DNA from: a virus
Reading direction: 5' to 3' (one strand)
DNA length: 60,702 nucleotides
Virus record (IMG/VR): IMGVR_UViG_3300025872_000060
Coordinates: 1 to 60,702 of that record
The first letter of the stretch is position 1. Each line of letters starts with the position of its first letter. Below, one piece after another: positions 1 to 60,702 of the stretch. The notes beneath the pieces are model-generated. The model made no database searches and was not told the DNA's origin. It saw nothing but the letters and a program-made list of their open reading frames with translations. The translations under genes were made by a program, and so were the position numbers.

Positions 1-413
1 AGCTTGTAGTACCTGTCCTTCTGCTTCGGCCAGAAATCCTTCACATGATTTTCCATCTTCTTAAGGCACATTGCGAATATTGGGTGATTTGCGTCGCCTT
101 CTTCCGCAGCCTTCTCCAAGGCTTCAAGTGCTGGATCGATGCTGTAGGAGAATCCAGAATCATCGTCATCGTCCCAATACGATGATATTTTTCCAGCCCA
201 TCTTTCCGCCTCTTCCAGAGCCTGGCTAGGCTTTTTGACAGGCTTGCTTTCCGAAGACATTGGTCCTCCAGAAGACATTGGTCCTCCAGAAGGCGTTGGA
301 GTGCCAAAGTCGCCTTCTTCTCCCAGTCCATATGTACCAGATTGGGCTGTCTTCAGCCAGCCCATCTTGGTTCCTATTTCTTTCCAGTCCGATTTTGATA
401 GTTTTATCTTCAT
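1..413 (-). CDS. Hypothetical protein, 3' end beyond window (partial)
   Basis: The frame is open from the ATG at 413 to the window edge, so the C-terminus is missing. The ATG at 413 is preferred over the in-frame ATG at 422 because AAAGGA lies 8 nt before it, whereas the upstream ATG has no spaced ribosome site. The product starts M-K-I-K-L-S-K-S-D-W and carries a duplicated S-S-G-G-P-M segment around residues 38-50, encoded by a 15-bp direct repeat, then a D-D-D-D acidic run and a helical, Lys/Glu-rich part. I do not recognise the family. It may follow the two holin-like genes as the third gene of a lysis or late operon, but 80 nt separate them. Confidence 0.7.
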   Translation of the reverse strand, partial: MKIKLSKSDWKEIGTKMGWLKTAQSGTYGLGEEGDFGTPTPSGGPMSSGGPMSSESKPVKKPSQALEEAERWAGKISSYWDDDDDSGFSYSIDPALEALEKAAEEGDANHPIFAMCLKKMENHVKDFWPKQKDRYYK

Positions 414-493
414 TGCTTTCATCCTTTTGCTTAGTAAAAATGCATGTACTTTTATTTACATGCATCTCTTCCTTAAACTTCTGCAATATCTCA

Positions 494-829
494 TTATTTC
501 GCCTTTTTTATTCTCCGTCCCCCGCCCTTCGCCTTGCCGTGCAATGGCTTCACGAACTTATAGTAGTGGAACCAGGCCGCCCACGAGAACATCATCGCTA
601 GACCCATGTTCATCACCACCTCCGACACGGGAGGAGAACTCAGCGTCAGCACATTGAACAGGGATCCAGACGCGCATACGCTCAAGGCCACCTTCACGAG
701 GCACAGATGGTATCCCTTCATCTTGTGGATCAGGGCGTTCTCCCTCCCCAGCAGGAACACCAGGAACGCCACGAAGCTCACCGTCAGCACGCAGTTCGCT
801 GCCAGATTTACCCATGTTATCCAACTCAT
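494..829 (-). CDS. Small three-helix membrane protein, holin-like
   Basis: The 111-residue product has three hydrophobic segments (about residues 5-27, 42-64 and 68-90) and ends in a basic tail G-G-G-R-R-I-K-K-A-K. Size, three membrane helices and a charged cytoplasmic-type tail resemble class I holins, which permeabilise the inner membrane for lysis, but no specific family motif was recognised. Its ATG overlaps the TGA of the upstream gene (ATGA), so the two are translationally coupled. It could instead be an unrelated phage membrane protein. Confidence 0.65.
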   Translation of the reverse strand: MSWITWVNLAANCVLTVSFVAFLVFLLGRENALIHKMKGYHLCLVKVALSVCASGSLFNVLTLSSPPVSEVVMNMGLAMMFSWAAWFHYYKFVKPLHGKAKGGGRRIKKAK

Positions 830-1224
830 CCCTTCCTCGCCTTTCTGCTGTTGCCCTTCCCAGCACCCTTCTTACCGATTTTTTTGCTGCCTTTCTTACG
901 AAGCATCGACGCCTTCTTCCTTCCGCCGCTCAGAAACCTCTCTATGACCATCTCCAGTCCCCTCAATCCCATGAACCCCATGGCGAACGCCACAGCGTAC
1001 TTGCCCCTTCCCTGCACGCTCTCTGGAAGGAAGTTTATTATCACAGGCGTCAGGTAGTTCGCGCATGCGGTTCCCGCCAGAAGGGACGCCACCGTCGCCC
1101 CCAGCCTCTGCGAGGCGCTCTTCGACACCATCAGGAGCGCCCCGAAGAACCCCGATATCAGGAAGCCTATCTCTATCCCGTAACTTATGAGTTGACCGCT
1201 CGCCGATCCAGTGTTTTCTTGCAT
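826..1224 (-). CDS. Putative holin or phage membrane protein with basic tail
   Basis: The 132-residue protein has three hydrophobic stretches (about 14-33, 42-65 and 75-95), the middle one containing A-N-Y-L-T-P followed by G-x-x-A-F-x-x-G-F, a pattern I associate with phage holin-like proteins. The last 30 residues are almost all Lys, Arg, Gly and Ser. It is the first gene of a coupled pair with the smaller three-helix protein downstream. A TATAAT hexamer on the minus strand lies about 25 nt before the start, so this pair may have its own promoter. Lysis function is inferred from topology and pairing only. Confidence 0.65.
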   Translation of the reverse strand: MQENTGSASGQLISYGIEIGFLISGFFGALLMVSKSASQRLGATVASLLAGTACANYLTPVIINFLPESVQGRGKYAVAFAMGFMGLRGLEMVIERFLSGGRKKASMLRKKGSKKIGKKGAGKGNSRKARKG

Positions 1225-1244
1225 CCCGCACCCCCATAGGAATG

Positions 1245-1258
1245 TAATTATATAATAA
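1245..1258 (-). promoter_or_regulatory. Candidate -10 (TATAAT) upstream of the holin-like pair
   Basis: The minus strand reads TTATATAATTAC here, containing a perfect TATAAT at 1252-1247. It lies in a short AT-rich island inside GC-rich DNA, about 25 nt before the start at 1224. The hexamer is palindromic enough to be read on the plus strand too, and no good -35 is visible. Confidence 0.4.
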
Positions 1259-1318
1259 ACCTAGCCACGCCCTTCAGCGCAACCTCGATATTTAATAAAT
1301 TATTGCTCGGGAGTCCCT

Positions 1319-1500
1319 AAGGTATCCCCTAGGTGAGCAAAAAGGTATCCCCGTAGGTGAACAAAAAGGTATCCCCTAGGTGACACAGCAAGGTATCCCC
1401 TGCTTAGGCGATTCCCCCTTGCCCCCCCGATTTTTTCCATGCCAGCCCCCATGGAGCGATTAAAAAGCCTGTGAACAGCGAAGGCCTAAGGTATCCCCCA
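1319..1500. repeat. Iteron-like 24-bp direct repeats (AAGGTATCCCCTAGGTGA)
   Basis: AAGGTATCC begins at 1319, 1342, 1366 and 1390, giving a period of 23-24 bp, and a further copy AAGGTATCCCCC begins at 1488. Most units continue as CCTAGGTGA followed by CAAA. The units sit in a 350-bp stretch without a gene, beside an AT-rich patch (about 1289-1306). Regular helical spacing suggests a protein-binding array: an origin with iterons, an operator, or a partition site. Nothing in the sequence decides between these. Confidence 0.75.
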
Positions 1501-1647
1501 GAAAGGGAAATCACCCCTATGTAGACCCCCTGGGTGGGGGGTACGCCTTAAGCCCCTGCCCTGTGGCTTGCTGCGCCCGTGCGGGACCAGGTTATCGCCA
1601 AATGACAACGCCCCCGCCGCGAGGGCGAGGGCGTTGCGCGCGGCTCG

Positions 1648-1701
1648 TCAGCGGCGCGGGGTGCGGATTGAGAGGAGGTCGATGTAGTGCTCGATGTCCA
1701 T
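1648..1701 (-). CDS. Possible 17-residue microprotein
   Basis: A very short ORF, M-D-I-E-H-Y-I-D-L-L-S-I-R-T-P-R-R, starts 15 nt after a copy of the leader motif (here AGCGTCAAAAC) exactly as the longer genes of the array do, and is followed by a GC-rich hairpin formed by CAACGCCC and GGGCGTTG (about 1607-1637). The standard leader, start spacing and terminator-like hairpin argue that it is expressed, either as a peptide or as a remnant of a deleted gene. Confidence 0.45.
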   Translation of the reverse strand: MDIEHYIDLLSIRTPRR

Positions 1702-1756
1702 GCCAACGACCTCGCGGTTTTGACGCTCTAATCTCGGACCGGCTTATCCGTGATTG

Positions 1757-1807
<51 letters not shown>

Positions 1808-1833
1808 CGTCAAAGACAACGCCCCCGCCGCTA

Positions 1834-1898
1834 GGGCGAGGGCGCAGGGCGAGGGCGCAGGGCGAGGGCGCAGGGCGAGGGCGCAGGGCGAGGGCGCA
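1834..1898. repeat. Five tandem copies of a 13-bp unit (GGGCGAGGGCGCA)
   Basis: Five copies of GGGCGAGGGCGCA follow one another, immediately beside the TGCC tract and just downstream of the stop of the DUF6011-like gene. The unit resembles one arm of the terminator-like hairpins found after neighbouring genes, so it may have arisen by slippage within such a hairpin. Confidence 0.9.
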
Positions 1899-1915
1899 GG
1901 GGGCTTGCTGCCCCG

Positions 1916-2659
1916 TCACTCCCCCTGCGGGGGAGCGGGGTCGGCGGGGGCTTCCGCTGCCCCCTCCGCGACCTTGCTGCGGAGGGCGCGATTGGTCGCG
2001 CTGTTCCACGGCAACCCGTATTTATCGGCGCAGATCGGACCGTAGCCGTGTTCGATGCTACCCCCATCGGTTAGGGGACGGGAGCAGAAAGAACACCTGC
2101 CCGTCAGATGCCCGTAGCGGACGATAGCCGTCACGGGGTCGGCGGCGATGGCGGCGACCGCAAGGGCAACCTCGGGCGCGACCTCATCCCGCAGGATGAT
2201 CTCGGACGATCCAACGGGGATGTACCCGTAGTCGGTACGGGAGCCGAACTCCCCTACATCCGACACATATACCTTGCCGTTGCGACCGCGATTGAAGCGG
2301 ATGCCGCCCGCCGCGTCAAGGGTTACGCTGATGCGCTCCGCGCCCTTCTCAACGGCGCGGGTAAACATCTGCACGATGCCGCTTGCGTCGATCCGCGCGG
2401 CGGCGGCGGTCGCGGCTGCGCGCTGCACGCGCTGCGCCTCGCGGCGCACGCAGTCGATGACGCATTCGCGCTGCCTCGGGGACAGCGGGTGACCGCCCGT
2501 GACGAGGGCGAGCATCTTCCCGACGAAACCGCCGCTGCCCTCACGGGCGGCGGCGAGGCTAAGCCCCGCGATCACCTGCCCACGGGTGGGGTGGGCATCG
2601 GGCGCGAGGGCGGCGAGTTCGGCGGCGGGGGAATCGACGATGGTAGTGGTGGTAGCCAT
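1916..2659 (-). CDS. DUF6011-like zinc-binding protein
   Basis: The 247-residue protein starts M-A-T-T-T-T-I-V-D at 2659, 16 nt after the leader motif; upstream in-frame codons are ignored for that reason. The C-terminal third carries C-S-F-C-S-R-P-L-T followed by S-I-E-H-G-Y-G-P-I-C, a CxxC...GYGPxC zinc-binding signature that I know from DUF6011, a small domain of unknown role common in phage and actinobacterial proteins. The middle is Ala/Arg-rich and helical. The protein ends in a Pro/Ala-rich tail. It is the largest of the first block of array genes. Confidence 0.7.
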   Translation of the reverse strand: MATTTTIVDSPAAELAALAPDAHPTRGQVIAGLSLAAAREGSGGFVGKMLALVTGGHPLSPRQRECVIDCVRREAQRVQRAAATAAAARIDASGIVQMFTRAVEKGAERISVTLDAAGGIRFNRGRNGKVYVSDVGEFGSRTDYGYIPVGSSEIILRDEVAPEVALAVAAIAADPVTAIVRYGHLTGRCSFCSRPLTDGGSIEHGYGPICADKYGLPWNSATNRALRSKVAEGAAEAPADPAPPQGE

Positions 2660-2750
2660 GCCGATGCTGCTACTGTTTTGACGCCTCCCAAGCAGACAAT
2701 CTCGGACCAGCTGGTCCGAGATTGCTGCAAGTCGTTGCGAGGGTAGGGGT

Positions 2751-3002
2751 TTACCTTCCCCGTTCGATCCCCCGATATCTCTCCGTGACAAGGATCATGC
2801 ATTCACGGGCGGAAGCGTAGTCCGCGAAGAAACGGGGGGAGCGACCGTCCCCGTTGCACGGATGCCCGTCTTCAGCGATGGGCGTACCCGTGACGATATT
2901 GTAGACGAGCCATGTCCCCTCGGGAGTTTCCTCCATTTGCGCGAAGCGATTTGAATAAACCCGCAGGGGACGGTGACGGTTGCTGTTGGTGGTGGTAGCC
3001 AT
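2751..3002 (-). CDS. Hypothetical protein, 83 residues
   Basis: The product starts M-A-T-T-T-N-S-N-R after the standard leader; the first codons are nearly identical in sequence to those of the neighbouring genes, but the rest is unrelated. It contains W-L-V-Y-N-I-V-T-G-T-P-I and a helical end rich in Arg. No family recognised. The gene lies between a family A palindrome upstream and another downstream. Confidence 0.7.
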   Translation of the reverse strand: MATTTNSNRHRPLRVYSNRFAQMEETPEGTWLVYNIVTGTPIAEDGHPCNGDGRSPRFFADYASARECMILVTERYRGIERGR

Positions 3003-3124
3003 GCCTCTGCCCTCACGGTTTTGACGCCTCCCAACGACACAATCACGGATACGCCGGCCGGCGTATCCGTGATTCCTGCAAACGGTTGCAGGGGCGGGGC
3101 TTGCGCCCCGCCCCTGCGGGTGGT

Positions 3125-3520
3125 TTATGCGGCGGGGGGAAAGCCGATGGCATTCTCCTCTGCTCGGCGAATAAGATATTCGCCGTACCCATCGTACGAT
3201 GCGGGATACCTCGCGCGGATCTCCGCGCACCATTCTCCCCACGGTTCCGCGCAGATGGGCGATTCCGACCACGCATCGGAATCGGGGTTTGCAGCAAAGT
3301 GTGCTGCACACGCAGCGAGGGCTGCGTCCGCATCGGGGGCGGCGACCTTCCAGTTGCCCTCGCCCTTCGCCTTCCAACGCGATGGGCACTTGCCCTTCCC
3401 GTTCCAATCGTGGAAGCCGTAGTTCTCGTAGATTTGTGTTATGACGACGAACACGGTGGTGGTGGTGGTGGTGGTGGTGGTGGTGGTGGTGGTGTTGGTG
3501 GTGTTGGTGGTGGTAGCCAT
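3125..3520 (-). CDS. Hypothetical protein with N-terminal poly-threonine repeat
   Basis: The 131-residue protein starts M-A-T-T-T-N and continues with a run of about 13 threonines encoded by an uninterrupted ACC microsatellite (plus-strand GGT repeats, about 3455-3500). After this tail comes a small folded part with V-F-V-V-I-T-Q-I-Y-E-N-Y and an Ala-rich helical section, ending F-P-P-A-A. The extended repeat looks like slippage of the M-A-T-T-T start shared by the array; its length is likely to vary between relatives. Confidence 0.7.
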   Translation of the reverse strand: MATTTNTTNTTTTTTTTTTTTTVFVVITQIYENYGFHDWNGKGKCPSRWKAKGEGNWKVAAPDADAALAACAAHFAANPDSDAWSESPICAEPWGEWCAEIRARYPASYDGYGEYLIRRAEENAIGFPPAA

Positions 3521-3625
3521 GCCTCTGCCCTCACGGTTTTGACGCTCCAATCTCGGACCAGCCGGTCCGAGATTGCTGCAAACGGTTGTGGGGGCGGGGC
3601 TTGCGCCCCGCCCCCTGCGGTTCGG

Positions 3626-3811
3626 TCAGCGGACGGTGAATCGTCCCGCGTCGAGCGCCTCCTGCGCCTCGGGCGTGGCGGGCGCACTTTCCAGCGCGCA
3701 CTCGCATGACATGTCACACTTGTGCACGGGGTCGTGCACCCAGCCGCTTCCGCGGCAGTCCTCGCACGACTTGCGGGGGGTCAGAAGGATGGTGATGGTG
3801 GTGGTAGCCAT
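3626..3811 (-). CDS. Small DnaJ-type zinc-finger protein
   Basis: The 61-residue protein starts M-A-T-T-T-I-T-I and has C-E-D-C-R-G-S-G-W followed by C-D-M-S-C-E-C, matching half of the CxxCxGxG zinc modules of DnaJ. The C-terminal half, T-P-E-A-Q-E-A-L-D-A-G-R-F-T-V, is nearly repeated in the gene at 5739-6113, so the two are paralogues. Probably a zinc-bound protein or nucleic acid contact; no function can be assigned. Confidence 0.75.
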   Translation of the reverse strand: MATTTITILLTPRKSCEDCRGSGWVHDPVHKCDMSCECALESAPATPEAQEALDAGRFTVR

Positions 3812-3922
3812 GCCTCTGCCCTCGCGGTTTTGACGCTCCAATCTCGGACCAGCCGGTCCGTGATTGCTGCAAACGGTTGCGGGGGCGGGGCTTGCGCCCC
3901 GCCCCCGCACGGCTACCAACCG

Positions 3923-4171
3923 TTAGTTGCTGCGCGTTTGCCCTTCCGCCACGCGGCGCGCCTCCCAAGCGCGGGCTCGGGAGATGTAGATTCCTGCCCA
4001 GAGGGTCAGGGCGGCGGCGGCGAAACCGCCCAGGATCGGAACGGGCTGCCACGCGGGCTGCCCGCCTCGCCACGCGGCGGGTCCGATCAGATGCGCGATC
4101 ACGCATCCGATCATGACAAGAGAGAGGGTCTGGAAGATACGAGGGGCGTTGTTGTAGATGAAGTTGCTCAT
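3923..4171 (-). CDS. Small membrane protein
   Basis: The 82-residue protein has two hydrophobic segments (about 14-34 and 45-66) and an Arg-rich C-terminus. It starts M-S-N-F-I-Y-N-N after the leader motif. Nothing more specific can be said; it differs from its neighbours, which are soluble. Confidence 0.7.
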   Translation of the reverse strand: MSNFIYNNAPRIFQTLSLVMIGCVIAHLIGPAAWRGGQPAWQPVPILGGFAAAALTLWAGIYISRARAWEARRVAEGQTRSN

Positions 4172-4294
4172 GCCGATGCCCTCGAGGTTTTGACGCCATG
4201 CAGCGACACAATCACGGATACGCCGGCCGGCGTATCCGTGATTCCTGCAAACGGTTGTAGGGGCGAAGCTTGCGCCCCGCCCCCTGCGGTTCGG

Positions 4295-4507
4295 TCAATC
4301 GTACCCCTGCCCGTGGTCGTTGGTCGACAGGGCGACGATCTGCGCCTCCGCACGGGCGATGCGGATGCGGAGGTCTTCGATTTCCGCTGCCGCGCGGAGC
4401 AGCACCTTCTGCGTGTCCGCGTTGGTGAAGTACCAGTTGTTCGCGACGGCGCGCAGGGCATCGGGGGTGTTGTCGTTGTGGGGGTTGTAGATGGTGGTGG
4501 TAGCCAT
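4295..4507 (-). CDS. Hypothetical protein, 70 residues, coiled-coil-like
   Basis: Starts M-A-T-T-T-I-Y-N-P after the leader motif. Residues 25-60 form a regular Ala/Leu/Arg heptad pattern (L-R-A-A-A-E-I-E-D-L-R-I-R-I) typical of a helix or short coiled coil. No family recognised. Confidence 0.7.
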   Translation of the reverse strand: MATTTIYNPHNDNTPDALRAVANNWYFTNADTQKVLLRAAAEIEDLRIRIARAEAQIVALSTNDHGQGYD

Positions 4508-4607
4508 GCCTGTACCATCGCGGTTTTGACGCCATGGTGGTGCGGCTGTTCAAACGACAACGCCCCGCCGGGAGGCGAGGGCGTTGGTTGCGGATGGCGC
4601 GAGGGGA

Positions 4608-4883
4608 CTACCTGCCCTCTGCCTCCTCTGCGAGTCCGAGGCGGGCTCGCTCTGCGGCGATGGCTGCGCGGATGACCGCGCAGACGGCATCGGGCTTTGT
4701 GCTGCGCGGAAGCCCAAACTCCCGACGAGCGGTTGCGAGGGCTCCCCCGCCCACGCGGGTGACGAGCATCTTGCTCCCCTGCGCGCGCTGTCGCGCCTCA
4801 AACTCCGCTCCGCGGAGCATCGCGGTGAGGCGAACGAGGGGAACCATCGAACCTTCGATTACGATGTGGTTGTTGGTAGTCAT
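4608..4883 (-). CDS. Hypothetical protein, 91 residues
   Basis: Starts M-T-T-N-N-H at 4883; the in-frame ATG nine bases upstream is too close to AGGA to be used. The protein is Ala/Arg-rich and helical with A-R-Q-R-A-Q-G-S-K-M-L-V-T-R and ends A-E-E-A-E-G-R. No family recognised. A GC hairpin of the GGGCGTTG type (about 4557-4585) follows the gene. Confidence 0.65.
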   Translation of the reverse strand: MTTNNHIVIEGSMVPLVRLTAMLRGAEFEARQRAQGSKMLVTRVGGGALATARREFGLPRSTKPDAVCAVIRAAIAAERARLGLAEEAEGR

Positions 4884-4986
4884 GCTTCTCATCCTACAGT
4901 TTTGACGCCCTAGCCGGGCGGGTTGGCATGCGGCTGAAATAGGACGCAGGGCGCGAGACTGGAGTCCCGCGCCCTGCGCATCGTCC

Positions 4987-5214
4987 TTACTCGGCCGCTT
5001 TCGCACGGAGGCGGTCGAGTTCCGCCTTGTACCACGATCCCTTCTCTGCACGCCACATGAGCTCCGTGATGCACGGGATGCGGCGGTCGCCGTAGTTTGT
5101 TATGGCGATGGCATACAACTCTGAAGCCGACATCTGATCGGTCGGCTTGTCCTTCCAGTCGTTCTGATTCGTGACGGGCGCAGGAACGGTGGCGGTGATG
5201 ATAGTGGCATCCAT
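4987..5214 (-). CDS. Hypothetical protein, 75 residues
   Basis: Starts M-D-A-T-I-I-T-A at 5214 with AGGA upstream, after the leader motif. Contains W-K-D-K-P-T-D-Q-M-S-A-S-E-L and W-Y-K-A-E-L-D-R-L-R-A-K at the C-terminus. No family recognised. Confidence 0.65.
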   Translation of the reverse strand: MDATIITATVPAPVTNQNDWKDKPTDQMSASELYAIAITNYGDRRIPCITELMWRAEKGSWYKAELDRLRAKAAE

Positions 5215-5301
5215 GCTTCGGTGCATCCTGTTTTGACGCCTTCAACCGGGGCAGGTGACGCATGGGCAGGGGCGGCACTACTCGCCCCTGCCCCTGCTCG
5301 G

Positions 5302-5619
5302 CTACCAACCGTGCTTTGCCCTGTAGCACGCCTCGTAGCACTCACGGGCGTTCTGCAGGATGTTGACGGGAAAGTGATTGGGAAACGCGATGACCACCGC
5401 GCACCACGAACAATCCTCCTCGAAATTATTGTCCTGCGTGAAAGAGCACTTGCGCAGGTTCTCGGGCATCTGCTCGAGCCGCGCAGGGGACACGACGAAA
5501 CCGCCGTGACTTGCGGTGGTGATCCAGTCGATGCCCTCCGCGATGGGCTTGACGGACTGGATCTTGCCCCATGTGGAGGAGGAGCCGACGACGGGGGTGT
5601 TGTAGGTGGTGGTAGTCAT
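5302..5619 (-). CDS. DUF7007-like protein
   Basis: The 105-residue protein starts M-T-T-T-T-Y. Its body has W-G-K-I-Q-S-V, then W-I-T-T-A-S-H-G-G-F, P-E-N-L-R and E-E-D-C-S-W-C followed by A-F-P-N-H-F. This order (T-x-x-HGG, E-E-D-C-x-W, F-P) matches what I recall of DUF7007, a domain of unknown function in phages and proteobacteria. Full-length for such a domain. Role unknown. Confidence 0.65.
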   Translation of the reverse strand: MTTTTYNTPVVGSSSTWGKIQSVKPIAEGIDWITTASHGGFVVSPARLEQMPENLRKCSFTQDNNFEEDCSWCAVVIAFPNHFPVNILQNARECYEACYRAKHGW

Positions 5620-5738
5620 GCACTTGACCTTCGGGTTTTGACGCCATGGTGAGGCGAATCAATGACAAACTGGCCTGGATTTGGACGGTAGCGGGGGCGG
5701 GGCTTGCGCCCCGCCCCCGCACGGCTACCAACCGTTGT

Positions 5739-6113
5739 TCATTCCATGTCCCCGCAATCGCCTTCACAGGCTGAATGCAGGGCGTTGTCGATCCACGCGT
5801 CGGGATTCGACTCGGCATTCGACTCGGCTGCTTCTGCCGCGCGCATTTCCCAATATGCGCGATAATCGGCTGCTTCCTGCTCCTCGCAGGCGCGGTTGAA
5901 CGCTTCCATCGCCGCGATGTATTCGGGCGCGGGGGAGACGGTGAACCGTCCCGCGTCGATGGCTTCCTGCGCCTCGGGCGTGTTGGGCGCACCCTCGAAA
6001 GCGCACTCGCAGTCGAGAACCTCGCCGTGAGATTCCTGAACCCACCCGCTGCCACGGCAAATCTTGCAGGCATGGGAAGCGGTCAGGTTGATCTTGTCAT
6101 TGTTGGTAGTCAT
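5739..6113 (-). CDS. DnaJ-type zinc-finger protein, paralogue of the gene at 3626
   Basis: The 124-residue protein starts M-T-T-N-N-D. Residues 12-45 carry C-K-I-C-R-G-S-G-W and C-E-C-A, and then P-N-T-P-E-A-Q-E-A-I-D-A-G-R-F-T-V, the same block as in the 61-residue gene at 3626-3811. It continues with a Glu/Ala-rich helix and an acidic Cys-containing end. Duplication followed by loss or gain of the helical C-terminal part is likely. Confidence 0.75.
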   Translation of the reverse strand: MTTNNDKINLTASHACKICRGSGWVQESHGEVLDCECAFEGAPNTPEAQEAIDAGRFTVSPAPEYIAAMEAFNRACEEQEAADYRAYWEMRAAEAAESNAESNPDAWIDNALHSACEGDCGDME

Positions 6114-6192
6114 GCTTCGGTGCATCGGGTTTTGACGCCTCAACCGGGGGACGGGGGCGGCACTACTCGCCCCGCGTCCCTCGCGGCTTTGT

Positions 6193-6477
6193 TCATTCCC
6201 CTGCGGCGGCGCGCAGGGCGGTCAACGGTTCCAGTTGGTCGCGGTACACGGGGAAGCCGTAGTTCTCTGCCCATGACTGCTGCAAGTCGGTCATGGGGAT
6301 CTCGTCGGTGACGATCCATGCCACGATGTGATCGGCAGGATCGTCGCTCCACGGCTGATTCACAGCGGGGATGATGGGCGTTCCCGCGGGGAACGCCATC
6401 GCGTTGGACGCGAACCCGTAGCGGACGGTCACGGGAGCGGGGAGAGTGTCGGGGATGAAGATTTTGGGGGTAGCCAT
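6193..6477 (-). CDS. Hypothetical protein, 94 residues
   Basis: Starts M-A-T-P-K-I-F-I-P. Contains P-W-S-D-D-P-A-D-H-I-V-A-W-I-V and a compact mixed alpha/beta pattern ending L-R-A-A-A-G-E. Leader motif and a family C hairpin flank it. No family recognised. Confidence 0.65.
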   Translation of the reverse strand: MATPKIFIPDTLPAPVTVRYGFASNAMAFPAGTPIIPAVNQPWSDDPADHIVAWIVTDEIPMTDLQQSWAENYGFPVYRDQLEPLTALRAAAGE

Positions 6478-6563
6478 GCTTCGGTGCATCGGGTTTTGAC
6501 GCCCTAGCCGGGCGGGAAAGCGTAGGGGCAGGGCGGCACTACTCGCCCTGCCCCCGCAAGATG

Positions 6564-6971
6564 TTACGAATAGTGGCGGTCGCCGCGGGAAGCCTCGGGG
6601 ACTTCCTCCTGCACCGTCACATAGTACGATTCCGCACCGTCATCCTCGCCGTAGACGCTGTTGGAGTCGTCGATGCCACGCGCCTCGCAGTACGCGAGTT
6701 GGTTCAGGCAGGCTTCGCCGTGGGCGCGGGAAGCCTCGGCGGTATGAGCGGCGGCTTCCGCTTCGATCTGCTTGCGGAGTTCCTCCGCTGCCTCAAGGGT
6801 GGAAACGCGGTGGTACGCGACGGGGGTTTCGTCGTTTCCCCACCAGCCGCCCTCTTCGGGCCCCCCGTAGAACGGAGTCCGCTTCCACAGCACGATGTAG
6901 TGCGGCTTGGCGAGGGTGGCATCGGGGAGAGCCGACATGAATGCGTTGAAGATGTTGTTGCTGGTAGCCAT
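6564..6971 (-). CDS. Hypothetical protein, 135 residues
   Basis: Starts M-A-T-S-N-N-I-F. Early region Y-I-V-L-W-K-R-T-P-F-Y-G-G-P-E-E-G-G-W-W resembles the start of small phage proteins that act on unknown targets; it is followed by a long Ala/Glu helix (about 60-95) and Y-G-E-D-D-G-A-E-S-Y-Y-V. Function unknown. Confidence 0.7.
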   Translation of the reverse strand: MATSNNIFNAFMSALPDATLAKPHYIVLWKRTPFYGGPEEGGWWGNDETPVAYHRVSTLEAAEELRKQIEAEAAAHTAEASRAHGEACLNQLAYCEARGIDDSNSVYGEDDGAESYYVTVQEEVPEASRGDRHYS

Positions 6972-7054
6972 GCCTCTGCACTCTCGGTTTTGACGCCTCG
7001 ACCGGGCAGGAAAGCGAGGGACGGGGGCGCACTACTCGCCCCCGCCCCGCGCGT

Positions 7055-7600
7055 TCAGGTCAGGCTGTTCAAGGCTTCCTCCGCGTAGGAAGAAACGGGG
7101 GAGCCTTCCGCGAGGGCGGCAAACCGTTCCTTCGCCTCGTGGACGGCGATCAGGGCATCCGCGAGGGCTTCCGCGCCTTCGCGGGTCACGGCTTTATGCT
7201 CCGCGATGGCGTTTAGCGTGCGCTGCACGCCACAGGAGTTGGCTTCCCAACCCTTGAAGTTCACGCACTTGGGGGAATACATCCCCTCACGGGAGCCAAG
7301 CCACGCCGTGAGGCGGTTGTCGTGCTTCCGATTCGACTCGCCGCCCCACGCGGTGATCGTCCAAGAAACGAATGCGTTTTCGGAATCGGTCAGGACGATG
7401 GTGGCGTTCTGCCATCCGAGGATTTCGGCGACCTTGCCGCAAATGCGGCGAGTCACGCTCTTGCCATCCAGTTCCTTCATGCAGGAACGGACGGCGAGAT
7501 GGAACGCGAGTTCCTGCCCCAGAGTCGTGAGGCGATCCGAGTTTCGTGCGAGGACTTCATTGACGATTTCCTCGCGGAGATTGGTGGTGGCGGTAGTCAT
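7055..7600 (-). CDS. Hypothetical protein, 181 residues
   Basis: Starts M-T-T-A-T-T-N-L-R-E-E-I at 7600. It has an N-terminal helical part and a central W-Q-N-A-T-I-V-L-T-D-S-E-N-A-F-V-S-W followed by N-R-L-T-A-W-L-G-S. The C-terminal third is a long Ala/Glu helix. No known domain recognised; one of the longer members of the array. Confidence 0.7.
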   Translation of the reverse strand: MTTATTNLREEIVNEVLARNSDRLTTLGQELAFHLAVRSCMKELDGKSVTRRICGKVAEILGWQNATIVLTDSENAFVSWTITAWGGESNRKHDNRLTAWLGSREGMYSPKCVNFKGWEANSCGVQRTLNAIAEHKAVTREGAEALADALIAVHEAKERFAALAEGSPVSSYAEEALNSLT

Positions 7601-7666
7601 GCTTCTCATCTTACGGTTTTGACGCCCTAGCCGGGCGGGCTACCGATTGTCCTCTTGGTTGAGGTT

Positions 7667-8011
7667 TCAATGGGGATCGCGGCGGGGGCGGCTAGGATTA
7701 GCGTACACACCGTAGCCGCAGAACGCGGCTTGTTCTGCGTTCGCAAGGTCATAAATGACATTGCGAATGGTGGTGACCACGCTACCATCGACTTCAACGA
7801 TGTAGTCGTTGGAACGCGCCTCTTGGCTGATCTTTGCAGCCGCGCCCCATGTCGCGCGGACATAACCGCGCGCGAATCCGTTCAATCCCGTGTGATGGGC
7901 GCAGAATACCTCTGAATCCCAGTCCTCGTGGAATGCGTCGATCAGGATGACATCCTCATCGTGAAACAGGACATTAGCGTGAGTATGTTCGGTTTGGGTG
8001 GTGGTAGCCAT
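7667..8011 (-). CDS. Hypothetical protein, 114 residues
   Basis: Starts M-A-T-T-T-Q-T-E-H after the leader motif, so the upstream open frame is not used. Contains E-D-V-I-L-I-D-A-F-H-E-D-W and Y-I-V-E-V-D-G-S-V-V-T-T-I-R. Ends in an Arg/Pro-rich stretch. No family recognised. Confidence 0.65.
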   Translation of the reverse strand: MATTTQTEHTHANVLFHDEDVILIDAFHEDWDSEVFCAHHTGLNGFARGYVRATWGAAAKISQEARSNDYIVEVDGSVVTTIRNVIYDLANAEQAAFCGYGVYANPSRPRRDPH

Positions 8012-8102
8012 GCTTCTCGTCCTCTGGTTTTGACGCCCTAGCCGGGCGCAATGATGCGAGGCAGGGCGCACTACTCGCCCTGCCTCGCGTGGGGGGGGTG
8101 GA

Positions 8103-8420
8103 TCAGATCAGCCCGAGGATTCGGAGCCACGAGCGGGGGTGGTCGGGCTCAACAGTCTCGCCGTCTACGCTGTCGCAGACGGAGTCGTACACCATGTCCT
8201 CCAGTTCATCGACGGAGGGGACTTCCACCCATTGAAGTTCCCCGTCGATGCGGAGATACTTGTGCGAGGGCAATCCATCCTCGCGGGTGCGGTATCCCTT
8301 CGGGGTGGCGACCCATCCCCCGCTTCGTGCGCGGAGATGGGAGGGCTTTCCATGCCCGTTGTCGGGCATGTAGTCGGCGGGTGCGTCAGGGGGGATGTTG
8401 TTTGTAGTGCTGTTGCTCAT
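8103..8420 (-). CDS. Hypothetical protein, 105 residues
   Basis: Starts M-S-N-S-T-T-N-N. Contains G-W-V-A-T-P-K-G-Y-R-T-R and an acidic S-V-D-E-L-E-D-M-V-Y-D segment. Leader motif 16 nt upstream. No family recognised. Confidence 0.65.
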   Translation of the reverse strand: MSNSTTNNIPPDAPADYMPDNGHGKPSHLRARSGGWVATPKGYRTREDGLPSHKYLRIDGELQWVEVPSVDELEDMVYDSVCDSVDGETVEPDHPRSWLRILGLI

Positions 8421-8461
8421 GCCCGTTCTCCTGCGGTTTTGACGCCTCGTGGTGACAGCCG

Positions 8462-8644
8462 TTAGGCTGCCTTCGTCTCCCCCTCGCGCGGGCGGTAGAC
8501 GCTGATGATCCTGCGCGCGAGGCAGCAGTAGATCACCTTGTCGCCCGCCTTGTAGGCGGTTCCGTTGGGGGTCTTGCCGTCCCACTTGGCTTCCATCAGG
8601 CGGTGCGGGTAGGTGATGGGCTTGTTGTTTGTAGTGCTTTGCAT
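8462..8644 (-). CDS. Small hypothetical protein, 60 residues
   Basis: Starts M-Q-S-T-T-N-N-K. The body L-M-E-A-K-W-D-G-K-T-P-N-G-T, then K-A-G-D-K-V-I-Y-C-C-L-A-R-R, suggests a small beta-barrel (SH3- or KOW-like) fold, as an inference from the G-D-x-V-x-Y pattern. No function assigned. Confidence 0.65.
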   Translation of the reverse strand: MQSTTNNKPITYPHRLMEAKWDGKTPNGTAYKAGDKVIYCCLARRIISVYRPREGETKAA

Positions 8645-8699
8645 GATTGCGATCCTCTGGTTTTGACGCCTCGACCGGGCGGGAAAGCGAGGGACGGTG

Positions 8700-8861
8700 C
8701 TACTCGCCCAACTTATCTCGCAAGTCGGAGATTTCCGTTCCGCTCATGTCATATGACTCTGCGATTTCCTCGCAGATGTCCATGTTCTTGAGCGCGAGGC
8801 GCGCGAGGTCGAGAACAATGTTCTTCTCCACGATGCCGAGGTAGTCTAGGGTGGGATTCAT
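8700..8861 (-). CDS. Small helical protein, 53 residues
   Basis: Starts M-N-P-T-L-D-Y-L-G at 8861. Contains I-C-E-E-I-A-E-S-Y-D-M-S-G-T-E-I-S-D-L, closely parallel to M-M-D-L-S-D-A-E-I-N-H-L in the 69-residue gene at 14542-14751, so the two may be distant paralogues. Function unknown. Confidence 0.65.
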   Translation of the reverse strand: MNPTLDYLGIVEKNIVLDLARLALKNMDICEEIAESYDMSGTEISDLRDKLGE

Positions 8862-8956
8862 GCTTCTCATCCTCTGGTTTTGACGCCCCAACCGGGCGGG
8901 AAAGCGAGGGACGGGGGCGGCACTACTCGCCCCGCGTCCCTCGCGGCTACCTTTCG

Positions 8957-9361
8957 TTAGGCGAGGGTCGCTTCGCCCTCGACTTGGGGGTAGGTCGTGC
9001 GACCTGCCACCTTCTTGATGTACGGCTTACCAAGCCGCTCCATCATCTCCGTAACGGCGGGGGACAAAGCCTCCTCTGCCGCCGCCCACTCCTCCTCGCT
9101 CATGGCGGCGATGTCTGCCGCCATCTCCTCCAAGCCGTCGCGCTGGAAGCCCATGCGCTTGAGCGCGATGCAGAGCAGGCGCAGCGGCTTCATGGCGTTC
9201 GTGAACTGCTGATCGTACTCGCAGCCCGTGTTCGCCGTGAAGCGAACGGTCGCGGTGATCTCGCCGCTCTCCGTGCTGTTGGGGAGAAGGTCTGCGAGCT
9301 CCTGAATGAGAGCCTTCGCAGCAGCGGACTTCGCGTTGAGGTTGATCTTCTTCTTGCTCAT
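8957..9361 (-). CDS. Hypothetical protein, 134 residues
   Basis: Starts M-S-K-K-K-I-N-L-N-A-K. Contains an N-terminal helix, G-E-I-T-A-T-V-R-F-T-A-N, and an acidic helical segment M-S-E-E-E-W-A-A-A-E-E-A. Unlike its neighbours it has a long leader of about 50 nt between the GGCGTCAAAAC motif and its start, containing a 10-codon upstream ORF whose TGA overlaps this ATG, and the hairpin GCGGCTCAGCCGC. Translation is probably coupled to that short ORF. Confidence 0.7.
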   Translation of the reverse strand: MSKKKINLNAKSAAAKALIQELADLLPNSTESGEITATVRFTANTGCEYDQQFTNAMKPLRLLCIALKRMGFQRDGLEEMAADIAAMSEEEWAAAEEALSPAVTEMMERLGKPYIKKVAGRTTYPQVEGEATLA

Positions 9362-9390
9362 CGTGGTAGCCTTTCGCGGCTGAGCCGCAT
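9358..9390 (-). CDS. Possible 10-residue leader peptide
   Basis: ATG at 9390 opens M-R-L-S-R-E-R-L-P-R and stops with TGA that overlaps the ATG of the following gene (ATGA). Its second to fifth codons form the hairpin GCGGCTCAGCCGC. Leader peptides of this arrangement can couple or attenuate translation; expression is inferred from position only. Confidence 0.35.
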   Translation of the reverse strand: MRLSRERLPR

Positions 9391-9433
9391 GGTTGTTGAT
9401 CTGATCCCTACGGTTTTGACGCCTTGCCCGATT

Positions 9434-9646
9434 TCACTTCGTGATCTTCCATCCTCCGCGACCAACCGTCTTGATGGTGTAGCCGCGCTCCTCAATTGCC
9501 TTGTGGAGCTCCCGCATGGATTCCGTGTGGCGGTCGCGGTCGCCCTGCGTGACGCAGAGGTCAAAGTCCCCGTCGAGGTCGAGGAAGGCTTGGATCAGGG
9601 TGTCGTCGTCCGCGTTGTCGATGAAGGATGAGTCGGTGATAGCCAT
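9434..9646 (-). CDS. Hypothetical protein, 70 residues
   Basis: Starts M-A-I-T-D-S-S-F. The C-terminal half, H-K-A-I-E-E-R-G-Y-T-I-K-T-V-G-R-G-G-W-K-I-T-K, and the start D-D-D-T-L-I-Q-A-F-L suggest a compact alpha/beta domain. No family recognised. Confidence 0.65.
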   Translation of the reverse strand: MAITDSSFIDNADDDTLIQAFLDLDGDFDLCVTQGDRDRHTESMRELHKAIEERGYTIKTVGRGGWKITK

Positions 9647-9694
9647 GCTTCTCACCCTGCGGTTTTGACGCCCCACCGGGGGCTTTCCCGCGCG

Positions 9695-10435
9695 TCATGC
9701 GCAGGCGATTCTCCCCGCCTCGTCAAAGTGGTACTCGTTCGCCTCCGCGCACCCCATGACCGCTTCCTCCCCCATGAGGTACTCGTACTCGTCGCGCAGG
9801 TCGCGGTAGATTGCCGCGCAGAGGTCGCGGTAGATTTCCTTCACGGCATTCTCAAAGTAGCCGATCTCCGCGCGGTAGTCGATATCGCCTCCGTGCTTTG
9901 CAGCGTCCGCGAGGTCGTGCATCTCGTCGCCCTGCTCGGGGGGATTGCAGTCCGCTTCCACCGCGACGGTGGCAGAATGTGCGTAGCGGTGCGAGTTTCG
10001 GGTGAGAGTCACCCACGCCTCGCCTTCCACGGCGAGTGGCAGCAGGGCGGAGAAGTCCGTCTTGCGGATGCCGCCCACCTTGTTCGCCAGCCACGCGGCG
10101 AATGTTTCCTTGCCGTCCTCCGCGCCGATGACGGTGCTTGGCGCGGGAGGATTGCCGAACAGACGGATGAGGGTGGCGGCATCGGGGGAAGCCGTGAACG
10201 AAGCCCCGTCCCCCTGCGAGTAGAAACCGCTGAAGGTGATGTCGGCATCGTTGAAGCCGATCTCCGCGAGAGCGTTCTTCCAAGTGTCCACGGTTCCATC
10301 CCACCAGTCGTGATCGGTGTTCACCTGCGCGCAGAAGTCGAACGCGCGCTCGTAGGCGGTGCGGCTGATCTCGCCGCTCTCGACGGCAGACTTCATCTCG
10401 GGCAGGGTGCGAACGGTGGTAGTGATCTGCTTCAT
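9695..10435 (-). CDS. Hypothetical phage protein with F-S-G-F-x-S-Q-G-D-G-A motif
   Basis: The 246-residue protein starts M-K-Q-I-T-T-T-V at 10435. After an N-terminal helix it has D-I-T-F-S-G-F-Y-S-Q-G-D-G-A-S-F, a motif I recognise from several uncharacterised phage proteins. Two more sections follow: G-R-I-like beta-rich part around 110-170 and an acidic, Tyr-rich helix (Y-R-D-L-R-D-E-Y-E-Y). Biochemical role unknown. Confidence 0.7.
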   Translation of the reverse strand: MKQITTTVRTLPEMKSAVESGEISRTAYERAFDFCAQVNTDHDWWDGTVDTWKNALAEIGFNDADITFSGFYSQGDGASFTASPDAATLIRLFGNPPAPSTVIGAEDGKETFAAWLANKVGGIRKTDFSALLPLAVEGEAWVTLTRNSHRYAHSATVAVEADCNPPEQGDEMHDLADAAKHGGDIDYRAEIGYFENAVKEIYRDLCAAIYRDLRDEYEYLMGEEAVMGCAEANEYHFDEAGRIACA

Positions 10436-10527
10436 GGTGATTGTCCTCCCGCGGTTTTGACGCCCTGAAGTCAATGGGCAATCCCTGACCTTTCGATCAG
10501 GGATGCCGTGTTCGTCGTGGAGGGGCG

Positions 10528-10869
10528 TTACGCCGCCTCTGCCTCGTCCTCGCCGTAGGGAGGCTTGCCCGCGAGGAGGTTCCTCGCACGCTCCGCGATG
10601 GACGCGGCATTGCAGGAATCCCCGTCCTCGTTGAGTTCCCAGACCTTGAAGCCCCTGCCCTCGAAGGCAAGGTTGCGCGAGGAGTATTCAAGCCCTGCGT
10701 AGTAGTCGAGGTTCCCGCCACGGATGGCGAGGTAGCGGTTGTTCACCGCGATATCCCCCGCCGAAGCCATGAAGCGGTGGACGGTGAGGAGCAGGGCGTT
10801 CACCTGCTCACGGGTGAGAATGTCCATGTCCTCGTCCGCGCAGAAAGAGTCGAATGTCGGGATGCTCAT
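10528..10869 (-). CDS. Hypothetical protein, 113 residues
   Basis: Starts M-S-I-P-T-F-D-S-F at 10869. Between the leader motif and the start lies a 40-nt spacer with the hairpin GCGGCAAAGCCGC and then AAAGGA, an arrangement like that of the gene at 8957. Contains L-T-R-E-Q-V-N-A-L-L and Y-L-A-I-R-G-G-N-L-D-Y-Y. Acidic C-terminus. No family recognised. Confidence 0.65.
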   Translation of the reverse strand: MSIPTFDSFCADEDMDILTREQVNALLLTVHRFMASAGDIAVNNRYLAIRGGNLDYYAGLEYSSRNLAFEGRGFKVWELNEDGDSCNAASIAERARNLLAGKPPYGEDEAEAA

Positions 10870-10928
10870 GTCGGTAGTCCTTTGCGGCTTTGCCGCGATG
10901 ATGGATTATCCCCTGCGGTTTTGACGCC

Positions 10929-11261
10929 TCAAGCCATAGCCATCAGCATGATCCGCACCGCGCTAGGGGTCATGGCGCACATCTCGTTGGCGAGAAGCCC
11001 GATCTGATCCCCTGTGCAATGCCCCGCAAAGAGGCAGGTGGCGGGATTGCCGTCCTGCTCGTCGCCGTGCAGGGTCATGCACTCCGCTGGCAAGCGGACG
11101 ATGCCATCCTCGCCGTAGAGGCTGTAACTCGCCGCAACGACGAAGCGAAGTTGGGCGACGGACGGGTGCTGACGCTCCCACCAAAGGCTTCCGCCTCGGT
11201 CGTGGAGGGCGAAACCCATGCGCTTCATGTCGGAGGGGGAGATGGTAGTGCTGTTGCTCAT
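10929..11261 (-). CDS. Hypothetical protein, 110 residues
   Basis: Starts M-S-N-S-T-T-I-S-P-S-D-M, the same opening as the gene at 8103-8420. Contains G-G-S-L-W-W-E-R-Q-H-P and a Cys/Ala/Met-rich C-terminal helix. Leader motif 16 nt upstream. No family recognised. Confidence 0.65.
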   Translation of the reverse strand: MSNSTTISPSDMKRMGFALHDRGGSLWWERQHPSVAQLRFVVAASYSLYGEDGIVRLPAECMTLHGDEQDGNPATCLFAGHCTGDQIGLLANEMCAMTPSAVRIMLMAMA

Positions 11262-11286
11262 GCCCGTTCTCCTGCGGTTTTGACGC

Positions 11287-11460
11287 CTACTTGAGTCCGT
11301 GAGTGAGGTAGCCTACCCAATGGGCGACGAATACAGCCACGATGCCGAACCATCCTCCGCGCCACGCGAAGTAGAATGTCCCCCACGCAAGCGACACGAC
11401 GAGGAGGAGGCACACGAGGAGGCCCACGACGAGGAAGAATGTGCTTGTTCTCTTGCTCAT
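11287..11460 (-). CDS. Small two-helix membrane protein, 57 residues
   Basis: ATG at 11460 follows the leader motif by 17 nt. The product M-S-K-R-T-S-T-F-F-L-V-V-G continues with a hydrophobic segment of Leu, Val and Cys (about 8-27), then A-W-R-G-G-W-F-G and a second hydrophobic stretch ending T-H-G-L-K. The reading frame fills the gap between its leader and the next one exactly. Function unknown. Confidence 0.65.
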   Translation of the reverse strand: MSKRTSTFFLVVGLLVCLLLVVSLAWGTFYFAWRGGWFGIVAVFVAHWVGYLTHGLK

Positions 11461-11488
11461 GCTTTTCCCCGCCCGGTTTTGACGCCGT

Positions 11489-11752
11489 TCAGAAGGCTTC
11501 GCCGCTGTCGGTTTCGTTCGGCTCGTCGGGGGTCACGGAGATGACTCCGTTAGCATCCCTCACGATCACGCCGTCGATCTTCGTGCAGTCGATGGCGAAG
11601 TCCCGTGCGCGGCGATAGAGTTCGGGGTCGATCTGCGAGACATAGTTGATGAACCACATCCCGTTGACCGCGATTGCCCCGATAACCTTCGCGGGGTGGT
11701 CGTGGGGAAGTGCGGAGATTTGGCGCGAGATGCCGTCGATGTGAACGCTCAC
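11489..11752 (-). CDS. Hypothetical protein, 87 residues (GTG start)
   Basis: The GTG at 11752 overlaps the TGA of the upstream gene (GTGA), so it is translated by coupling; this is one of the few genes of the array without its own leader motif. Contains P-A-K-V-I-G-A-I-A-V-N-G-M-W-F-I-N-Y and A-R-D-F-A-I-D-C-T-K-I-D-G-V. No family recognised. Confidence 0.6.
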   Translation of the reverse strand: MSVHIDGISRQISALPHDHPAKVIGAIAVNGMWFINYVSQIDPELYRRARDFAIDCTKIDGVIVRDANGVISVTPDEPNETDSGEAF

Positions 11753-12018
11753 GGCTTCGCTCCCGCCGCCGTGATTTGCAGGAGGCGAATGGGGTCGTTC
11801 ATCTCCGCAAAGGTTCCGTGGAACAGCGTGATGTTCTTCCCCGTGCGGAGGTCGGTGAGGAGGATGTCCACGATATCCTTGTCGCCCCCGCCGCAATCCA
11901 TGATGTGCGTGGACACGGAGTAGCCGAAGTTCTTGATCGCCGCCTCGATGTATCGGCTCCCCGTGCGAGTCACGGTCTGGTTGCTGCTGCCCTTCATCGT
12001 TCCGTAGAGTTTTGCCAT
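11749..12018 (-). CDS. Hypothetical protein, 89 residues
   Basis: Starts M-A-K-L-Y-G-T-M-K-G. Contains Y-I-E-A-A-I-K-N-F-G-Y-S-V-S-T and D-I-V-D-I-L-L-T-D-L-R-T-G-K, suggesting an alpha/beta fold. It has the leader motif and is followed by the coupled 87-residue gene, so the two probably act together. Confidence 0.65.
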   Translation of the reverse strand: MAKLYGTMKGSSNQTVTRTGSRYIEAAIKNFGYSVSTHIMDCGGGDKDIVDILLTDLRTGKNITLFHGTFAEMNDPIRLLQITAAGAKP

Positions 12019-12175
12019 GTTTGTCTCCTTGCTCGACTGGACGCGGTTTTGACGCCCAAGAAGAAAGGCTGCCGCACGAGCGAATCGCGCAGCAGCCCAT
12101 GGGGGAAAAGATCAGGTTTGGCGCAGGCATTCTAGCAGGTTGCCCCTGCTTGTCAAGCCCGCTTGACGGATTTCT

Positions 12176-12328
12176 TCACATTCCCCCGCGCTGCCGCCAC
12201 TCCTGACGGCTTTGCTTGGGGGACTTGCGACCGTCCCACGCCTTCGGGCGTTGACGGATTCCCGCCGCTTGGAGTTCCCGCGCGCGGCTGCTTGCGATCT
12301 GACGGGCGAGTTGGTGTTGGTTCTTCAT
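12176..12328 (-). CDS. Small basic protein, 50 residues
   Basis: ATG at 12328 follows the leader motif by 16 nt. The product, M-K-N-Q-H-Q-L-A-R-Q-I-A then S-R-A-R-E-L-Q-A-A-G and ending R-Q-R-G-G-M, is rich in Arg and Gln and has no hydrophobic core, as expected for a nucleic acid-binding or structural peptide. The stop is followed by about 110 nt without a gene up to the next leader, containing a weak inverted repeat of GGCTGC/GCAGCC. Confidence 0.55.
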   Translation of the reverse strand: MKNQHQLARQIASSRARELQAAGIRQRPKAWDGRKSPKQSRQEWRQRGGM

Positions 12329-12409
12329 GCTTCGGAGCCTCTGGTTTTGACGCCTTCAACGCCTTCTGCGCCTTGAATCCCCACGGGTGGTTGGCAGGGG
12401 ACGGCATGG

Positions 12410-12727
12410 CTACCACATCCCCTGATGGACTTCGACCACCTCGTAGCCTTCCTCGTTGTCGTGGTCGCTTACCACCCACTTGAGGACAGCCGTGCGACCG
12501 TCCTGACCAGTCACGCGGATGGCGCGGTCGGCAATGTCGTTGTCGTCGATGAAGGCATCGAAGCCCCTGTCCTTGAGGACATAGCACGCCCCAAGCGGGG
12601 TGTTCCGAAGGTAGTCCTGATGGATTGGTCCATCGTAGAAGCCCTTCGTCGCAAGGGTGCAGAGAACATCTGCGCTTGCGATCAGCCCGTCGTGAGTCTC
12701 AAACTTGATGTTGGTGGTGGTGATCAT
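12410..12727 (-). CDS. Hypothetical protein, 105 residues
   Basis: Starts M-I-T-T-T-N-I-K-F. Contains A-C-Y-V-L-K-D-R-G-F-D-A-F-I-D-D-N-D and A-V-L-K-W-V-V-S-D-H-D-N-E-E-G-Y. Mostly beta-strand pattern. No family recognised. Confidence 0.65.
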   Translation of the reverse strand: MITTTNIKFETHDGLIASADVLCTLATKGFYDGPIHQDYLRNTPLGACYVLKDRGFDAFIDDNDIADRAIRVTGQDGRTAVLKWVVSDHDNEEGYEVVEVHQGMW

Positions 12728-12812
12728 AGTTCGGTGCTCCGTGTTTTGACGCCTTGATGGGAAAGAGGGGGGAGGGCGGTAACTTCGCTGCCTCTCCCCC
12801 GTCCTCTTTGTG

Positions 12813-13187
12813 TCATGGCTTCTGACTGTTGATGAGGATTTGCATGAAGCCCTTGCTGACCTTGACGGTGGCAGTCGCCTCATCGAAGGTCACGCCCCAG
12901 TAGGAGTTCGGTTGCGCGGCGGGGCGGTCGAACAGGGAATCATCCTGCACGATGCGGATGCCTTCCGCTCCGTTCGCGTAGCACTTGTTGGCGAACTCCG
13001 CGAGGCTGTAGAACGCGCCAGCCTTGATATCTGCGGAGTTATGCCACATGGAATCGTGGCTCTTGGACAGGTTGAACACGCGGGTCATCATGTCCTTGGT
13101 GAAGTACCACACGCGCCGCGAATCACGCTTGCCGCTGATCTCGTTGAAGAAGGTGTAGTCGATGGTCGGGTTGGTGAGGGTAAGCAT
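12813..13187 (-). CDS. Hypothetical protein, 124 residues
   Basis: Starts M-L-T-L-T-N-P-T after the leader motif. Contains R-R-V-W-Y-F-T-K-D-M-M-T-R-V-F-N-L-S and Y-W-G-V-T-F-D-E-A-T. No family recognised; composition is ordinary for the array. Confidence 0.65.
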   Translation of the reverse strand: MLTLTNPTIDYTFFNEISGKRDSRRVWYFTKDMMTRVFNLSKSHDSMWHNSADIKAGAFYSLAEFANKCYANGAEGIRIVQDDSLFDRPAAQPNSYWGVTFDEATATVKVSKGFMQILINSQKP

Positions 13188-13313
13188 GGTTAGGTGCGTC
13201 CGGTTTTGACGCCTCGCATATCGCGGTGCGAGGGATGTGGGTCGTGAGGCGAAGGCGGGGCGGAATGAACAACGCCGTCCACGCGAGGACGGCGGTGATG
13301 GCTGCGGTGCGGT

Positions 13314-13562
13314 TCAACCGCTCCCTACTTCGGACAGCCGAATGAGACGCATGGTGTTGGCGAGGTCGTTCGCCTCCCGCCGCTCCTGCTCCATATGCTC
13401 GTCCGTGTGGAGATGGGCGAGGCTGTTCACGCCTTCCACGAGGATGTAGAAGCCGTCGATGCTCTTGTCCCTGCTCATAAATCCGTTGTCAAGCGCGTCG
13501 TTCAGCGCGTTGTCGAGGGATTGAAGGTCGGGTGCGTCGATCTTGACGATGAAACTGGGCAT
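13314..13562 (-). CDS. Hypothetical protein, 82 residues
   Basis: Starts M-P-S-F-I-V-K-I-D-A-P with AAGGAG upstream. It lacks its own GGCGTCAAAAC motif and sits 12 nt after the stop of the 30-residue membrane peptide gene, so it belongs to that transcription unit. Contains L-D-N-A-L-N-D-A-L-D-N-G-F-M and a Glu/Arg helix. No family recognised. Confidence 0.65.
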   Translation of the reverse strand: MPSFIVKIDAPDLQSLDNALNDALDNGFMSRDKSIDGFYILVEGVNSLAHLHTDEHMEQERREANDLANTMRLIRLSEVGSG

Positions 13563-13574
13563 GGATGCTCCTTT

Positions 13575-13667
13575 TTAGGCGGCGAGTACGAGGAGTGCGA
13601 CAAGGAGGGCTGCGAGGCTGATGACCCCGCAGACGATTTCGGTGTTGGATGGATTGTCGTTCTTCAT
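13575..13667 (-). CDS. Single-span membrane peptide, 30 residues
   Basis: The product M-K-N-D-N-P-S-N-T-E-I-V has one hydrophobic helix from about residue 11 to the end (V-I-S-L-A-A-L-L-V-A-L-L). Its ATG overlaps the TGA of the upstream gene (ATGA), and the leader motif lies inside that upstream ORF. It is followed directly by the 82-residue gene. Function unknown. Confidence 0.6.
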   Translation of the reverse strand: MKNDNPSNTEIVCGVISLAALLVALLVLAA

Positions 13668-13999
13668 GCCTTTGCCTTCCTTGTTTTGACGCCCTGCTTG
13701 GATGCCTTGACGAGTTGCTTCAGAGGATCGAAGAAGGCATCCGCAGGATGCGCCCACGAATCCATCAGGGAGGCATCCCCATACCACATCAGGGTCTTTT
13801 CCCCGTTCATCGTGATCTTCTCAAGGACGAAGCCCACGGGACCGTCCTCCTCCATGCGGTTGAGGTCAAGGGGCAGGGATATCTCCTCGCACCTCTCGTA
13901 GAAGTATTCACGAGCCTCTGCGATCCTCGTGAATACATCGCTTTCTGCCGCATCTCCGTAGCGGTCGATGGAATAGACGTAGTATTCGAGGAAACGCAT
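13664..13999 (-). CDS. Hypothetical protein, 111 residues
   Basis: Starts M-R-F-L-E-Y-Y-V-Y-S. The last ten residues include G-V-K-T, which is the translation of the GGCGTCAAAAC motif serving the next gene. Contains A-E-A-R-E-Y-F-Y-E-R-C-E-E-I and M-W-Y-G-D-A-S-L-M-D. Overlaps the following membrane peptide gene by 4 nt. No family recognised. Confidence 0.65.
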   Translation of the reverse strand: MRFLEYYVYSIDRYGDAAESDVFTRIAEAREYFYERCEEISLPLDLNRMEEDGPVGFVLEKITMNGEKTLMWYGDASLMDSWAHPADAFFDPLKQLVKASKQGVKTRKAKA

Positions 14000-14089
14000 G
14001 GTTCTAATGGTATTTCGGTTTTGACGCCATGCAATCGCCCCACCGCAGCATACCTCGCGCTGCGGCAGGGGACAGAGGAGAAAGATGAC

Positions 14090-14530
14090 TTACTTATCGG
14101 AAGGGATGCTCCCCCGCTTGCCCGACTCCAAGATGGGCAGCCCCGCCTCCGTGGGGATGTAGATGACGGCGTTGTTGCCTTCCTCAAGGTTCTGAATCCA
14201 CTGCCAACGGAGGTAGGCATCGTTGTTCTTGAGGGATTCCCCGATGATCTTGTTCGCCTCCGCGACTCCCTTCGCCCGCTCCACTTCCGCGAGGGCGAGG
14301 CTCTTCGCCGCCTCCAACTTGCTCTCCGCCTCAAGCACGGCGATCTTGCGGTTCTGCTCCGCTTGCACAAACTCCGCCATGCCCGTCTGCTCTGCGCTCC
14401 ACACGCGGTACTTGGGAGCGATGTAGAGCCATGCCGTACCCACGGTGAGTACCACCGCGCCGATGCCGACACTCCAAAGGGCGACCGTCTTGCCGTTCAT
14501 TCCTTCGTCCTGATTGCGTCCGTAGCTCAT
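14090..14530 (-). CDS. SPFH/prohibitin-like membrane-anchored protein
   Basis: The 146-residue protein has one membrane helix (about 15-38), then a long Ala/Glu/Lys coiled helix (about 50-105) with A-V-L-E-A-E-S-K-L-E-A-A-K, and ends N-A-V-I-Y-I-P-T-E-A-G-L-P-I-L-E. The Ala/Glu-rich helix followed by a Y-I-P-x-x-x-x-x-P-I end is what is seen at the C-terminus of band 7/prohibitin-type proteins, which scaffold membrane complexes. It is shorter than a full SPFH protein. AAGGAG precedes the ATG at 14530, 12 nt after the previous stop, so it is co-transcribed with the 69-residue gene. Confidence 0.6.
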   Translation of the reverse strand: MSYGRNQDEGMNGKTVALWSVGIGAVVLTVGTAWLYIAPKYRVWSAEQTGMAEFVQAEQNRKIAVLEAESKLEAAKSLALAEVERAKGVAEANKIIGESLKNNDAYLRWQWIQNLEEGNNAVIYIPTEAGLPILESGKRGSIPSDK

Positions 14531-14541
14531 CTTGCTCTCCT

Positions 14542-14751
14542 TCAGTATGGCGAGGCTTCATTGCCTTGCATGATTTGGTGGCACTTGTTCTGAAGATGAT
14601 TGATCTCCGCGTCGGAAAGATCCATCATCTCCCCGATCTTTTCCGCGATCTCCGCGTCCGCGAGGGCGACACGAGCCGCCTCCACGACCGCGATCAGTTC
14701 GGACTCGCTCATCTTCGACAGGGCGTTGTGAATGTTCTTGTACTCTTTCAT
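14542..14751 (-). CDS. Small helical protein, 69 residues
   Basis: Starts M-K-E-Y-K-N-I-H at 14751 after the leader motif. Contains M-S-E-S-E-L-I-A-V-V-E-A-A-R-V-A-L-A and M-M-D-L-S-D-A-E-I-N-H-L. The pattern resembles the gene at 8700-8861. First gene of a two-gene unit with the SPFH-like protein. Confidence 0.65.
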   Translation of the reverse strand: MKEYKNIHNALSKMSESELIAVVEAARVALADAEIAEKIGEMMDLSDAEINHLQNKCHQIMQGNEASPY

Positions 14752-14784
14752 GGCTTCGGTCCTTCGGTTTTGACGCCGCTCATT

Positions 14785-15085
14785 CAAATGCACAAGCCGC
14801 GCAGTTGTTCCGTTCGGGAGCGACCCTTGCGGCTGCGCGGCTTGCGTCCCCTTGCGCTCTCGGGGTATCTATTCCCTCTAGCACGCATGAGAGGCATTAC
14901 CTCATGCGCACACGGATGCCGTTAGCACGGCATTTTCTCGCGTCCATCAGAACCTTGCAAGGTGTTGCGTGGCTGCCAAAGTCCACTCTGATGATGCGCG
15001 TCCTGCGAGGGCACGCAGGTTTCCCTGCCGCACCGTGCCTAAGCTCTGTTTATACTCGCACGGTCGAGTGTCATTCGGTGCTTTG
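14785..15085 (-). ncRNA. Candidate structured RNA in a gene-free 300-nt stretch
   Basis: This stretch follows a standard leader motif (about 15083) but has no convincing ORF; the only one directly behind the leader is 11 codons long. It is dense in inverted repeats: CAAGCCGCGCAG (14793-14804) with CTGCGCGGCTTG (14833-14844), CGCATGAG (14884-14891) with CTCATGCG (14901-14908), ATGCCG (14916-14921) with CGGCAT (14928-14933), CCTTGCAAGG, and a GGCAGG-GAAA-CCTGC hairpin near 15030. This suggests a folded RNA with its own leader. A short peptide gene or decayed gene remains possible. Confidence 0.4.
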
Positions 15086-15106
15086 TTTTGACGCCATGTT
15101 CAGTTG

Positions 15107-15313
15107 TCAATGGTCATCGTCGGGGGCGACCCACGCCTTCCCGTCCCACTTGTAGCCCCACTCGCCCATCTCGGCATGGCTGCTGTCGTTGCAGCGGCAA
15201 GTGCCGTCGATGCGGTAGTGCGAAGGCTCAAAGATGGCGTGCGGGCACGCCAAGATGGAGGCTCGGCTCATGGTCTTGATGGTGCTTGCGAAGATGGGGT
15301 GGATGTTGCTCAT
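15107..15313 (-). CDS. Hypothetical protein, 68 residues, with W-x-W-D-G-K-x-W-type motif
   Basis: Starts M-S-N-I-H-P-I-F. It has C-R-C-N-D-S-S-H and ends W-G-Y-K-W-D-G-K-A-W-V-A-P-D-D-D. The same K-W-x-x-D-G-K-A-W block is found in the gene at 24506-24946, so the two share a small domain. Function unknown. Confidence 0.65.
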   Translation of the reverse strand: MSNIHPIFASTIKTMSRASILACPHAIFEPSHYRIDGTCRCNDSSHAEMGEWGYKWDGKAWVAPDDDH

Positions 15314-15340
15314 GGTGTTGCTCCTGATGTTTTGACGCCA

Positions 15341-15700
15341 TCACTCCTCGTACTCATCTTCGTCCTCGTCCTCGTCCTCGTCCTCCTCGAAATCGTCCCA
15401 GTCATCGTCATCGTCCTCGTCTTTGCTGTCGGGCGATTCCTCATCCTCCTGCTCCGAGTCGTTGAGAGTCACCATCTCGACCTCCGCATCGGGGTCGATC
15501 TCGCGCACCGACTGACAGATGGCATCGGCTATGCCATCTGCCTCCTGATCGGTTTCAGCCTCCACATCGACGGTCGCCTGACCGTCCTCCACCACGATCT
15601 GCGTAGTGGCATCGTTCAACCCGATGCGCTCCTCAAGAACCGAAAGATCCTTCGCCGTGAGTTCTTCTGAAAGCCTGATGACAGTAGTGTAGTTTGCCAT
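15341..15700 (-). CDS. Acidic-tailed hypothetical protein, 119 residues
   Basis: Starts M-A-N-Y-T-T-V-I-R-L-S. The first 75 residues alternate like a beta/alpha domain; the last 40 are almost all Asp and Glu. Acidic tails of this kind occur in phage DNA mimics and histone-like antagonists, but that is only one possibility. Confidence 0.65.
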   Translation of the reverse strand: MANYTTVIRLSEELTAKDLSVLEERIGLNDATTQIVVEDGQATVDVEAETDQEADGIADAICQSVREIDPDAEVEMVTLNDSEQEDEESPDSKDEDDDDDWDDFEEDEDEDEDEDEYEE

Positions 15701-15726
15701 GAGCCTGCTCCTGATGTTTTGACGCC

Positions 15727-15993
15727 TTATTCCTCTGTGTTATTGTCCGAAACGGAGATGCCAACCCTGCGACCCTTGAAGGCTGCGCGGTAGGCTCGGA
15801 TGATCCTGTCCGCATCTACCTCGCTTCGACAGGCGAAGTGATGGTCGCGCTCCCCGCTGACAAGGCAGTATCCTGTTCCCACCTGCCTCGCCTGAAGCCG
15901 CTTGTCGAGCTCCGCGAAGGTGGACTCCATCCGCGTGAAGTCCTTACTCACGATCTCGAAGTCGTACATTCCACGCTTGGTCTTGAGAATCAT
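15727..15993 (-). CDS. Hypothetical protein, 88 residues
   Basis: Starts M-I-L-K-T-K-R-G-M-Y with AAAGGA upstream, 11 nt after the stop of the 105-residue gene; it has no leader motif of its own, so the two form an operon. Contains G-T-G-Y-C-L-V-S-G-E-R-D-H-H-F and R-I-I-R-A-Y-R-A-A-F-K-G-R. No family recognised. Confidence 0.65.
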   Translation of the reverse strand: MILKTKRGMYDFEIVSKDFTRMESTFAELDKRLQARQVGTGYCLVSGERDHHFACRSEVDADRIIRAYRAAFKGRRVGISVSDNNTEE

Positions 15994-16004
15994 GCTTGTT
16001 CCTT

Positions 16005-16322
16005 TCAGGTGGTTGCGTTGACGAGGAGGAGCGTCTGCACGGCTTCCTCCACGCATTCCAACGCCATGTCGATCTCAATGGGCGGTGCATCGGAACCCGC
16101 GACCGCGCCCATCACTTCCTTCACGAAGTCCCACGACTCAACGAGGGAGTCGCGCTGGACGCTCGACCCGCTCACCGATTCGATCATGCACACGATTGAG
16201 TCAAAGATGTGCTTCTTCTGACTCGGTGAGAGGAAGGAACCGTTGTCATTGATGGATTTGTTGAGGACATTGCAAGCCGTCATCAGGTTCGCGGATGCCA
16301 TTTGCTCGTAGAGGCTTTTCAT
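16005..16322 (-). CDS. Hypothetical helical protein, 105 residues
   Basis: Starts M-K-S-L-Y-E-Q-M at 16322 after the leader motif. Almost entirely helical, with S-P-S-Q-K-K-H-I-F-D-S-I-V and E-E-A-V-Q-T-L-L-L-V. No family recognised. First gene of a two-gene unit. Confidence 0.65.
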   Translation of the reverse strand: MKSLYEQMASANLMTACNVLNKSINDNGSFLSPSQKKHIFDSIVCMIESVSGSSVQRDSLVESWDFVKEVMGAVAGSDAPPIEIDMALECVEEAVQTLLLVNATT

Positions 16323-16350
16323 GCCATGCGGCTCCTTCGTTTTGACGCCA

Positions 16351-16686
16351 TCACTCATCGTCATCGTCATCTGTGGGGGAGTCGAAGTCGATCATCATGG
16401 CGGTCACGCGACCATCACGGTTGCGCTTGACATACACGGGGTACACCCCGTCGCCGTGGGTGGTTCCCGTGCAGAACGCAAGCGTGTTGGAGTGCTTGTT
16501 GCCTCCGAAGTTGCCGCACATCCTGTCCGACAGGGATGCTTCGCAAGCACCCGCGTAGTTGAGGGAGGGCCTGTCGCCGTACTCGCACTCAAAGTCCTTC
16601 TTGATGTAGCACGGGTCGATAAGCATGACCTGACCCGAATCCACGCCGATGTGTCCTGCGAGTTGGAATCCGTTGGGCTTTGCCAT
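16351..16686 (-). CDS. Conserved phage-type protein with V-D-S-G-Q...D-P-C-Y motif
   Basis: The 111-residue protein has G-V-D-S-G-Q-V-M-L-I-D-P-C-Y-I near the start, then T-H-G-D-G-V-Y-P-V-Y-V and G-R-V-T-A-M-M-I-D-F. This order is familiar from uncharacterised proteins in phages and bacteria; the V-D-S-G-Q/D-P-C-Y and G-D-G-x-Y-x-V parts are the constant ones. It ends in a short acidic run. Function unknown. Confidence 0.7.
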   Translation of the reverse strand: MAKPNGFQLAGHIGVDSGQVMLIDPCYIKKDFECEYGDRPSLNYAGACEASLSDRMCGNFGGNKHSNTLAFCTGTTHGDGVYPVYVKRNRDGRVTAMMIDFDSPTDDDDDE

Positions 16687-16784
16687 TTGGTTCTCCTTTG
16701 GCTTCGATGCTTCGGTTTTGACGCCGTGCGTCGAGGAACCCCGCCCCCAACTTCACGGGGCGGGGAGGGTGCCTCGGTCGCAGT

Positions 16785-17168
16785 TCAATCTACCATCCAC
16801 TCCAGAGTGAGGACGGCGTTCTGATGCTGCTTGTCTGCGCGTTCAATGAGTTTCGCCGTGAAACTCGGCAGAATCTCTTTGAGCCATCGGTCGCGTGGAG
16901 CGTGATGCTTGTTCTCGTACAGGTTCGTCTTCAGCCCGATGTGGGCGATGACATCCTGAAGGCTGATGCGGTCGGCGTTGTCGTTTAGCATCCGCTCCGC
17001 AAGGAAGATGCGGGTCCACACTTCGGGGAGGTTCTCGCGGGTGATCTCCTTTATGTCGATGATCGCGAGACAGCCCACGATGTTGATGGTGGAGGCCTTG
17101 ACCCTGCCCTCGCCGTCGTAGCAAAGTTCCTTGTAGTTGTTGATGCCCGTTAGGTCGTAGTTCAGCAT
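16785..17168 (-). CDS. Hypothetical protein, tandem paralogue 1 (127 residues)
   Basis: Starts M-L-N-Y-D-L-T-G-I-N-N at 17168. Shares with the next gene upstream the blocks Y-D-L-x-x-I-x-N, I-T-R-E-N-x-x-E, R-I and D-V-I-A-H-I-G-L-K-T-N in the same order. The pair arose by tandem duplication. The A-H-I-G-L-K-T-N block is the most conserved and may be the active or binding part. No known family recognised. Confidence 0.7.
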   Translation of the reverse strand: MLNYDLTGINNYKELCYDGEGRVKASTINIVGCLAIIDIKEITRENLPEVWTRIFLAERMLNDNADRISLQDVIAHIGLKTNLYENKHHAPRDRWLKEILPSFTAKLIERADKQHQNAVLTLEWMVD

Positions 17169-17199
17169 GGTTGTGATCCTCTGGTTTTGACGCCTTCGG

Positions 17200-17577
17200 T
17201 CAGACTGCCGACTTCTGCTCTGCAAGAGCCTTGAGGGTGCGGGAATGGATCTCGTCCAAGTCGCGCTTCACCCAGTCCTTCACCCGCTTCAGCCACTCCG
17301 CACGGGAGGAGTTGGAGGTGTTCGTCTTGAGTCCGATGTGCGCCACCACATCGGCAAGGGTGATGTTGTCCGTTCCATTGGACAGGTGGGAAGTGATCCG
17401 CTCGTACATGGCGATGCGGGCATACGCCTCCGCGACATTCTCGCGGGTGATCGCGGGAAGGTCGATGATGAGCATATAGTGGATGATGATGCTCGTGATG
17501 GGCTTCATGCCGCCATCAGCCTTGAAGCACACGGATGCGTTGTTCTCGATTGCGGACAGGTCGTAGTGAAGTGCCAT
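17200..17577 (-). CDS. Hypothetical protein, tandem paralogue 2 (125 residues)
   Basis: Starts M-A-L-H-Y-D-L-S-A-I-E-N. Aligns by eye over its whole length with the following gene, including V-V-A-H-I-G-L-K-T-N, followed by a Lys/Arg-rich helix W-L-K-R-V-K-D-W-V-K-R. Each copy has its own leader motif. Confidence 0.7.
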   Translation of the reverse strand: MALHYDLSAIENNASVCFKADGGMKPITSIIIHYMLIIDLPAITRENVAEAYARIAMYERITSHLSNGTDNITLADVVAHIGLKTNTSNSSRAEWLKRVKDWVKRDLDEIHSRTLKALAEQKSAV

Positions 17578-17618
17578 GAGTGGTGTCTCCTTGCCCTGAC
17601 TGCCGATGTTTTGACGCC

Positions 17619-18527
17619 TCATGCTCGGGACAGGTACTTCAGCAGGGCGCGCTCCTTCTGCTTGGCTTCGATCATCACATCGTACTCGCGGGAAGGGCAG
17701 AGCGCGGGAATGGTCGAATCGACCCAATCGGCATGGGCTTGGGGCATATCGGGCGACCGTGGTTCGCTGTAGTGAATCTTGGGGACACGGTGGGCTTCCC
17801 ATGTGGAGAAAGCCATCGCCGCCGCATCAGGCAGGCTATCGCCGCCGTCGTGGAGGTTGTGATGGTGGATGTCAATGACAAGGGGAACCCCACATCCCTC
17901 ATGCACCGCCATCAGTTCGCGGATCGACCACATGGATGGCTTGTCATCGTTCTCAAGGGTGATCCTGCAACGAACATCGGTGGGCAAGGAATCATAGGCG
18001 GCGATCCACCGTTCGGTGGTAGCCTTCTTGTCGCCGTAAGTGCCGCCCATGTGGATGTTTATGGGAAAGTCGCATCCCGCGCCAAGCAGATCGCCAATGG
18101 CAGAGTGCATGAGAAGGCACTTGATGGACTTGTCCACGACATCAGGAATGGGACTGGCGAGGCAGGTATAGGGACCAGGGTGCATGGAGAGCCGTATCCC
18201 GTTGTCGCGGGCGATCTTGCCCGCACGACCCATGATGGCAGCAATGGTTTCGGCATCGTCGAGCTCCGAAACTCCATAGCCCAGAGTGGGGTGATCTGCG
18301 AAGGGGAGGATTCCCGAACCCACGCGGAAGAAGCGGATGCCATGCTCCGCGTTCCATTCCATCACCCTGACCAGATCCTTTGCGTTCTTGAGGGCGAGTT
18401 CGCTTGCCCTGCGGAGGGAGAACCCGTCCATGCGGAGCGTTCTGTCGGTGAACACCCGCTTGGAGGCGGGCTTGATCTCACCGAGGGTCATGTTCACACA
18501 GGCGTATCCGAGGTTCCTGATGGGCAT
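17619..18527 (-). CDS. uvsE: UV-damage endonuclease (UvsE/UVDE)
   Basis: The 302-residue protein matches the UVDE family, metal-dependent endonucleases of TIM-barrel fold that nick DNA 5' to UV photoproducts. Diagnostic blocks in order: N-L-G-Y-A-C-V-N, F-F-R-V-G-S-G-I-L-P, R-L-S-M-H-P-G-P-Y, N-I-H-M-G-G-T-Y-G-D-K, I-T-L-E-N-D-D, V-I-D-I-H-H-H-N and K-I-H-Y-S-E-P-R, holding the His, Glu and Asp metal ligands. Length is normal for bacterial UvsE, so it is probably active. It would repair the phage genome independently of host excision repair. Its leader motif is immediately preceded by ACTACAATG, the second promoter-like signal, an arrangement not seen at the other array genes. Confidence 0.93.
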   Translation of the reverse strand: MPIRNLGYACVNMTLGEIKPASKRVFTDRTLRMDGFSLRRASELALKNAKDLVRVMEWNAEHGIRFFRVGSGILPFADHPTLGYGVSELDDAETIAAIMGRAGKIARDNGIRLSMHPGPYTCLASPIPDVVDKSIKCLLMHSAIGDLLGAGCDFPINIHMGGTYGDKKATTERWIAAYDSLPTDVRCRITLENDDKPSMWSIRELMAVHEGCGVPLVIDIHHHNLHDGGDSLPDAAAMAFSTWEAHRVPKIHYSEPRSPDMPQAHADWVDSTIPALCPSREYDVMIEAKQKERALLKYLSRA

Positions 18528-18581
18528 GGCGCTGCCTCCGTGGTTTTGACGCCATTGTAGTTCTCCCCGCGATTTTTCCCG

Positions 18582-18809
18582 CTACCGTTCGCTGATTTCA
18601 GCCATCTTATCCTCATCGCTGCGGGGCGAGGCGGCTTCGATCCGCTCCACGGCGGCAGAAATGCGGTTCACCGTGTCCTGCATGGTCGCCATCTGCTGCG
18701 TAAGGGCGGTCAGGCGGGAGTTCAGCAGCCCGATGTTCTCAACGAGTTGGGGAACCGTTCCTTCGATGAAGCGGCGACCCATGATGGTGGTGTGGAATGG
18801 AAGGTCCAT
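18582..18809 (-). CDS. Coiled-coil protein, 75 residues
   Basis: Starts at 18809 with AGGAG spaced 6 nt. Residues 20-65 form heptads (L-V-E-N-I-G-L-L-N-S-R-L-T-A-L-T-Q-Q-M). It has no leader motif of its own and follows the 77-residue coiled-coil gene by 12 nt, so the two form an operon and may form a hetero-coil. Confidence 0.65.
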   Translation of the reverse strand: MDLPFHTTIMGRRFIEGTVPQLVENIGLLNSRLTALTQQMATMQDTVNRISAAVERIEAASPRSDEDKMAEISER

Positions 18810-18821
18810 GTGCTTCTCCTG

Positions 18822-19055
18822 TCAATCTGCCGCTTGAGCGGCGGTTTCGTTGCTGATTCCAGTCTCTTGAAGCGCTGCTAGGCGGTTCTTCAAGTCTTCG
18901 ATCTGCTCCTCAAGCAACTTGCAGTACGAGGACAACTTGCAGTTTTCACCCTCAAGTCGGTCGTTGTCTGCCGTCAGCAACTTGACAGCCTCTACGAGAT
19001 TGTTCACCACGACGATCAGGGATTTATACTGGGACTTGTCGCCTTTGTTCTTCAT
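18822..19055 (-). CDS. Coiled-coil protein, 77 residues
   Basis: Starts M-K-N-K-G-D-K-S-Q-Y after the leader motif. Residues 15-65 are a clear coiled coil (N-L-V-E-A-V-K-L-L-T, E-E-Q-I-E-D-L-K-N-R-L-A-A-L). First gene of a two-gene unit with another short coiled-coil protein. Confidence 0.7.
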   Translation of the reverse strand: MKNKGDKSQYKSLIVVVNNLVEAVKLLTADNDRLEGENCKLSSYCKLLEEQIEDLKNRLAALQETGISNETAAQAAD

Positions 19056-19143
19056 GCCAGTCTTCTTTTTGTTTTGACGCCATGTGCAGCGGGAGGGGCG
19101 CGGAGGCTCACCCGCTCCCTCTCCCGTTGCATATTGTATCGCG

Positions 19144-19680
19144 TCAGGCTTCCGCGAGGATGACGAAGCCCTGCGAAACGAGGTCGTTGCGCGCCTTCTG
19201 AACGGAAGCGGGGTTGCGGCTGTTCAGCGTGGCGAACTGGTAGGTCTTGGCGGGACGCTCTGCCTTCGCGCAGCGGAAGGCGGTTCCTCCGCGCTTCACT
19301 ACGCGCTTCGCATACGCATCCCAATCCTTGTGGCTTGCGAACTCGGAGGCAAGGGACGAGATGAAGGTTTCGAGTCCAAGGATGTCCTTGGGATCGCCAT
19401 TCCAAAGGCGGCGAATCTCCGCGTTGAGGGAGTCCCACATGGAGACATCATCGAAGAAGATCGCGGTTTCCCCGCCCTGGCCGTCGTTCCTCGCGTATCC
19501 AACCTTCTTGCCGTCGAGGGTGATGTTGGCATTGAAGCACATCGTTTCCTCGCTCATGCTCTTGTATTCCTTGAACGAGGTGAAGCCGATGCGGTCGGAA
19601 AGGGGCTTCATGGCGGCGTGAAAGTCATCCCAAGCCTTCTCAAACGCGTCCATGCCAATAGGGGTTGCGGTGTTGCTCAT
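19144..19680 (-). CDS. Hypothetical protein, 178 residues
   Basis: Starts M-S-N-T-A-T-P-I-G-M-D. Contains G-Q-G-G-E-T-A-I-F-F-D-D-V-S-M-W and W-D-A-Y-A-K-R-V-V-K-R-G-G-T. No known domain recognised. A leader motif is upstream, then the tRNA-Gly gene. Confidence 0.65.
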   Translation of the reverse strand: MSNTATPIGMDAFEKAWDDFHAAMKPLSDRIGFTSFKEYKSMSEETMCFNANITLDGKKVGYARNDGQGGETAIFFDDVSMWDSLNAEIRRLWNGDPKDILGLETFISSLASEFASHKDWDAYAKRVVKRGGTAFRCAKAERPAKTYQFATLNSRNPASVQKARNDLVSQGFVILAEA

Positions 19681-19711
19681 GCACCATCGCCCTCGGTTTT
19701 GACGCCCCGAA

Positions 19712-19783
19712 AGCGGATGAAGGGACTCGAACCCTCAACAACCAGCATGGAAGGCTGGGACTCTGCCATTGAGTTACATCCGC
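19712..19783 (-). tRNA. tRNA-Gly (UCC)
   Basis: The minus strand folds into a full cloverleaf: acceptor GCGGATG paired with CATCCGC, anticodon stem CCAGC/GCTGG with loop CTTCCAT (anticodon TCC), and T arm GAGGG-TTCGAGT-CCCTT. The discriminator is T, normal for glycine. CCA is not encoded. It lies just upstream of a leader motif, and a strong terminator precedes it on the transcript's upstream side. Confidence 0.95.
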
Positions 19784-19786
19784 AAA

Positions 19787-19833
19787 AGCACACGGGAAGG
19801 CAGTCGGAGACATTGACCGCCTTCCCGTGTGGA
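19787..19833 (-). terminator. Rho-independent-type terminator
   Basis: CACACGGGAAGGC and its complement flank a 20-nt loop, followed on the minus strand by GCTTTTG. It lies 9 nt after the stop of the 69-residue membrane protein gene and ahead of tRNA-Gly. Confidence 0.7.
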
Positions 19834-19841
19834 GGAGTGGC

Positions 19842-20051
19842 TTACGCGATCTTGTCGGCAACGAGCGACCAGACCTGAACTATCATGTTCTTGATCCAGA
19901 CGACTCCCTGCCATGAGAACGGAAGCAGAGCCAGAGTGATGAGAAGGGAGCGTGTAACGCCCGCCTTGCATAGCCACCGGTCGAGGAATGAGCAGCATTC
20001 CTTCTTCGGTGCCTCGCACTCGGCTGTGTTTGGAGTACCGTTGTACTTCAT
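19842..20051 (-). CDS. Small membrane protein, 69 residues
   Basis: Starts M-K-Y-N-G-T-P-N-T. Has Cys-rich N-terminal part C-E-A-P-K-K-E-C-C and a hydrophobic segment at about 34-55 (L-L-I-T-L-A-L-L-P-F). It lacks the GGCGTCAAAAC motif; instead CACTACAATGG lies about 65 nt upstream, and a terminator follows it. Confidence 0.65.
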   Translation of the reverse strand: MKYNGTPNTAECEAPKKECCSFLDRWLCKAGVTRSLLITLALLPFSWQGVVWIKNMIVQVWSLVADKIA

Positions 20052-20126
20052 GGTTTGTTCAAGCGTCCAGCGACCGCAAGCCCAATGGGTTCATCCCCTC
20101 GCTGGGGGGATAACTCCATTGTAGTG

Positions 20127-20543
20127 TCATGCACTTGATGTCTTGGACTTTCTCGCCTTCTTTGCGAGAACTTCGATGGGATCGCCCATGTTCGCTATTT
20201 CCGCGCGCATGAGTTGCTCCACGAACGGTGCGTTATTGGACATCTCCTGCGTCACGATGATGAAGTCGGCGCGGTGGGCGCGGGTCGTGAACGAGGTGGG
20301 GTTGAATGTCCAGTTAGCCTTTAGGATGTACGCGTTCTTTCCGTTCTGCGTCCACACCACGCGGACACTTCCAGACACCTTGTTGCGCGTGAAGGTGGAT
20401 GTCCATACGCAGTAAGGCTTTAGGCGTGCATAATATCCAGGTTGATCTCGGAGCCAATGACTCACGGTCCAACCATTGAACCTGCTGTTCAGTTCATTGG
20501 AAATCGCCTGATTGATGCTTTGTGCGGTTTCTGCGAGGCTCAT
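20127..20543 (-). CDS. Hypothetical protein, 138 residues
   Basis: Starts M-S-L-A-E-T-A-Q-S-I-N. Contains W-T-V-S-H-W-L-R-D-Q-P-G-Y-Y, V-S-G-S-V-R-V-V-W-T and T-T-R-A-H-R-A-D-F-I-I-V. Mixed alpha/beta pattern, Lys-rich end. No family recognised. Confidence 0.65.
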   Translation of the reverse strand: MSLAETAQSINQAISNELNSRFNGWTVSHWLRDQPGYYARLKPYCVWTSTFTRNKVSGSVRVVWTQNGKNAYILKANWTFNPTSFTTRAHRADFIIVTQEMSNNAPFVEQLMRAEIANMGDPIEVLAKKARKSKTSSA

Positions 20544-20569
20544 GGATGCCGTCTTTGGGTTTTGACGCC

Positions 20570-21112
20570 CTACTCGTCGCCAACTGTCTCAATAGGGGTG
20601 AGCCAACGCGACCAACCATCGTACTTGCTGTCCGAAAGCGAATCCGTCTGGATCATCCAGATGGCATCGTCGTCTGGTCTGGAGTTCCTGACGATGCCAA
20701 CGAATGACAGGGCGCGGTATCCGAAGTTGAAGTGGATGGAGACAGTCATCTCGCCCCGCTTCTCGCTGAATCCTCCGCACTCGCTCCAAGTGGTGTCCAT
20801 GAGGGATGCGATGACGCAGCTGACAGGCATCTCCTCCTCCTTCAGTTTCGACTTGGCAAGGGCGCAGAGGTCATCCGCGCTTGCATGGCTGACGGTGAGC
20901 ATGGGACCGTCTGGGTAGACGAACATGATCCGATTCGTCCTCTGCCATTCCCCGATGAGGGCGCGGGCTTGCCCTCTCTCAACGAGGAACAGGGAGATGG
21001 ATGCGCCCATCTCTGCCTGATCCGTGTCCGACTTCGCTCCGTCGATGACGGAAGAAAGCCATTGACCGATACTGCCGTAAGCCGAGTCCTTCAGCGTGGT
21101 GATGGTGAGCAT
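20570..21112 (-). CDS. Hypothetical protein, 180 residues
   Basis: Starts M-L-T-I-T-T-L-K-D at 21112. Contains N-R-I-M-F-V-Y-P-D-G-P-M and A-I-W-M-I-Q-T-D-S-L-S-D. No known domain recognised. It shares the leader motif and follows the clpS-like gene. Confidence 0.65.
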   Translation of the reverse strand: MLTITTLKDSAYGSIGQWLSSVIDGAKSDTDQAEMGASISLFLVERGQARALIGEWQRTNRIMFVYPDGPMLTVSHASADDLCALAKSKLKEEEMPVSCVIASLMDTTWSECGGFSEKRGEMTVSIHFNFGYRALSFVGIVRNSRPDDDAIWMIQTDSLSDSKYDGWSRWLTPIETVGDE

Positions 21113-21138
21113 ATCCCTGCTTCCTGTGTTTTGACGCC

Positions 21139-21426
21139 TTACGGGGCTTCCACGATGGTTGCCGTTAGGCGCTTTGATTGCAACTGATCCCTCTTGAACT
21201 CCGCGTGTTCCTTCAGACAAGTCGCCACGACAGTCATGCCTTTCGTGTGAGCCTCCACAACTCTGTCCATCGCGGAGATAGGCTCCAGACGGGTGACGGT
21301 GATGAGAGTCTGGATGACATACTCAAAGGTATTCACGGAGTCGTTGTGCAGCACGACATTCCACATGGGCGGCTGCTTCGGTGCGGGCTTGGAAGGCTTT
21401 GCGGTGGGTGTGTTTTGCGTCTGCAT
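21139..21426 (-). CDS. clpS: ATP-dependent Clp protease adaptor ClpS
   Basis: The 95-residue protein has the ClpS core: a Pro-rich N-terminal tail, V-V-L-H-N-D-S-V-N-T-F-E-Y-V-I-Q, then V-V-E-A-H-T-K-G-M-T-V-V and K-E-H-A-E-F-K-R-D-Q-L. N28, D29 and H60 correspond to the pocket residues that bind N-end-rule degrons. ClpS delivers such substrates to ClpAP, so the phage may redirect host proteolysis. ATG at 21426 with AGAGGA upstream is preferred over the GTG at 21444. No leader motif; tRNA-Arg lies directly upstream. Confidence 0.88.
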   Translation of the reverse strand: MQTQNTPTAKPSKPAPKQPPMWNVVLHNDSVNTFEYVIQTLITVTRLEPISAMDRVVEAHTKGMTVVATCLKEHAEFKRDQLQSKRLTATIVEAP

Positions 21427-21459
21427 TAGTGTTTCCTCTGACACTTCTTTTTCGGTACA

Positions 21460-21532
21460 CGCCCCCGATAGGATTCGAACCTACGACCTGCGGTTTAGGA
21501 AACCGCTGCGCTATCCTCTGCGCCACGAGGGC
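21460..21532 (-). tRNA. tRNA-Arg (CCU)
   Basis: Acceptor GCCCTCG pairs with CGGGGGC (one G-U), anticodon stem GCGGT/ACCGC encloses TTCCTAA with anticodon CCT, and the T loop is TTCGAAT. Discriminator G. No CCA encoded. It reads the AGG codon, rare in many bacteria. Confidence 0.95.
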
Positions 21533-21606
21533 TTCTGGATTGATTTTAGCATTCGGTGCGACAACTTGCAACTTCATTCCTGCGAATGAAGAACAGTCCT
21601 GTAACC

Positions 21607-22101
21607 CTATGCCTTGATCTTCACTCGACTCTTGATGACGGCGGCAGACTTCAGTTCAGCGAGAGGGTCGCTGCCCAGAGTGTCGATGACCATTCGGGCG
21701 TATCCACGCAGTTCCTCCAGATCGGGCTTGATGCCCCAATCAGCGTTGGAACGGTCGCCCATCGTGGTGATCTTCGATTCTTCATAGAGATCGGTCATGC
21801 CAGAAGGGTCGGATGACCATGATCCACGACCATTGGGATATATCCATCCCCTGACGGTGTGTTCGCACCGCATCCCGCCGCCGAACTTCTCCACGCGGAC
21901 AATGAGGCGGATAACCGAGACTTTGGATGAGAACTTGCCCGTGTTTCTGTCCCATGGCCTCTGGGGGCAGAGTAGATTCCACAGACGAAATGCCCCCTTG
22001 CCATCGGTAGCCTCCTTGAACGCCTTGCGCGCTGCGCGGCGCTTCCGCTCAAGGGTTCCGTCCTCTGCCGACTTGAATAGGTCAATGTGCGAGATAAGCA
22101 T
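21607..22101 (-). CDS. Hypothetical protein, 164 residues
   Basis: Starts M-L-I-S-H-I-D-L-F at 22101. Contains R-L-W-N-L-L-C-P-Q-R-P-W-D, V-S-V-I-R-L-I-V-R-V-E and W-G-I-K-P-D-L-E-E-L-R. No known domain recognised. Leader motif upstream; tRNA-Arg follows after about 75 nt. Confidence 0.65.
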   Translation of the reverse strand: MLISHIDLFKSAEDGTLERKRRAARKAFKEATDGKGAFRLWNLLCPQRPWDRNTGKFSSKVSVIRLIVRVEKFGGGMRCEHTVRGWIYPNGRGSWSSDPSGMTDLYEESKITTMGDRSNADWGIKPDLEELRGYARMVIDTLGSDPLAELKSAAVIKSRVKIKA

Positions 22102-22143
22102 GGCTTCGGTGTTTCGGTTTTGACGCCCTTGCCCATCCAAATG

Positions 22144-22512
22144 TCAGGCGGGCGACGGCTGATCTTCCCATGTGAACCCCCGTTCCCGCGAACGGGCATC
22201 CATCAAGCGGGATGGAAAGTCCCGCGCGATGAAGTCTTTGAACTCCTCGCGGGTCATCTCACGCCACCCCACGGAGCAGCACAGGAAGAACCTTGAGCAG
22301 CCGCCCCAAGCATTGAACCTGACAAGGGTTGCAAGCGGATCGTGGATGGACAGCTCCACCACATCGCCCACGCTCAAGGAGCGGCAGTTCTGGGGCTGAT
22401 AGATGTTACCCCACTCGAACACCTGCTCAAGGGTGTGGGTGATGCCAACCCCGTCCATTTGGGTCTGGATCGCCTTGTCATGCTCAAGATGGATTACTAC
22501 ATCGTACTTCAT
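22144..22512 (-). CDS. Hypothetical protein, 122 residues
   Basis: Starts M-K-Y-D-V-V-I-H-L. Contains S-L-S-V-G-D-V-V-E-L-S and a Cys-rich G-G-C-S-R-F-F-L-C-C-S-V-G-W, then M-T-R-E-E-F-K-D-F-I. The S-V-G-D-V-V part recalls a small beta-barrel of the kind seen in several phage proteins. Function unknown. Confidence 0.65.
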   Translation of the reverse strand: MKYDVVIHLEHDKAIQTQMDGVGITHTLEQVFEWGNIYQPQNCRSLSVGDVVELSIHDPLATLVRFNAWGGCSRFFLCCSVGWREMTREEFKDFIARDFPSRLMDARSRERGFTWEDQPSPA

Positions 22513-22581
22513 GGACGATTATCTCTTGTTTTGACGCCAACGAACATGATGGGTATTCGAGCCCCACGGGCAGCATTCTGG

Positions 22582-22713
22582 TCAGCCGAACCGATCCAGA
22601 AGCAGATAATAGCACTTCCAGAACCACTTGGGCTGCGCCCATTGGGGAACGGTGGAGATCCACCAAGCCATGATGTGCTCCAATCGGGAAAGCCAGTAGG
22701 GTACGGTGTTCAT
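22582..22713 (-). CDS. Small tryptophan-rich protein, 43 residues
   Basis: ATG at 22713 follows a leader motif by 15 nt. The product has six tryptophans, among them M-A-W-W-I-S-T-V-P-Q-W and W-F-W-K-C-Y-Y-L-L-L, so it is probably membrane-associated. The frame fills the space between leader and stop and is too short to be seen without the motif. Confidence 0.5.
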   Translation of the reverse strand: MNTVPYWLSRLEHIMAWWISTVPQWAQPKWFWKCYYLLLDRFG

Positions 22714-22739
22714 GGATTCGGTGGCTCCGTTTTGACGCC

Positions 22740-23402
22740 TCAATCCTCGTCAGGCGACTCGTCGCTATACTGGTCGCCGTCATCATCGTCGCTTTCGTCT
22801 TCCTCCTCGTCCCATTCGTACTCGCCCTGCGAGGACTTGAGGGTGAGGAGGTCGATGGTCAGGGATGTGCTGTAGTTGGTTCCATCGCCTGCGCCGCTGT
22901 CGGTGTTGAAGTCCCAGAACATGGCATCCTCCACCATCTCTGCGGCATCGCATGATGCCTTCCAGATGTCATGCGTTTTCTTCACGAGGTTCATCTTCTT
23001 GTCCACGCATTCAAAGACGATGCTATCCGATAGGTCGATCTCGTCCCAACCGCCGTAATAGAGGTATGAAACGGAGTCTATGCCCTGCGCCCACGCGAAC
23101 GCCGCGCACACGCATCGGGCGCTGTCGGCATCGTGCTCCCCCGTCAGCCGCTTCAGTCGGCTCTTGCTCACGGACTCCTTCACGGATTCCGCGCTCTCGA
23201 CCTTCTTGGCGATCTTTGCGGGAACAAGCGCACCCATGCCGTTCTTCATCAGTTCGGCGCAGAAATCCTCAATCCCCTTCGCAGAAGCTTTTTGAAATCG
23301 GTTTTCGCCGAATCCTCCGTCGAGCATAGCCGCTACCTGCGACCTGATCTTTGCGGAGTCAAGGGCTTCGTTCCATCGCGGATGAATCTTCAGTTTGGTC
23401 AT
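22740..23402 (-). CDS. Hypothetical protein with acidic tail, 220 residues
   Basis: Starts M-T-K-L-K-I-H-P-R-W. The N-terminal 80 residues are helical, the centre has Y-L-Y-Y-G-G-W-D-E-I-D-L-S-D-S-I, and the last 25 are Asp/Glu-rich. Y-G-G-W-D-E-I resembles Y-G-G-H-D-Q-G in the gene at 25507-26223, which also has an early Ala/Lys helix and an acidic section, so the two are probably distant paralogues. Confidence 0.7.
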   Translation of the reverse strand: MTKLKIHPRWNEALDSAKIRSQVAAMLDGGFGENRFQKASAKGIEDFCAELMKNGMGALVPAKIAKKVESAESVKESVSKSRLKRLTGEHDADSARCVCAAFAWAQGIDSVSYLYYGGWDEIDLSDSIVFECVDKKMNLVKKTHDIWKASCDAAEMVEDAMFWDFNTDSGAGDGTNYSTSLTIDLLTLKSSQGEYEWDEEEDESDDDDGDQYSDESPDED

Positions 23403-23686
23403 GTCCTGCGCTCCTCGGTTTTGACGCCCATCTGCGCCAGCCTCATGGCAGCCTTCACAGCCTTGCGCCTCCGTGCCCTCAAGGGGATGCAGCGGAGGCA
23501 GTCGGGGAACTCATCTATGAAACGGATGATGGACTCGGTGGGTGAGTCTCTGTCCAGAACTGGAGCGCCCGCATCGCCCAACAGCAGATACACCCTGTCC
23601 TCTGAATCGCGCAGGAAGCATATTCCCGCCCTCTCATGGAAGCAGATTGCGGATACGGTTGCCTTGGGATCGTGTGGGTTGTCCAT
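23399..23686 (-). CDS. Hypothetical protein, 95 residues
   Basis: Starts M-D-N-P-H-D-P-K at 23686, only 11 nt after CACTACAATGG, so translation begins near the transcript start. Contains R-A-G-I-C-F-L-R-D-S-E-D-R-V-Y-L-L-L-G and an Arg/Ala-rich end in which G-V-K-T is the leader motif of the next gene. Overlaps that gene by 4 nt. Confidence 0.65.
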   Translation of the reverse strand: MDNPHDPKATVSAICFHERAGICFLRDSEDRVYLLLGDAGAPVLDRDSPTESIIRFIDEFPDCLRCIPLRARRRKAVKAAMRLAQMGVKTEERRT

Positions 23687-23707
23687 CGTGTGATCCCATT
23701 GTAGTGC

Positions 23708-24478
23708 CTACCTGCCCACGCTGACCCCCGATGCGAGGTCATGGGAAGTGAACTCCTCCGTGCGGATGTCGTAGATGAACGAACTGCTGTAGCCGTGCTC
23801 CAAACCCTTTGACTGAAGCAACTTGCTGTAGGAATCGTCCACATGGCACGCAAACGAGATCGTCGGAGCATGGTTCTTGTCCCATCCGTCGAGTTCGATC
23901 TCGTCGCCGCCGAAGCCAACGCGGTCGGTGGGCTTCATCAGGAAGTGGGCAAGCACCTCCTGATCGCTGTAGCTCTGGTCGTCGTACTCGTTGCGAATGA
24001 CGATCCTCGTCTCAAGTCGGGAATAGCCGCCGCATCCATGAAGGACGGCTCGGCAGCACTTCGCCACATCGTCCCACGACCAAGTGGCATCCCCGACGTA
24101 GAGGAGCCGAACCATGTTGCTCACCTCTGGATCGGCGGCGATGGCGGGAGGAGCCAGATGGTGCATGAGGGGAACCTCCCTGCACATGGCGATCCATCCT
24201 GCGCGGACAGTCTCCGCGTCCCAGTATGGATCATCGCTCTCTCCGCGCTCGGGCGGGCAGGGAACTCCCATGACGGAGCACATCCCGCGCACAGCCATCG
24301 CATCCATGCCCCTCTGGTTCGCCAACCGCCACATCTCCGTGAACAGGAAGCCCTTTCGATATCCCTGCGAGTCCTGATCCACGCCCAAGAAGGGCGAGTG
24401 GGTTGACAACTTGGAGGTTGCGTATCCACCCCTGAAGGACTGCACGGAGAGGGTCAGGTTATCGAAGTTAGGAAGCAT
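23708..24478 (-). CDS. Hypothetical protein, 256 residues
   Basis: Starts M-L-P-N-F-D-N-L-T. Contains G-F-L-F-T-E-M-W-R-L-A-N-Q-R-G, Y-V-G-D-A-T-W-S-W-D-D-V-A-K-C-C-R and Y-S-D-Q-E-V-L-A-H-F. No known domain recognised. One of the longer array genes, with its own leader motif. Confidence 0.65.
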   Translation of the reverse strand: MLPNFDNLTLSVQSFRGGYATSKLSTHSPFLGVDQDSQGYRKGFLFTEMWRLANQRGMDAMAVRGMCSVMGVPCPPERGESDDPYWDAETVRAGWIAMCREVPLMHHLAPPAIAADPEVSNMVRLLYVGDATWSWDDVAKCCRAVLHGCGGYSRLETRIVIRNEYDDQSYSDQEVLAHFLMKPTDRVGFGGDEIELDGWDKNHAPTISFACHVDDSYSKLLQSKGLEHGYSSSFIYDIRTEEFTSHDLASGVSVGR

Positions 24479-24505
24479 GGCTGCGGCTCCGCTGTTTTGA
24501 CGCCC

Positions 24506-24946
24506 CTACGGGCGATCCGTGCCCAGATCGCCGGGCAGGACTCCATCGTACTTGTCATAAGGAGGTTCTTCTTCGGGACCAGAGCCGTCATCGACCCATT
24601 GCCCACCTAGCGGCTTGTCGTAGTCCTGATCTTCCGAAGGCTCGGATTCTTTGCAATCGTCCTCATCAGAGGCGATCCATGCCTTGCCGTCCCATTCCCA
24701 TTTGCAGCCCCGCTCGTCCGACTTGCGGAAGCAGTCCCAACCCATTTCCTCCGCGACGGTTTCGGGAGTGTCGCATTCTGCGGCATACTCGCAGTAGAGC
24801 CTGCGCGCATCGTCGCGCTCGTCGCGCAGCTTCTTCAGCATCTCCGCGACATGGTGCTCGTATGAGTTGTCGGTGCTCGTCCATCCCATGACCTTGTGAG
24901 CCATCTGGAAGTAGCGGATAAGTCCGTCGATTGAGTAGTCGCCCAT
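24506..24946 (-). CDS. Hypothetical protein with G-W-D-C-F and W-E-W-D-G-K-A-W motifs
   Basis: The 146-residue protein has a helical N-terminus with a coiled stretch (M-L-K-K-L-R-D-E-R-D-D-A-R-R-L), then G-W-D-C-F-R and C-K-W-E-W-D-G-K-A-W-I-A-S-D, and an acidic C-terminal third. The last motif is shared with the 68-residue gene at 15107, and the coil plus G-W-D-C-F with the gene at 51382. AAGGAGG precedes the start, directly after the stop of the 38-residue membrane peptide; the three genes 25480-24506 form one unit. Confidence 0.7.
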   Translation of the reverse strand: MGDYSIDGLIRYFQMAHKVMGWTSTDNSYEHHVAEMLKKLRDERDDARRLYCEYAAECDTPETVAEEMGWDCFRKSDERGCKWEWDGKAWIASDEDDCKESEPSEDQDYDKPLGGQWVDDGSGPEEEPPYDKYDGVLPGDLGTDRP

Positions 24947-24947
24947 T

Positions 24948-25064
24948 TCAGTCCTCCTTGTGGAACTTGCGCAGGAACATGATGGAGCAGACCATCCAGC
25001 CCGTCACGAACCCGATTGCGACTAGCCCGATCAGGAATCCGAAGAATGCGATTGAATCGTTCAT
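24948..25064 (-). CDS. Single-span membrane peptide, 38 residues
   Basis: The product M-N-D-S-I-A-F-F-G-F-L-I-G has one hydrophobic helix (about 5-30) and a basic end F-L-R-K-F-H-K-E-D. Its ATG overlaps the upstream TGA, and the leader motif lies within the upstream ORF. Function unknown. Confidence 0.6.
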   Translation of the reverse strand: MNDSIAFFGFLIGLVAIGFVTGWMVCSIMFLRKFHKED

Positions 25065-25480
25065 GCCTGCACCTCCTCTGTTTTGACGCCAGAGGGTTCG
25101 CAGAGGGTGGAGTCCGAAGGAGTGACCTCCTTCTCCAGTTCCTCCGACAACTTCCGCGCACCCTTCACCATCCATCCCTCAAGGGGCATATTCTTGAACC
25201 AGTCCTGCGGGGTGGGGATGCGCCCCATGTCCTCAAGCACGTGCTGCTCACCGATGGCGCGGATGGGGACGGTGCGACCATCGCTCTTGCGGGTCAGCAC
25301 CGTTCCGAACACCTGTTCGCACATGAAGATGCCGAACGAGGAATGGAGGATCGCGCGGTGGCGGGCATCGGGAAGATGGCTCTTTGTCTGATCGAACCAA
25401 TCGTGGATGTGCTGATAGTCGGAGGCGACTCCACCGAACTTCTTTGCGGACGACTTGCTATGGTAGTATGGATGGCTCAT
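25061..25480 (-). CDS. DUF6915-like protein
   Basis: The 139-residue protein starts M-S-H-P-Y-Y-H-S-K. It contains H-I-H-D-W-F-D-Q-T-K, then R-H-R-A-I-L-H-S-S-F-G-I-F and E-Q-V-F-G, V-P-I-R-A-I-G-E-Q-H-V-L-E-D, and I-P-T-P-Q-D-W. This His-rich order matches what I recall of DUF6915, an uncharacterised domain in bacteria and phages. Conserved His residues suggest metal binding (inference). The C-terminal G-V-K-T is the motif serving the next gene. Confidence 0.7.
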   Translation of the reverse strand: MSHPYYHSKSSAKKFGGVASDYQHIHDWFDQTKSHLPDARHRAILHSSFGIFMCEQVFGTVLTRKSDGRTVPIRAIGEQHVLEDMGRIPTPQDWFKNMPLEGWMVKGARKLSEELEKEVTPSDSTLCEPSGVKTEEVQA

Positions 25481-25506
25481 GGCTGTGACCCTGTGGTTTT
25501 GACGCC

Positions 25507-26223
25507 TCAATCCTCGTGATAGTCGAGGTCGATCCCGCCGAATATGCTTCCCTCGCGCTCAATGTGCTCGTGTCGCGTGACGGACATGGAGCACTCCACG
25601 GAGAACTTCATCGTCTTGAGGTCGATGGAGCACTCCCCGTCCTCGTAGGCTGGCTCTCCGTCTCCGAAGCCTTCGGGCAGGATGTCCTCCACGAAATCCT
25701 GAAGCGAGAAGTTGCCTTCCATCTCCTCGTCAATCTCGTCCATTTCCTCTCCGTCCCGCAGAATCATGTGATCGTCGGTGCTGCCTTGATCGTGACCGCC
25801 GTAGAAGGTGAATGAAATCTCGTCGTAGCCAGAGCGATAGAGCCACATCCCCTTGCCGATGCCGTCTGCTTCACGCCGTAGCATATTGTATCTCCATCGC
25901 TTGTCCCAATCCTCCGAATCTTTCATCTCCTTCTCCGTGAGAAGGCAGAGGCGCACGGTGGCTTCCACCTGCTCTCGGTGCGGCTTGATCTGGGCTGCGG
26001 GGAAAGCGGACAGCATGAAGGGTGCGTGCTCGGCTACCAACACGCACAGGGGAATGCCCTTGTCGGGACTGATCTTCGCCTTGACGGACAGCCAATCCAA
26101 GATGAGCGGCGCGTACACCTTGCTGAAGTGCGCGGCGTACCCCCTGCGCTCCTTCTGGACGGGGAGGATGAACTTGTCGAGGACGGACTCGTTCTCTTGG
26201 ATGGTGCTGTTCTTCTTGCTCAT
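25507..26223 (-). CDS. Hypothetical protein, 238 residues, acidic
   Basis: Starts M-S-K-K-N-S-T-I-Q at 26223, overlapping the upstream TGA by 4 nt. Contains Y-A-P-L-I-L-D-W-L, F-T-F-Y-G-G-H-D-Q-G and a section rich in Glu and Asp, then I-D-L-K-T-M-K-F-S-V. Similar in plan to the gene at 22740. Function unknown. Confidence 0.65.
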   Translation of the reverse strand: MSKKNSTIQENESVLDKFILPVQKERRGYAAHFSKVYAPLILDWLSVKAKISPDKGIPLCVLVAEHAPFMLSAFPAAQIKPHREQVEATVRLCLLTEKEMKDSEDWDKRWRYNMLRREADGIGKGMWLYRSGYDEISFTFYGGHDQGSTDDHMILRDGEEMDEIDEEMEGNFSLQDFVEDILPEGFGDGEPAYEDGECSIDLKTMKFSVECSMSVTRHEHIEREGSIFGGIDLDYHED

Positions 26224-27227
26224 GCAATCACCTCGTCCGGTTTTGACGCCTTGTCCTTCTTGCCCACCCATGTAGGCTTGATCCACACGGTCTTGACGAG
26301 CAGATTGCCCGTGCCGTGCCTCTGCGAACGCATATGCCCGCGACGAAGGTGGAAGCGGGGACTCGCATGGGTTCCTCCCGCGTACTCCGACTCAAGGGCG
26401 CGTGTCATGGTCATCACCTGACCCTGCCACAGTTCCCCCTTGCCCTTCTTGGGGTTTGCCTCGCGGACGAGTCTGGGCATGGGAGCGTGGATGTCGCCAA
26501 TGGTGTTCATGGCGATCACCAGCTTCACAGCCATGCGGAAAGCCCATTGGGTCTGCTCCGTATCCCTCTGGATCACGGGATTGCCCTTCGGATCGACGGG
26601 AACTCCCATGCGGTCGTACACGATGTCGCTGCCGTACTTCTCCATCGTGTCCGACCACGCGCCCTCGCAGGGAAGGCGCACCCATCCCACATCGCCCTTG
26701 CTGTCGAGCATCGTGCCTTCGATCATTTCCCTGCCGCGCAGCGTGGTGGCAGACCCCTTGAGGTCGCCGCCGATGCGGGACAGCGTGACGATGGCGGGCG
26801 CAACGGTGAGTTCCTTTCCTTCCCACTCCATCTGGTAGGGCTTGTACGGCGGGTCGATGGGCAGGACGAACATCACGGAGTCCGCAGGGAAGCGGATGTC
26901 CTTGAAGTCAATCCCCTCCACATCGGTTCTGTCAAGCGCGTCGATCAGTTCCCTGCTAGGAAAGTAGGTAGGCGCGTTCAGCGACCGCATCATGCTCATG
27001 GCGTTCGCCACGCACACGCGGAGGTTCTCGGGGTACATCCCGTTGACGATCTCAATGTCTGGGTGGACGGCGGTGAACGCCGTTGTCCACCAGAAGCGGG
27101 GCGCAAGATAGCCCGCAGGGGGCATGATCCTGCGGGGCATGATGGCATTGAAGTCCTTGCGGAGAGTCTCCGTCCGTTCGATGAAGTCCGCATTGACCTT
27201 GAGAGCGATGAAGTTGCTTGCATCCAT
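26220..27227 (-). CDS. Hypothetical protein, 335 residues, with R-x-H-x-R-R-G-H motif
   Basis: Starts M-D-A-S-N-F-I-A-L-K. The C-terminal part has S-P-R-F-H-L-R-R-G-H-M-R-S-Q-R-H-G-T-G and V-W-I-K-P-T-W-V-G. A P-R-x-H-x-x-R-G-H-x-R block followed by W-I-x-P is found in a group of uncharacterised phage proteins. The N-terminal 250 residues are unrecognised. Its end (K-A-S-K-P) is the leader motif of the next gene in a third reading frame. Confidence 0.7.
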   Translation of the reverse strand: MDASNFIALKVNADFIERTETLRKDFNAIMPRRIMPPAGYLAPRFWWTTAFTAVHPDIEIVNGMYPENLRVCVANAMSMMRSLNAPTYFPSRELIDALDRTDVEGIDFKDIRFPADSVMFVLPIDPPYKPYQMEWEGKELTVAPAIVTLSRIGGDLKGSATTLRGREMIEGTMLDSKGDVGWVRLPCEGAWSDTMEKYGSDIVYDRMGVPVDPKGNPVIQRDTEQTQWAFRMAVKLVIAMNTIGDIHAPMPRLVREANPKKGKGELWQGQVMTMTRALESEYAGGTHASPRFHLRRGHMRSQRHGTGNLLVKTVWIKPTWVGKKDKASKPDEVIA

Positions 27228-27259
27228 GATTCCCTCCCATACGGTTTTGACGCCGGCCG

Positions 27260-27586
27260 TCAGGTTGACTCAATGATCTCGTAGAGTCCGTGGCTGTCCA
27301 TTGAATGAACGGGAACCTCCTCCAGACCTGCCTTGCCCGCGATCATCTGGAACACGGAGTGGACATGAGGCGGATCGCCGCCGCCCTCGTAGTCCAGCCG
27401 GGTGCAGGTCATCTTGTGCCATCCCGAGTGCTCTCCGTCCGTGAACACGCGCAGGATGTCTCCCCCGCCCACTAGGATCATCGTGGACACGACATCCTCG
27501 CCTTTGGGGGAGCACACGAGCATGGAGAAGCGAGAAGCCCCCGTGGGGGCGTTGCCGCCCCCACGGGGATCATCGGAGTTGGTCAC
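27260..27586 (-). CDS. Hypothetical protein, 108 residues (GTG start)
   Basis: The GTG at 27586 overlaps the upstream TGA (GTGA), so it is coupled to the histone-like gene. The first codons form a 12-bp perfect hairpin (CCCCGTGGGGGC and complement, about 27540-27569), which encodes a Gly/Pro run. Later parts have T-M-I-L-V-G-G-G-D-I-L-R-V-F and G-W-H-K-M-T-C-T. No family recognised. Confidence 0.6.
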   Translation of the reverse strand: MTNSDDPRGGGNAPTGASRFSMLVCSPKGEDVVSTMILVGGGDILRVFTDGEHSGWHKMTCTRLDYEGGGDPPHVHSVFQMIAGKAGLEEVPVHSMDSHGLYEIIEST

Positions 27587-28230
27587 GCAGTCACCGCCGC
27601 GCCAGACCAAGAGTAGAGCTTGCGGCGACCATCGCCCGCCTCCTTGCTCACCTCGTTGTTGTTGCAGAGCGCGGAGAGCGCCGTGCCGATCTGCCCGCCG
27701 ATGCTTGCGGGAACCTTGACCCCCGCCGCATCGTAACGCTCACGCACCAGACCCTCAATCGCGTCCGTAGCCATCGGGACGGTGGCGCTCTGGAGGATCT
27801 CGCTCACGATCTGCTTCACGCCCTTGCCATCGGGACCGTTGGGGCGGCGACCCGCCGAACCACCCGCCGCGCGCTCTGCCTTCGCAGCCTTCGGCTTGCG
27901 ACCCGCCTTCGGTGCGACAGCCTTCGGCTTGCGACCCGCCTTCGGCTTCGGTGCGGCAGCCTTCGGCTTCGCCGCCTTCGGCGCGGTGGCAGCGCCATCG
28001 CCGCCGTTCAGCAGGGTTCCGATCTGCGAGGCGACATGGGCGCGGAGGGCGCTCTGGCGCTGCGAGTCAGCGCCCGCCAGACGGTCGAAGTCTGCGGTCG
28101 CGGTCTGGATGGTCTGCGCGAACTTCGCCATCGCCGCGAAGTAGGTCGCGGGCGGGATGCGGAGCGCGGTGCAGACCGCCAGAGGGTTTGCGGACGGGTG
28201 AAGGACGCTGTTCTTTGCCTTTCGGGGCAT
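27583..28230 (-). CDS. Histone H1-like DNA-binding protein with winged-helix-like tail
   Basis: The 215-residue protein has a helical N-terminal part, then at about 83-118 a repeat region of A-A-K-P-K, A-A-A-P-K-P-K and A-G-R-K-P-K-A units, as in histone H1 and bacterial HU/H1-like tails. Residues 138-208 (I-V-S-E-I-L-Q-S-A-T-V-P-M then Y-S-W) look like a winged-helix domain of the HARE-HTH kind. It probably coats or compacts DNA. A 110-nt leader with two strong hairpins separates the GGCGTCAAAAC motif from its AGGAG site and ATG. Confidence 0.75.
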   Translation of the reverse strand: MPRKAKNSVLHPSANPLAVCTALRIPPATYFAAMAKFAQTIQTATADFDRLAGADSQRQSALRAHVASQIGTLLNGGDGAATAPKAAKPKAAAPKPKAGRKPKAVAPKAGRKPKAAKAERAAGGSAGRRPNGPDGKGVKQIVSEILQSATVPMATDAIEGLVRERYDAAGVKVPASIGGQIGTALSALCNNNEVSKEAGDGRRKLYSWSGAAVTA

Positions 28231-28251
28231 TTCTGAAACTCCTGCGGGGCT

Positions 28252-28345
28252 GTTGTGTGTGCTTCCCTTGCCCGCTAGGGGAAGCCCCCTCCCCCAGACC
28301 AATGCGCGGTCTTGGGGGGAGGGGATTCGTGTCCGTATGCGTCTG
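28252..28345 (-). promoter_or_regulatory. Structured leader of the histone-like gene
   Basis: Between the leader motif and the start at 28230 the transcript can fold into two hairpins: CCCCTCCCCCCAAGACC with GGTCTGGGGGAGGGG (about 28285-28326), and GCTTCCCCT with AGGGAAGC (about 28262-28286). Other array genes have leaders of only 15-17 nt. This one could control read-through or protect the mRNA; feedback by the basic protein is a speculative possibility. Confidence 0.5.
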
Positions 28346-28364
28346 GTTTTGACGCCGTTGTGCC

Positions 28365-29012
28365 TTACTTGGTGACGGGGTTGTTCTTCCCCGCGACCAC
28401 CGTGGTCGCGGAACCCACCACCTTCGGAGTGCGCTTGCGGGAACCGCTACGCGCAGCCTTTGCGCTCTTGTATGCCGCCTCCAGAGCGGCGAACTGATCG
28501 TCGCTCATGGGCGTGACCGCCTCCGCGATACCTCCCACCACGAACATCGCGGCGGTGTCGCCTTCGATGGACGAGTTGGGAGCCTTCGGCGTGTAGCCGA
28601 TGGGGTCGAGAGCCGCGCCCGCGTTGGGCATATGGTGCTCCCACATCTTGCGGATGTGTTCAGCGCCACCCGCGAGGGCAGGAACGCCGTTCTGCTCCGA
28701 CTTGACGGCTTCGGCGTGCTTCTTGAGGATCGCCGCCTCCAGAGCCGCCTTGTCGGTGCTGCCGTGGGTCAGCGTCCACTCCACGATCCACTCCGCGAGT
28801 GCGCCGTTCTTGACGGAATCCTTCGGCAGAGCTCCGATCTGGAAGCCCGTGCCGATGACGGCGACCGTGGTTCCGTTGAAGGCGCTCTTGGGGTTCGCCA
28901 TGACGAACGCCCTGTCTGCGGATTCCGCGTCCTTGAGGGTGGCGGTGAGAGCCGCCTTGCGAACCATGTTGGAGGCGATGGGGTTTGAAACGCTAGTAAA
29001 GAGGTTGCTCAT
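28365..29012 (-). CDS. Hypothetical protein, 215 residues
   Basis: Starts M-S-N-L-F-T-S-V-S-N-P with GAAGG upstream. Contains A-L-T-A-T-L-K-D-A-E-S-A-D-R and T-L-T-H-G-S-T-D-K-A-A-L-E-A-A-I, and a basic C-terminus S-R-K-R-T-P-K-V-V-G. Leader of about 100 nt contains a CCCCCAC/GTGGGGG hairpin and the start-stop pair ATGTGA. No known domain recognised; it lies between the histone-like gene and the MoxR/VWA pair. Confidence 0.65.
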   Translation of the reverse strand: MSNLFTSVSNPIASNMVRKAALTATLKDAESADRAFVMANPKSAFNGTTVAVIGTGFQIGALPKDSVKNGALAEWIVEWTLTHGSTDKAALEAAILKKHAEAVKSEQNGVPALAGGAEHIRKMWEHHMPNAGAALDPIGYTPKAPNSSIEGDTAAMFVVGGIAEAVTPMSDDQFAALEAAYKSAKAARSGSRKRTPKVVGSATTVVAGKNNPVTK

Positions 29013-29180
29013 TGCCTTCTGTCTTTCCTGTTGCCTGTCGCCCTGTTTGGGGTAGAGGCGTTTCGGGATGTTCCTGCCCCCACCGTGGGGGAAGGTCACA
29101 TGGGAAGATTATTTTGTTTTGACGCCCTAGTCAAGTCCACTTTACACATAATGGACAGATTTATCAGATTTTCTTTCCCG

Positions 29181-30476
29181 TCAGGACGGGACTCCGATCT
29201 GAATGTAATCCCCGAAGGGTGGCTTCTCTGGCGTGGTCATAACCCAGATGACATCCATCGAAGGCTTGTCACCGAAGTTCCCGTAACCATCGGTGATGTA
29301 TACACATACATCGACGGGAATGCGGTTCTCCTCAAGGTGCGAGAACACGGGTGCGAAGTCCGTGCCGCCGCCGCCCTTGAACTTCGTTGGGACGGCTTCG
29401 GCAGCGTCGAGCCACCGACCCGCATGGACTTCGGCATCGCATTCAATGAGGTAGATGGCGCATCCGAAGTCGCGCCTGATCTGCTCAATCTCCGCGACCG
29501 CCTGCGCCATCTCTGCATCTCCGATGGAGCCAGAGGTGTCCACGGCGAACGCGATCTTCGGTGCGTTGAAGCCGAACGGGGAGGGAAGGTAGATGTCCTG
29601 CCAGACGAAGCGGCGGGACGGCGGGACGAACTGGTAGTCGTCGCGGCGGTCGCGGCTCACGCCGAAGCGAAGGTACTGGCGCAACTTCTCGCTCCATGCA
29701 ACCTTGCTGTCCACCTTCTCCGACACCATCCGCTCCAGACCATCGGGCAACTCGCCCTGCTGCTTCGCGTAGGCTGCGGCACGGGCGATAGCTCTATCCC
29801 AATCCTTCTCCGACTTCTTCTCATCGTCGCCGCGCTCACGCGCCACGGACTCGCCATCCTTCGGGTCGCCATCGGGATTGCCCTCGCTCATGTCGCTGCC
29901 CGTGCCGCCCTGCGGGATGCCCTTGCCTCCCTTGCCGTTGCCCTTGCCGCCGCCGCACTTGCCGCTGCGGAGAAGTTCCTCGTAGATTTGCTCCGAGGTG
30001 AGGTCGCGGTACTGCTCGTCAAGGCAACCGCCTTCGATCCACGAATCGCGTCCCATCTGGTCGATGAGGACAAGGTTCTCCGCAAAGTCGTTCGCGGCGT
30101 TCCAGAGGAAGTGGTCGCGGTTGAGTTTGCGGTCGAAGTGCGAGAACGCGACATGACCGATCTCATGGGCGATCAGGAAGCACAACTGCTTGTCGCTCAA
30201 GCCGTCCATGAACGCGCGTCCAAGACGGATGTTGCCGCTCCTGTCCACGCAAGCCGTGGGGACATCGGAGGTGATGATCCTGCACGAAGCGGTGAGGTGT
30301 CCCCAGAAGGGGAAGTAGCGGTACAGGGTCATGCAGCACCCGTCGATCCGCTTCTGCCGCTCTCCATCGTCCCCCGCGAGGACAGGGGCGCCAGAGTAGG
30401 TGGTGGAAGGGGAAGCGGCGGGAGCGACCGTAGCCGCCCCCGCCGCACTCGTTGTCTTGTTGGTTCGCTTTGCCAT
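29181..30476 (-). CDS. VWA domain protein with N-terminal metallopeptidase-like domain (DUF2201-like)
   Basis: The 431-residue protein has H-E-I-G-H (104-108) in a helix that fits an HExxH zinc site, a Gly/Lys/Asp-rich linker (about 175-220), and a C-terminal VWA domain with the MIDAS start V-D-T-S-G-S-I-G-D (D313, S315, S317) and later I-T-D-G-Y-G. This architecture is what I know as the DUF2201/VWA-like predicted metallopeptidase. It is followed upstream by a MoxR-type AAA+ ATPase. MoxR/VWA pairs act as chaperone or remodelling systems, so these two proteins are expected to work together. Confidence 0.88.
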   Translation of the reverse strand: MAKRTNKTTSAAGAATVAPAASPSTTYSGAPVLAGDDGERQKRIDGCCMTLYRYFPFWGHLTASCRIITSDVPTACVDRSGNIRLGRAFMDGLSDKQLCFLIAHEIGHVAFSHFDRKLNRDHFLWNAANDFAENLVLIDQMGRDSWIEGGCLDEQYRDLTSEQIYEELLRSGKCGGGKGNGKGGKGIPQGGTGSDMSEGNPDGDPKDGESVARERGDDEKKSEKDWDRAIARAAAYAKQQGELPDGLERMVSEKVDSKVAWSEKLRQYLRFGVSRDRRDDYQFVPPSRRFVWQDIYLPSPFGFNAPKIAFAVDTSGSIGDAEMAQAVAEIEQIRRDFGCAIYLIECDAEVHAGRWLDAAEAVPTKFKGGGGTDFAPVFSHLEENRIPVDVCVYITDGYGNFGDKPSMDVIWVMTTPEKPPFGDYIQIGVPS

Positions 30477-30520
30477 AGTGTCCCTTGCCTTTCGGTTTTG
30501 ACGCCCGACCCTTCCCTCCG

Positions 30521-31540
30521 TCACTTGCGGATGCCGTAGCGGTCGATCAGTTCGGAGTGCGCCGTGACCCACTTGTGCGCGGACTTCGCGTTGAGGATCG
30601 CCTTCCGCGCGTCTGGACTGCCCATCATCGAACGGACGATGAACAGACAGGTGATCTCGGGCGGCATGACGGACGCGATCTCACACGCCTTGTCCGCGTT
30701 GGCGTTGATGAACTTCGTGTCGCCGCGCAGGAGGCGCGAGGACAGTCCCATCGCCACGGCGTAGGAAACGCTGACCCGCTTGGGGTTGTGCGTGAACCGC
30801 TCCTTGCCCGCGAGGAGCGCGTCGAGGTCGGGCATATCGCGCAGTTCGCGGCGGTAGCCGTCGAACTCCGCTGCCGCGCCCTTGCCGATCAGACCCGCGA
30901 CGAAATCCATGTCATCGGTTCCGCTCTTGATGAGGGTGCTGACGCGATCCCATGCGCGGGGCGATGCGAAGTTCTCGTACTCGTCCTTGCTGTCGGTGGA
31001 CAGCAGGGCGGGACGGAAGTTCAGGAAGCCCACGACATCATCGTGAACGCCCGCGCCGAACGCCCAAGTAGTCCACGACTTGACATCGGGTTCATAGTTC
31101 ACGATGGCGAAGCGGTTGCGGAGGGGAGCCGAAAGCGGCTGCACATGGGCGCGATGCGCCGTCTTGTTGCCAGCCGCGCAGATGTACCATCCATCGCCCA
31201 ACTTGTGCGGACCGCACTTGCGGTCGAGGATGATCTGGAGCGCGGCGTTCATCACGCTCACGGGAGCCGTGTTCAACTCATCGAAGAACAGGATTCCCTC
31301 GCCGTCCTGCGGGATGAACTCGGGGCGCGCCCAAGCGACATTCGTGCCGTTCTCGCCGCGCTCCACCGTGGGCAGACCACGGAGGTCAACGGGGTCGAGC
31401 ATGGACAAGCGGACATCAATGACCCGCTTGCCTTCCGCTGCCTGATGGACTTGCTGCGACTTGCCCACACCGGGCGCTCCGAAGATGAAGCACGGGATGT
31501 TGGCTGCCTTGTAACGCTTGATGGTGTCAACGAGGTTCAT
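30521..31540 (-). CDS. MoxR-family AAA+ ATPase
   Basis: The 339-residue protein has Walker A G-A-P-G-V-G-K-S (21-28), Walker B G-I-L-F-F-D-E-L-N (82-90), and a sensor-like block A-A-G-N-K followed by L-S-A-P-L-R-N-R-F, all typical of MoxR ATPases. It is transcribed ahead of the VWA protein, each with its own leader motif. The pair is expected to couple ATP hydrolysis to remodelling of a target bound by the VWA protein; the substrate is unknown. The leader of 70 nt before its ATG holds a small CCCCGCGTTGGGGG hairpin. Confidence 0.92.
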   Translation of the reverse strand: MNLVDTIKRYKAANIPCFIFGAPGVGKSQQVHQAAEGKRVIDVRLSMLDPVDLRGLPTVERGENGTNVAWARPEFIPQDGEGILFFDELNTAPVSVMNAALQIILDRKCGPHKLGDGWYICAAGNKTAHRAHVQPLSAPLRNRFAIVNYEPDVKSWTTWAFGAGVHDDVVGFLNFRPALLSTDSKDEYENFASPRAWDRVSTLIKSGTDDMDFVAGLIGKGAAAEFDGYRRELRDMPDLDALLAGKERFTHNPKRVSVSYAVAMGLSSRLLRGDTKFINANADKACEIASVMPPEITCLFIVRSMMGSPDARKAILNAKSAHKWVTAHSELIDRYGIRK

Positions 31541-31625
31541 TGTCTTTGTTCCTTATGGTTCGCTTCCGTCTAGTCCCCCAACGCGGGGTTCTCTGGTCGA
31601 TGTCCTGCGGTTTTGACGCCCCGCC

Positions 31626-32561
31626 CTAGCGCCCCACCATCCTGATGAGTCGGCGGGCTGCGATCACTCCACGGCGCTGCTTGGCTGCGGTGTTGAGGAA
31701 CTCGTACAGGCAGGGAGCCTGACCGATCCATCCCACGAGCCTGTCGGGGTGATGCTCCGTGCAATGGTTCAGAGCCATGCGGAGCCATCCGCTGTCCGTC
31801 TGCCTCCACTCGGTCGTTTCCCTGTCGAGCAGTTCGCTCGTTCGCAGAGTCCTGTCTGCCTTCGGATTCCACCTCGACCCGAACTGCGGGGCGAGGAAGT
31901 CCATGATGGTCATGGCGACAGGGGAGCACGGGGAGATATGGCTTCCCACCATCCGAATCATGTCGATGGGTGAGTTCTTGATCTCCGTCACATTGCTCCA
32001 GAACTCCGCGCTGTCATCGGGAAGGCAGGAGATGATGTTCGCCGCCTGCCTGCCGTCCGCGACGAACACGGAAGCCACAGCTCCCACATCCTGCGCGTAC
32101 ATCGCCTTGATGTCATCGCACTTGAGGACGGAGAACGGGGTATTGCGGTGGTATGCGTCGTAGGCGTGGACGACGAGCATCGCCCGCGCGATCTCTGGAT
32201 CGCGCATCACGGAAGCCGTGATGTCCTTGTCCGTGAACCTGATGGTGTTGGTCTTGCCCGCCTGCAACCCAAGCGCGATGGCGACCGCATCGCGGTCGTT
32301 CGTCCACCGCGACTGCCACTCGCGCCTGCCCGCGTCCCCGCCGATGGCGAAGGCGATTGCCCCGCCGAACGCGCCACAGGATGAAAGGTTCACGATGTCC
32401 TGCTCGGGCAAGTCCTTCGTATGGCTGCGACCGTACAGGTCGCTGCGGGACAGGAGATGGGGCAGGAGCCTTGAGCCGATCCCCGAAGGGATGGACTCCC
32501 AATCATAGCTCGTGACGGGACGGAGGGACAGTACGGACTCTGGGTTGGTGATCTGCGTCAT
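31626..32561 (-). CDS. Hypothetical protein, 311 residues
   Basis: Starts M-T-Q-I-T-N-P-E-S-V-L. Contains W-E-S-I-P-S-G-I-G-S-R-L-L, G-A-F-G-G-A-I-A-F-A-I-G-G-D, R-F-T-D-K-D-I-T-A-S-V and S-P-C-S-P-V-A-M-T-I-M-D-F-L-A-P. The C-terminus is Arg-rich. I do not recognise the family. Next to the MoxR/VWA pair, so it may be a partner or substrate, which is inference from position. Confidence 0.65.
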   Translation of the reverse strand: MTQITNPESVLSLRPVTSYDWESIPSGIGSRLLPHLLSRSDLYGRSHTKDLPEQDIVNLSSCGAFGGAIAFAIGGDAGRREWQSRWTNDRDAVAIALGLQAGKTNTIRFTDKDITASVMRDPEIARAMLVVHAYDAYHRNTPFSVLKCDDIKAMYAQDVGAVASVFVADGRQAANIISCLPDDSAEFWSNVTEIKNSPIDMIRMVGSHISPCSPVAMTIMDFLAPQFGSRWNPKADRTLRTSELLDRETTEWRQTDSGWLRMALNHCTEHHPDRLVGWIGQAPCLYEFLNTAAKQRRGVIAARRLIRMVGR

Positions 32562-32565
32562 GGTC

Positions 32566-32685
32566 TTATGCCTCTGGGTTTTGACGCCCTAGATGACTGC
32601 TCGGCTTCCCTGCGGAGAACAGACGGATGATCGGGAACTTTCCGCGACCAGATTGGAGGATTTTCCGTCCGAACCGCACTTTCAT
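32566..32685 (-). CDS. Small basic protein, 39 residues
   Basis: ATG at 32685 follows the last leader motif of the array (about 32697). The product M-K-V-R-F-G-R-K-I-L-Q-S-G-R-G-K-F-P-I-I is strongly basic; its end G-R-Q-N-P-E-A reads through the motif of the next gene in the third frame. Possibly nucleic acid-binding. Confidence 0.5.
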   Translation of the reverse strand: MKVRFGRKILQSGRGKFPIIRLFSAGKPSSHLGRQNPEA

Positions 32686-32731
32686 CCCCCACCCTGCGGT
32701 TTTGACGCCGTCCCGCCGATATACCTGATAG

Positions 32732-33454
32732 ATGGCAAAGAAGGTGCAGCACAATCCCGTACGATCCGAATGGGCGAACTTCATCGTGGCTTCCGCGTGG
32801 ATAGACGGCTACGGCACGAACGAGGTGGAGATCGTGATGGGCAGGCGCGGCGGCAAGCCCGTGGCGGGCGCGTTGGGAGGATGCGCGAACAAATGCATCG
32901 ACTTCGCGCGGAGGCGGACAGGATCTATCATGGTTCTCTCGGAGTCCATCAACTCGTCCCTTGCGGAGGCGTCCCTTCGCGAGGGATGGACGGGCGAGCC
33001 TGCGGGCAAGACGAAGACGATCACCCCGCAGGTATCCAAGGAGGATGCCATGTGGCTCATCAAGTCTTGGGCAGCTGCCTGCGACGAAGTGGATGGCAGG
33101 ATAGCGTTCACCTTGTCCCGCGGATGGATCGAGAAGGATGCCGCGCAGGAGGGGGCGTGGCTCGCCCTCAACGGAGCGTACCTGATGGAATGGGCGAAGC
33201 CGTATCCCCTGTGGAGCGGCACCACAGGCAGGTTCTGCTGGGCTGCCCTGCGGAAGCGATGGGGGATGCCCCTGAAGGAATGGGACAGGGAGCCTGAGCC
33301 ACATGCCCGCAACTTCGCCCGCTTCGCCGCCGCCGCACGGGCATCGGAGACTCCTTGGAAGGTCAGGTGGTTCCACCAGCCTCCCCCTCCGGACGAAAGG
33401 GATATCGACTTTGTCCCGCATATCGCAGAGCAGCCTCCAGAGAGAACGCTCTGA
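32732..33454 (+). CDS. Hypothetical protein, 240 residues
   Basis: First plus-strand gene, divergent from the array. Starts M-A-K-K-V-Q-H-N-P-V. Contains W-A-N-F-I-V-A-S-A-W-I-D-G-Y, F-T-L-S-R-G-W-I-E-K-D-A-A and F-C-W-A-A-L-R-K-R-W-G. Many Trp and basic residues. Preferred over the overlapping minus-strand frames because its composition is protein-like and the divergence point holds a leader motif on the other strand. Function unknown. Confidence 0.65.
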   Translation: MAKKVQHNPVRSEWANFIVASAWIDGYGTNEVEIVMGRRGGKPVAGALGGCANKCIDFARRRTGSIMVLSESINSSLAEASLREGWTGEPAGKTKTITPQVSKEDAMWLIKSWAAACDEVDGRIAFTLSRGWIEKDAAQEGAWLALNGAYLMEWAKPYPLWSGTTGRFCWAALRKRWGMPLKEWDREPEPHARNFARFAAAARASETPWKVRWFHQPPPPDERDIDFVPHIAEQPPERTL

Positions 33455-33475
33455 CATTCTAGAATGGGGGATGCC

Positions 33476-33763
33476 ATGCGCACGCCCAATCGCTCCCGAA
33501 ATACCCATGCACTTCAAGGCCAGATCCAGGCAGGAACTCAATGGCTGCAGATGGGGAGGGAGTTACCAGACCATATCATGGGCGCACCTGACCGGGCGGC
33601 GCTTGCGGATTCCATCTCCCTGTTCATGGAGTTCATGAAGGCGTCAAAACTGATCCGCATGCCATCGTGGGAGCAACCGACGATAGACGCATTCATCGAA
33701 GCCGTGTTCGACGAATGCGTGGAAGCGATCAATGCGCGAGCAAGTGCATTGCTTGGCGGATAG
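33476..33763 (+). CDS. Hypothetical helical protein, 95 residues
   Basis: Starts M-R-T-P-N-R-S-R-N at 33476 with GGGGGA upstream; an in-frame ATG at 33464 is possible. It is preceded by TTCTAGAATGG, a plus-strand form of the CACTAGAATGG signal. Mostly helical, with F-M-E-F-M-K-A-S-K-L-I-R-M and F-I-E-A-V-F-D-E-C-V-E-A-I-N. Codons 53-56 contain GGCGTCAAAAC on the plus strand, followed by an in-frame ATG. Overlaps the convergent gene by 35 nt. Confidence 0.6.
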   Translation: MRTPNRSRNTHALQGQIQAGTQWLQMGRELPDHIMGAPDRAALADSISLFMEFMKASKLIRMPSWEQPTIDAFIEAVFDECVEAINARASALLGG

Positions 33764-34229
33764 CGGCAGACCAGCCTTCCCCTTGGGCTGCTTCCTTTAG
33801 TGATAGGATGGGATCTTCGTTCACCCATCCTCCGTGAGACTGGAGGACCGTCATAACCACATGGCTAGGCACGTAGCCGTAGACGGAGCGAGTGGGCTGC
33901 CTCCTGTCTTCAGCCCAAGGCAGCAGGATCTTTTCCTTCCGGGACGGAAAACCAACCTCCCATTCCCGCCAAGTCCCTTCAGTGGGTCGGTATTTCCTAG
34001 GCAGGCAGTAGTGTCCGTCTCCTGCTTGCACGGAAAGAGTGAATCCATCTAGGCAGGCAAAGGGCTTGATGGGAGGAAAGTAGTCCAGATGGGATAAGCC
34101 GCTCACCACAGTCATCCCCTTGTCTCCCCTGCGCATGCAGAATTCAGTGCTGAGGATCTTGTCAGCCACATGGGGGAACTTTTCCCACTCGATCAGCGCA
34201 CTCATTGTTTTCTTACTTGGAGTTTTCAT
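33729..34229 (-). CDS. Hypothetical protein, 166 residues
   Basis: Starts M-K-T-P-S-K-K-T-M-S at 34229 or at the internal M-S-A-L-I-E-W. Contains F-C-M-R-R-G-D-K-G-M-T-V-V-S-G-L, Y-C-L-P-R-K-Y-R-P and G-W-S-A-A-I-R-Q-A-M-H-L-L. It is the last gene of the integrase operon, and its ATG overlaps the stop of a frame continuing from the integrase. No family recognised. Confidence 0.6.
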   Translation of the reverse strand: MKTPSKKTMSALIEWEKFPHVADKILSTEFCMRRGDKGMTVVSGLSHLDYFPPIKPFACLDGFTLSVQAGDGHYCLPRKYRPTEGTWREWEVGFPSRKEKILLPWAEDRRQPTRSVYGYVPSHVVMTVLQSHGGWVNEDPILSLKEAAQGEGWSAAIRQAMHLLAH

Positions 34230-34318
34230 AAGAACCCATTCATTTCATCGTCGCCGACCAGCAGCTCTGGCTCAATTCCAATGGATCGGGCAGCCGCGGA
34301 GTTTCCTTGTCCTCCCCA

Positions 34319-35260
34319 TCACGCTTCCACCAAACCTCCGTCAGGGCTGACATTATCGGGCAATGTAGTTCCTTGTTTTCGCCCGCTCACAGGTGACTGC
34401 ATTCGCTCTGAAGCGTTCCACGCAGCCTCCACTGGACGCCTGTCGTAGCGAAGGGTGGTGGCGGGGTTCGAATGCCCCATCAACCGCATGACAATGCCGA
34501 TGTCCGCTCCCGATCCAAGCACTTCTCCTGCGAACGTTCGGCGGAAGTCATGAGGGGTGATCCGCTCCAGCCCAGCCTTTCGGACAAGTCCGTTCAGGAT
34601 GGTGCGAATGCCTGACTGAGAAAGACGACGCTCCGAGCCGCTCTCTCCACGAACGGAACACAGGAGGGGATCATCGGGCTTCAGCTGGCCCCGGCGCACG
34701 ATCCACATGTCCACCGCCTCCGCGCTCTCCGCGGGAAGGGAGATCTGCCTCACGCGCCCCCTTTTTCCACGCACGCGCAGGATCTTGCCCGACCAGTCTC
34801 CGCAGCTCAGCCCAGCCACCTCCCCACGACGGAGCCCCATGGCGAGAAGGCAGATCAGTGCCTCGTTTCGGGCACCCGCCACCCCCTCCCCGCACACCCT
34901 TATCAGTGCGCGGATCTCCCCCTCTCCCAGGTGCCGCCCAGTAAGCGGCTCCTCGCCGCGGTTACCCGACCGAGGCATGGCGCGATCCGCGGCATCCCTG
35001 TCCATGTAGCCCATCCTCCAGCATTCCCTGATGAGCTCCCGCCAGAAGGAAAGCATCTTCGCCACAGTGCGCCGCCCATAGGACTCATTCAGTGCGCGCA
35101 CGAGACGGGAGGAATGTGCATGGGTGATCCCCCTCGATAGATCCTCTTCGGCCATGCCTGCCAGCTGGAGGCACCGGGACAGACCGCTCCTCACAGTGCG
35201 TGCGGATCCCTCTCCCATCCGGGAGCAATACGATTCAACGGGACTTTCCATCTGCTGCAT
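34319..35260 (-). CDS. Tyrosine recombinase / integrase
   Basis: The 313-residue protein has an N-terminal SAM-like helical core-binding domain (to about 105) and a catalytic domain with G-L-R-R-G-E-V (R144), K166 in a basic hairpin, P-H-D-F-R-R-T-F (H237, R240), G-H-S-N-P-A-T-T-L-R-Y (H263, Y272). All RKHRH/Y residues are present, so it should be active in site-specific recombination, either integration or dimer resolution like XerC/D. GAGGA precedes the ATG at 35260, which overlaps the end of the upstream gene. No obvious attachment site could be found. Confidence 0.93.
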   Translation of the reverse strand: MQQMESPVESYCSRMGEGSARTVRSGLSRCLQLAGMAEEDLSRGITHAHSSRLVRALNESYGRRTVAKMLSFWRELIRECWRMGYMDRDAADRAMPRSGNRGEEPLTGRHLGEGEIRALIRVCGEGVAGARNEALICLLAMGLRRGEVAGLSCGDWSGKILRVRGKRGRVRQISLPAESAEAVDMWIVRRGQLKPDDPLLCSVRGESGSERRLSQSGIRTILNGLVRKAGLERITPHDFRRTFAGEVLGSGADIGIVMRLMGHSNPATTLRYDRRPVEAAWNASERMQSPVSGRKQGTTLPDNVSPDGGLVEA

Positions 35261-35516
35261 CTCGAAGTTCCTCCAGGGGATCCATCCTCAATACCCTTCG
35301 CGCGGTAGCCATCAACTCATCCACGTGCCGGACGCTTTCCGCCTTGGTCGACCACGGAACGCAGTGCGTCATGCTGCCGCCGGATCGCTTCCACCCCATC
35401 GTCCACAACTTCTCGTCCAGCCGCCCGAGGAACCACTTCCTCGTCTCGTCGTCCATTCGAACTCCAGAGTCCACCGCATCGGCGATCCTCTGCAGTGCGT
35501 CGTGACCGCCGCTCAT
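35235..35516 (-). CDS. Hypothetical protein, 93 residues
   Basis: Starts M-S-G-G-H-D-A-L-Q at 35516, overlapping the upstream stop by 4 nt, and overlaps the integrase start by 26 nt. Contains W-F-L-G-R-L-D-E-K-L-W-T-M-G-W and a basic helical end. Its tight coupling to the integrase suggests a recombination accessory role, which is inference. Confidence 0.65.
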   Translation of the reverse strand: MSGGHDALQRIADAVDSGVRMDDETRKWFLGRLDEKLWTMGWKRSGGSMTHCVPWSTKAESVRHVDELMATARRVLRMDPLEELRDAADGKSR

Positions 35517-35953
35517 GGCTTTCCCCCGTCGCCCAGACGGGACATGCATGACAGGAAGTTCAGTGGGTCGTCGCCGCCGTGAATGGCGTTCCACAGCCCA
35601 AGCACTTCCTTCGCCCACGCGGACCGATCCGAGTCCATGCCGTAACGGACCTCTTCCTCCACGCCCTTCTCCTTCATCACCGACTTGTGGTCCTTGCGCA
35701 CCCGCGCAAGAAGCTCATCCACGTCGCGACCATGGAACCGGGCAAGCATGAGGAGATCAAGCAGTGCGTGCTCGATGGGGTCGTCAGCCTCGCCGTACGG
35801 ATCCCACGAGTAGTGCATGATCCCGCACTCGCCCCCGGGATGAAGCATCACTGCAGCACGAGCAGCCTCCCAAGAGCGGACTTCCGCCCAGCTGGTGCCG
35901 CCGTAAGTCTCCTCCTCGTCGCCACATGCGTCCTTTATCTCTGCTTCTGACAT
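35513..35953 (-). CDS. Hypothetical protein, 146 residues
   Basis: Starts M-S-E-A-E-I-K-D-A-C. Contains S-W-A-E-V-R-S-W-E-A-A-R and L-L-M-L-A-R-F-H-G-R-D-V-D-E-L-L-A-R. First gene of the integrase operon; GTTACAATG lies about 30 nt upstream as a candidate -10. No family recognised. Confidence 0.65.
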   Translation of the reverse strand: MSEAEIKDACGDEEETYGGTSWAEVRSWEAARAAVMLHPGGECGIMHYSWDPYGEADDPIEHALLDLLMLARFHGRDVDELLARVRKDHKSVMKEKGVEEEVRYGMDSDRSAWAKEVLGLWNAIHGGDDPLNFLSCMSRLGDGGKP

Positions 35954-36156
35954 GACTTCGCCTCCAGTGCGTCACTCATTGTAACAGCACCATTTTCCAC
36001 AGTCAAGTAGCCAGAAGGAAGATTCCGTGCACTTCAAAAGAACAATTTCGCAATATGGGGTTTCTACTCCGCCTCAGGAAAACTGAACGATAACCTTCGC
36101 AGTGCGCTCTTCCTCTCCCCACGCTGTCACAAAAAGCGTTTCCAGTGCAGCTATTA

Positions 36157-36318
36157 GAAAACTACCCCATAACAAGTTTCATCCACCTTCTGGAGCAAAA
36201 GGAAAGGATTCCACCGCCAAAAGCGCTTTTTGGACCGTCCGCCTAGAAAACTACCCCATAACTGGGCGCACCATGTTATCAAGCACCTTTCTCCTTTAAA
36301 GGGAAAACTACCCAATAA
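36157..36318. repeat. Three direct repeats GAAAACTACCCCATAA
   Basis: Copies begin at 36157, 36246 and 36303 (the last with CCCAATAA). The two complete ones share GAAAACTACCCCATAAC exactly, spaced 89 and 57 bp. They lie near AAAAGCGTTT/AAAAGCGCTTTT patches and could be protein-binding sites for replication or control. Confidence 0.75.
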
Positions 36319-36811
36319 GCAGTGCGCAGAATAGCCGTTCAGTGCACCAAAGAACACAACCATATAGTTGCACTCCCTCTTTTCAGGTATACATGTCATG
36401 CAGTCTTATCCAGGGATAGATGAAGAAGTCCATGACCATGGAGTTTCACTCTCGCCCGGAGAAGCAAAGTCCATGGAAGGAATCACCTGCGCGCAGGCAA
36501 GGGCAGGAAGGGCCAAGCTAGCTCAAGAATGTCATGCACCTCGCAGTGGGTCAACTTGCAAGCATGCATGAGTGTTCGTGGCACTTTCCTTGTGACAGGT
36601 GAAACTGGAAAGTTTCCAAGGAAAGCCAGAGCCATCAATGCTCCCAGCGCTCGAGATGGAAAGTGCATGACATCTTCCGCTCGAGCTGCACAACTTCACA
36701 TGGCTGCCATTGAGCAATCATTGAAATTTCGTCGCTCTGCAAGAAATTTCAATGGCGGCTTGCACTACTCCTTCGCAATCCGTAGGATTTCCAAAAGAAT
36801 CCAGCAAAAGC

Positions 36812-36841
36812 AGAACCGCGCACCCTTCGGTGCGCGGTTCC
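36812..36841 (-). terminator. Perfect 12-bp hairpin, terminator-like
   Basis: GAACCGCGCACC and its complement enclose CTTC; the minus-strand loop GAAG is of the stable tetraloop kind. It lies 30 nt after the stop of the 51-residue gene. Little U follows, so termination is inferred from position. Confidence 0.6.
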
Positions 36842-36869
36842 TCCACACGACAACATCGGAAACATGCCC

Positions 36870-37025
36870 TTATCCGGCTGATCGATCACTCTCACGCGCC
36901 CGCTGGGCTGCACGGGCTGCACTCGTTCCTTCGTTATACGCCTTGCGGTGCGCCGCCTTGATCATCAAGGCTTCCTTGACCTTCCGCATGCTTGGCTTGA
37001 AACTGTTATTCTGATTCTTTCCCAT
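36870..37025 (-). CDS. Small basic helical protein, 51 residues
   Basis: ATG at 37025 is preceded by a strong GGAGGTG. The product, M-G-K-N-Q-N-N-S-F-K-P-S then K-E-A-L-M-I-K-A-A-H-R-K-A-Y and A-A-R-A-A-Q-R-A-R-E, is a basic amphipathic helix, likely nucleic acid- or protein-binding. A terminator-like hairpin follows it. Confidence 0.6.
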   Translation of the reverse strand: MGKNQNNSFKPSMRKVKEALMIKAAHRKAYNEGTSAARAAQRARESDRSAG

Positions 37026-37028
37026 AAT

Positions 37029-37238
37029 TCACCTCCAGTTCCTTCTTTCGGAAGGAGAGAACCAATGAAAAAGGGACCGACGGATATTCCGTCGATCCCT
37101 CCTGCCGAACATCAATGCTCCTTCGCTCGTGGCGATGGGCAAAGACACGCGAGCCTCCTCTGCGTCAGCGTGAGTGGCTGGTTCGGTCAGTGACTGCTGG
37201 GACAGCGTCTCCTTGACAGAATGTTCCACGGGGAACAC
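37029..37238 (-). CDS. Possible small protein, 69 residues (GTG start), uncertain
   Basis: The frame starts at GTG 37238 and its TGA lies in the ribosome site of the 51-residue gene, as in an operon. Against it, the hairpin GGGATCGACGGA/TCCGTCGGTCCC with a following T5 (37073-37099) falls inside, which would terminate transcription, and the sequence has no recognisable pattern. It overlaps the parS-like palindrome at its start. Confidence 0.3.
   Translation of the reverse strand: MFPVEHSVKETLSQQSLTEPATHADAEEARVSLPIATSEGALMFGRRDRRNIRRSLFHWFSPSERRNWR
37073..37099 (-). terminator. Hairpin with T5 tract
   Basis: On the minus strand GGGATCGACGGA, a short loop and TCCGTCGGTCCC are followed by TTTTT. 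This is a good rho-independent terminator or attenuator just ahead of the GGAGGTG site of the 51-residue gene. Confidence 0.65.
37222..37237. promoter_or_regulatory. parS-like palindrome TGTTCCACGGGGAACA
   Basis: The 16-mer differs at one position from the ParB binding consensus TGTTCCACGTGGAACA known from bacterial chromosomes and plasmids. It stands alone between two terminator-like hairpins. No ParA or ParB gene is visible in the window, so it may be a site for a host ParB or a chance match. Confidence 0.4.
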
Positions 37239-37282
37239 TCCGTCGGCAGCCTGAAAGGCACACCTTCCGTAAATAAAGAAGG

Positions 37283-37306
37283 CGCAGTTTTCACTGCGCC
37301 TTCTCT
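37283..37306 (-). terminator. Hairpin GAAGGCGCAGT/ACTGCGCCTTC
   Basis: An 11-bp perfect stem with a TTTC/GAAA loop is followed on the minus strand by CTTTATTTAC. It probably ends the transcript of the small gene at 37337-37531. Confidence 0.75.
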
Positions 37307-37336
37307 CAACTTCGTCCTTCTTGCCGTCCCTGGGGG

Positions 37337-37531
37337 CTAGGGAAGGCTTCCAGACGGCTTGATGTGACCAAACGGGCGTTGGTGGGTTAGCCCGTCAGCA
37401 GGCTGCACGACCGTTTCCTTGGTCCTTGCGAACCGTCCCTCGGTCGCACCGCAGTGCTTGAACGCCTCACGCAGCAGCCTCTCGGCTTCTGGAGATGCGC
37501 AGGTTCGGGATTTCCGTGCAGGGGGGTGCAT
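37337..37531 (-). CDS. Small protein, 64 residues
   Basis: Starts M-H-P-P-A-R-K-S at 37531 with AGGGA upstream; the ATG at 37561 would lie inside the CACTAGAATG signal and so upstream of the expected transcript start. Contains S-P-E-A-E-R-L-L-R-E-A-F-K-H-C-G. A terminator follows. No family recognised. Confidence 0.5.
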   Translation of the reverse strand: MHPPARKSRTCASPEAERLLREAFKHCGATEGRFARTKETVVQPADGLTHQRPFGHIKPSGSLP

Positions 37532-37614
37532 GGGGTTCCCTATCCTTGGTCGTGACTTCATTCTAGTGGGCTGCGGTCGCCGCCCACATGATTCCATCCA
37601 GATTCCACATAAGG

Positions 37615-37815
37615 AACCCGCCCTGCCGAAGGGGGCCTTCTTCAGCAGGGCGGGTATACGAAAGGAAAAGGCGCCTCGCCCTCTATCCGCGCCCGCGAAG
37701 ACGCAGAGTCGTCCCGGGGCGAGACGCCGAGAGGAGAATGAACGACGCGGACGGGGGGTGCCCGCGCCGCCCAGAGTTCAGAAAACACCTTGGAGGGCAG
37801 TTTCCTAAGCCCATT
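37615..37815 (-). ncRNA. Candidate short RNA or small gene between promoter and terminator
   Basis: CCCACTACAATGG (about 37811-37823) starts a stretch of about 160 nt that ends at the strong hairpin CCCGCCCTGC/GCAGGGCGGG (37615-37655). No ORF stands out; the best candidates are 43 codons starting inside the signal and 48 codons from a GTG. The stretch includes GC-rich self-complementary pieces (GTCTCGCCCCGGGACGAC). A non-coding transcript is therefore possible. Confidence 0.35.
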
Positions 37816-37842
37816 GTAGTGGGCAAGAAGACAGCAGCCTCG

Positions 37843-38163
37843 TCATACTGTCTTTTTTGACGAGATCACCGTGACGTCTCCCGTCACCACAGGAGTCCTA
37901 GGGATGCCTCCCAGCCGCTCCAGCCCCAGATGAGCCGCCACGCGGCGAGCCTCCAGCAAGGCTGTCTCGCGGCTGGAGGAGTCCACGGAGTGGCAGACCT
38001 CCCAGTGGAGCAGTTGCCCAGACAGAAGGCTCCCTGCGTTCGCCCAAGCCTCTATCTCCCCGTGAAGCATCACGATGAGGAACGCCTTGGGGGCGTCGTC
38101 ATCAGCCGCATCCCCATGGGGAGTCTCGTAGCCAATGAAGATCTTGTCCAGTTGCTTCGTCAT
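37843..38163 (-). CDS. Hypothetical protein, 106 residues
   Basis: Starts M-T-K-Q-L-D-K-I-F at 38163, 7 nt after the TAGAAT of CCCACTAGAATGG, so the mRNA is leaderless or nearly so. Contains A-F-L-I-V-M-L-H-G-E-I-E-A-W and L-L-E-A-R-R-V-A-A-H-L-G-L. No family recognised. Confidence 0.65.
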   Translation of the reverse strand: MTKQLDKIFIGYETPHGDAADDDAPKAFLIVMLHGEIEAWANAGSLLSGQLLHWEVCHSVDSSSRETALLEARRVAAHLGLERLGGIPRTPVVTGDVTVISSKKTV

Positions 38164-38244
38164 GAATGCCATTCTAGTGGGCTGCCTTCAGCCACCCAGC
38201 CACATGGGGAATCTTCCCAAGAAGTGCGCTCAAGCCTGCTGCGT

Positions 38245-45141: not shown

Positions 45142-45504
45142 TCAGGAATCGGGATCGAAGCCTTCCACCCAAGCCAGCGGGAACTCCATGGAGTAGTCGC
45201 CGTCGTGTTCCTCGTCGGGAACCCAAGACACCCAGCATGTCTCGCAGTCATCGTGGAGCGAGGTAATCTCCCACTCTCCATCAAGACGGAAGTGGTTTCC
45301 ATCATCATCTTCCCACGGCTCGCGCCAGTGGAAGCGATGACCCAGCCACTTATCCCACTCGGGCTTGCCTGAGTGGTTGTCCATGTGGCATGATGCCTTC
45401 TTCTTGGGAGCCTTCTTCTTGGCGACCTTCCTAGATGGCTTCTTGGGAACCTTCTTGGCAACCTTCTTGCTGGTCTTCTTGGACGGCTTCTTCTTAGATG
45501 CCAT
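45142..45504 (-). CDS. Protein with Lys-rich histone-like N-terminal tail, 120 residues
   Basis: Starts M-A-S-K-K-K-P-S-K-K-T-S-K-K and has about 38 basic residues of Lys, Ala, Pro and Ser before an acidic, Trp-rich domain (W-D-K-W-L-G-H-R-F-H-W, C-W-V-S-W-V-P-D). The gene at 46486-46809 has the same plan, so the pair is related or follows the same design. DNA binding through the tail is likely. Confidence 0.7.
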   Translation of the reverse strand: MASKKKPSKKTSKKVAKKVPKKPSRKVAKKKAPKKKASCHMDNHSGKPEWDKWLGHRFHWREPWEDDDGNHFRLDGEWEITSLHDDCETCWVSWVPDEEHDGDYSMEFPLAWVEGFDPDS

Positions 45505-45519
45505 GGAGTTTTCCTCCTA

Positions 45520-45921
45520 TCAGGTGCAGATGTACTTGCACGACTGGATGTGATGGAGCTCGCTGACCTCGGACGGAGGATCGAAGATGGAGAGGTTGCG
45601 GACTCGGATCACGGAACCCTCGTCCCAGCTGGCGAGATCGCCCCACGGACGCGAATCCGTCTGGCTGCGGTAGTTGATTCCCTCAGGGGAGTCTCCGTCG
45701 ACGATCTCCGCGATGTCGCCCTGCAGGAAGATCTCCGAAGTAGGAGACTTCCAGCGCACGATCATTCGGGAGAGATCCGCCTTGGCGATTCGCCTCGGGG
45801 CGCAGAAGAAAATTCCCTTGTCGCCCTTGCTGGCGGAGACGGAGAGGACTCGGTTGATTTCCGAAGCAGGCGCGATGCGGTTCGTGAAGTACGTGTTTGG
45901 CTCTGTGGCGGTGGTGCTCAT
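45520..45921 (-). CDS. Hypothetical protein, 133 residues
   Basis: Starts M-S-T-T-A-T-E-P-N-T. Contains F-F-C-A-P-R-R-I-A-K-A-D-L-S-R-M-I and H-H-I-Q-S-C-K-Y-I-C-T at the end. Mostly beta-strand pattern. No family recognised. Confidence 0.6.
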   Translation of the reverse strand: MSTTATEPNTYFTNRIAPASEINRVLSVSASKGDKGIFFCAPRRIAKADLSRMIVRWKSPTSEIFLQGDIAEIVDGDSPEGINYRSQTDSRPWGDLASWDEGSVIRVRNLSIFDPPSEVSELHHIQSCKYICT

Positions 45922-45946
45922 GGCTTTGACTCCTGTTGCCCGTAGT

Positions 45947-46453
45947 TCATTGGGATCCGCACATTTTCGCCTTTACGGAAAGGGCGAACATGGGGTTGTC
46001 GAGATGGCGGCTCCTCGCCGCCAGCATCCGTATGTCTGAATCGCAGTGGAACATGGCTTCTGCGAACATCCATGGCGCGGCGTTGGGATGCGCGAACACG
46101 CACTCCGCGATACGTATCTGGCAGTTGCGCTCAAAATAGTCGCACGACAAGGATTCGTCAGTCGAATAGTGCGGACGGACGCGATCCAAGATGGGTCTGA
46201 GGATGGATGAGAGGATATTCACATCGGCGTTATTGTTCTCAAGAGCAGCCTGAACAACCATAAAGTCGGCATCCTTGGATGCCTTGAGGATGACGGCGGA
46301 AGTGGCGCATGGATGGGAAGCAGCCCTCTCCCTTGTCCGCGAACGCCTCTTGGGATTGAGGGCTTCCAAGAGAATCTCCTCGGATGCGATTTCCCTGTCG
46401 ATCAGGACGGTGATGTTCGGCTTCGACTTGGATGTTTTCATAGGCGCATTCAT
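45947..46453 (-). CDS. HEAT/LRV-like repeat protein, 168 residues
   Basis: Starts M-N-A-P-M-K-T-S-K (or M-K-T at 46441). The centre has D-F-M-V-V-Q-A-A-L-E-N-N-N-A-D-V-N-I-L and later A-H-P-N-A-A-P-W-M-F-A-E-A-M and D-I-R-M-L-A-A-R-S, repeats of about 25 residues like those of leucine-rich-repeat-variant or HEAT proteins. Probably a protein-binding scaffold. Confidence 0.55.
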   Translation of the reverse strand: MNAPMKTSKSKPNITVLIDREIASEEILLEALNPKRRSRTRERAASHPCATSAVILKASKDADFMVVQAALENNNADVNILSSILRPILDRVRPHYSTDESLSCDYFERNCQIRIAECVFAHPNAAPWMFAEAMFHCDSDIRMLAARSRHLDNPMFALSVKAKMCGSQ

Positions 46454-46485
46454 AGGCGTATGGTGGCTGCGACATGTGGTCTGAC

Positions 46486-46809
46486 TCACTGGTCGCCTGC
46501 GGCGGTAATCCTGTTCTGGATCTCGCGGAGGCTGACCTCTACTTCCTTGCCCATGTCTCCAGAATAAAGCCACACGGTGGTGTCCTCGTGCTGATCCTTT
46601 GGTTCTTCTCCGATGCTGGTGACTTCATACTCCCCCGTGAAGTCATCCTCATCGTCATCCCACCACACGAGGTCGCCCAGATAGGCTGGCTGAAGACCAT
46701 TGCGGTTCTCTTCGATCCTCTTGGGCTTCGTGGGTTTCTTCACCTTCTTCGCGACAGGCTTATTCGTTTTCTTCGCCGTTTTTTTCTTGGTCTTCTTCTT
46801 TGCAGCCAT
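46486..46809 (-). CDS. Protein with Lys-rich tail, 107 residues
   Basis: Starts M-A-A-K-K-K-T-K-K-K-T-A-K-K and has a 30-residue basic tail before an acidic region with Y-L-G-D-L-V-W-W-D-D-D-E-D-D. AAGGAG precedes the ATG inside the previous gene; the two frames overlap by 50 nt. Same design as 45142-45504. Confidence 0.7.
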   Translation of the reverse strand: MAAKKKTKKKTAKKTNKPVAKKVKKPTKPKRIEENRNGLQPAYLGDLVWWDDDEDDFTGEYEVTSIGEEPKDQHEDTTVWLYSGDMGKEVEVSLREIQNRITAAGDQ

Positions 46810-47098
46810 CTGGTTGCTCCTTGCTTTTGCCTTCGTTCTCAGGCGGCATCATCTCGTCCCATGCATCATTGTGCTTGTCGAGCCTTTCATCCAGATCTTT
46901 GCGCATCCGCTTGCCCTCTTCCGACTGCTTCCATTCCTCTATCTTGGGATGGTTGCAGGAGCAGAACAAAGCCTCGTCCTGACCAGGTCCCACGAGCATG
47001 TCGTCCCACTCAAGGCACCAATGGTAGCCCTGCTTCCACTCCTCCTCCGTCAATCCTTGTCCGCTGCGGTCGAGTTCAAGGAACCTTTTATTGTCCAT
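46760..47098 (-). CDS. Hypothetical protein, 112 residues
   Basis: Starts M-D-N-K-R-F-L-E-L-D-R-S-G-Q-G-L-T. Contains W-K-Q-G-Y-H-W-C-L-E-W-D-D-M-L-V and E-A-L-F-C-S-C-N-H. The end is acidic and overlaps the Lys-tail gene by 50 nt. A Y-H-W-C-x-E-W-D start is familiar from other small phage proteins; function unknown. Confidence 0.65.
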   Translation of the reverse strand: MDNKRFLELDRSGQGLTEEEWKQGYHWCLEWDDMLVGPGQDEALFCSCNHPKIEEWKQSEEGKRMRKDLDERLDKHNDAWDEMMPPENEGKSKEQPDGCKEEDQEKNGEENE

Positions 47099-47366
47099 CG
47101 GCGTCCCTCCATGACTTGTTCTGCAGGATCCTGTATGCATCCTCAATGAGCGAAGCAAGCTCCTCGACATTGCCCTGCTTCGCATCGGGATTGTAGTAGC
47201 CGTCCCAATCGGCAAGCAGAAAGGAAGCGTCGAGATGCCGCTTTTCAAGGTCACGAACACGCTCACGAAGCCGTTCGATCTCATCGGCAGCCTTCGTGGA
47301 CAAGTCGAATGTGGTGGCGTAGTAGTTGCGGAGACGCATCACGATGTCATGGTCATAGTCGTTCAT
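47088..47366 (-). CDS. Hypothetical coiled-coil protein, 92 residues
   Basis: Starts M-N-D-Y-D-H-D-I-V. A heptad region at about 25-45 (I-E-R-L-R-E-R-V-R-D-L-E-K-R) follows Y-Y-A-T-T-F. Overlaps the next gene by 11 nt. No family recognised. Confidence 0.65.
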   Translation of the reverse strand: MNDYDHDIVMRLRNYYATTFDLSTKAADEIERLRERVRDLEKRHLDASFLLADWDGYYNPDAKQGNVEELASLIEDAYRILQNKSWRDADGQ

Positions 47367-47378
47367 GATGTTGGTCCA

Positions 47379-47972
47379 TCACACCAGCGGGCAGATGTTC
47401 TTCTCGTATCCAGTCAGCTTGCCAGAAATCGCCTTCCCCGTGCTGACGGAGAACTCGCACTCGGAGTTGTCGATGAAGGGTCCGTCCTTTTTCCTGTGGA
47501 TAGGCTGAACTGCCGTGATGACGCATGGGATGAAATTAAGGTTAAGCGTACAGGTGGTGACGACCACCTCCCTGCGCTGGGGATGCTCGGACGGTCGCAC
47601 GACGGGCTTGTCGCGCCCATATGTAGCAGCCCAAGCCTCTGCGATGGTGAACACAACATCGTAGGAATTGGACGATGTCATCCGCTTGATCTCAGAAATG
47701 ACGAAGTCTTTGTCATCGTCATTTCTGACGCGGTGCTGGAGCATGATGAAGTTGCCGCTGCTGATGTTATTCGCCATCAGGACGATCAGACCGTCGATGC
47801 TGCCGTTCACGCTGATCGTCTCCGCATTCGTGTTGAGGAAGTCGGCAAGCGAGTCCATGGCGCAGGCGAACTTCGCCCTTCCCTCGTTCGAAACCTGTTC
47901 GAGGATGCCGTCCATGTGCCCGATGAATCCGTCGAGGTCGCCGCCGCCGTTGTTCCTCATGTCCATGTCCAT
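47379..47972 (-). CDS. Hypothetical protein, 197 residues
   Basis: Starts M-D-M-D-M-R-N-N-G-G at 47972, six nt after AAGGAG. Contains S-I-D-G-L-I-V-L-M-A-N-N-I-S, Y-D-V-V-F-T-I-A-E-A-W-A-A-T and E-C-E-F-S-V-S-T-G-K-A. A CACTACAATG signal lies about 65 nt upstream. No family recognised. Confidence 0.65.
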   Translation of the reverse strand: MDMDMRNNGGGDLDGFIGHMDGILEQVSNEGRAKFACAMDSLADFLNTNAETISVNGSIDGLIVLMANNISSGNFIMLQHRVRNDDDKDFVISEIKRMTSSNSYDVVFTIAEAWAATYGRDKPVVRPSEHPQRREVVVTTCTLNLNFIPCVITAVQPIHRKKDGPFIDNSECEFSVSTGKAISGKLTGYEKNICPLV

Positions 47973-48025
47973 GTTCATCTCCTTGCGTGTGAACTCAATG
48001 ATTTGATGGGGTGCAAACCGCAGTC

Positions 48026-48040
48026 TAGCAGACATTGTAG
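48026..48040 (-). promoter_or_regulatory. CACTACAATG signal of the 197-residue gene
   Basis: The minus strand reads GGCACTACAATGTCTGC. TACAAT is a good -10 candidate; the gene at 47379-47972 follows after about 60 nt. Confidence 0.5.
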
Positions 48041-48143
48041 TGCCTTCGCACCTCGTGTCAATCAGGTGAGACAAATTTTCTTCTGCACGGAATGTTTGGA
48101 AGCGGAGCCTGTGAGTCTTCGTGACTCATGCAGTTCTTGAAGT

Positions 48144-48668
48144 TCAAGATGCCAAGAACCTCTTCATCTGGGTCTTGTTTGAAATGGAGAACCTATGGAA
48201 CCCATTATCTACTTTTTCCACCTCGATCATCCATTGCCTATCCTGAGGAGCGCGCACGTAGGCGCTCTGGACGGCATCCTTCAGGCTGTTTTTGATCCCG
48301 ACCATCTGGACTGCATCGGACATGGATGTGACATGGATCCATCCTCTCCGAATCATCTCCTTGGAGACAGGCTCGAATGCATCGGTCTTTCCGTCCAGTA
48401 TGCCAGAGTAGGCATCCATCACTTCGGGATCGTCCGGTTTTCCGCCCATGCTATCCGCCACCATGCGCCTAAGCTCCTGATCCGTGAAGCCGAACACCTT
48501 GGGGTTCCTGAACACCTCCGTGATATGGTATCTGCCACGGTCAGGATCGTTTCCGATATGCTTGAAAGACCAGTTCCCGCTGGTGGGATGCCACCATCCA
48601 GATGTCTGGGTGAAGAACGGAAAAGAGTCGTGCTTCCACGACTTCTTGAGCAGATAGAATATGCGCAT
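48144..48668 (-). CDS. Hypothetical protein, 174 residues
   Basis: Starts M-R-I-F-Y-L-L-K-K-S-W at 48668 with AGAGGA 5 nt upstream. Contains W-W-H-P-T-S-G-N-W-S-F-K-H and F-T-D-Q-E-L-R-R-M-V-A-D-S-M-G-G. No known domain recognised. Upstream gene ends 9 nt before its leader. Confidence 0.65.
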   Translation of the reverse strand: MRIFYLLKKSWKHDSFPFFTQTSGWWHPTSGNWSFKHIGNDPDRGRYHITEVFRNPKVFGFTDQELRRMVADSMGGKPDDPEVMDAYSGILDGKTDAFEPVSKEMIRRGWIHVTSMSDAVQMVGIKNSLKDAVQSAYVRAPQDRQWMIEVEKVDNGFHRFSISNKTQMKRFLAS

Positions 48669-48682
48669 GGGCATCCTCTGTA

Positions 48683-48970
48683 TTACGGTCTGGGATCGTC
48701 TTCTTCCTTTTTCTCAAGCAGCATCCTGAGTGGGTCAACCATGTAGCCAAGTTCAACTATCTTATTTCCACTGGTCCGTATTGACGGTGAGATCCTGCCT
48801 GAATTGATGAGGACTTGCATGACTCCATCAAGGGAGAACGCGAAGGGCTTGCATGAGATGGCGATGCCATCGAATTCCGTGCTCACATCGTTCCGCGAGA
48901 TGAAGCCGTCTTCATCCACGCGCTCCACGATGAGCCTAAATATCGCATCGGCGCATTCCTTCTTCCTCAT
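48683..48970 (-). CDS. Winged-helix-like protein, D-P-[LI] family member 2
   Basis: The 95-residue protein has D-A-I-F-R-L-I-V-E-R-V, V-M-Q-V-L-I-N-S-G-R-I-S-P and ends Y-M-V-D-P-L-R-M-L-L-E-K. The start at 48970 overlaps the stop of the next family member by 4 nt, so three members run in tandem. Confidence 0.65.
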   Translation of the reverse strand: MRKKECADAIFRLIVERVDEDGFISRNDVSTEFDGIAISCKPFAFSLDGVMQVLINSGRISPSIRTSGNKIVELGYMVDPLRMLLEKKEEDDPRP

Positions 48971-49533
48971 GGCGTGCCTTGCGACTTCGCCATGAGCTGA
49001 CCCAGGGGGCAGAGCGTCCACTTGAAGTCCATGCCGCAGAAGGGCACTGGGACTATGGCTCCTTCATGCTCCATGGTCTTGATGGCTATGTTGAACGCGT
49101 CTCTATCTGGGAAGTCCGCTCCATCAATGCGGAAGTGCTCCCTCATCTCTGAATATCCCATTCCGTCCTTGCCCGCAGACAGGGCGCTGGCGATGAGGCG
49201 GATGATCCTGCGCTTCCATTCGGCTATGCACAGCATGCGCGACTCGATGAATGGCGATGCATCCCTCGTCTTGATCTTCACCACTTGGGCATAACGCTGG
49301 GATCCGAAGTACGAGATGATGCTGTCCGTCACAGTGCCGCTCCCGTGGTACATGAGCGTCTGGATGCCATTCCTGTAGTTCAGGGAATTGAATGCGGCAA
49401 TGTGCCGGTTGTAGTTGCCCGCGCCAACGAGGGCTTCTATGTCCGCGCTTACGAGGCGAGGCTTGTTCAGGTCGAGACTCTCCAGATCCCACTGGAGCCG
49501 CACGACGGTCTGGATGCAATCGGATTCGCTCAT
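48967..49533 (-). CDS. Winged-helix-like protein, D-P-[LI] family member 3 (longer)
   Basis: The 188-residue protein has an unrecognised N-terminal half (D-I-E-A-L-V-G-A-G-N-Y-N-R-H) and a C-terminal half like the other members: E-W-K-R-R-I-I-R-L-I-A-S-A-L, A-F-N-I-A-I-K-T-M-E-H-E-G-A-I, ending W-T-L-C-P-L-G-Q-L-M, where C-P-L replaces D-P-L. Confidence 0.6.
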   Translation of the reverse strand: MSESDCIQTVVRLQWDLESLDLNKPRLVSADIEALVGAGNYNRHIAAFNSLNYRNGIQTLMYHGSGTVTDSIISYFGSQRYAQVVKIKTRDASPFIESRMLCIAEWKRRIIRLIASALSAGKDGMGYSEMREHFRIDGADFPDRDAFNIAIKTMEHEGAIVPVPFCGMDFKWTLCPLGQLMAKSQGTP

Positions 49534-49547
49534 GCAGTTCAATCCTT

Positions 49548-49880
49548 TCAATCTCCGAACTTGCCCGAACGAGATGCGCTGATGAACAAGGCTTGGATCG
49601 GGTCGATCCTATACCTGAGCATGCCGCCTTCATCGGCTGTGATCTCTATGATTCCCTCTGCATGAAGGCAGACGAGCGCCGATGAGAATTCTCCGTGCAT
49701 GCCCCTGAATCGGCGTCTTCGATCATGAACCTCGTTCTTGTACGAAGGGAAGTCAACTTCGGCAGCGGCTTGCCGCATTTTCGCTCGGGAGACAAGCTCG
49801 TCAATGGCAAGACCGTTGGGCTCGCCTACGAGCATGGACAATATCAAGCGCTTCCACTCAGATTCCGTCAGGACGGTCAT
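49548..49880 (-). CDS. Winged-helix-like protein, D-P-[LI] family member 4
   Basis: The 110-residue protein has E-S-E-W-K-R-L-I-L-S-M-L-V, A-L-V-C-L-H-A-E-G-I-I-E-I and ends Y-R-I-D-P-I-Q-A-L-F. E-W-K-R-x-I-x-x-x matches member 3. CTAGGAG precedes the ATG. Confidence 0.65.
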   Translation of the reverse strand: MTVLTESEWKRLILSMLVGEPNGLAIDELVSRAKMRQAAAEVDFPSYKNEVHDRRRRFRGMHGEFSSALVCLHAEGIIEITADEGGMLRYRIDPIQALFISASRSGKFGD

Positions 49881-49953
49881 GACAACTCCTAGACCAATTG
49901 TCTCCTGCGAGTCACCTCTTGTCAAGCAAGAAATCAAAAAAGTTTCAAGTGCT

Positions 49954-50916
49954 TTACCTTGATGATCTTGCGACCATCTGATCCCGATACCAATCGACAG
50001 TCCTCCTAATCCCCTCCTCCAGTCCGACTTTAGCCTTCCACGACAGGAGGGATTCTGCGCGCGATGCATCCACCCTTCGGTGAGGCTGTCCATCGGGGCG
50101 GGATGGATCCCACCTTATCTCGCCATCGTAGCCGCAGGCATCCGCCACGAGACGAACGAGATCCGCTATAGATATTTCCCTGTTCGTACCCAAATTGATC
50201 GGAAGGGGATCGTCAATCGCCTCGGCGGCGCGGACTATGCCCTCCGCTGCGTCCTCCACGTAAAGAAACTCCCTTCCCGCAGACCCCGTGCCCCAGCATT
50301 CGATGAACGGAGATCCTTCATCTAAGGCTTCCATGCACTTGCGGATCAGTGCAGGAATCACATGGGATGTATTGAGGTCGAAGTTGTCCCATGGTCCGTA
50401 GAGGTTGACGGGCAGTACGAATGACGATCTCATTCCGTACTGGCGGCGGTAACCATCAAGCATGACGAGAGCAGCCTTCTTGGCGATGCCGTAGGGCGCG
50501 TTCGTCTCCTCAGGATATCCGTTCCACAGGTCGTCCTCGCGGAACGGCACGGGCGTATGCTTGGGGTAGGCGCATATGGTGCCGACCTGCACGAACTTGC
50601 GGATTCCGTGCCGCCGTGCACCCTCGATCAGATGAATAGCCATCGCCATATTCGCGTAGAAATATCTGCCTGGATTGGCTTGATTGGCTCCGATTCCTCC
50701 GACCTCTGCGGCCAGATGGAGAACAACATCTGGAGAAGAGTGACGGTACATGCGTTCTGCATCCGACTGGACGGTAAGGTCGTATTCATCGCTCCTTGGA
50801 ACGAAGATATCGGATACACCCCTGCTGTGCAGGACATCCATAACCGCCTTGCCAAGGAATCCAGATCCTCCAGTCACAGTCACACGCATCTTATCAAGTG
50901 ATATATTATCGTTCAT
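49954..50916 (-). CDS. fcl: GDP-L-fucose synthase (GDP-4-keto-6-deoxymannose epimerase/reductase)
   Basis: The 320-residue short-chain dehydrogenase has the Rossmann start [19 protein letters not shown], then I-C-A-Y-P and P-Y-G-I-A-K-K-A (YxxxK), followed by V-N-L-Y-G-P-x-D-N-F-D, and [12 protein letters not shown]. These are diagnostic of GDP-fucose synthase (WcaG/Fcl), the final step from GDP-mannose to GDP-L-fucose. The first step, Gmd, is at 59111. Together they suggest sugar decoration of a phage or host surface. Confidence 0.93.
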
Positions 50917-50945
50917 TCAGGAACCCAAGATCATGATCGCCGCAA

Positions 50946-51374
50946 CTATTGTTTTTCACTATCAGGAGAGGCGCACCGAGCGCGTTCACTTGCCTTTTTT
51001 ACAGTATCCGATAGGAGAAGGATGGGATCGAGGTGCAGCGTGAATAGAAGATTCCTCGGTCTGCCGTATCTATTGGCATCGTATTCTCTCTTCATAACGG
51101 TGCCACTCTTCACCATCTGGTTCGCGGCGGTATAGATGGCATCCAGACAGAAGGCAGATGAGCCATCATCAGCAGGTTCCTTGAACGCCTGACGCTGGTT
51201 CACCTTCGTGCCGATGTTGTAGTAGCCGACGGCTTCGTCGTCCTCCAAGAGTATCTCGCGGATGATGGACTTGCACTTCTCGATCATCTCTTCGCGTTCG
51301 CTCTTTTTCATGGAAAGCCACTTGTTAATATCGGCATTATGGCTTTCGCTGTCTTGGTCGTGGCGTTGATCCAT
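50946..51374 (-). CDS. Winged-helix-like protein, D-P-[LI] family member 5
   Basis: The 142-residue protein has a charged N-terminus, E-M-I-E-K-C-K-S-I-I-R-E-I, a middle with A-A-N-Q-M-V-K-S-G-T-V, and ends L-H-L-D-P-I-L-L-L-S-D. Ends like members 1, 2 and 4. The gene follows the next one within 8 nt. Confidence 0.6.
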   Translation of the reverse strand: MDQRHDQDSESHNADINKWLSMKKSEREEMIEKCKSIIREILLEDDEAVGYYNIGTKVNQRQAFKEPADDGSSAFCLDAIYTAANQMVKSGTVMKREYDANRYGRPRNLLFTLHLDPILLLSDTVKKASERARCASPDSEKQ

Positions 51375-51381
51375 GATTTTA

Positions 51382-51843
51382 TCATCGCTCCCCAAAGCAG
51401 TCCCATCCGCGCATGCGCGCATGCTCCAGCGCATCAGGAGAATAGTTGTCCCGCTTACCTTGCTTTCCCGCGACTATATTGCAGACCTCACGCCGTGCTT
51501 CATCTCGTTCCTCACGCAACTTCTTGTTGATTTCACCAACGGGCTCACAGGCATAGCAGCATCCCTCTAATCCAGTGCGCATGTCGTCCAGCCTTTGCTT
51601 AAGCCGCTCTGTTTCCCTCGCCATAATGTCGCATCTGTTCTTGAGGATCCGAGCGATATGCACGATGTCGGCATGCGCCTCGCTATGGCTGCGGAAGAAA
51701 AGCGCTTCGCTCCCAGATTTCAATGCTTTGCGGACTTCCTTCTCATGCTCGCTAATAAGCAGCTCAATCTGGTCGTCGGTGAGGCTGAGGTCATGAGGAA
51801 CGGTCAATTCATTGCGTTCGGAATCGGCATCTTTTTGGCTCAT
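51382..51843 (-). CDS. Coiled-coil protein with C-terminal G-W-D-C-F motif, 153 residues
   Basis: Starts M-S-Q-K-D-A-D-S-E-R. A long helix (about 22-90) is followed by C-C-Y-A-C-E-P-V, then L-R-E-E-R-D-E-A-R-R-E-V-C and ends R-M-R-G-W-D-C-F-G-E-R. The L-R-x-E-R-D-x-A-R-R helix and G-W-D-C-F are shared with the gene at 24506-24946. Confidence 0.65.
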   Translation of the reverse strand: MSQKDADSERNELTVPHDLSLTDDQIELLISEHEKEVRKALKSGSEALFFRSHSEAHADIVHIARILKNRCDIMARETERLKQRLDDMRTGLEGCCYACEPVGEINKKLREERDEARREVCNIVAGKQGKRDNYSPDALEHARMRGWDCFGER

Positions 51844-51898
51844 GCTGGTCGTCCCTTTATTCATCCGATCACGCATGGAAATGCGTCATGCATGCCGT

Positions 51899-52054
51899 TC
51901 AATACACCCGCATCTGTCTCATGTTCTTCTCAATGGCGCAGGTATGGGAGCACATGGTCATGGAGCAAAGCATGATGACCGCTATCATCACGGCGATGAT
52001 GCTCTTGAAATTGTCAGTATGACCATCGGGAGGAGGGGGAGGATTTGTCTTCAT
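51899..52054 (-). CDS. Small membrane protein, 51 residues
   Basis: The product M-K-T-N-P-P-P-P-P-D-G has one hydrophobic helix (about 18-38, I-I-A-V-M-I-A-V-I-M-L) and a short charged end. It lies just downstream of tRNA-Lys. Confidence 0.6.
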   Translation of the reverse strand: MKTNPPPPPDGHTDNFKSIIAVMIAVIMLCSMTMCSHTCAIEKNMRQMRVY

Positions 52055-52070
52055 GATTAAACTCCTGAAA

Positions 52071-52143
52071 TGCCCCGAGAGAGACTTGCACTCTCCTAAC
52101 ACGGATTAAAAGTCCGTTGCTAAACTACCTCAGCTATCGGGGC
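52071..52143 (-). tRNA. tRNA-Lys (UUU)
   Basis: Acceptor GCCCCGA pairs with TCGGGGC, anticodon stem ACGGA/TCCGT encloses CTTTTAA (anticodon TTT), and the T arm is GAGAG-TGCAAGT-CTCTC. Discriminator A. The T loop starts TGC instead of the usual TTC, which is unusual. CACTACAATG lies about 65 nt upstream of it. Confidence 0.93.
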
Positions 52144-52203
52144 TAAAATGATGTGCTTTCCACCTGCATGGCACCATGCATATGCATGCATTATTCGGCG
52201 CGC

Positions 52204-52218
52204 TTCCTTCATTGTAGT
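52204..52218 (-). promoter_or_regulatory. CACTACAATG signal upstream of tRNA-Lys
   Basis: The minus strand reads GCGCACTACAATGAAGG. The tRNA gene begins about 65 nt further, and no credible ORF lies between, so this signal probably acts as a promoter rather than a translation signal. Confidence 0.55.
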
Positions 52219-52246
52219 GCGCAGCGATGCCAATGAACGGAAAATG

Positions 52247-52921
52247 CTAGAACTTTACCTTCCTAGACGGAAGACCCTTCCATTCCTTCATGCCCCAGAT
52301 CTCATACGGTCTGCCTTCCCAAAGCCATTCACTCAAGGTGCAGCAGAAAAAATCCTTCAGTTTTTCCTTTGAGCTTGAATTCGTGCGCAAGGAAAGCTCC
52401 AGCAGCGGGTCGAGAAGAGATCGGCTTTTTTTGAAGCAATCACACATGGAGGCAGATAATCCAGCAGAAAATGACTTGTCTTCGCTTGCTTGCAGAAGCG
52501 ACATCTTGTTCCATCCCTTATGCAGGACTATCATCACATTTTTATCGAAATCGGCGATGATGACTTCCGTAGTCCCGCCATCATTGCATTTTGATCCCCA
52601 GAGCACGAGGCAAGATCCAGAATCTGGCATGATGCTATGAACATATGAAAGAATGCATTGATTAATGAACTCTCCAGATGTCCTCTGAGTGCTCCTAGGA
52701 ATCCTCATCATGACAGTCTCGTCATATGGCAGCACTATCTCACGAGGAATGCGGTACTCTTCAATTGAGTTTTCTGCCATGAAGCCAATAGACATGTCCT
52801 CGGAACCCGAGAATACCATGCCACATATGCGATAGAGAATTCCGCTCCCGCTCTCGACAGGGAGTGGACATGACATGTCTCCCCTTCTGGACAACGAGCG
52901 ACTTTTTATCTTCAATGGCAT
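52247..52921 (-). CDS. Hypothetical protein, 224 residues
   Basis: Starts M-P-L-K-I-K-S-R-S at 52921, six nt after CTACAATCC, so again with almost no leader. Contains Y-R-I-C-G-M-V-F-S-G-S-E-D, E-V-I-I-A-D-F-D-K-N-V-M-I-V and W-E-G-R-P-Y-E-I-W-G. No known domain recognised. Confidence 0.6.
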   Translation of the reverse strand: MPLKIKSRSLSRRGDMSCPLPVESGSGILYRICGMVFSGSEDMSIGFMAENSIEEYRIPREIVLPYDETVMMRIPRSTQRTSGEFINQCILSYVHSIMPDSGSCLVLWGSKCNDGGTTEVIIADFDKNVMIVLHKGWNKMSLLQASEDKSFSAGLSASMCDCFKKSRSLLDPLLELSLRTNSSSKEKLKDFFCCTLSEWLWEGRPYEIWGMKEWKGLPSRKVKF

Positions 52922-52967
52922 ATCTGGATTGTAGGATTCACGCTACAACCTGTCAAGTGCCTGAAGG

Positions 52968-53093
52968 CTATTTCTTGCGCTTTTTTTTCTCTTCCCTTGC
53001 AAGAAAACAGCCCATAACCTGATATCCACCAAGTATCAAGGCTGCTCCTGCGATGAAGATGAAACCAATTAAAATTGCTGTTTCTTGATTCAC
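52968..53093 (-). CDS. Single-span membrane peptide, 41 residues (GTG start)
   Basis: GTG at 53093 opens V-N-Q-E-T-A-I-L-I-G-F; one hydrophobic helix (about 6-30) precedes R-E-E-K-K-K-R-K-K. Helix plus basic tail is typical of small phage membrane proteins. It fills the gap between its neighbours. Confidence 0.5.
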   Translation of the reverse strand: MNQETAILIGFIFIAGAALILGGYQVMGCFLAREEKKKRKK

Positions 53094-53159
53094 GAGTCTA
53101 TCCTTTCAGAACAGAAAGGCACCATGTCATCGCCTGCAGGAGAAAACGCCAATTTTTCT

Positions 53160-53312
53160 TTATTTTTCCCCAAATCGTCTTCCGCACATCGCCTCCATGC
53201 GCGCCTGATTCTCGTAGTGTCTCTTAAACCTTCTTTGCAAAACATCCATGAATAAGATAGTCAGAAAGAAAGGTACAGAAAATGCAGAGACCAGGATAAG
53301 GATATTCAACAT
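53160..53312 (-). CDS. Single-span membrane protein, 50 residues
   Basis: ATG at 53312 with GGAGGAT upstream, overlapping the sigma-like gene by 7 nt. The product M-L-N-I-L-I-L-V-S-A-F has one hydrophobic helix (about 3-24) and a charged end R-R-F-K-R-H-Y-E-N-Q. Confidence 0.6.
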   Translation of the reverse strand: MLNILILVSAFSVPFFLTILFMDVLQRRFKRHYENQARMEAMCGRRFGEK

Positions 53313-53809
53313 GTTATCCTCCATGCCTGCTTGGATGCCATATCTCTAAGCTTTGTAGGGCATATCTTTGCCATCTTCGCGGCTTCCGTCTTGGAGTATC
53401 CGTCCAGAAGAGCCTTGCAGATGACTCCAAACTGCTCTGGCAAATCTGAAAGCAAATCATCAAAATTTGACTCTGCGCGAGATGGTATTGATTTTACCGA
53501 GTCTAGGCTTACTTTTTTGAGCCTGTGCTGCCCGTTCCTCCCGTCCTCTCTGCGATGTCCATCTAGAACCATCAACTGGGTTCTTCGGGATAAGAAGGAC
53601 ATGCTCTGACCTCGGGAGGCGATGTACACAAATCCCTCAATTGCGTAGTCATCGCCTCCCTTGCCATCCACCAGGTTCTTGCCCAGCCTGCGCATGTAGC
53701 GAGCGGCGGATGCCGACGCAATGCGTATGTATGACTCAAACTCCTCAGATGTCATGTTCTCCATGAAGGCGGCGAGAACATCCATTTCTGAGGCGGTGAG
53801 ATCACGCAT
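53306..53809 (-). CDS. Sigma-70-like (ECF-type) transcription factor or HTH regulator
   Basis: The 167-residue protein has a region-2-like part (A-A-R-Y-M-R-R-L-G-K-N followed by D-D-Y-A-I-E-G-F-V-Y-I-A), a basic linker and a region-4-like helix-turn-helix L-L-D-G-Y-S-K-T-E-A-A-K-M-A. Size and order resemble small sigma factors. It might direct polymerase to the motif promoters of this genome, which is speculation. CACTAGAATG lies 9 nt before its ATG, so it is read from a nearly leaderless mRNA. Confidence 0.6.
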   Translation of the reverse strand: MRDLTASEMDVLAAFMENMTSEEFESYIRIASASAARYMRRLGKNLVDGKGGDDYAIEGFVYIASRGQSMSFLSRRTQLMVLDGHRREDGRNGQHRLKKVSLDSVKSIPSRAESNFDDLLSDLPEQFGVICKALLDGYSKTEAAKMAKICPTKLRDMASKQAWRITC

Positions 53810-53814
53810 GTCTT

Positions 53815-54015
53815 CTACATTCTAGTGGTCTTCTGGGCGAACCACAGGCAATAAACCCAAGGAATGATCACGATGCCTGCGATTGCTGCTGAAACCCGCA
53901 GCCTGCCTTGATCCATCCATGTCGGAAAATATTCGCCAATCACCAGTAGCGCGATCCCCGCTGCACAGATGGATAGGATGATCGATGCGTAGACGGCGGT
54001 GTGGATGTTTTTCAT
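53815..54015 (-). CDS. Small two-helix membrane protein, 66 residues
   Basis: Starts M-K-N-I-H-T-A-V-Y-A-S. Two hydrophobic helices (about 8-28 and 42-60). Its last codons, T-R-M, are the translated CACTAGAATG signal of the sigma-like gene. Overlaps the upstream gene by 4 nt. Confidence 0.65.
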   Translation of the reverse strand: MKNIHTAVYASIILSICAAGIALLVIGEYFPTWMDQGRLRVSAAIAGIVIIPWVYCLWFAQKTTRM

Positions 54016-54926
54016 TCTTCATCTCCTTCAGAGGCTTTGTCGGGATCCACAAGCCGGCATCCGCTGGTAGTGAGATCCCTCCAGTATTGCGCCCGCTTTT
54101 CAGCGCAGCATTCGTGATATGCAAAGTCCGCACCTGCGAGACAGGTAATAAAAGCCCCTAAAGATCCGATCCCACCAAGGATAAGACATCCCTTCATGCA
54201 TGCCGCGACGGCTGGACCAGAATATGCGCAATGGCTGGCACACCATTTGAAGAGCCCTGCTCCTAGGGTCAGCGAAGCTGGCACACATGCAGCGATGAGC
54301 ATGAAGTATCTTGCGCTGCAGCCATGCAATCCCTCCCTGAGCGAGCGGAGGAATCCGCAGCATTGGATGCCACCCTTGCCCATCCACTCGGGATCGTAAC
54401 ACTCGATGTGACTTCCGCCCTCCTCCGAAGTGGGCTGAATGTCTTCGATGTAAGAATGTGCCTCTTCTTCCGTTTCCATCATCCGCAGGGGAATAATTGA
54501 AGATACTGATGCAGCGACGGCATTCTTACCGCCATCATCTACCCTTACCTGTTGGTCGAGTACTGCGACAACGAAATGATGTGCGCAGCCATCCTGCACC
54601 GTGAATCCAGAGGCGATAGAAACGATCTGCTCATGCGCGAACAAATGACCCGATGAGCTGAAGACTTCTGATGAAATTACAGGATCGATACGAATCCTGT
54701 TGGTTTCGATCCACAAGTTCTCGCTAAGAACTTGCCCAGAAGCATCAACCCATGAAACGATAGATCCTTCAATGACGAGCGCTTGCTCGCTGGCATTTAG
54801 CCTATTCCCCGTAGCCATTTCCCACTGCTTGCAGACCTTCATATCGTTCCAATCAGCCAAGCATTTATTGGAGAATGCACACCCAATCACGAGCAAAGAC
54901 AAAAACTTACAGAAAGTGTTAGGCAT
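54012..54926 (-). CDS. Secreted or membrane Cys-rich protein, 304 residues
   Basis: An N-terminal signal peptide (M-P-N-T-F-C-K-F-L-S-L-L-V-I-G to A24) is followed by a soluble part with P-V-I-S-S-E-V-F-S-S-S-G and many Cys, and then hydrophobic helices around 205-235 and 242-270 (Y-F-M-L-I-A-A-C-V, L-I-L-G-G-I-G-S-L-G). Ends in an acidic tail. No known family recognised. It is coupled to the 66-residue membrane protein. Confidence 0.65.
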   Translation of the reverse strand: MPNTFCKFLSLLVIGCAFSNKCLADWNDMKVCKQWEMATGNRLNASEQALVIEGSIVSWVDASGQVLSENLWIETNRIRIDPVISSEVFSSSGHLFAHEQIVSIASGFTVQDGCAHHFVVAVLDQQVRVDDGGKNAVAASVSSIIPLRMMETEEEAHSYIEDIQPTSEEGGSHIECYDPEWMGKGGIQCCGFLRSLREGLHGCSARYFMLIAACVPASLTLGAGLFKWCASHCAYSGPAVAACMKGCLILGGIGSLGAFITCLAGADFAYHECCAEKRAQYWRDLTTSGCRLVDPDKASEGDEE

Positions 54927-55165
54927 AAGCCCTCCTTTCCTACATGATATGTTGTAAACTTATTCTTGCAAGGCATTTAGGCAGCAAATTTGCGTTTTAA
55001 ACATGCAAAAAACTTGGCTGTTTTATTTATCCGACGAAGGCTGATATAGATGCATTTTCTATTCTTTTAAAAACAAAGTTATTGCCTACATGCGTAATAG
55101 CATAAAGTTTGTGCAGGATAAAAGTTTTAATTGCTTTAACATTGACTTTACGAGGGGGGGGAGTA
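54927..55165. other. Divergent AT-rich intergenic region
   Basis: About 240 bp between divergent genes, much richer in A and T than the rest of the window. It should contain promoters for both directions. No gene is visible; the plus-strand site GAGGGGGGGGAG lies at its end, just before the start at 55166. Confidence 0.5.
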
Positions 55166-55858
55166 ATGCACAAAGAGTCCAATAACATACATGGCGAAAG
55201 CGCTACCCATGTTTGCCCTGAATGTTCAAGGCAATGTGCAGAGTGCAAAGAAAAAATTAGCAAAATGGAAAGTAAGATGCTAAAAATGACAATAGCTCTT
55301 ACATCCGCTTTTACCCTGCTTGGTCAGCATGCCATAGGATATATCGTAGACATACTAAATAAAACTGATAAAATAGTTGGAAAAGATATTCCTCAAGATT
55401 CTGCAAGCAGTGCTGGAAAAATTGGATATAGATTCGATGCCAAAAAATCGAATCAAACAATTAACTTTACTTCACATTTTAATCCCTACAGCGATGCGCT
55501 CCAGGATACAGAAGGCGCAAAACAGACATTTCTTGTAGATGCAAAAAAGCACAATTCGCCATCAGCAATTAAAGGTTCATATTCAAGCGAGTGGATATTG
55601 TCTAAACCTCAAGACTTAAACCATGGATATTTTTTAACAACAGATAATATCCCTGAGTTGGTTTTAGATAATATGCATATGGTTTCAAAATTACACGATA
55701 TGGTAGAATTGACTGCTGCACCATTAGTTAATGACACTGACTACAATTCCAGTGCGAGCATGCTTCAAAGCTCTATAAGCAATTACAATATTCCTAATCC
55801 AAGCACCATATGCATATTGGCATTTGGCGGATTGGCAAACATTAGATCTAGATACTAA
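55166..55858 (+). CDS. Zinc-ribbon protein with membrane segment and PEP-CTERM-like tail, 230 residues
   Basis: ATG at 55166 follows a GGGGGGAG site. The N-terminus has C-P-E-C-S-R-Q-C-A-E-C (a small Cys cluster), then a hydrophobic segment (about 37-57), a Asn/Ser-rich middle and an end N-P-S-T-I-C-I-L-A-F-G-G-L-A-N-I-R-S-R-Y, like a PEP-CTERM sorting tail (P-E-P-S-x, hydrophobic, Arg). The gene is strongly AT-rich compared with the rest of the window, a sign of transfer. The combination is odd and function unknown. Confidence 0.65.
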   Translation: MHKESNNIHGESATHVCPECSRQCAECKEKISKMESKMLKMTIALTSAFTLLGQHAIGYIVDILNKTDKIVGKDIPQDSASSAGKIGYRFDAKKSNQTINFTSHFNPYSDALQDTEGAKQTFLVDAKKHNSPSAIKGSYSSEWILSKPQDLNHGYFLTTDNIPELVLDNMHMVSKLHDMVELTAAPLVNDTDYNSSASMLQSSISNYNIPNPSTICILAFGGLANIRSRY

Positions 55859-55876
55859 AAGGATAATGGGGGAATC

Positions 55877-56509
55877 ATGAAAAATTTATTTGTATTGACA
55901 ACTTGTTTATGTATGGGCGCACAAGCTGGCGCCGATTTGGTGGATGGAAGTTTCGAATCTTTCGATGTGCCTGGATATGGATTCTATTCTGGAGGATTCG
56001 ATACGCCATGGCTCACGACAGCTCCCGATAATCTAATTGAGGGGTGGTCAGATGGATTTCTCGGCGTGCCCGCGTATGAAGGCAGCCACTTTGCGGAACT
56101 CAACGCGAACTACGCATCGACGCTCTATCAAGATGTCAACGGTCTCGGCGACTTCCAGCAGATCAACTGGCGTTTCGCGCACAGGGGCCGCGACGGCGTC
56201 GACACCATGAGGTTCACCATCACCGACCTCGGCACCGATCAGCAGTTCGGCGGCGGCGATGACACGATACTCTTCACGGGAGATTTTTCCGACGGAAACA
56301 CGGCATGGGGTCTTTACGGCGGTACTGTCACCTCCGTAGGCAATCTAACTAGGTTTGCCTTCGAGGCACTAAGCGCAGTCGGCGGAAGCACGCAGGGCAA
56401 CTTCCTCGATGATTGCGGATTTGGACAAAATGTCGTGGTTCCCGCTCCAGGAGCCGCATCATTGCTATTGCTGGCAGGGGTTTTGTGTGGAAGAAAAAGA
56501 AGAAGATAA
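55877..56509 (+). CDS. Secreted PEP-CTERM protein, 210 residues
   Basis: An N-terminal signal peptide (M-K-N-L-F-V-L-T-T-C to A19) precedes a beta-rich domain with G-S-F-E-S-F and F-A-E-L-N-A-N-Y, typical of PEP-CTERM cargo. The C-terminus is V-V-P-A-P-G-A-A-S-L-L-L-L-A-G-V then G-R-K-R-R-R: motif, hydrophobic helix and basic end of the exosortase sorting signal, V-P-A-P-G-A type. It is likely exported and processed by a host exosortase. Confidence 0.85.
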   Translation: MKNLFVLTTCLCMGAQAGADLVDGSFESFDVPGYGFYSGGFDTPWLTTAPDNLIEGWSDGFLGVPAYEGSHFAELNANYASTLYQDVNGLGDFQQINWRFAHRGRDGVDTMRFTITDLGTDQQFGGGDDTILFTGDFSDGNTAWGLYGGTVTSVGNLTRFAFEALSAVGGSTQGNFLDDCGFGQNVVVPAPGAASLLLLAGVLCGRKRRR

Positions 56510-56522
56510 AGGTTTATTTAAA

Positions 56523-57380
56523 ATGATTAAGTTATCTACAATTGCATGCATGATAGCCGTAGCTGGATGCGCTACACCAGAAAAGCGGCATGCTCCAATT
56601 GCTTCGGAAAAATCATCATTAACGATGATATCCTCAATGGCGGAGCATATGGAGCGCGAGAATCAGGACATATCTCGTGATGCCATCTCTATACAAAAGG
56701 ATATAGCATCGGCAGATAAGGATCTTGATTCCATTTACGACATGATTCCAGATGCGGGGCAGGAGACGCTGGACATAGCCATAGATAAGATATGGGAAGC
56801 GGAACAGAATGCCAAGCAGATCTCGGACAGTGCTACAAGGCTTCAGGAGGAGATAGATAAGCTTGAAGTCGTCACGACGCAGGTAAAGGATGTAGAGCAA
56901 AGGCTCACCGAGTTGCAAAGCGCGGAAGCAGAGACTAGAGCGAAGGCAATGGAGAAACTTTACGGGTACATAACTCTGTTCTTCGCGCTTGGTTTCTTGG
57001 TGGTTACTGCTGGCGCGGTCGTCGCTTTCTTCGTTAACAAATCCCTCGGCTTTATCATGATGCTCGTAGGAGGAATCATGATAGGATTCGCAGCGGCCAG
57101 CCAATACTACCTTCAGCAGATAGCTTTGGTGGGAGGGATACTTCTAGGAATACTGGTCGCTTCCGGGCTCGTTTTCATGATATTGAGCATGATCAAGGGC
57201 AAGAAGACCGAAGACACTCTCGACGAAGTGATACAAATAATAAAGGTTCTCATGGAGACCATGGAACCTGGAGAGAAGGACAGGATATTCGGGAAGAACG
57301 GGATAGCGGAAAACGCCAAGTCAGATCTTACGAAGAAGGTTCTGGCTCAAATATCTCCCGACGCATCAGGCAAGAAATAA
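56523..57380 (+). CDS. Lipoprotein with coiled coil and membrane helices, 285 residues
   Basis: Signal with lipobox V-A-G-C (C16) is followed by a coiled coil (about 40-150, with D-V-E-Q-R-L-T-E-L-Q) and three or four hydrophobic helices (about 150-225). The C-terminal 45 residues are charged and helical. The product may span from an outer-leaflet anchor into the inner membrane. Spanin-like or envelope function is possible, but the helices make it unusual. It follows the PEP-CTERM gene by 13 nt. Confidence 0.65.
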   Translation: MIKLSTIACMIAVAGCATPEKRHAPIASEKSSLTMISSMAEHMERENQDISRDAISIQKDIASADKDLDSIYDMIPDAGQETLDIAIDKIWEAEQNAKQISDSATRLQEEIDKLEVVTTQVKDVEQRLTELQSAEAETRAKAMEKLYGYITLFFALGFLVVTAGAVVAFFVNKSLGFIMMLVGGIMIGFAAASQYYLQQIALVGGILLGILVASGLVFMILSMIKGKKTEDTLDEVIQIIKVLMETMEPGEKDRIFGKNGIAENAKSDLTKKVLAQISPDASGKK

Positions 57381-57384
57381 CCGC

Positions 57385-57912
57385 TCATTTCAAATCCTCA
57401 CAATCAATTGAACTAGCAGAGGAAGATTCGATGTTCAAGTGTTTGTAGGGCGGTGAATATATTGGGCATGAGTCTACAAGTACGGCAACGCCAGCTTCTC
57501 GCAGTTCGTTCTCAAACATGAGAACCAGCCGTTCTGTTCGTGCCATCCCAAGTATCGATACAAAATATGGAGGGATGCTGATGTGAGACCTAGTCATCAC
57601 ATCCTCTTTGAAATTGCATGACCTATCGTTGAATTCTTTGGTCACTTCGCTCTCAGTCATCTGCTTCCTATTTGCCGCTGACCAAATATTTAGTTCTAAA
57701 TTAGATTCAGATGTGATCGCTGCATAGATGCGTTCTCTGACATCCCACTGCGTGCTGCCAATAGGAATAGCGCTCGATGGAAAAACAAAGGCATCATCCA
57801 ATTCGGACTCATCTATTTTATCTGTTTCTTTAAAGATATAAAGAATTGAAATGAGCAGACACACGGAAAAAACAATGAAACAAAAAAGCAATAGCAATGC
57901 GGAGTCTTGCAT
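57385..57912 (-). CDS. Membrane-anchored protein, 175 residues
   Basis: One N-terminal helix (about 5-27) precedes a soluble domain with S-Q-W-D-V-R-E-R-I-Y-like segment (T-Q-W-D-V-R-E-R), F-V-S-I-L-G-M-A-R and L-M-F-E-N-E-L-R-E. No family recognised. Convergent with the plus-strand lipoprotein gene. Confidence 0.65.
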   Translation of the reverse strand: MQDSALLLLFCFIVFSVCLLISILYIFKETDKIDESELDDAFVFPSSAIPIGSTQWDVRERIYAAITSESNLELNIWSAANRKQMTESEVTKEFNDRSCNFKEDVMTRSHISIPPYFVSILGMARTERLVLMFENELREAGVAVLVDSCPIYSPPYKHLNIESSSASSIDCEDLK

Positions 57913-57945
57913 GTCTTTATTTTAGCCTCACCCCGTGAGGAGTAG

Positions 57946-58167
57946 TTATTTTTTGTAGATTTCTTCGGTGTATTTTGCGACTGAAGCAGCAATTTCTTCT
58001 CTATTTACCTGAATATGCGAAGCAAACATGCATGAAAGCTTCACTCGACCCGATCCGCTGGCGCGCAAAATCTCGATGATGCCGATGGGATCATTCGGAT
58101 CCCCAATGACGATTTTTTCCCCTGTGCAGCGGCTGATAACCAGATTCTTAGCATCCTTGACTTCCAT
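57946..58167 (-). CDS. csrA: CsrA/RsmA family translational regulator
   Basis: The 73-residue protein fits CsrA: after seven residues, N-L-V-I-S-R-C-T-G-E-K-I-V-I-G-D, a strand region I-I-E-I-L-R-A and V-K-L-S, then I-Q-V-N-R-E-E-I. Conserved positions of the dimeric beta-barrel (L-x-x-S-R, G-E, I-G-D, R-E-E-I) are present. CsrA binds GGA in leaders of mRNAs; many genes in this window have A/GGGA near their start. The phage copy may rewire host or its own translation. TGCTACAATTG upstream is a candidate promoter. Confidence 0.85.
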   Translation of the reverse strand: MEVKDAKNLVISRCTGEKIVIGDPNDPIGIIEILRASGSGRVKLSCMFASHIQVNREEIAASVAKYTEEIYKK

Positions 58168-58195
58168 AACTTGATTCCTTTCTAGGCTTCAGAAC

Positions 58196-58208
58196 GGGTC
58201 AATTGTAG
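58196..58208 (-). promoter_or_regulatory. GCTACAATTG signal upstream of csrA
   Basis: The minus strand reads TTGCTACAATTGACC about 35 nt before the start of csrA. TACAAT is the same -10-like hexamer as in the other signals, without the following ATG. Confidence 0.4.
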
Positions 58209-58255
58209 CAAGTTATTTACAGCTTGTCAATCAAAAAACAGAATCTGGCGGAAAA

Positions 58256-58477
58256 TTACAGCCTGCCGTCTCTGCACATCTGGGCTATTCTCTTCGCCTT
58301 CTTCCTATCGCCTATTGTGGCCAGCCACATCCATCCAGTGTCGAACTCTGGTATGCAGAAATCTATGCGGTAAACCCGCTCGCGCTTGTCGTCTGTCTGC
58401 TCCACAATGCGGGTTAATACCTGCTTTTCTATCCTCACACCAGCCTTGGACTTCTCTTCCTTTTCTCGGTGAGACAT
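58256..58477 (-). CDS. Hypothetical protein, 73 residues
   Basis: Starts M-S-H-R-E-K-E-E-K at 58477 after GGAGGGG. Contains R-V-Y-R-I-D-F-C-I-P-E-F and a Lys/Arg helix A-K-R-I-A-Q-M-C-R. No family recognised. Confidence 0.65.
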   Translation of the reverse strand: MSHREKEEKSKAGVRIEKQVLTRIVEQTDDKRERVYRIDFCIPEFDTGWMWLATIGDRKKAKRIAQMCRDGRL

Positions 58478-58503
58478 ATTCCCCTCCAACATGTGGCTGA
58501 AAT

Positions 58504-58701
58504 TTAGCCGTTAAGTACATTCAATGCATTATCTATTTTTGTTTGCAAATCTATTATCTTTGCGCCTATGGCTTTGCAGCATATTTTAACATTAGGATCT
58601 TTGTTCCACATCGGAGTGTTGCTCAATATATCTACAAGAATTGTAAGAGCGTTATCCGGTGTTATTTCATCGGATCCTTCTGGCGTGATTGAATCTGGCA
58701 T
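58504..58701 (-). CDS. Hypothetical protein, 65 residues
   Basis: Starts M-P-D-S-I-T-P-E-G. Contains L-T-I-L-V-D-I-L-S-N-T and I-I-D-L-Q-T-K-I-D-N-A-L. Helical; no family recognised. Lies between thioredoxin and the 73-residue gene. Confidence 0.6.
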   Translation of the reverse strand: MPDSITPEGSDEITPDNALTILVDILSNTPMWNKDPNVKICCKAIGAKIIDLQTKIDNALNVLNG

Positions 58702-58758
58702 ATTGTTCTCCTTTGTCTGATATTACATTCATTTTGTCACAATGACCTGCAAGATTGT

Positions 58759-59100
58759 TCAGCCAAGTAATTCATCAATTGACTTCTTATAGTCGTTGAT
58801 AGAACGTATTCCAACGAGCCTGGCAACTTCCTTGCCACGATGCCATAAGGTGACAGTAGGAAGAGCAGTGATATTGCATGACATGGCTAATGATGTATTA
58901 TTATCGCAGTTGACCTTAACCACAGCAGCCCTTCCTTCGTATTCCTTAGCGAGTTGGTTCATAACTGGAGTTATCATCCTGCATGGACCGCACCATACAG
59001 CCCACCAATCCACCAATACTGGTATGTCGCTTCTAACAACGAGAGAATCGAATTCCTCGCTGCCAATATCTATAGCTTTTACATTTACTTCTTCACCCAT
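58759..59100 (-). CDS. trxA: Thioredoxin
   Basis: The 113-residue protein has the thioredoxin fold order with V-D-W-W-A-V-W-C-G-P-C-R (active site C37/C40), then P-V-M-N-Q-L-A-K-E-Y, V-K-V-N-C-D-N and the cis-Pro T-A-L-P-T-V. It reduces protein disulfides; phage copies may support ribonucleotide reductase or a polymerase as in T7. It follows gmd by 10 nt on the same strand, so the two are likely co-transcribed. Confidence 0.95.
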   Translation of the reverse strand: MGEEVNVKAIDIGSEEFDSLVVRSDIPVLVDWWAVWCGPCRMITPVMNQLAKEYEGRAAVVKVNCDNNTSLAMSCNITALPTVTLWHRGKEVARLVGIRSINDYKKSIDELLG

Positions 59101-59110
59101 TTTTCCTCTT

Positions 59111-60136
59111 TTAGACTATATCTTGTAATGTTTTCTCTCTGTATGCCAGATCAAGGTCATGCTCCACCATCATCTTCGCCAATTGTTCAACAGATACTTT
59201 AGGATCCCATCCAAACTTTTTCTTAGCTTTCGAAGGATCTCCAAGCAGCTGATCGACTTCAGCTGGTCGAAAATATCTAGGATCTATTTCGACGAAATCC
59301 CTATAGTCAAGTCCTGCTGCGGAGAAAGCCATCTCACAGAAGTCTCTGACAGATACCATCCTTCCAGTAGCTATTACATAATCACTTGGTTCATCTTGCT
59401 GAAGCATGAGCCACATGGCTTCTACAAAATCTCCAGCGAACCCCCAATCTCGTAAGGCATCCATATTTCCAAGATAAAGTTTCTTCTGAATGCCCATCTT
59501 TATGCGACCAACGGCTCTCGTGATCTTGCGCGTCACAAATGTCTCGCCACGGCGCGGACTTTCGTGATTGTATAGAATTCCGCATGATGCGTGTATTCCA
59601 TAACTTTCTCTATAATTTATTGTAAGCCAATGAGAAAACAACTTGGCGCATCCGTAGGGTGATCGCGGCCAGAAAGGAGTCGTCTCCTTCTGCGGCACTT
59701 CCTGCACCTTGCCAAACATCTCGCTGGAAGATGCTTGATAGAAACGGATAGTCTTTCCAGAATACTCTTGCGCACACTTGACTGCGTTAAGTATCTTTGC
59801 CGTACCTATCGCATCTATCTCGCATGTATAAACTGGCTGGTCAAAAGAAATCTTCACATGGCTTTGTGCCGCGAGATTGTAAACTTCGTCTGGGCTAATC
59901 TTGCTAACTATTGAAGAAATGCATGAAGCATCTGTCATGTCGCCATGATGCAAGAAGAATCTTGTCTCTGGATCTCGTGGATCCTTCATGAGATGATCTA
60001 TCCTCTCCGTGTTGAAGCTTGATGACCTTCTCACCATTCCATGGACGGTGTAACCTTTTTTGAGAAGAAATTCAGAAAGGTAGCTTCCGTCCTGTCCCGT
60101 CACTCCTGTTATGAACGCAATTTTCCTGTTAGGCAT
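59111..60136 (-). CDS. gmd: GDP-mannose 4,6-dehydratase
   Basis: The 341-residue protein has [11 protein letters not shown] (Rossmann), [27 protein letters not shown] and S-P-Y-G-C-A-K (YxxxK), then [16 protein letters not shown], diagnostic of Gmd. It converts GDP-mannose to GDP-4-keto-6-deoxymannose, the substrate of the fucose synthase at 49954. The two genes are 9 kb apart, both on the minus strand. Confidence 0.96.
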
Positions 60137-60151
60137 GCCATTATTTCGGCA

Positions 60152-60373
60152 TTAGTCCGAGCCAGCTTTATATTTGATCTTGCCTAAAGAGAAGTCAAGC
60201 ACTTCGTCTAGGTTGGGTATATTGCCCGTTTTGTCGAATATCTTCCAAGCGAAGTAGCTGCTGCATGCTTGTTCCGGTTCCACGCATCGCTTTCCCCATT
60301 CGCTTTTCATCTTTTTAAGAGAATGCATTTTCTTCAAGGTGGATGCATGCATGCTTATTACTTTTGATTTCAT
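60152..60373 (-). CDS. Hypothetical protein, 73 residues
   Basis: Starts M-K-S-K-V-I-S-M-H at 60373. Basic helical start followed by C-S-S-Y-F-A-W-K-I-F-D-K-T-G. No family recognised. Ends 16 nt before gmd, so it is probably co-transcribed. Confidence 0.6.
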   Translation of the reverse strand: MKSKVISMHASTLKKMHSLKKMKSEWGKRCVEPEQACSSYFAWKIFDKTGNIPNLDEVLDFSLGKIKYKAGSD

Positions 60374-60379
60374 CAAAAA

Positions 60380-60700
60380 TCAACTCCGAGATGTGTTGAA
60401 TGATTCGCAAATAGAATTTAAATCCTGCATGCGTATCTTCGGCACATTCATTTCTATGTTATTCTCCCTAATTATAGACATCGCTCCCATGAAGGCTTCA
60501 AGCAATTTCGCGGTTCGGGCTTTCAATGCTTCGTTCTCTAAACTTATTTTTTCGTTTTCGACTAGGAGTTTAGACACCATGTATTTCATGAAGCGCCGTG
60601 ATTCGACATCTCCATGAGAGTCAAAATCCCTCATCAAATCTTCCATGCCATCTATAGCGGCAAATGAAATAAACTCAGATGAATGCGCCATCATTTCCAT
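60380..60700 (-). CDS. Hypothetical coiled-coil protein, 106 residues (start near window edge)
   Basis: The frame is open to the window edge with M-E-M-M-A-H-S-S-E-F at its upstream end, so the true start may lie outside. Contains a coil L-L-V-E-N-E-K-I-S-L-E-N-E-A-L-K-A-R. No family recognised. Confidence 0.55.
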   Translation of the reverse strand: MEMMAHSSEFISFAAIDGMEDLMRDFDSHGDVESRRFMKYMVSKLLVENEKISLENEALKARTAKLLEAFMGAMSIIRENNIEMNVPKIRMQDLNSICESFNTSRS

Positions 60701-60702
60701 TT

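Follow-up and report, generated by a model that had tools for sequence, protein, structure and literature searches.

The window analyzed here is a 60.7-kb virus record; within its first 54 kb, almost every gene is encoded on the minus strand. ORF 53306–53809, a minus-strand frame open from its ATG, encodes 167 amino acids and is preceded on the same strand by CACTAGAATG; an earlier note had proposed it as a sigma-like factor read from a nearly leaderless message. Both the frame and the motif are real: CACTAGAATG with at most one mismatch occurs 11 times in the window, each time as a minus-strand match; chance predicts 2.14, and 100 shuffles gave 7 at most. The elements of the locus are as follows.

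53306–53809, minus strand: orphan 167-aa ORF, candidate divergent ECF-type sigma factor; open frame, no curated family above cut-off, sub-threshold region 4 resemblance
53818–53827, minus strand: CACTAGAATG, with TAGAAT at 53819–53824 as the proposed -10 box and 9 nt between its last T and the ATG
53321–53461, minus strand: residues 117–163, sigma region 4-like helix-turn-helix (DDLLSDLPEQF...GYSKTEAAKMAKICPTKLRDMASKQAW), from hmmsearch, hhalign, a low-confidence four-helix model and non-significant Foldseek matches
53501–53653, minus strand: residues 53–103, by-eye likeness to sigma regions 2.2–2.4 (DDYAIEGFVYIA; VLDGHRRED...KKVSLDSV), where the global hhalign alignment is co-linear only from about residue 69

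Two ORFs, 54012–54926 and 53815–54015, are closely packed ahead of the frame (4-nt overlap, then 5 nt from stop to ATG), and the motif extends over the final codons of the second. The ATG inside CACTAGAATG was rejected as a start codon because the TAG directly after it is the stop of the 66-aa ORF 53815–54015; the likely start of ORF 53306–53809 is therefore the ATG 9 nt behind TAGAAT. Genes are near-leaderless in this sense when a -10 box lies about 6–12 bp before the start codon, as it does here, so "nearly leaderless" describes the gene fairly, provided that the motif acts as a -10 box and with the transcript start putative. No TTGAC lies in the -35 range before 53827, which leaves this copy with the -10 box alone, and a weak AGAAG before the ORF could serve as a ribosome site.

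The best relatives of the GDP-mannose dehydratase-like gene at 59111–60136 are in Planctomycetota, several of them Phycisphaerales, with up to 74% identity, which hints at a host from this group but does not establish it. The phage record also encodes, at 55877–56509 on the plus strand, a protein that looks secreted and, by eye, ends in a PEP-CTERM-like stretch (VPAPGAASLLLLAGVLCGRKRRR).

Searches of viral contigs, phages, PDB sequences, genome contigs and plasmids returned no usable homolog of the 167-aa protein. When 392 Planctomycetota genomes were searched with it, 106 matched at E <= 1; the best matches, in the part of their alignments inspected, had no sigma-factor likeness, and the highest-ranking match is in antisense orientation to a second long frame. 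Two other right-arm genes had no viral relatives either, so the arm that holds ORF 53306–53809 stands without comparison to any relative. Likewise, tblastn against every record in the files beginning L001, L002, L005, L143 and L175, which include the relatives' records L002–L004, L143, L144 and L175–L177, gave no match to the protein; the neighborhood of this gene lies outside these fragments, so the negative result carries little weight.

A probable sigma70-type -10 box in the window and its relatives

The motif before the frame belongs to a family that follows the coding strand. All ten copies of CACTA[C/G]AAT are on the minus (coding) strand. For the shorter CTA[C/G]AAT the counts are 17 on the coding strand, where 3.06 are expected and 50 resamplings gave no more than 9, and 3 on the plus strand. 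The box reads TASAAT, not TATAAT, in all ten CACTANAAT sites. TTGAC-N16/17-TASAAT is found five times on the coding strand and not once on the plus strand, with 0.06 expected per strand, and through these five sites the family as a whole has the sigma70-type arrangement (TTGACA 16–18 bp before the -10 box). Moreover, at six of the 17 coding-strand CTA[C/G]AAT sites (53825, 52934, 42786, 39510, 38177 and 23704) an ORF of 50 aa or more starts with its ATG 6–11 nt behind the box, as happens at none of the other 11; for distances of 5–11 nt, a range chosen after the sites were seen, and a background of 6.6%, the binomial P is 5e-4. The sites of the family, all on the minus strand, include:

52928–52956, minus strand: TTGACA-N17-TACAAT, 6 nt before the ATG of ORF 52247–52921, the next large ORF downstream of ORF 53306–53809; the clearest sigma70-type near-leaderless promoter
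48034–48061, minus strand: TTGACA-N16-TACAAT, same motif family
58202–58230, minus strand: TTGACA-N17-TACAAT
35978–36006, minus strand: TTGACT-N17-TACAAT
12129–12156, minus strand: TTGACA-N16-TAGAAT
42779–42788, minus strand: CACTAGAATG, TAGAAT ending 8 nt before the ATG of the Cas12/TnpB-like ORF 40900–42771
39503–39512, minus strand: CACTACAATG, TACAAT ending 8 nt before an ATG
38170–38179, minus strand: CACTAGAATG, TAGAAT ending 7 nt before an ATG; kept in the relative G003
37812–37821, minus strand: CACTACAATG just past ORF 37843–38172; same place kept in G003 (position 717)
23697–23706, minus strand: CACTACAATG, TACAAT ending 11 nt before an ATG
20117–20126, minus strand: CACTACAATG, followed by a 65-nt leader, a small ORF and tRNA-Gly; conserved in G003 and, as CTAGAAT, in L176
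52210–52219, minus strand: CACTACAATG, the box ending 67 nt before tRNA-Lys (52071–52143)

The ATG of the CACTACAATG copy at 48033–48042 was dropped as a start codon, since a -10 box there would place the mRNA start behind that ATG. About ten CRISPR-like repeats of about 35 nt, mostly spaced by 65–68 nt, lie at 39841–40666 beside ORF 40900–42771; the only match of that ORF is a PHROG transposase family, and Cas12 is our own reading. The tRNA-Lys region (52069–52144, minus strand) is identical over 76 nt to L004 13512–13587, though the gene context differs.

Searching with the AAA ATPase and two neighboring genes recovered left-arm relatives: G003 (21.4 kb; L143/L144), L176 (an 18.0-kb contig, of which 13.9 kb was read) and two short contigs. 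CTA[C/G]AAT occurs on the coding strand only in both of the larger ones, eight times in G003 and four times in L176. In G003, three tRNA genes follow the motif: the distance from the end of CTACAAT is 10 nt for tRNA-Arg and 9 nt for tRNA-Ser, and that from the end of CTA[C/G]AAT is 31 nt for tRNA-Lys. One CTAGAAT of L176 ends 9 nt before tRNA-Ser, and in the window CTAAAAT is found 10 nt ahead of tRNA-Arg. Several sites have stayed with their genes across two or three phages, namely those before the small ORF upstream of tRNA-Gly, before the UvdE-like gene and before the gene at 38177. The near-leaderless arrangement is seen at one of the eight G003 sites and none of the four in L176. The leader of the small ORF (window 20117–19784, minus strand; G003 from 17488) holds a hairpin conserved in two phages (CCCCCCAGCGAGGGG), and the gene behind it, which has a membrane-type stretch, is kept in three.

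CACTA[C/G]AAT thus behaves as the -10 box of sigma70-type promoters. Because tRNA genes are not translated from a start codon, a role of the motif in transcription is the most likely one. Its pairing with TTGAC, its place before tRNAs and its conservation in relatives make the host sigma70 holoenzyme the most likely reader; such a constant reader fits a motif kept across relatives. Seven Planctomycetota genomes contain TTGACA-N16-18-TASAAT seven times, against one reversed control and one TATAAT version; these are small counts, and S stands for two bases, but they are consistent with the host enzyme as reader. TASAAT need not, then, be specific to the phage. The earlier note had spoken of two unusual promoter-like signals, and both are present with the gene behind one of them, but that one looks like an ordinary sigma70 -10 box.

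Close spacing of this kind has precedents. In TA-led, or leaderless, bacterial genes the start codon follows a TANNNT box by about 10 bp (PMC3160421), and in Deinococcus-Thermus a -10 motif is adjacent to ORFs, in Deinococcus about 6–7 bp before them (PMC12340547). As far as these sources describe them, the genes here are alike in placing a -10 box close to the start codon (6–11 nt) with no or almost no leader, and unlike in belonging to a phage, in often having CAC in front and in using a box whose third base is C or G.

A second signal replaced in concert

The left arm uses a second signal, motif 1 (GGCGTCAAAAC).

1717–32709, minus strand: 58 copies of GCGTCAAAAC, usually starting 26 nt before an ATG

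The core GCGTCAAAA occurs 58 times on the minus strand, each time followed by C, and once on the plus strand. An ORF ATG lies exactly 26 nt from the first G of GGCGTC in 33 of the 58 copies, and the motif stands before nearly every gene of the 30-kb left arm. It is a single block, with nothing clearly conserved further upstream and a purine-rich stretch between block and ATG. The copy at 15094 has no clear ORF behind it, and a Pistol ribozyme starts 25 nt downstream. That ribozyme (15009–15069, minus strand) scores 47.1 bits. Copies before the ribozyme and before longer hairpin leaders argue against motif 1 as a translation signal but do not settle the matter. Pairing of motif 1 with a phage RNA was dropped as an explanation, because the coding strand has only one copy of its complement, which is the reverse of the single plus-strand copy.

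Both relatives have replaced this signal. GCGTCAAAA is absent from G003, which has instead GTCCCGGC, 23 times on the coding strand and twice on the other; in 12 of the 23, an ATG follows 25 nt after the initial G of GCATYGTCCCGGC. The window, in turn, has no GTCCCGGC. L176 has neither string and carries CGTC[G/A]TCCCA with GG in front 17 times, nine of them with an ATG 26 nt behind. We searched 52 window genes for orthologs, leaving uncounted those matches that begin beyond residue 8. Where motif 1 genes could be placed, the relative's own version was found within 60 nt in 9 of 10 cases in G003 (GCATYGTCCCGGC) and 11 of 11 in L176 (GGCGTCRTCCCAG), and the single G003 exception has a one-base variant, GTCCCGGT. 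The three versions appear by eye to have a common frame (GGCGTC-AAAAC, GGCGTC-GTCCCAG and GCATC-GTCCCGGC), so one ancestral block seems to have been changed as a set.

The second signal is rewritten in concert in two relatives while the host-type motif is kept, and this is the strongest new result, beside the sigma question. Such a replacement points to a fast-evolving trans-acting factor as the reader; a motif that changes fits a reader that changes with the phage. The replacement also explains why motif 1, sought together with its spacing in viral contigs, turned up in no other record. Among the titles and abstract openings returned by searches of open-access papers, no phage paper described such a concerted change.

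Sigma-likeness of the 167-aa protein

Curated collections do not place the protein in a sigma family. Pfam, PHROGs, NCBIfam and PADLOC gave it no match above cut-off or at a significant E-value, the Pfam sigma models PF07638 and PF08281 had no match in the window, and no curated model over its cut-off assigns it to the ECF or sigma70 family. The best named model is nevertheless an NCBIfam sigma model (PRK12536, E = 0.02, residues 106–150), at 14.8 bits versus a cut-off of 250; the only Pfam row is a CENP-B-type helix-turn-helix (E = 0.059).

Profile comparisons give the C-terminal half a weak, sub-threshold resemblance to sigma region 4. We built a first ECF profile from 29 ECF sequences of planctomycete genomes and a wider one from 61 sequences. 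With the first, hmmsearch ranks ORF 53306–53809 first among 564 window frames (E = 0.086) and second in a larger set of 1132 frames (E = 0.17). Against the same 29 sequences, hhalign scores it 22.3, first of 279 window ORFs and matched by none of 100 shuffles; in global mode it is first of 248, one of 200 shuffles doing as well. Local alignments cover residues 114–163 and 124–163 (hmmsearch and hhalign), and the global one residues 69–167. Planctomycete ECF sigma factors (PF07638, Sigma70_ECF) are thus the best profile match of the C-terminal half, yet the family search did not find the protein, which is nowhere near the curated cut-off. With the wider profiles (61 sequences, hmmsearch) the ORF is absent among the matches listed, which weakens rather than strengthens the sigma case, while under hhalign with the widest profile the protein still beats 100 of 100 shuffles. 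The region 2.2 match, including D54..E58.F60, was made by eye only.

Structure prediction gave a similar picture. The whole-protein model was too poor for use (pLDDT 38), and the C-terminal 64 residues modeled alone gave four helices (pLDDT 61). Foldseek returned 18 matches for this model, all with E above 1; eight are sigma entries, SigR region 4 among them. In VIA-align 2 no Z exceeds 4.0; polyadenylate-binding domains head the list, and the best sigma entry reaches 3.0. None of these fold matches is significant, polyadenylate-binding proteins rank above the sigma entries, and UBA domains are also present.

A control puts these thresholds in perspective. The annotated phage sigma factor gp36 of phiEco32 also falls below its Pfam cut-off (18.3 versus 24 bits), so a failed threshold does not exclude a phage sigma factor. 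Compared with the 167-aa protein, gp36 scores 1.2 versus 7.8 bits on the first ECF profile and 8.5 versus 3.4 bits on the widest, where the hhalign probability is 46 for gp36 and 2.9 for our protein. The two proteins have no similarity by BLASTP (E = 0.61 over 15 residues), so that a phiEco32-type assignment finds no footing there. Sigma identity, and with it the earlier note's "sigma-like", is therefore a reasonable but weakly supported guess, and no score here demonstrates a sigma factor.

Readings of the locus and its possible target

Our leading explanation, put forward tentatively and with rather less than even confidence, is that ORF 53306–53809 encodes a small divergent ECF-type sigma factor, or a region 4-like DNA-binding protein, transcribed by the host from TAGAAT 9 nt upstream. 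The host enzyme would recognize this sigma70-type -10 box and, from the putative start point, produce an mRNA with a leader of a few nucleotides at most. Counting against the explanation are the lack of relatives, the silence of the Pfam sigma models, a region 2 seen mostly by eye, and the missing TTGAC of its promoter.

Almost as likely is a phage helix-turn-helix DNA-binding protein of an ordinary kind (a repressor, activator or small-terminase-like protein) in place of a sigma factor, with the -10 box read by the host as proposed. Only the C-terminal helix-turn-helix scores at all, the sole Pfam row is of the CENP-B type, and polyadenylate-binding and UBA domains are among the fold matches; set against this, the best NCBIfam model is a sigma factor, sigma entries make up 8 of the 18 Foldseek rows, and the global ECF alignment extends through residues 69–167. 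The packing of the three ORFs, the overlap of CACTAGAATG with the end of the upstream one, the lack of a TTGAC ahead of it and the AGAAG as a possible ribosome site are what one would expect if the string arose by chance in the end of ORF 53815–54015 and the gene were co-transcribed with that ORF and 54012–54926. We consider this unlikely, since the 10:0 strand bias of CACTA[C/G]AAT means that few of the ten are expected by chance, and the 9-nt spacing matches the other near-leaderless cases (6–11 nt).

The earlier note had further suggested that the protein might recognize its own promoter. A sigma factor reading CACTASAATG, its own promoter included, would explain why all ten sites have TASAAT in place of TATAAT, but the host enzyme is indicated by the TTGAC pairing (five sites), by the tRNAs that lie 9–10 nt behind the box in relatives and by several sites conserved in two relatives, and the planctomycete counts, small as they are, favor TASAAT over TATAAT in TTGACA-paired sites (seven versus one). 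We regard self-recognition as very improbable; a gene behind a host-read box need not recognize its own promoter.

If the 167-aa protein is a sigma factor, GGCGTCAAAAC would be a better target than CACTASAATG. Phages phiEco32 and 7-11 each encode their own sigma factor (gp36 in phiEco32) with a handful of phage-specific, single-block promoters; phiEco32 uses host-type promoters for one part of its genome and the short motif TAATGTATA for another, and the two related phages differ in the phage-sigma motif (PMC4331800). So far as that account goes, the likeness lies in a small (here candidate) phage sigma factor, in host-type promoters beside short single-block ones, and in a motif that differs between related phages. 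Unlike in phiEco32, the second signal here has 58 copies, nearly one per left-arm gene, and is not AT-rich, and the sigma factor is a candidate only. As a gene driven by a host motif with a sigma-like product, by analogy with phiEco32-like phages, ORF 53306–53809 is a natural candidate for reading GGCGTCAAAAC. Following phages that have their own sigma factor, one may guess that the protein directs polymerase to the 58 copies, so that host-read genes would switch on a second set. Other phage genes, inside or outside the window, could supply the reader.

The fullest version of this idea is that the protein is the trans-acting reader of GGCGTCAAAAC, that in this phage group almost all genes of one arm have a short single-block promoter each, that the sigma factor shifts its specificity in step with dozens of promoters, and that sister phages come to have mutually unreadable codes while the host-type promoter stays common to them; we think it rather unlikely as a whole. 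On its own, a host-type promoter with hardly any leader behind it would be nothing unusual. Should GGCGTCAAAAC have another reader than this protein, that reader is still to be found; if one small protein does read it, these phages would offer a natural series for asking how dozens of sites can change their promoter code together.
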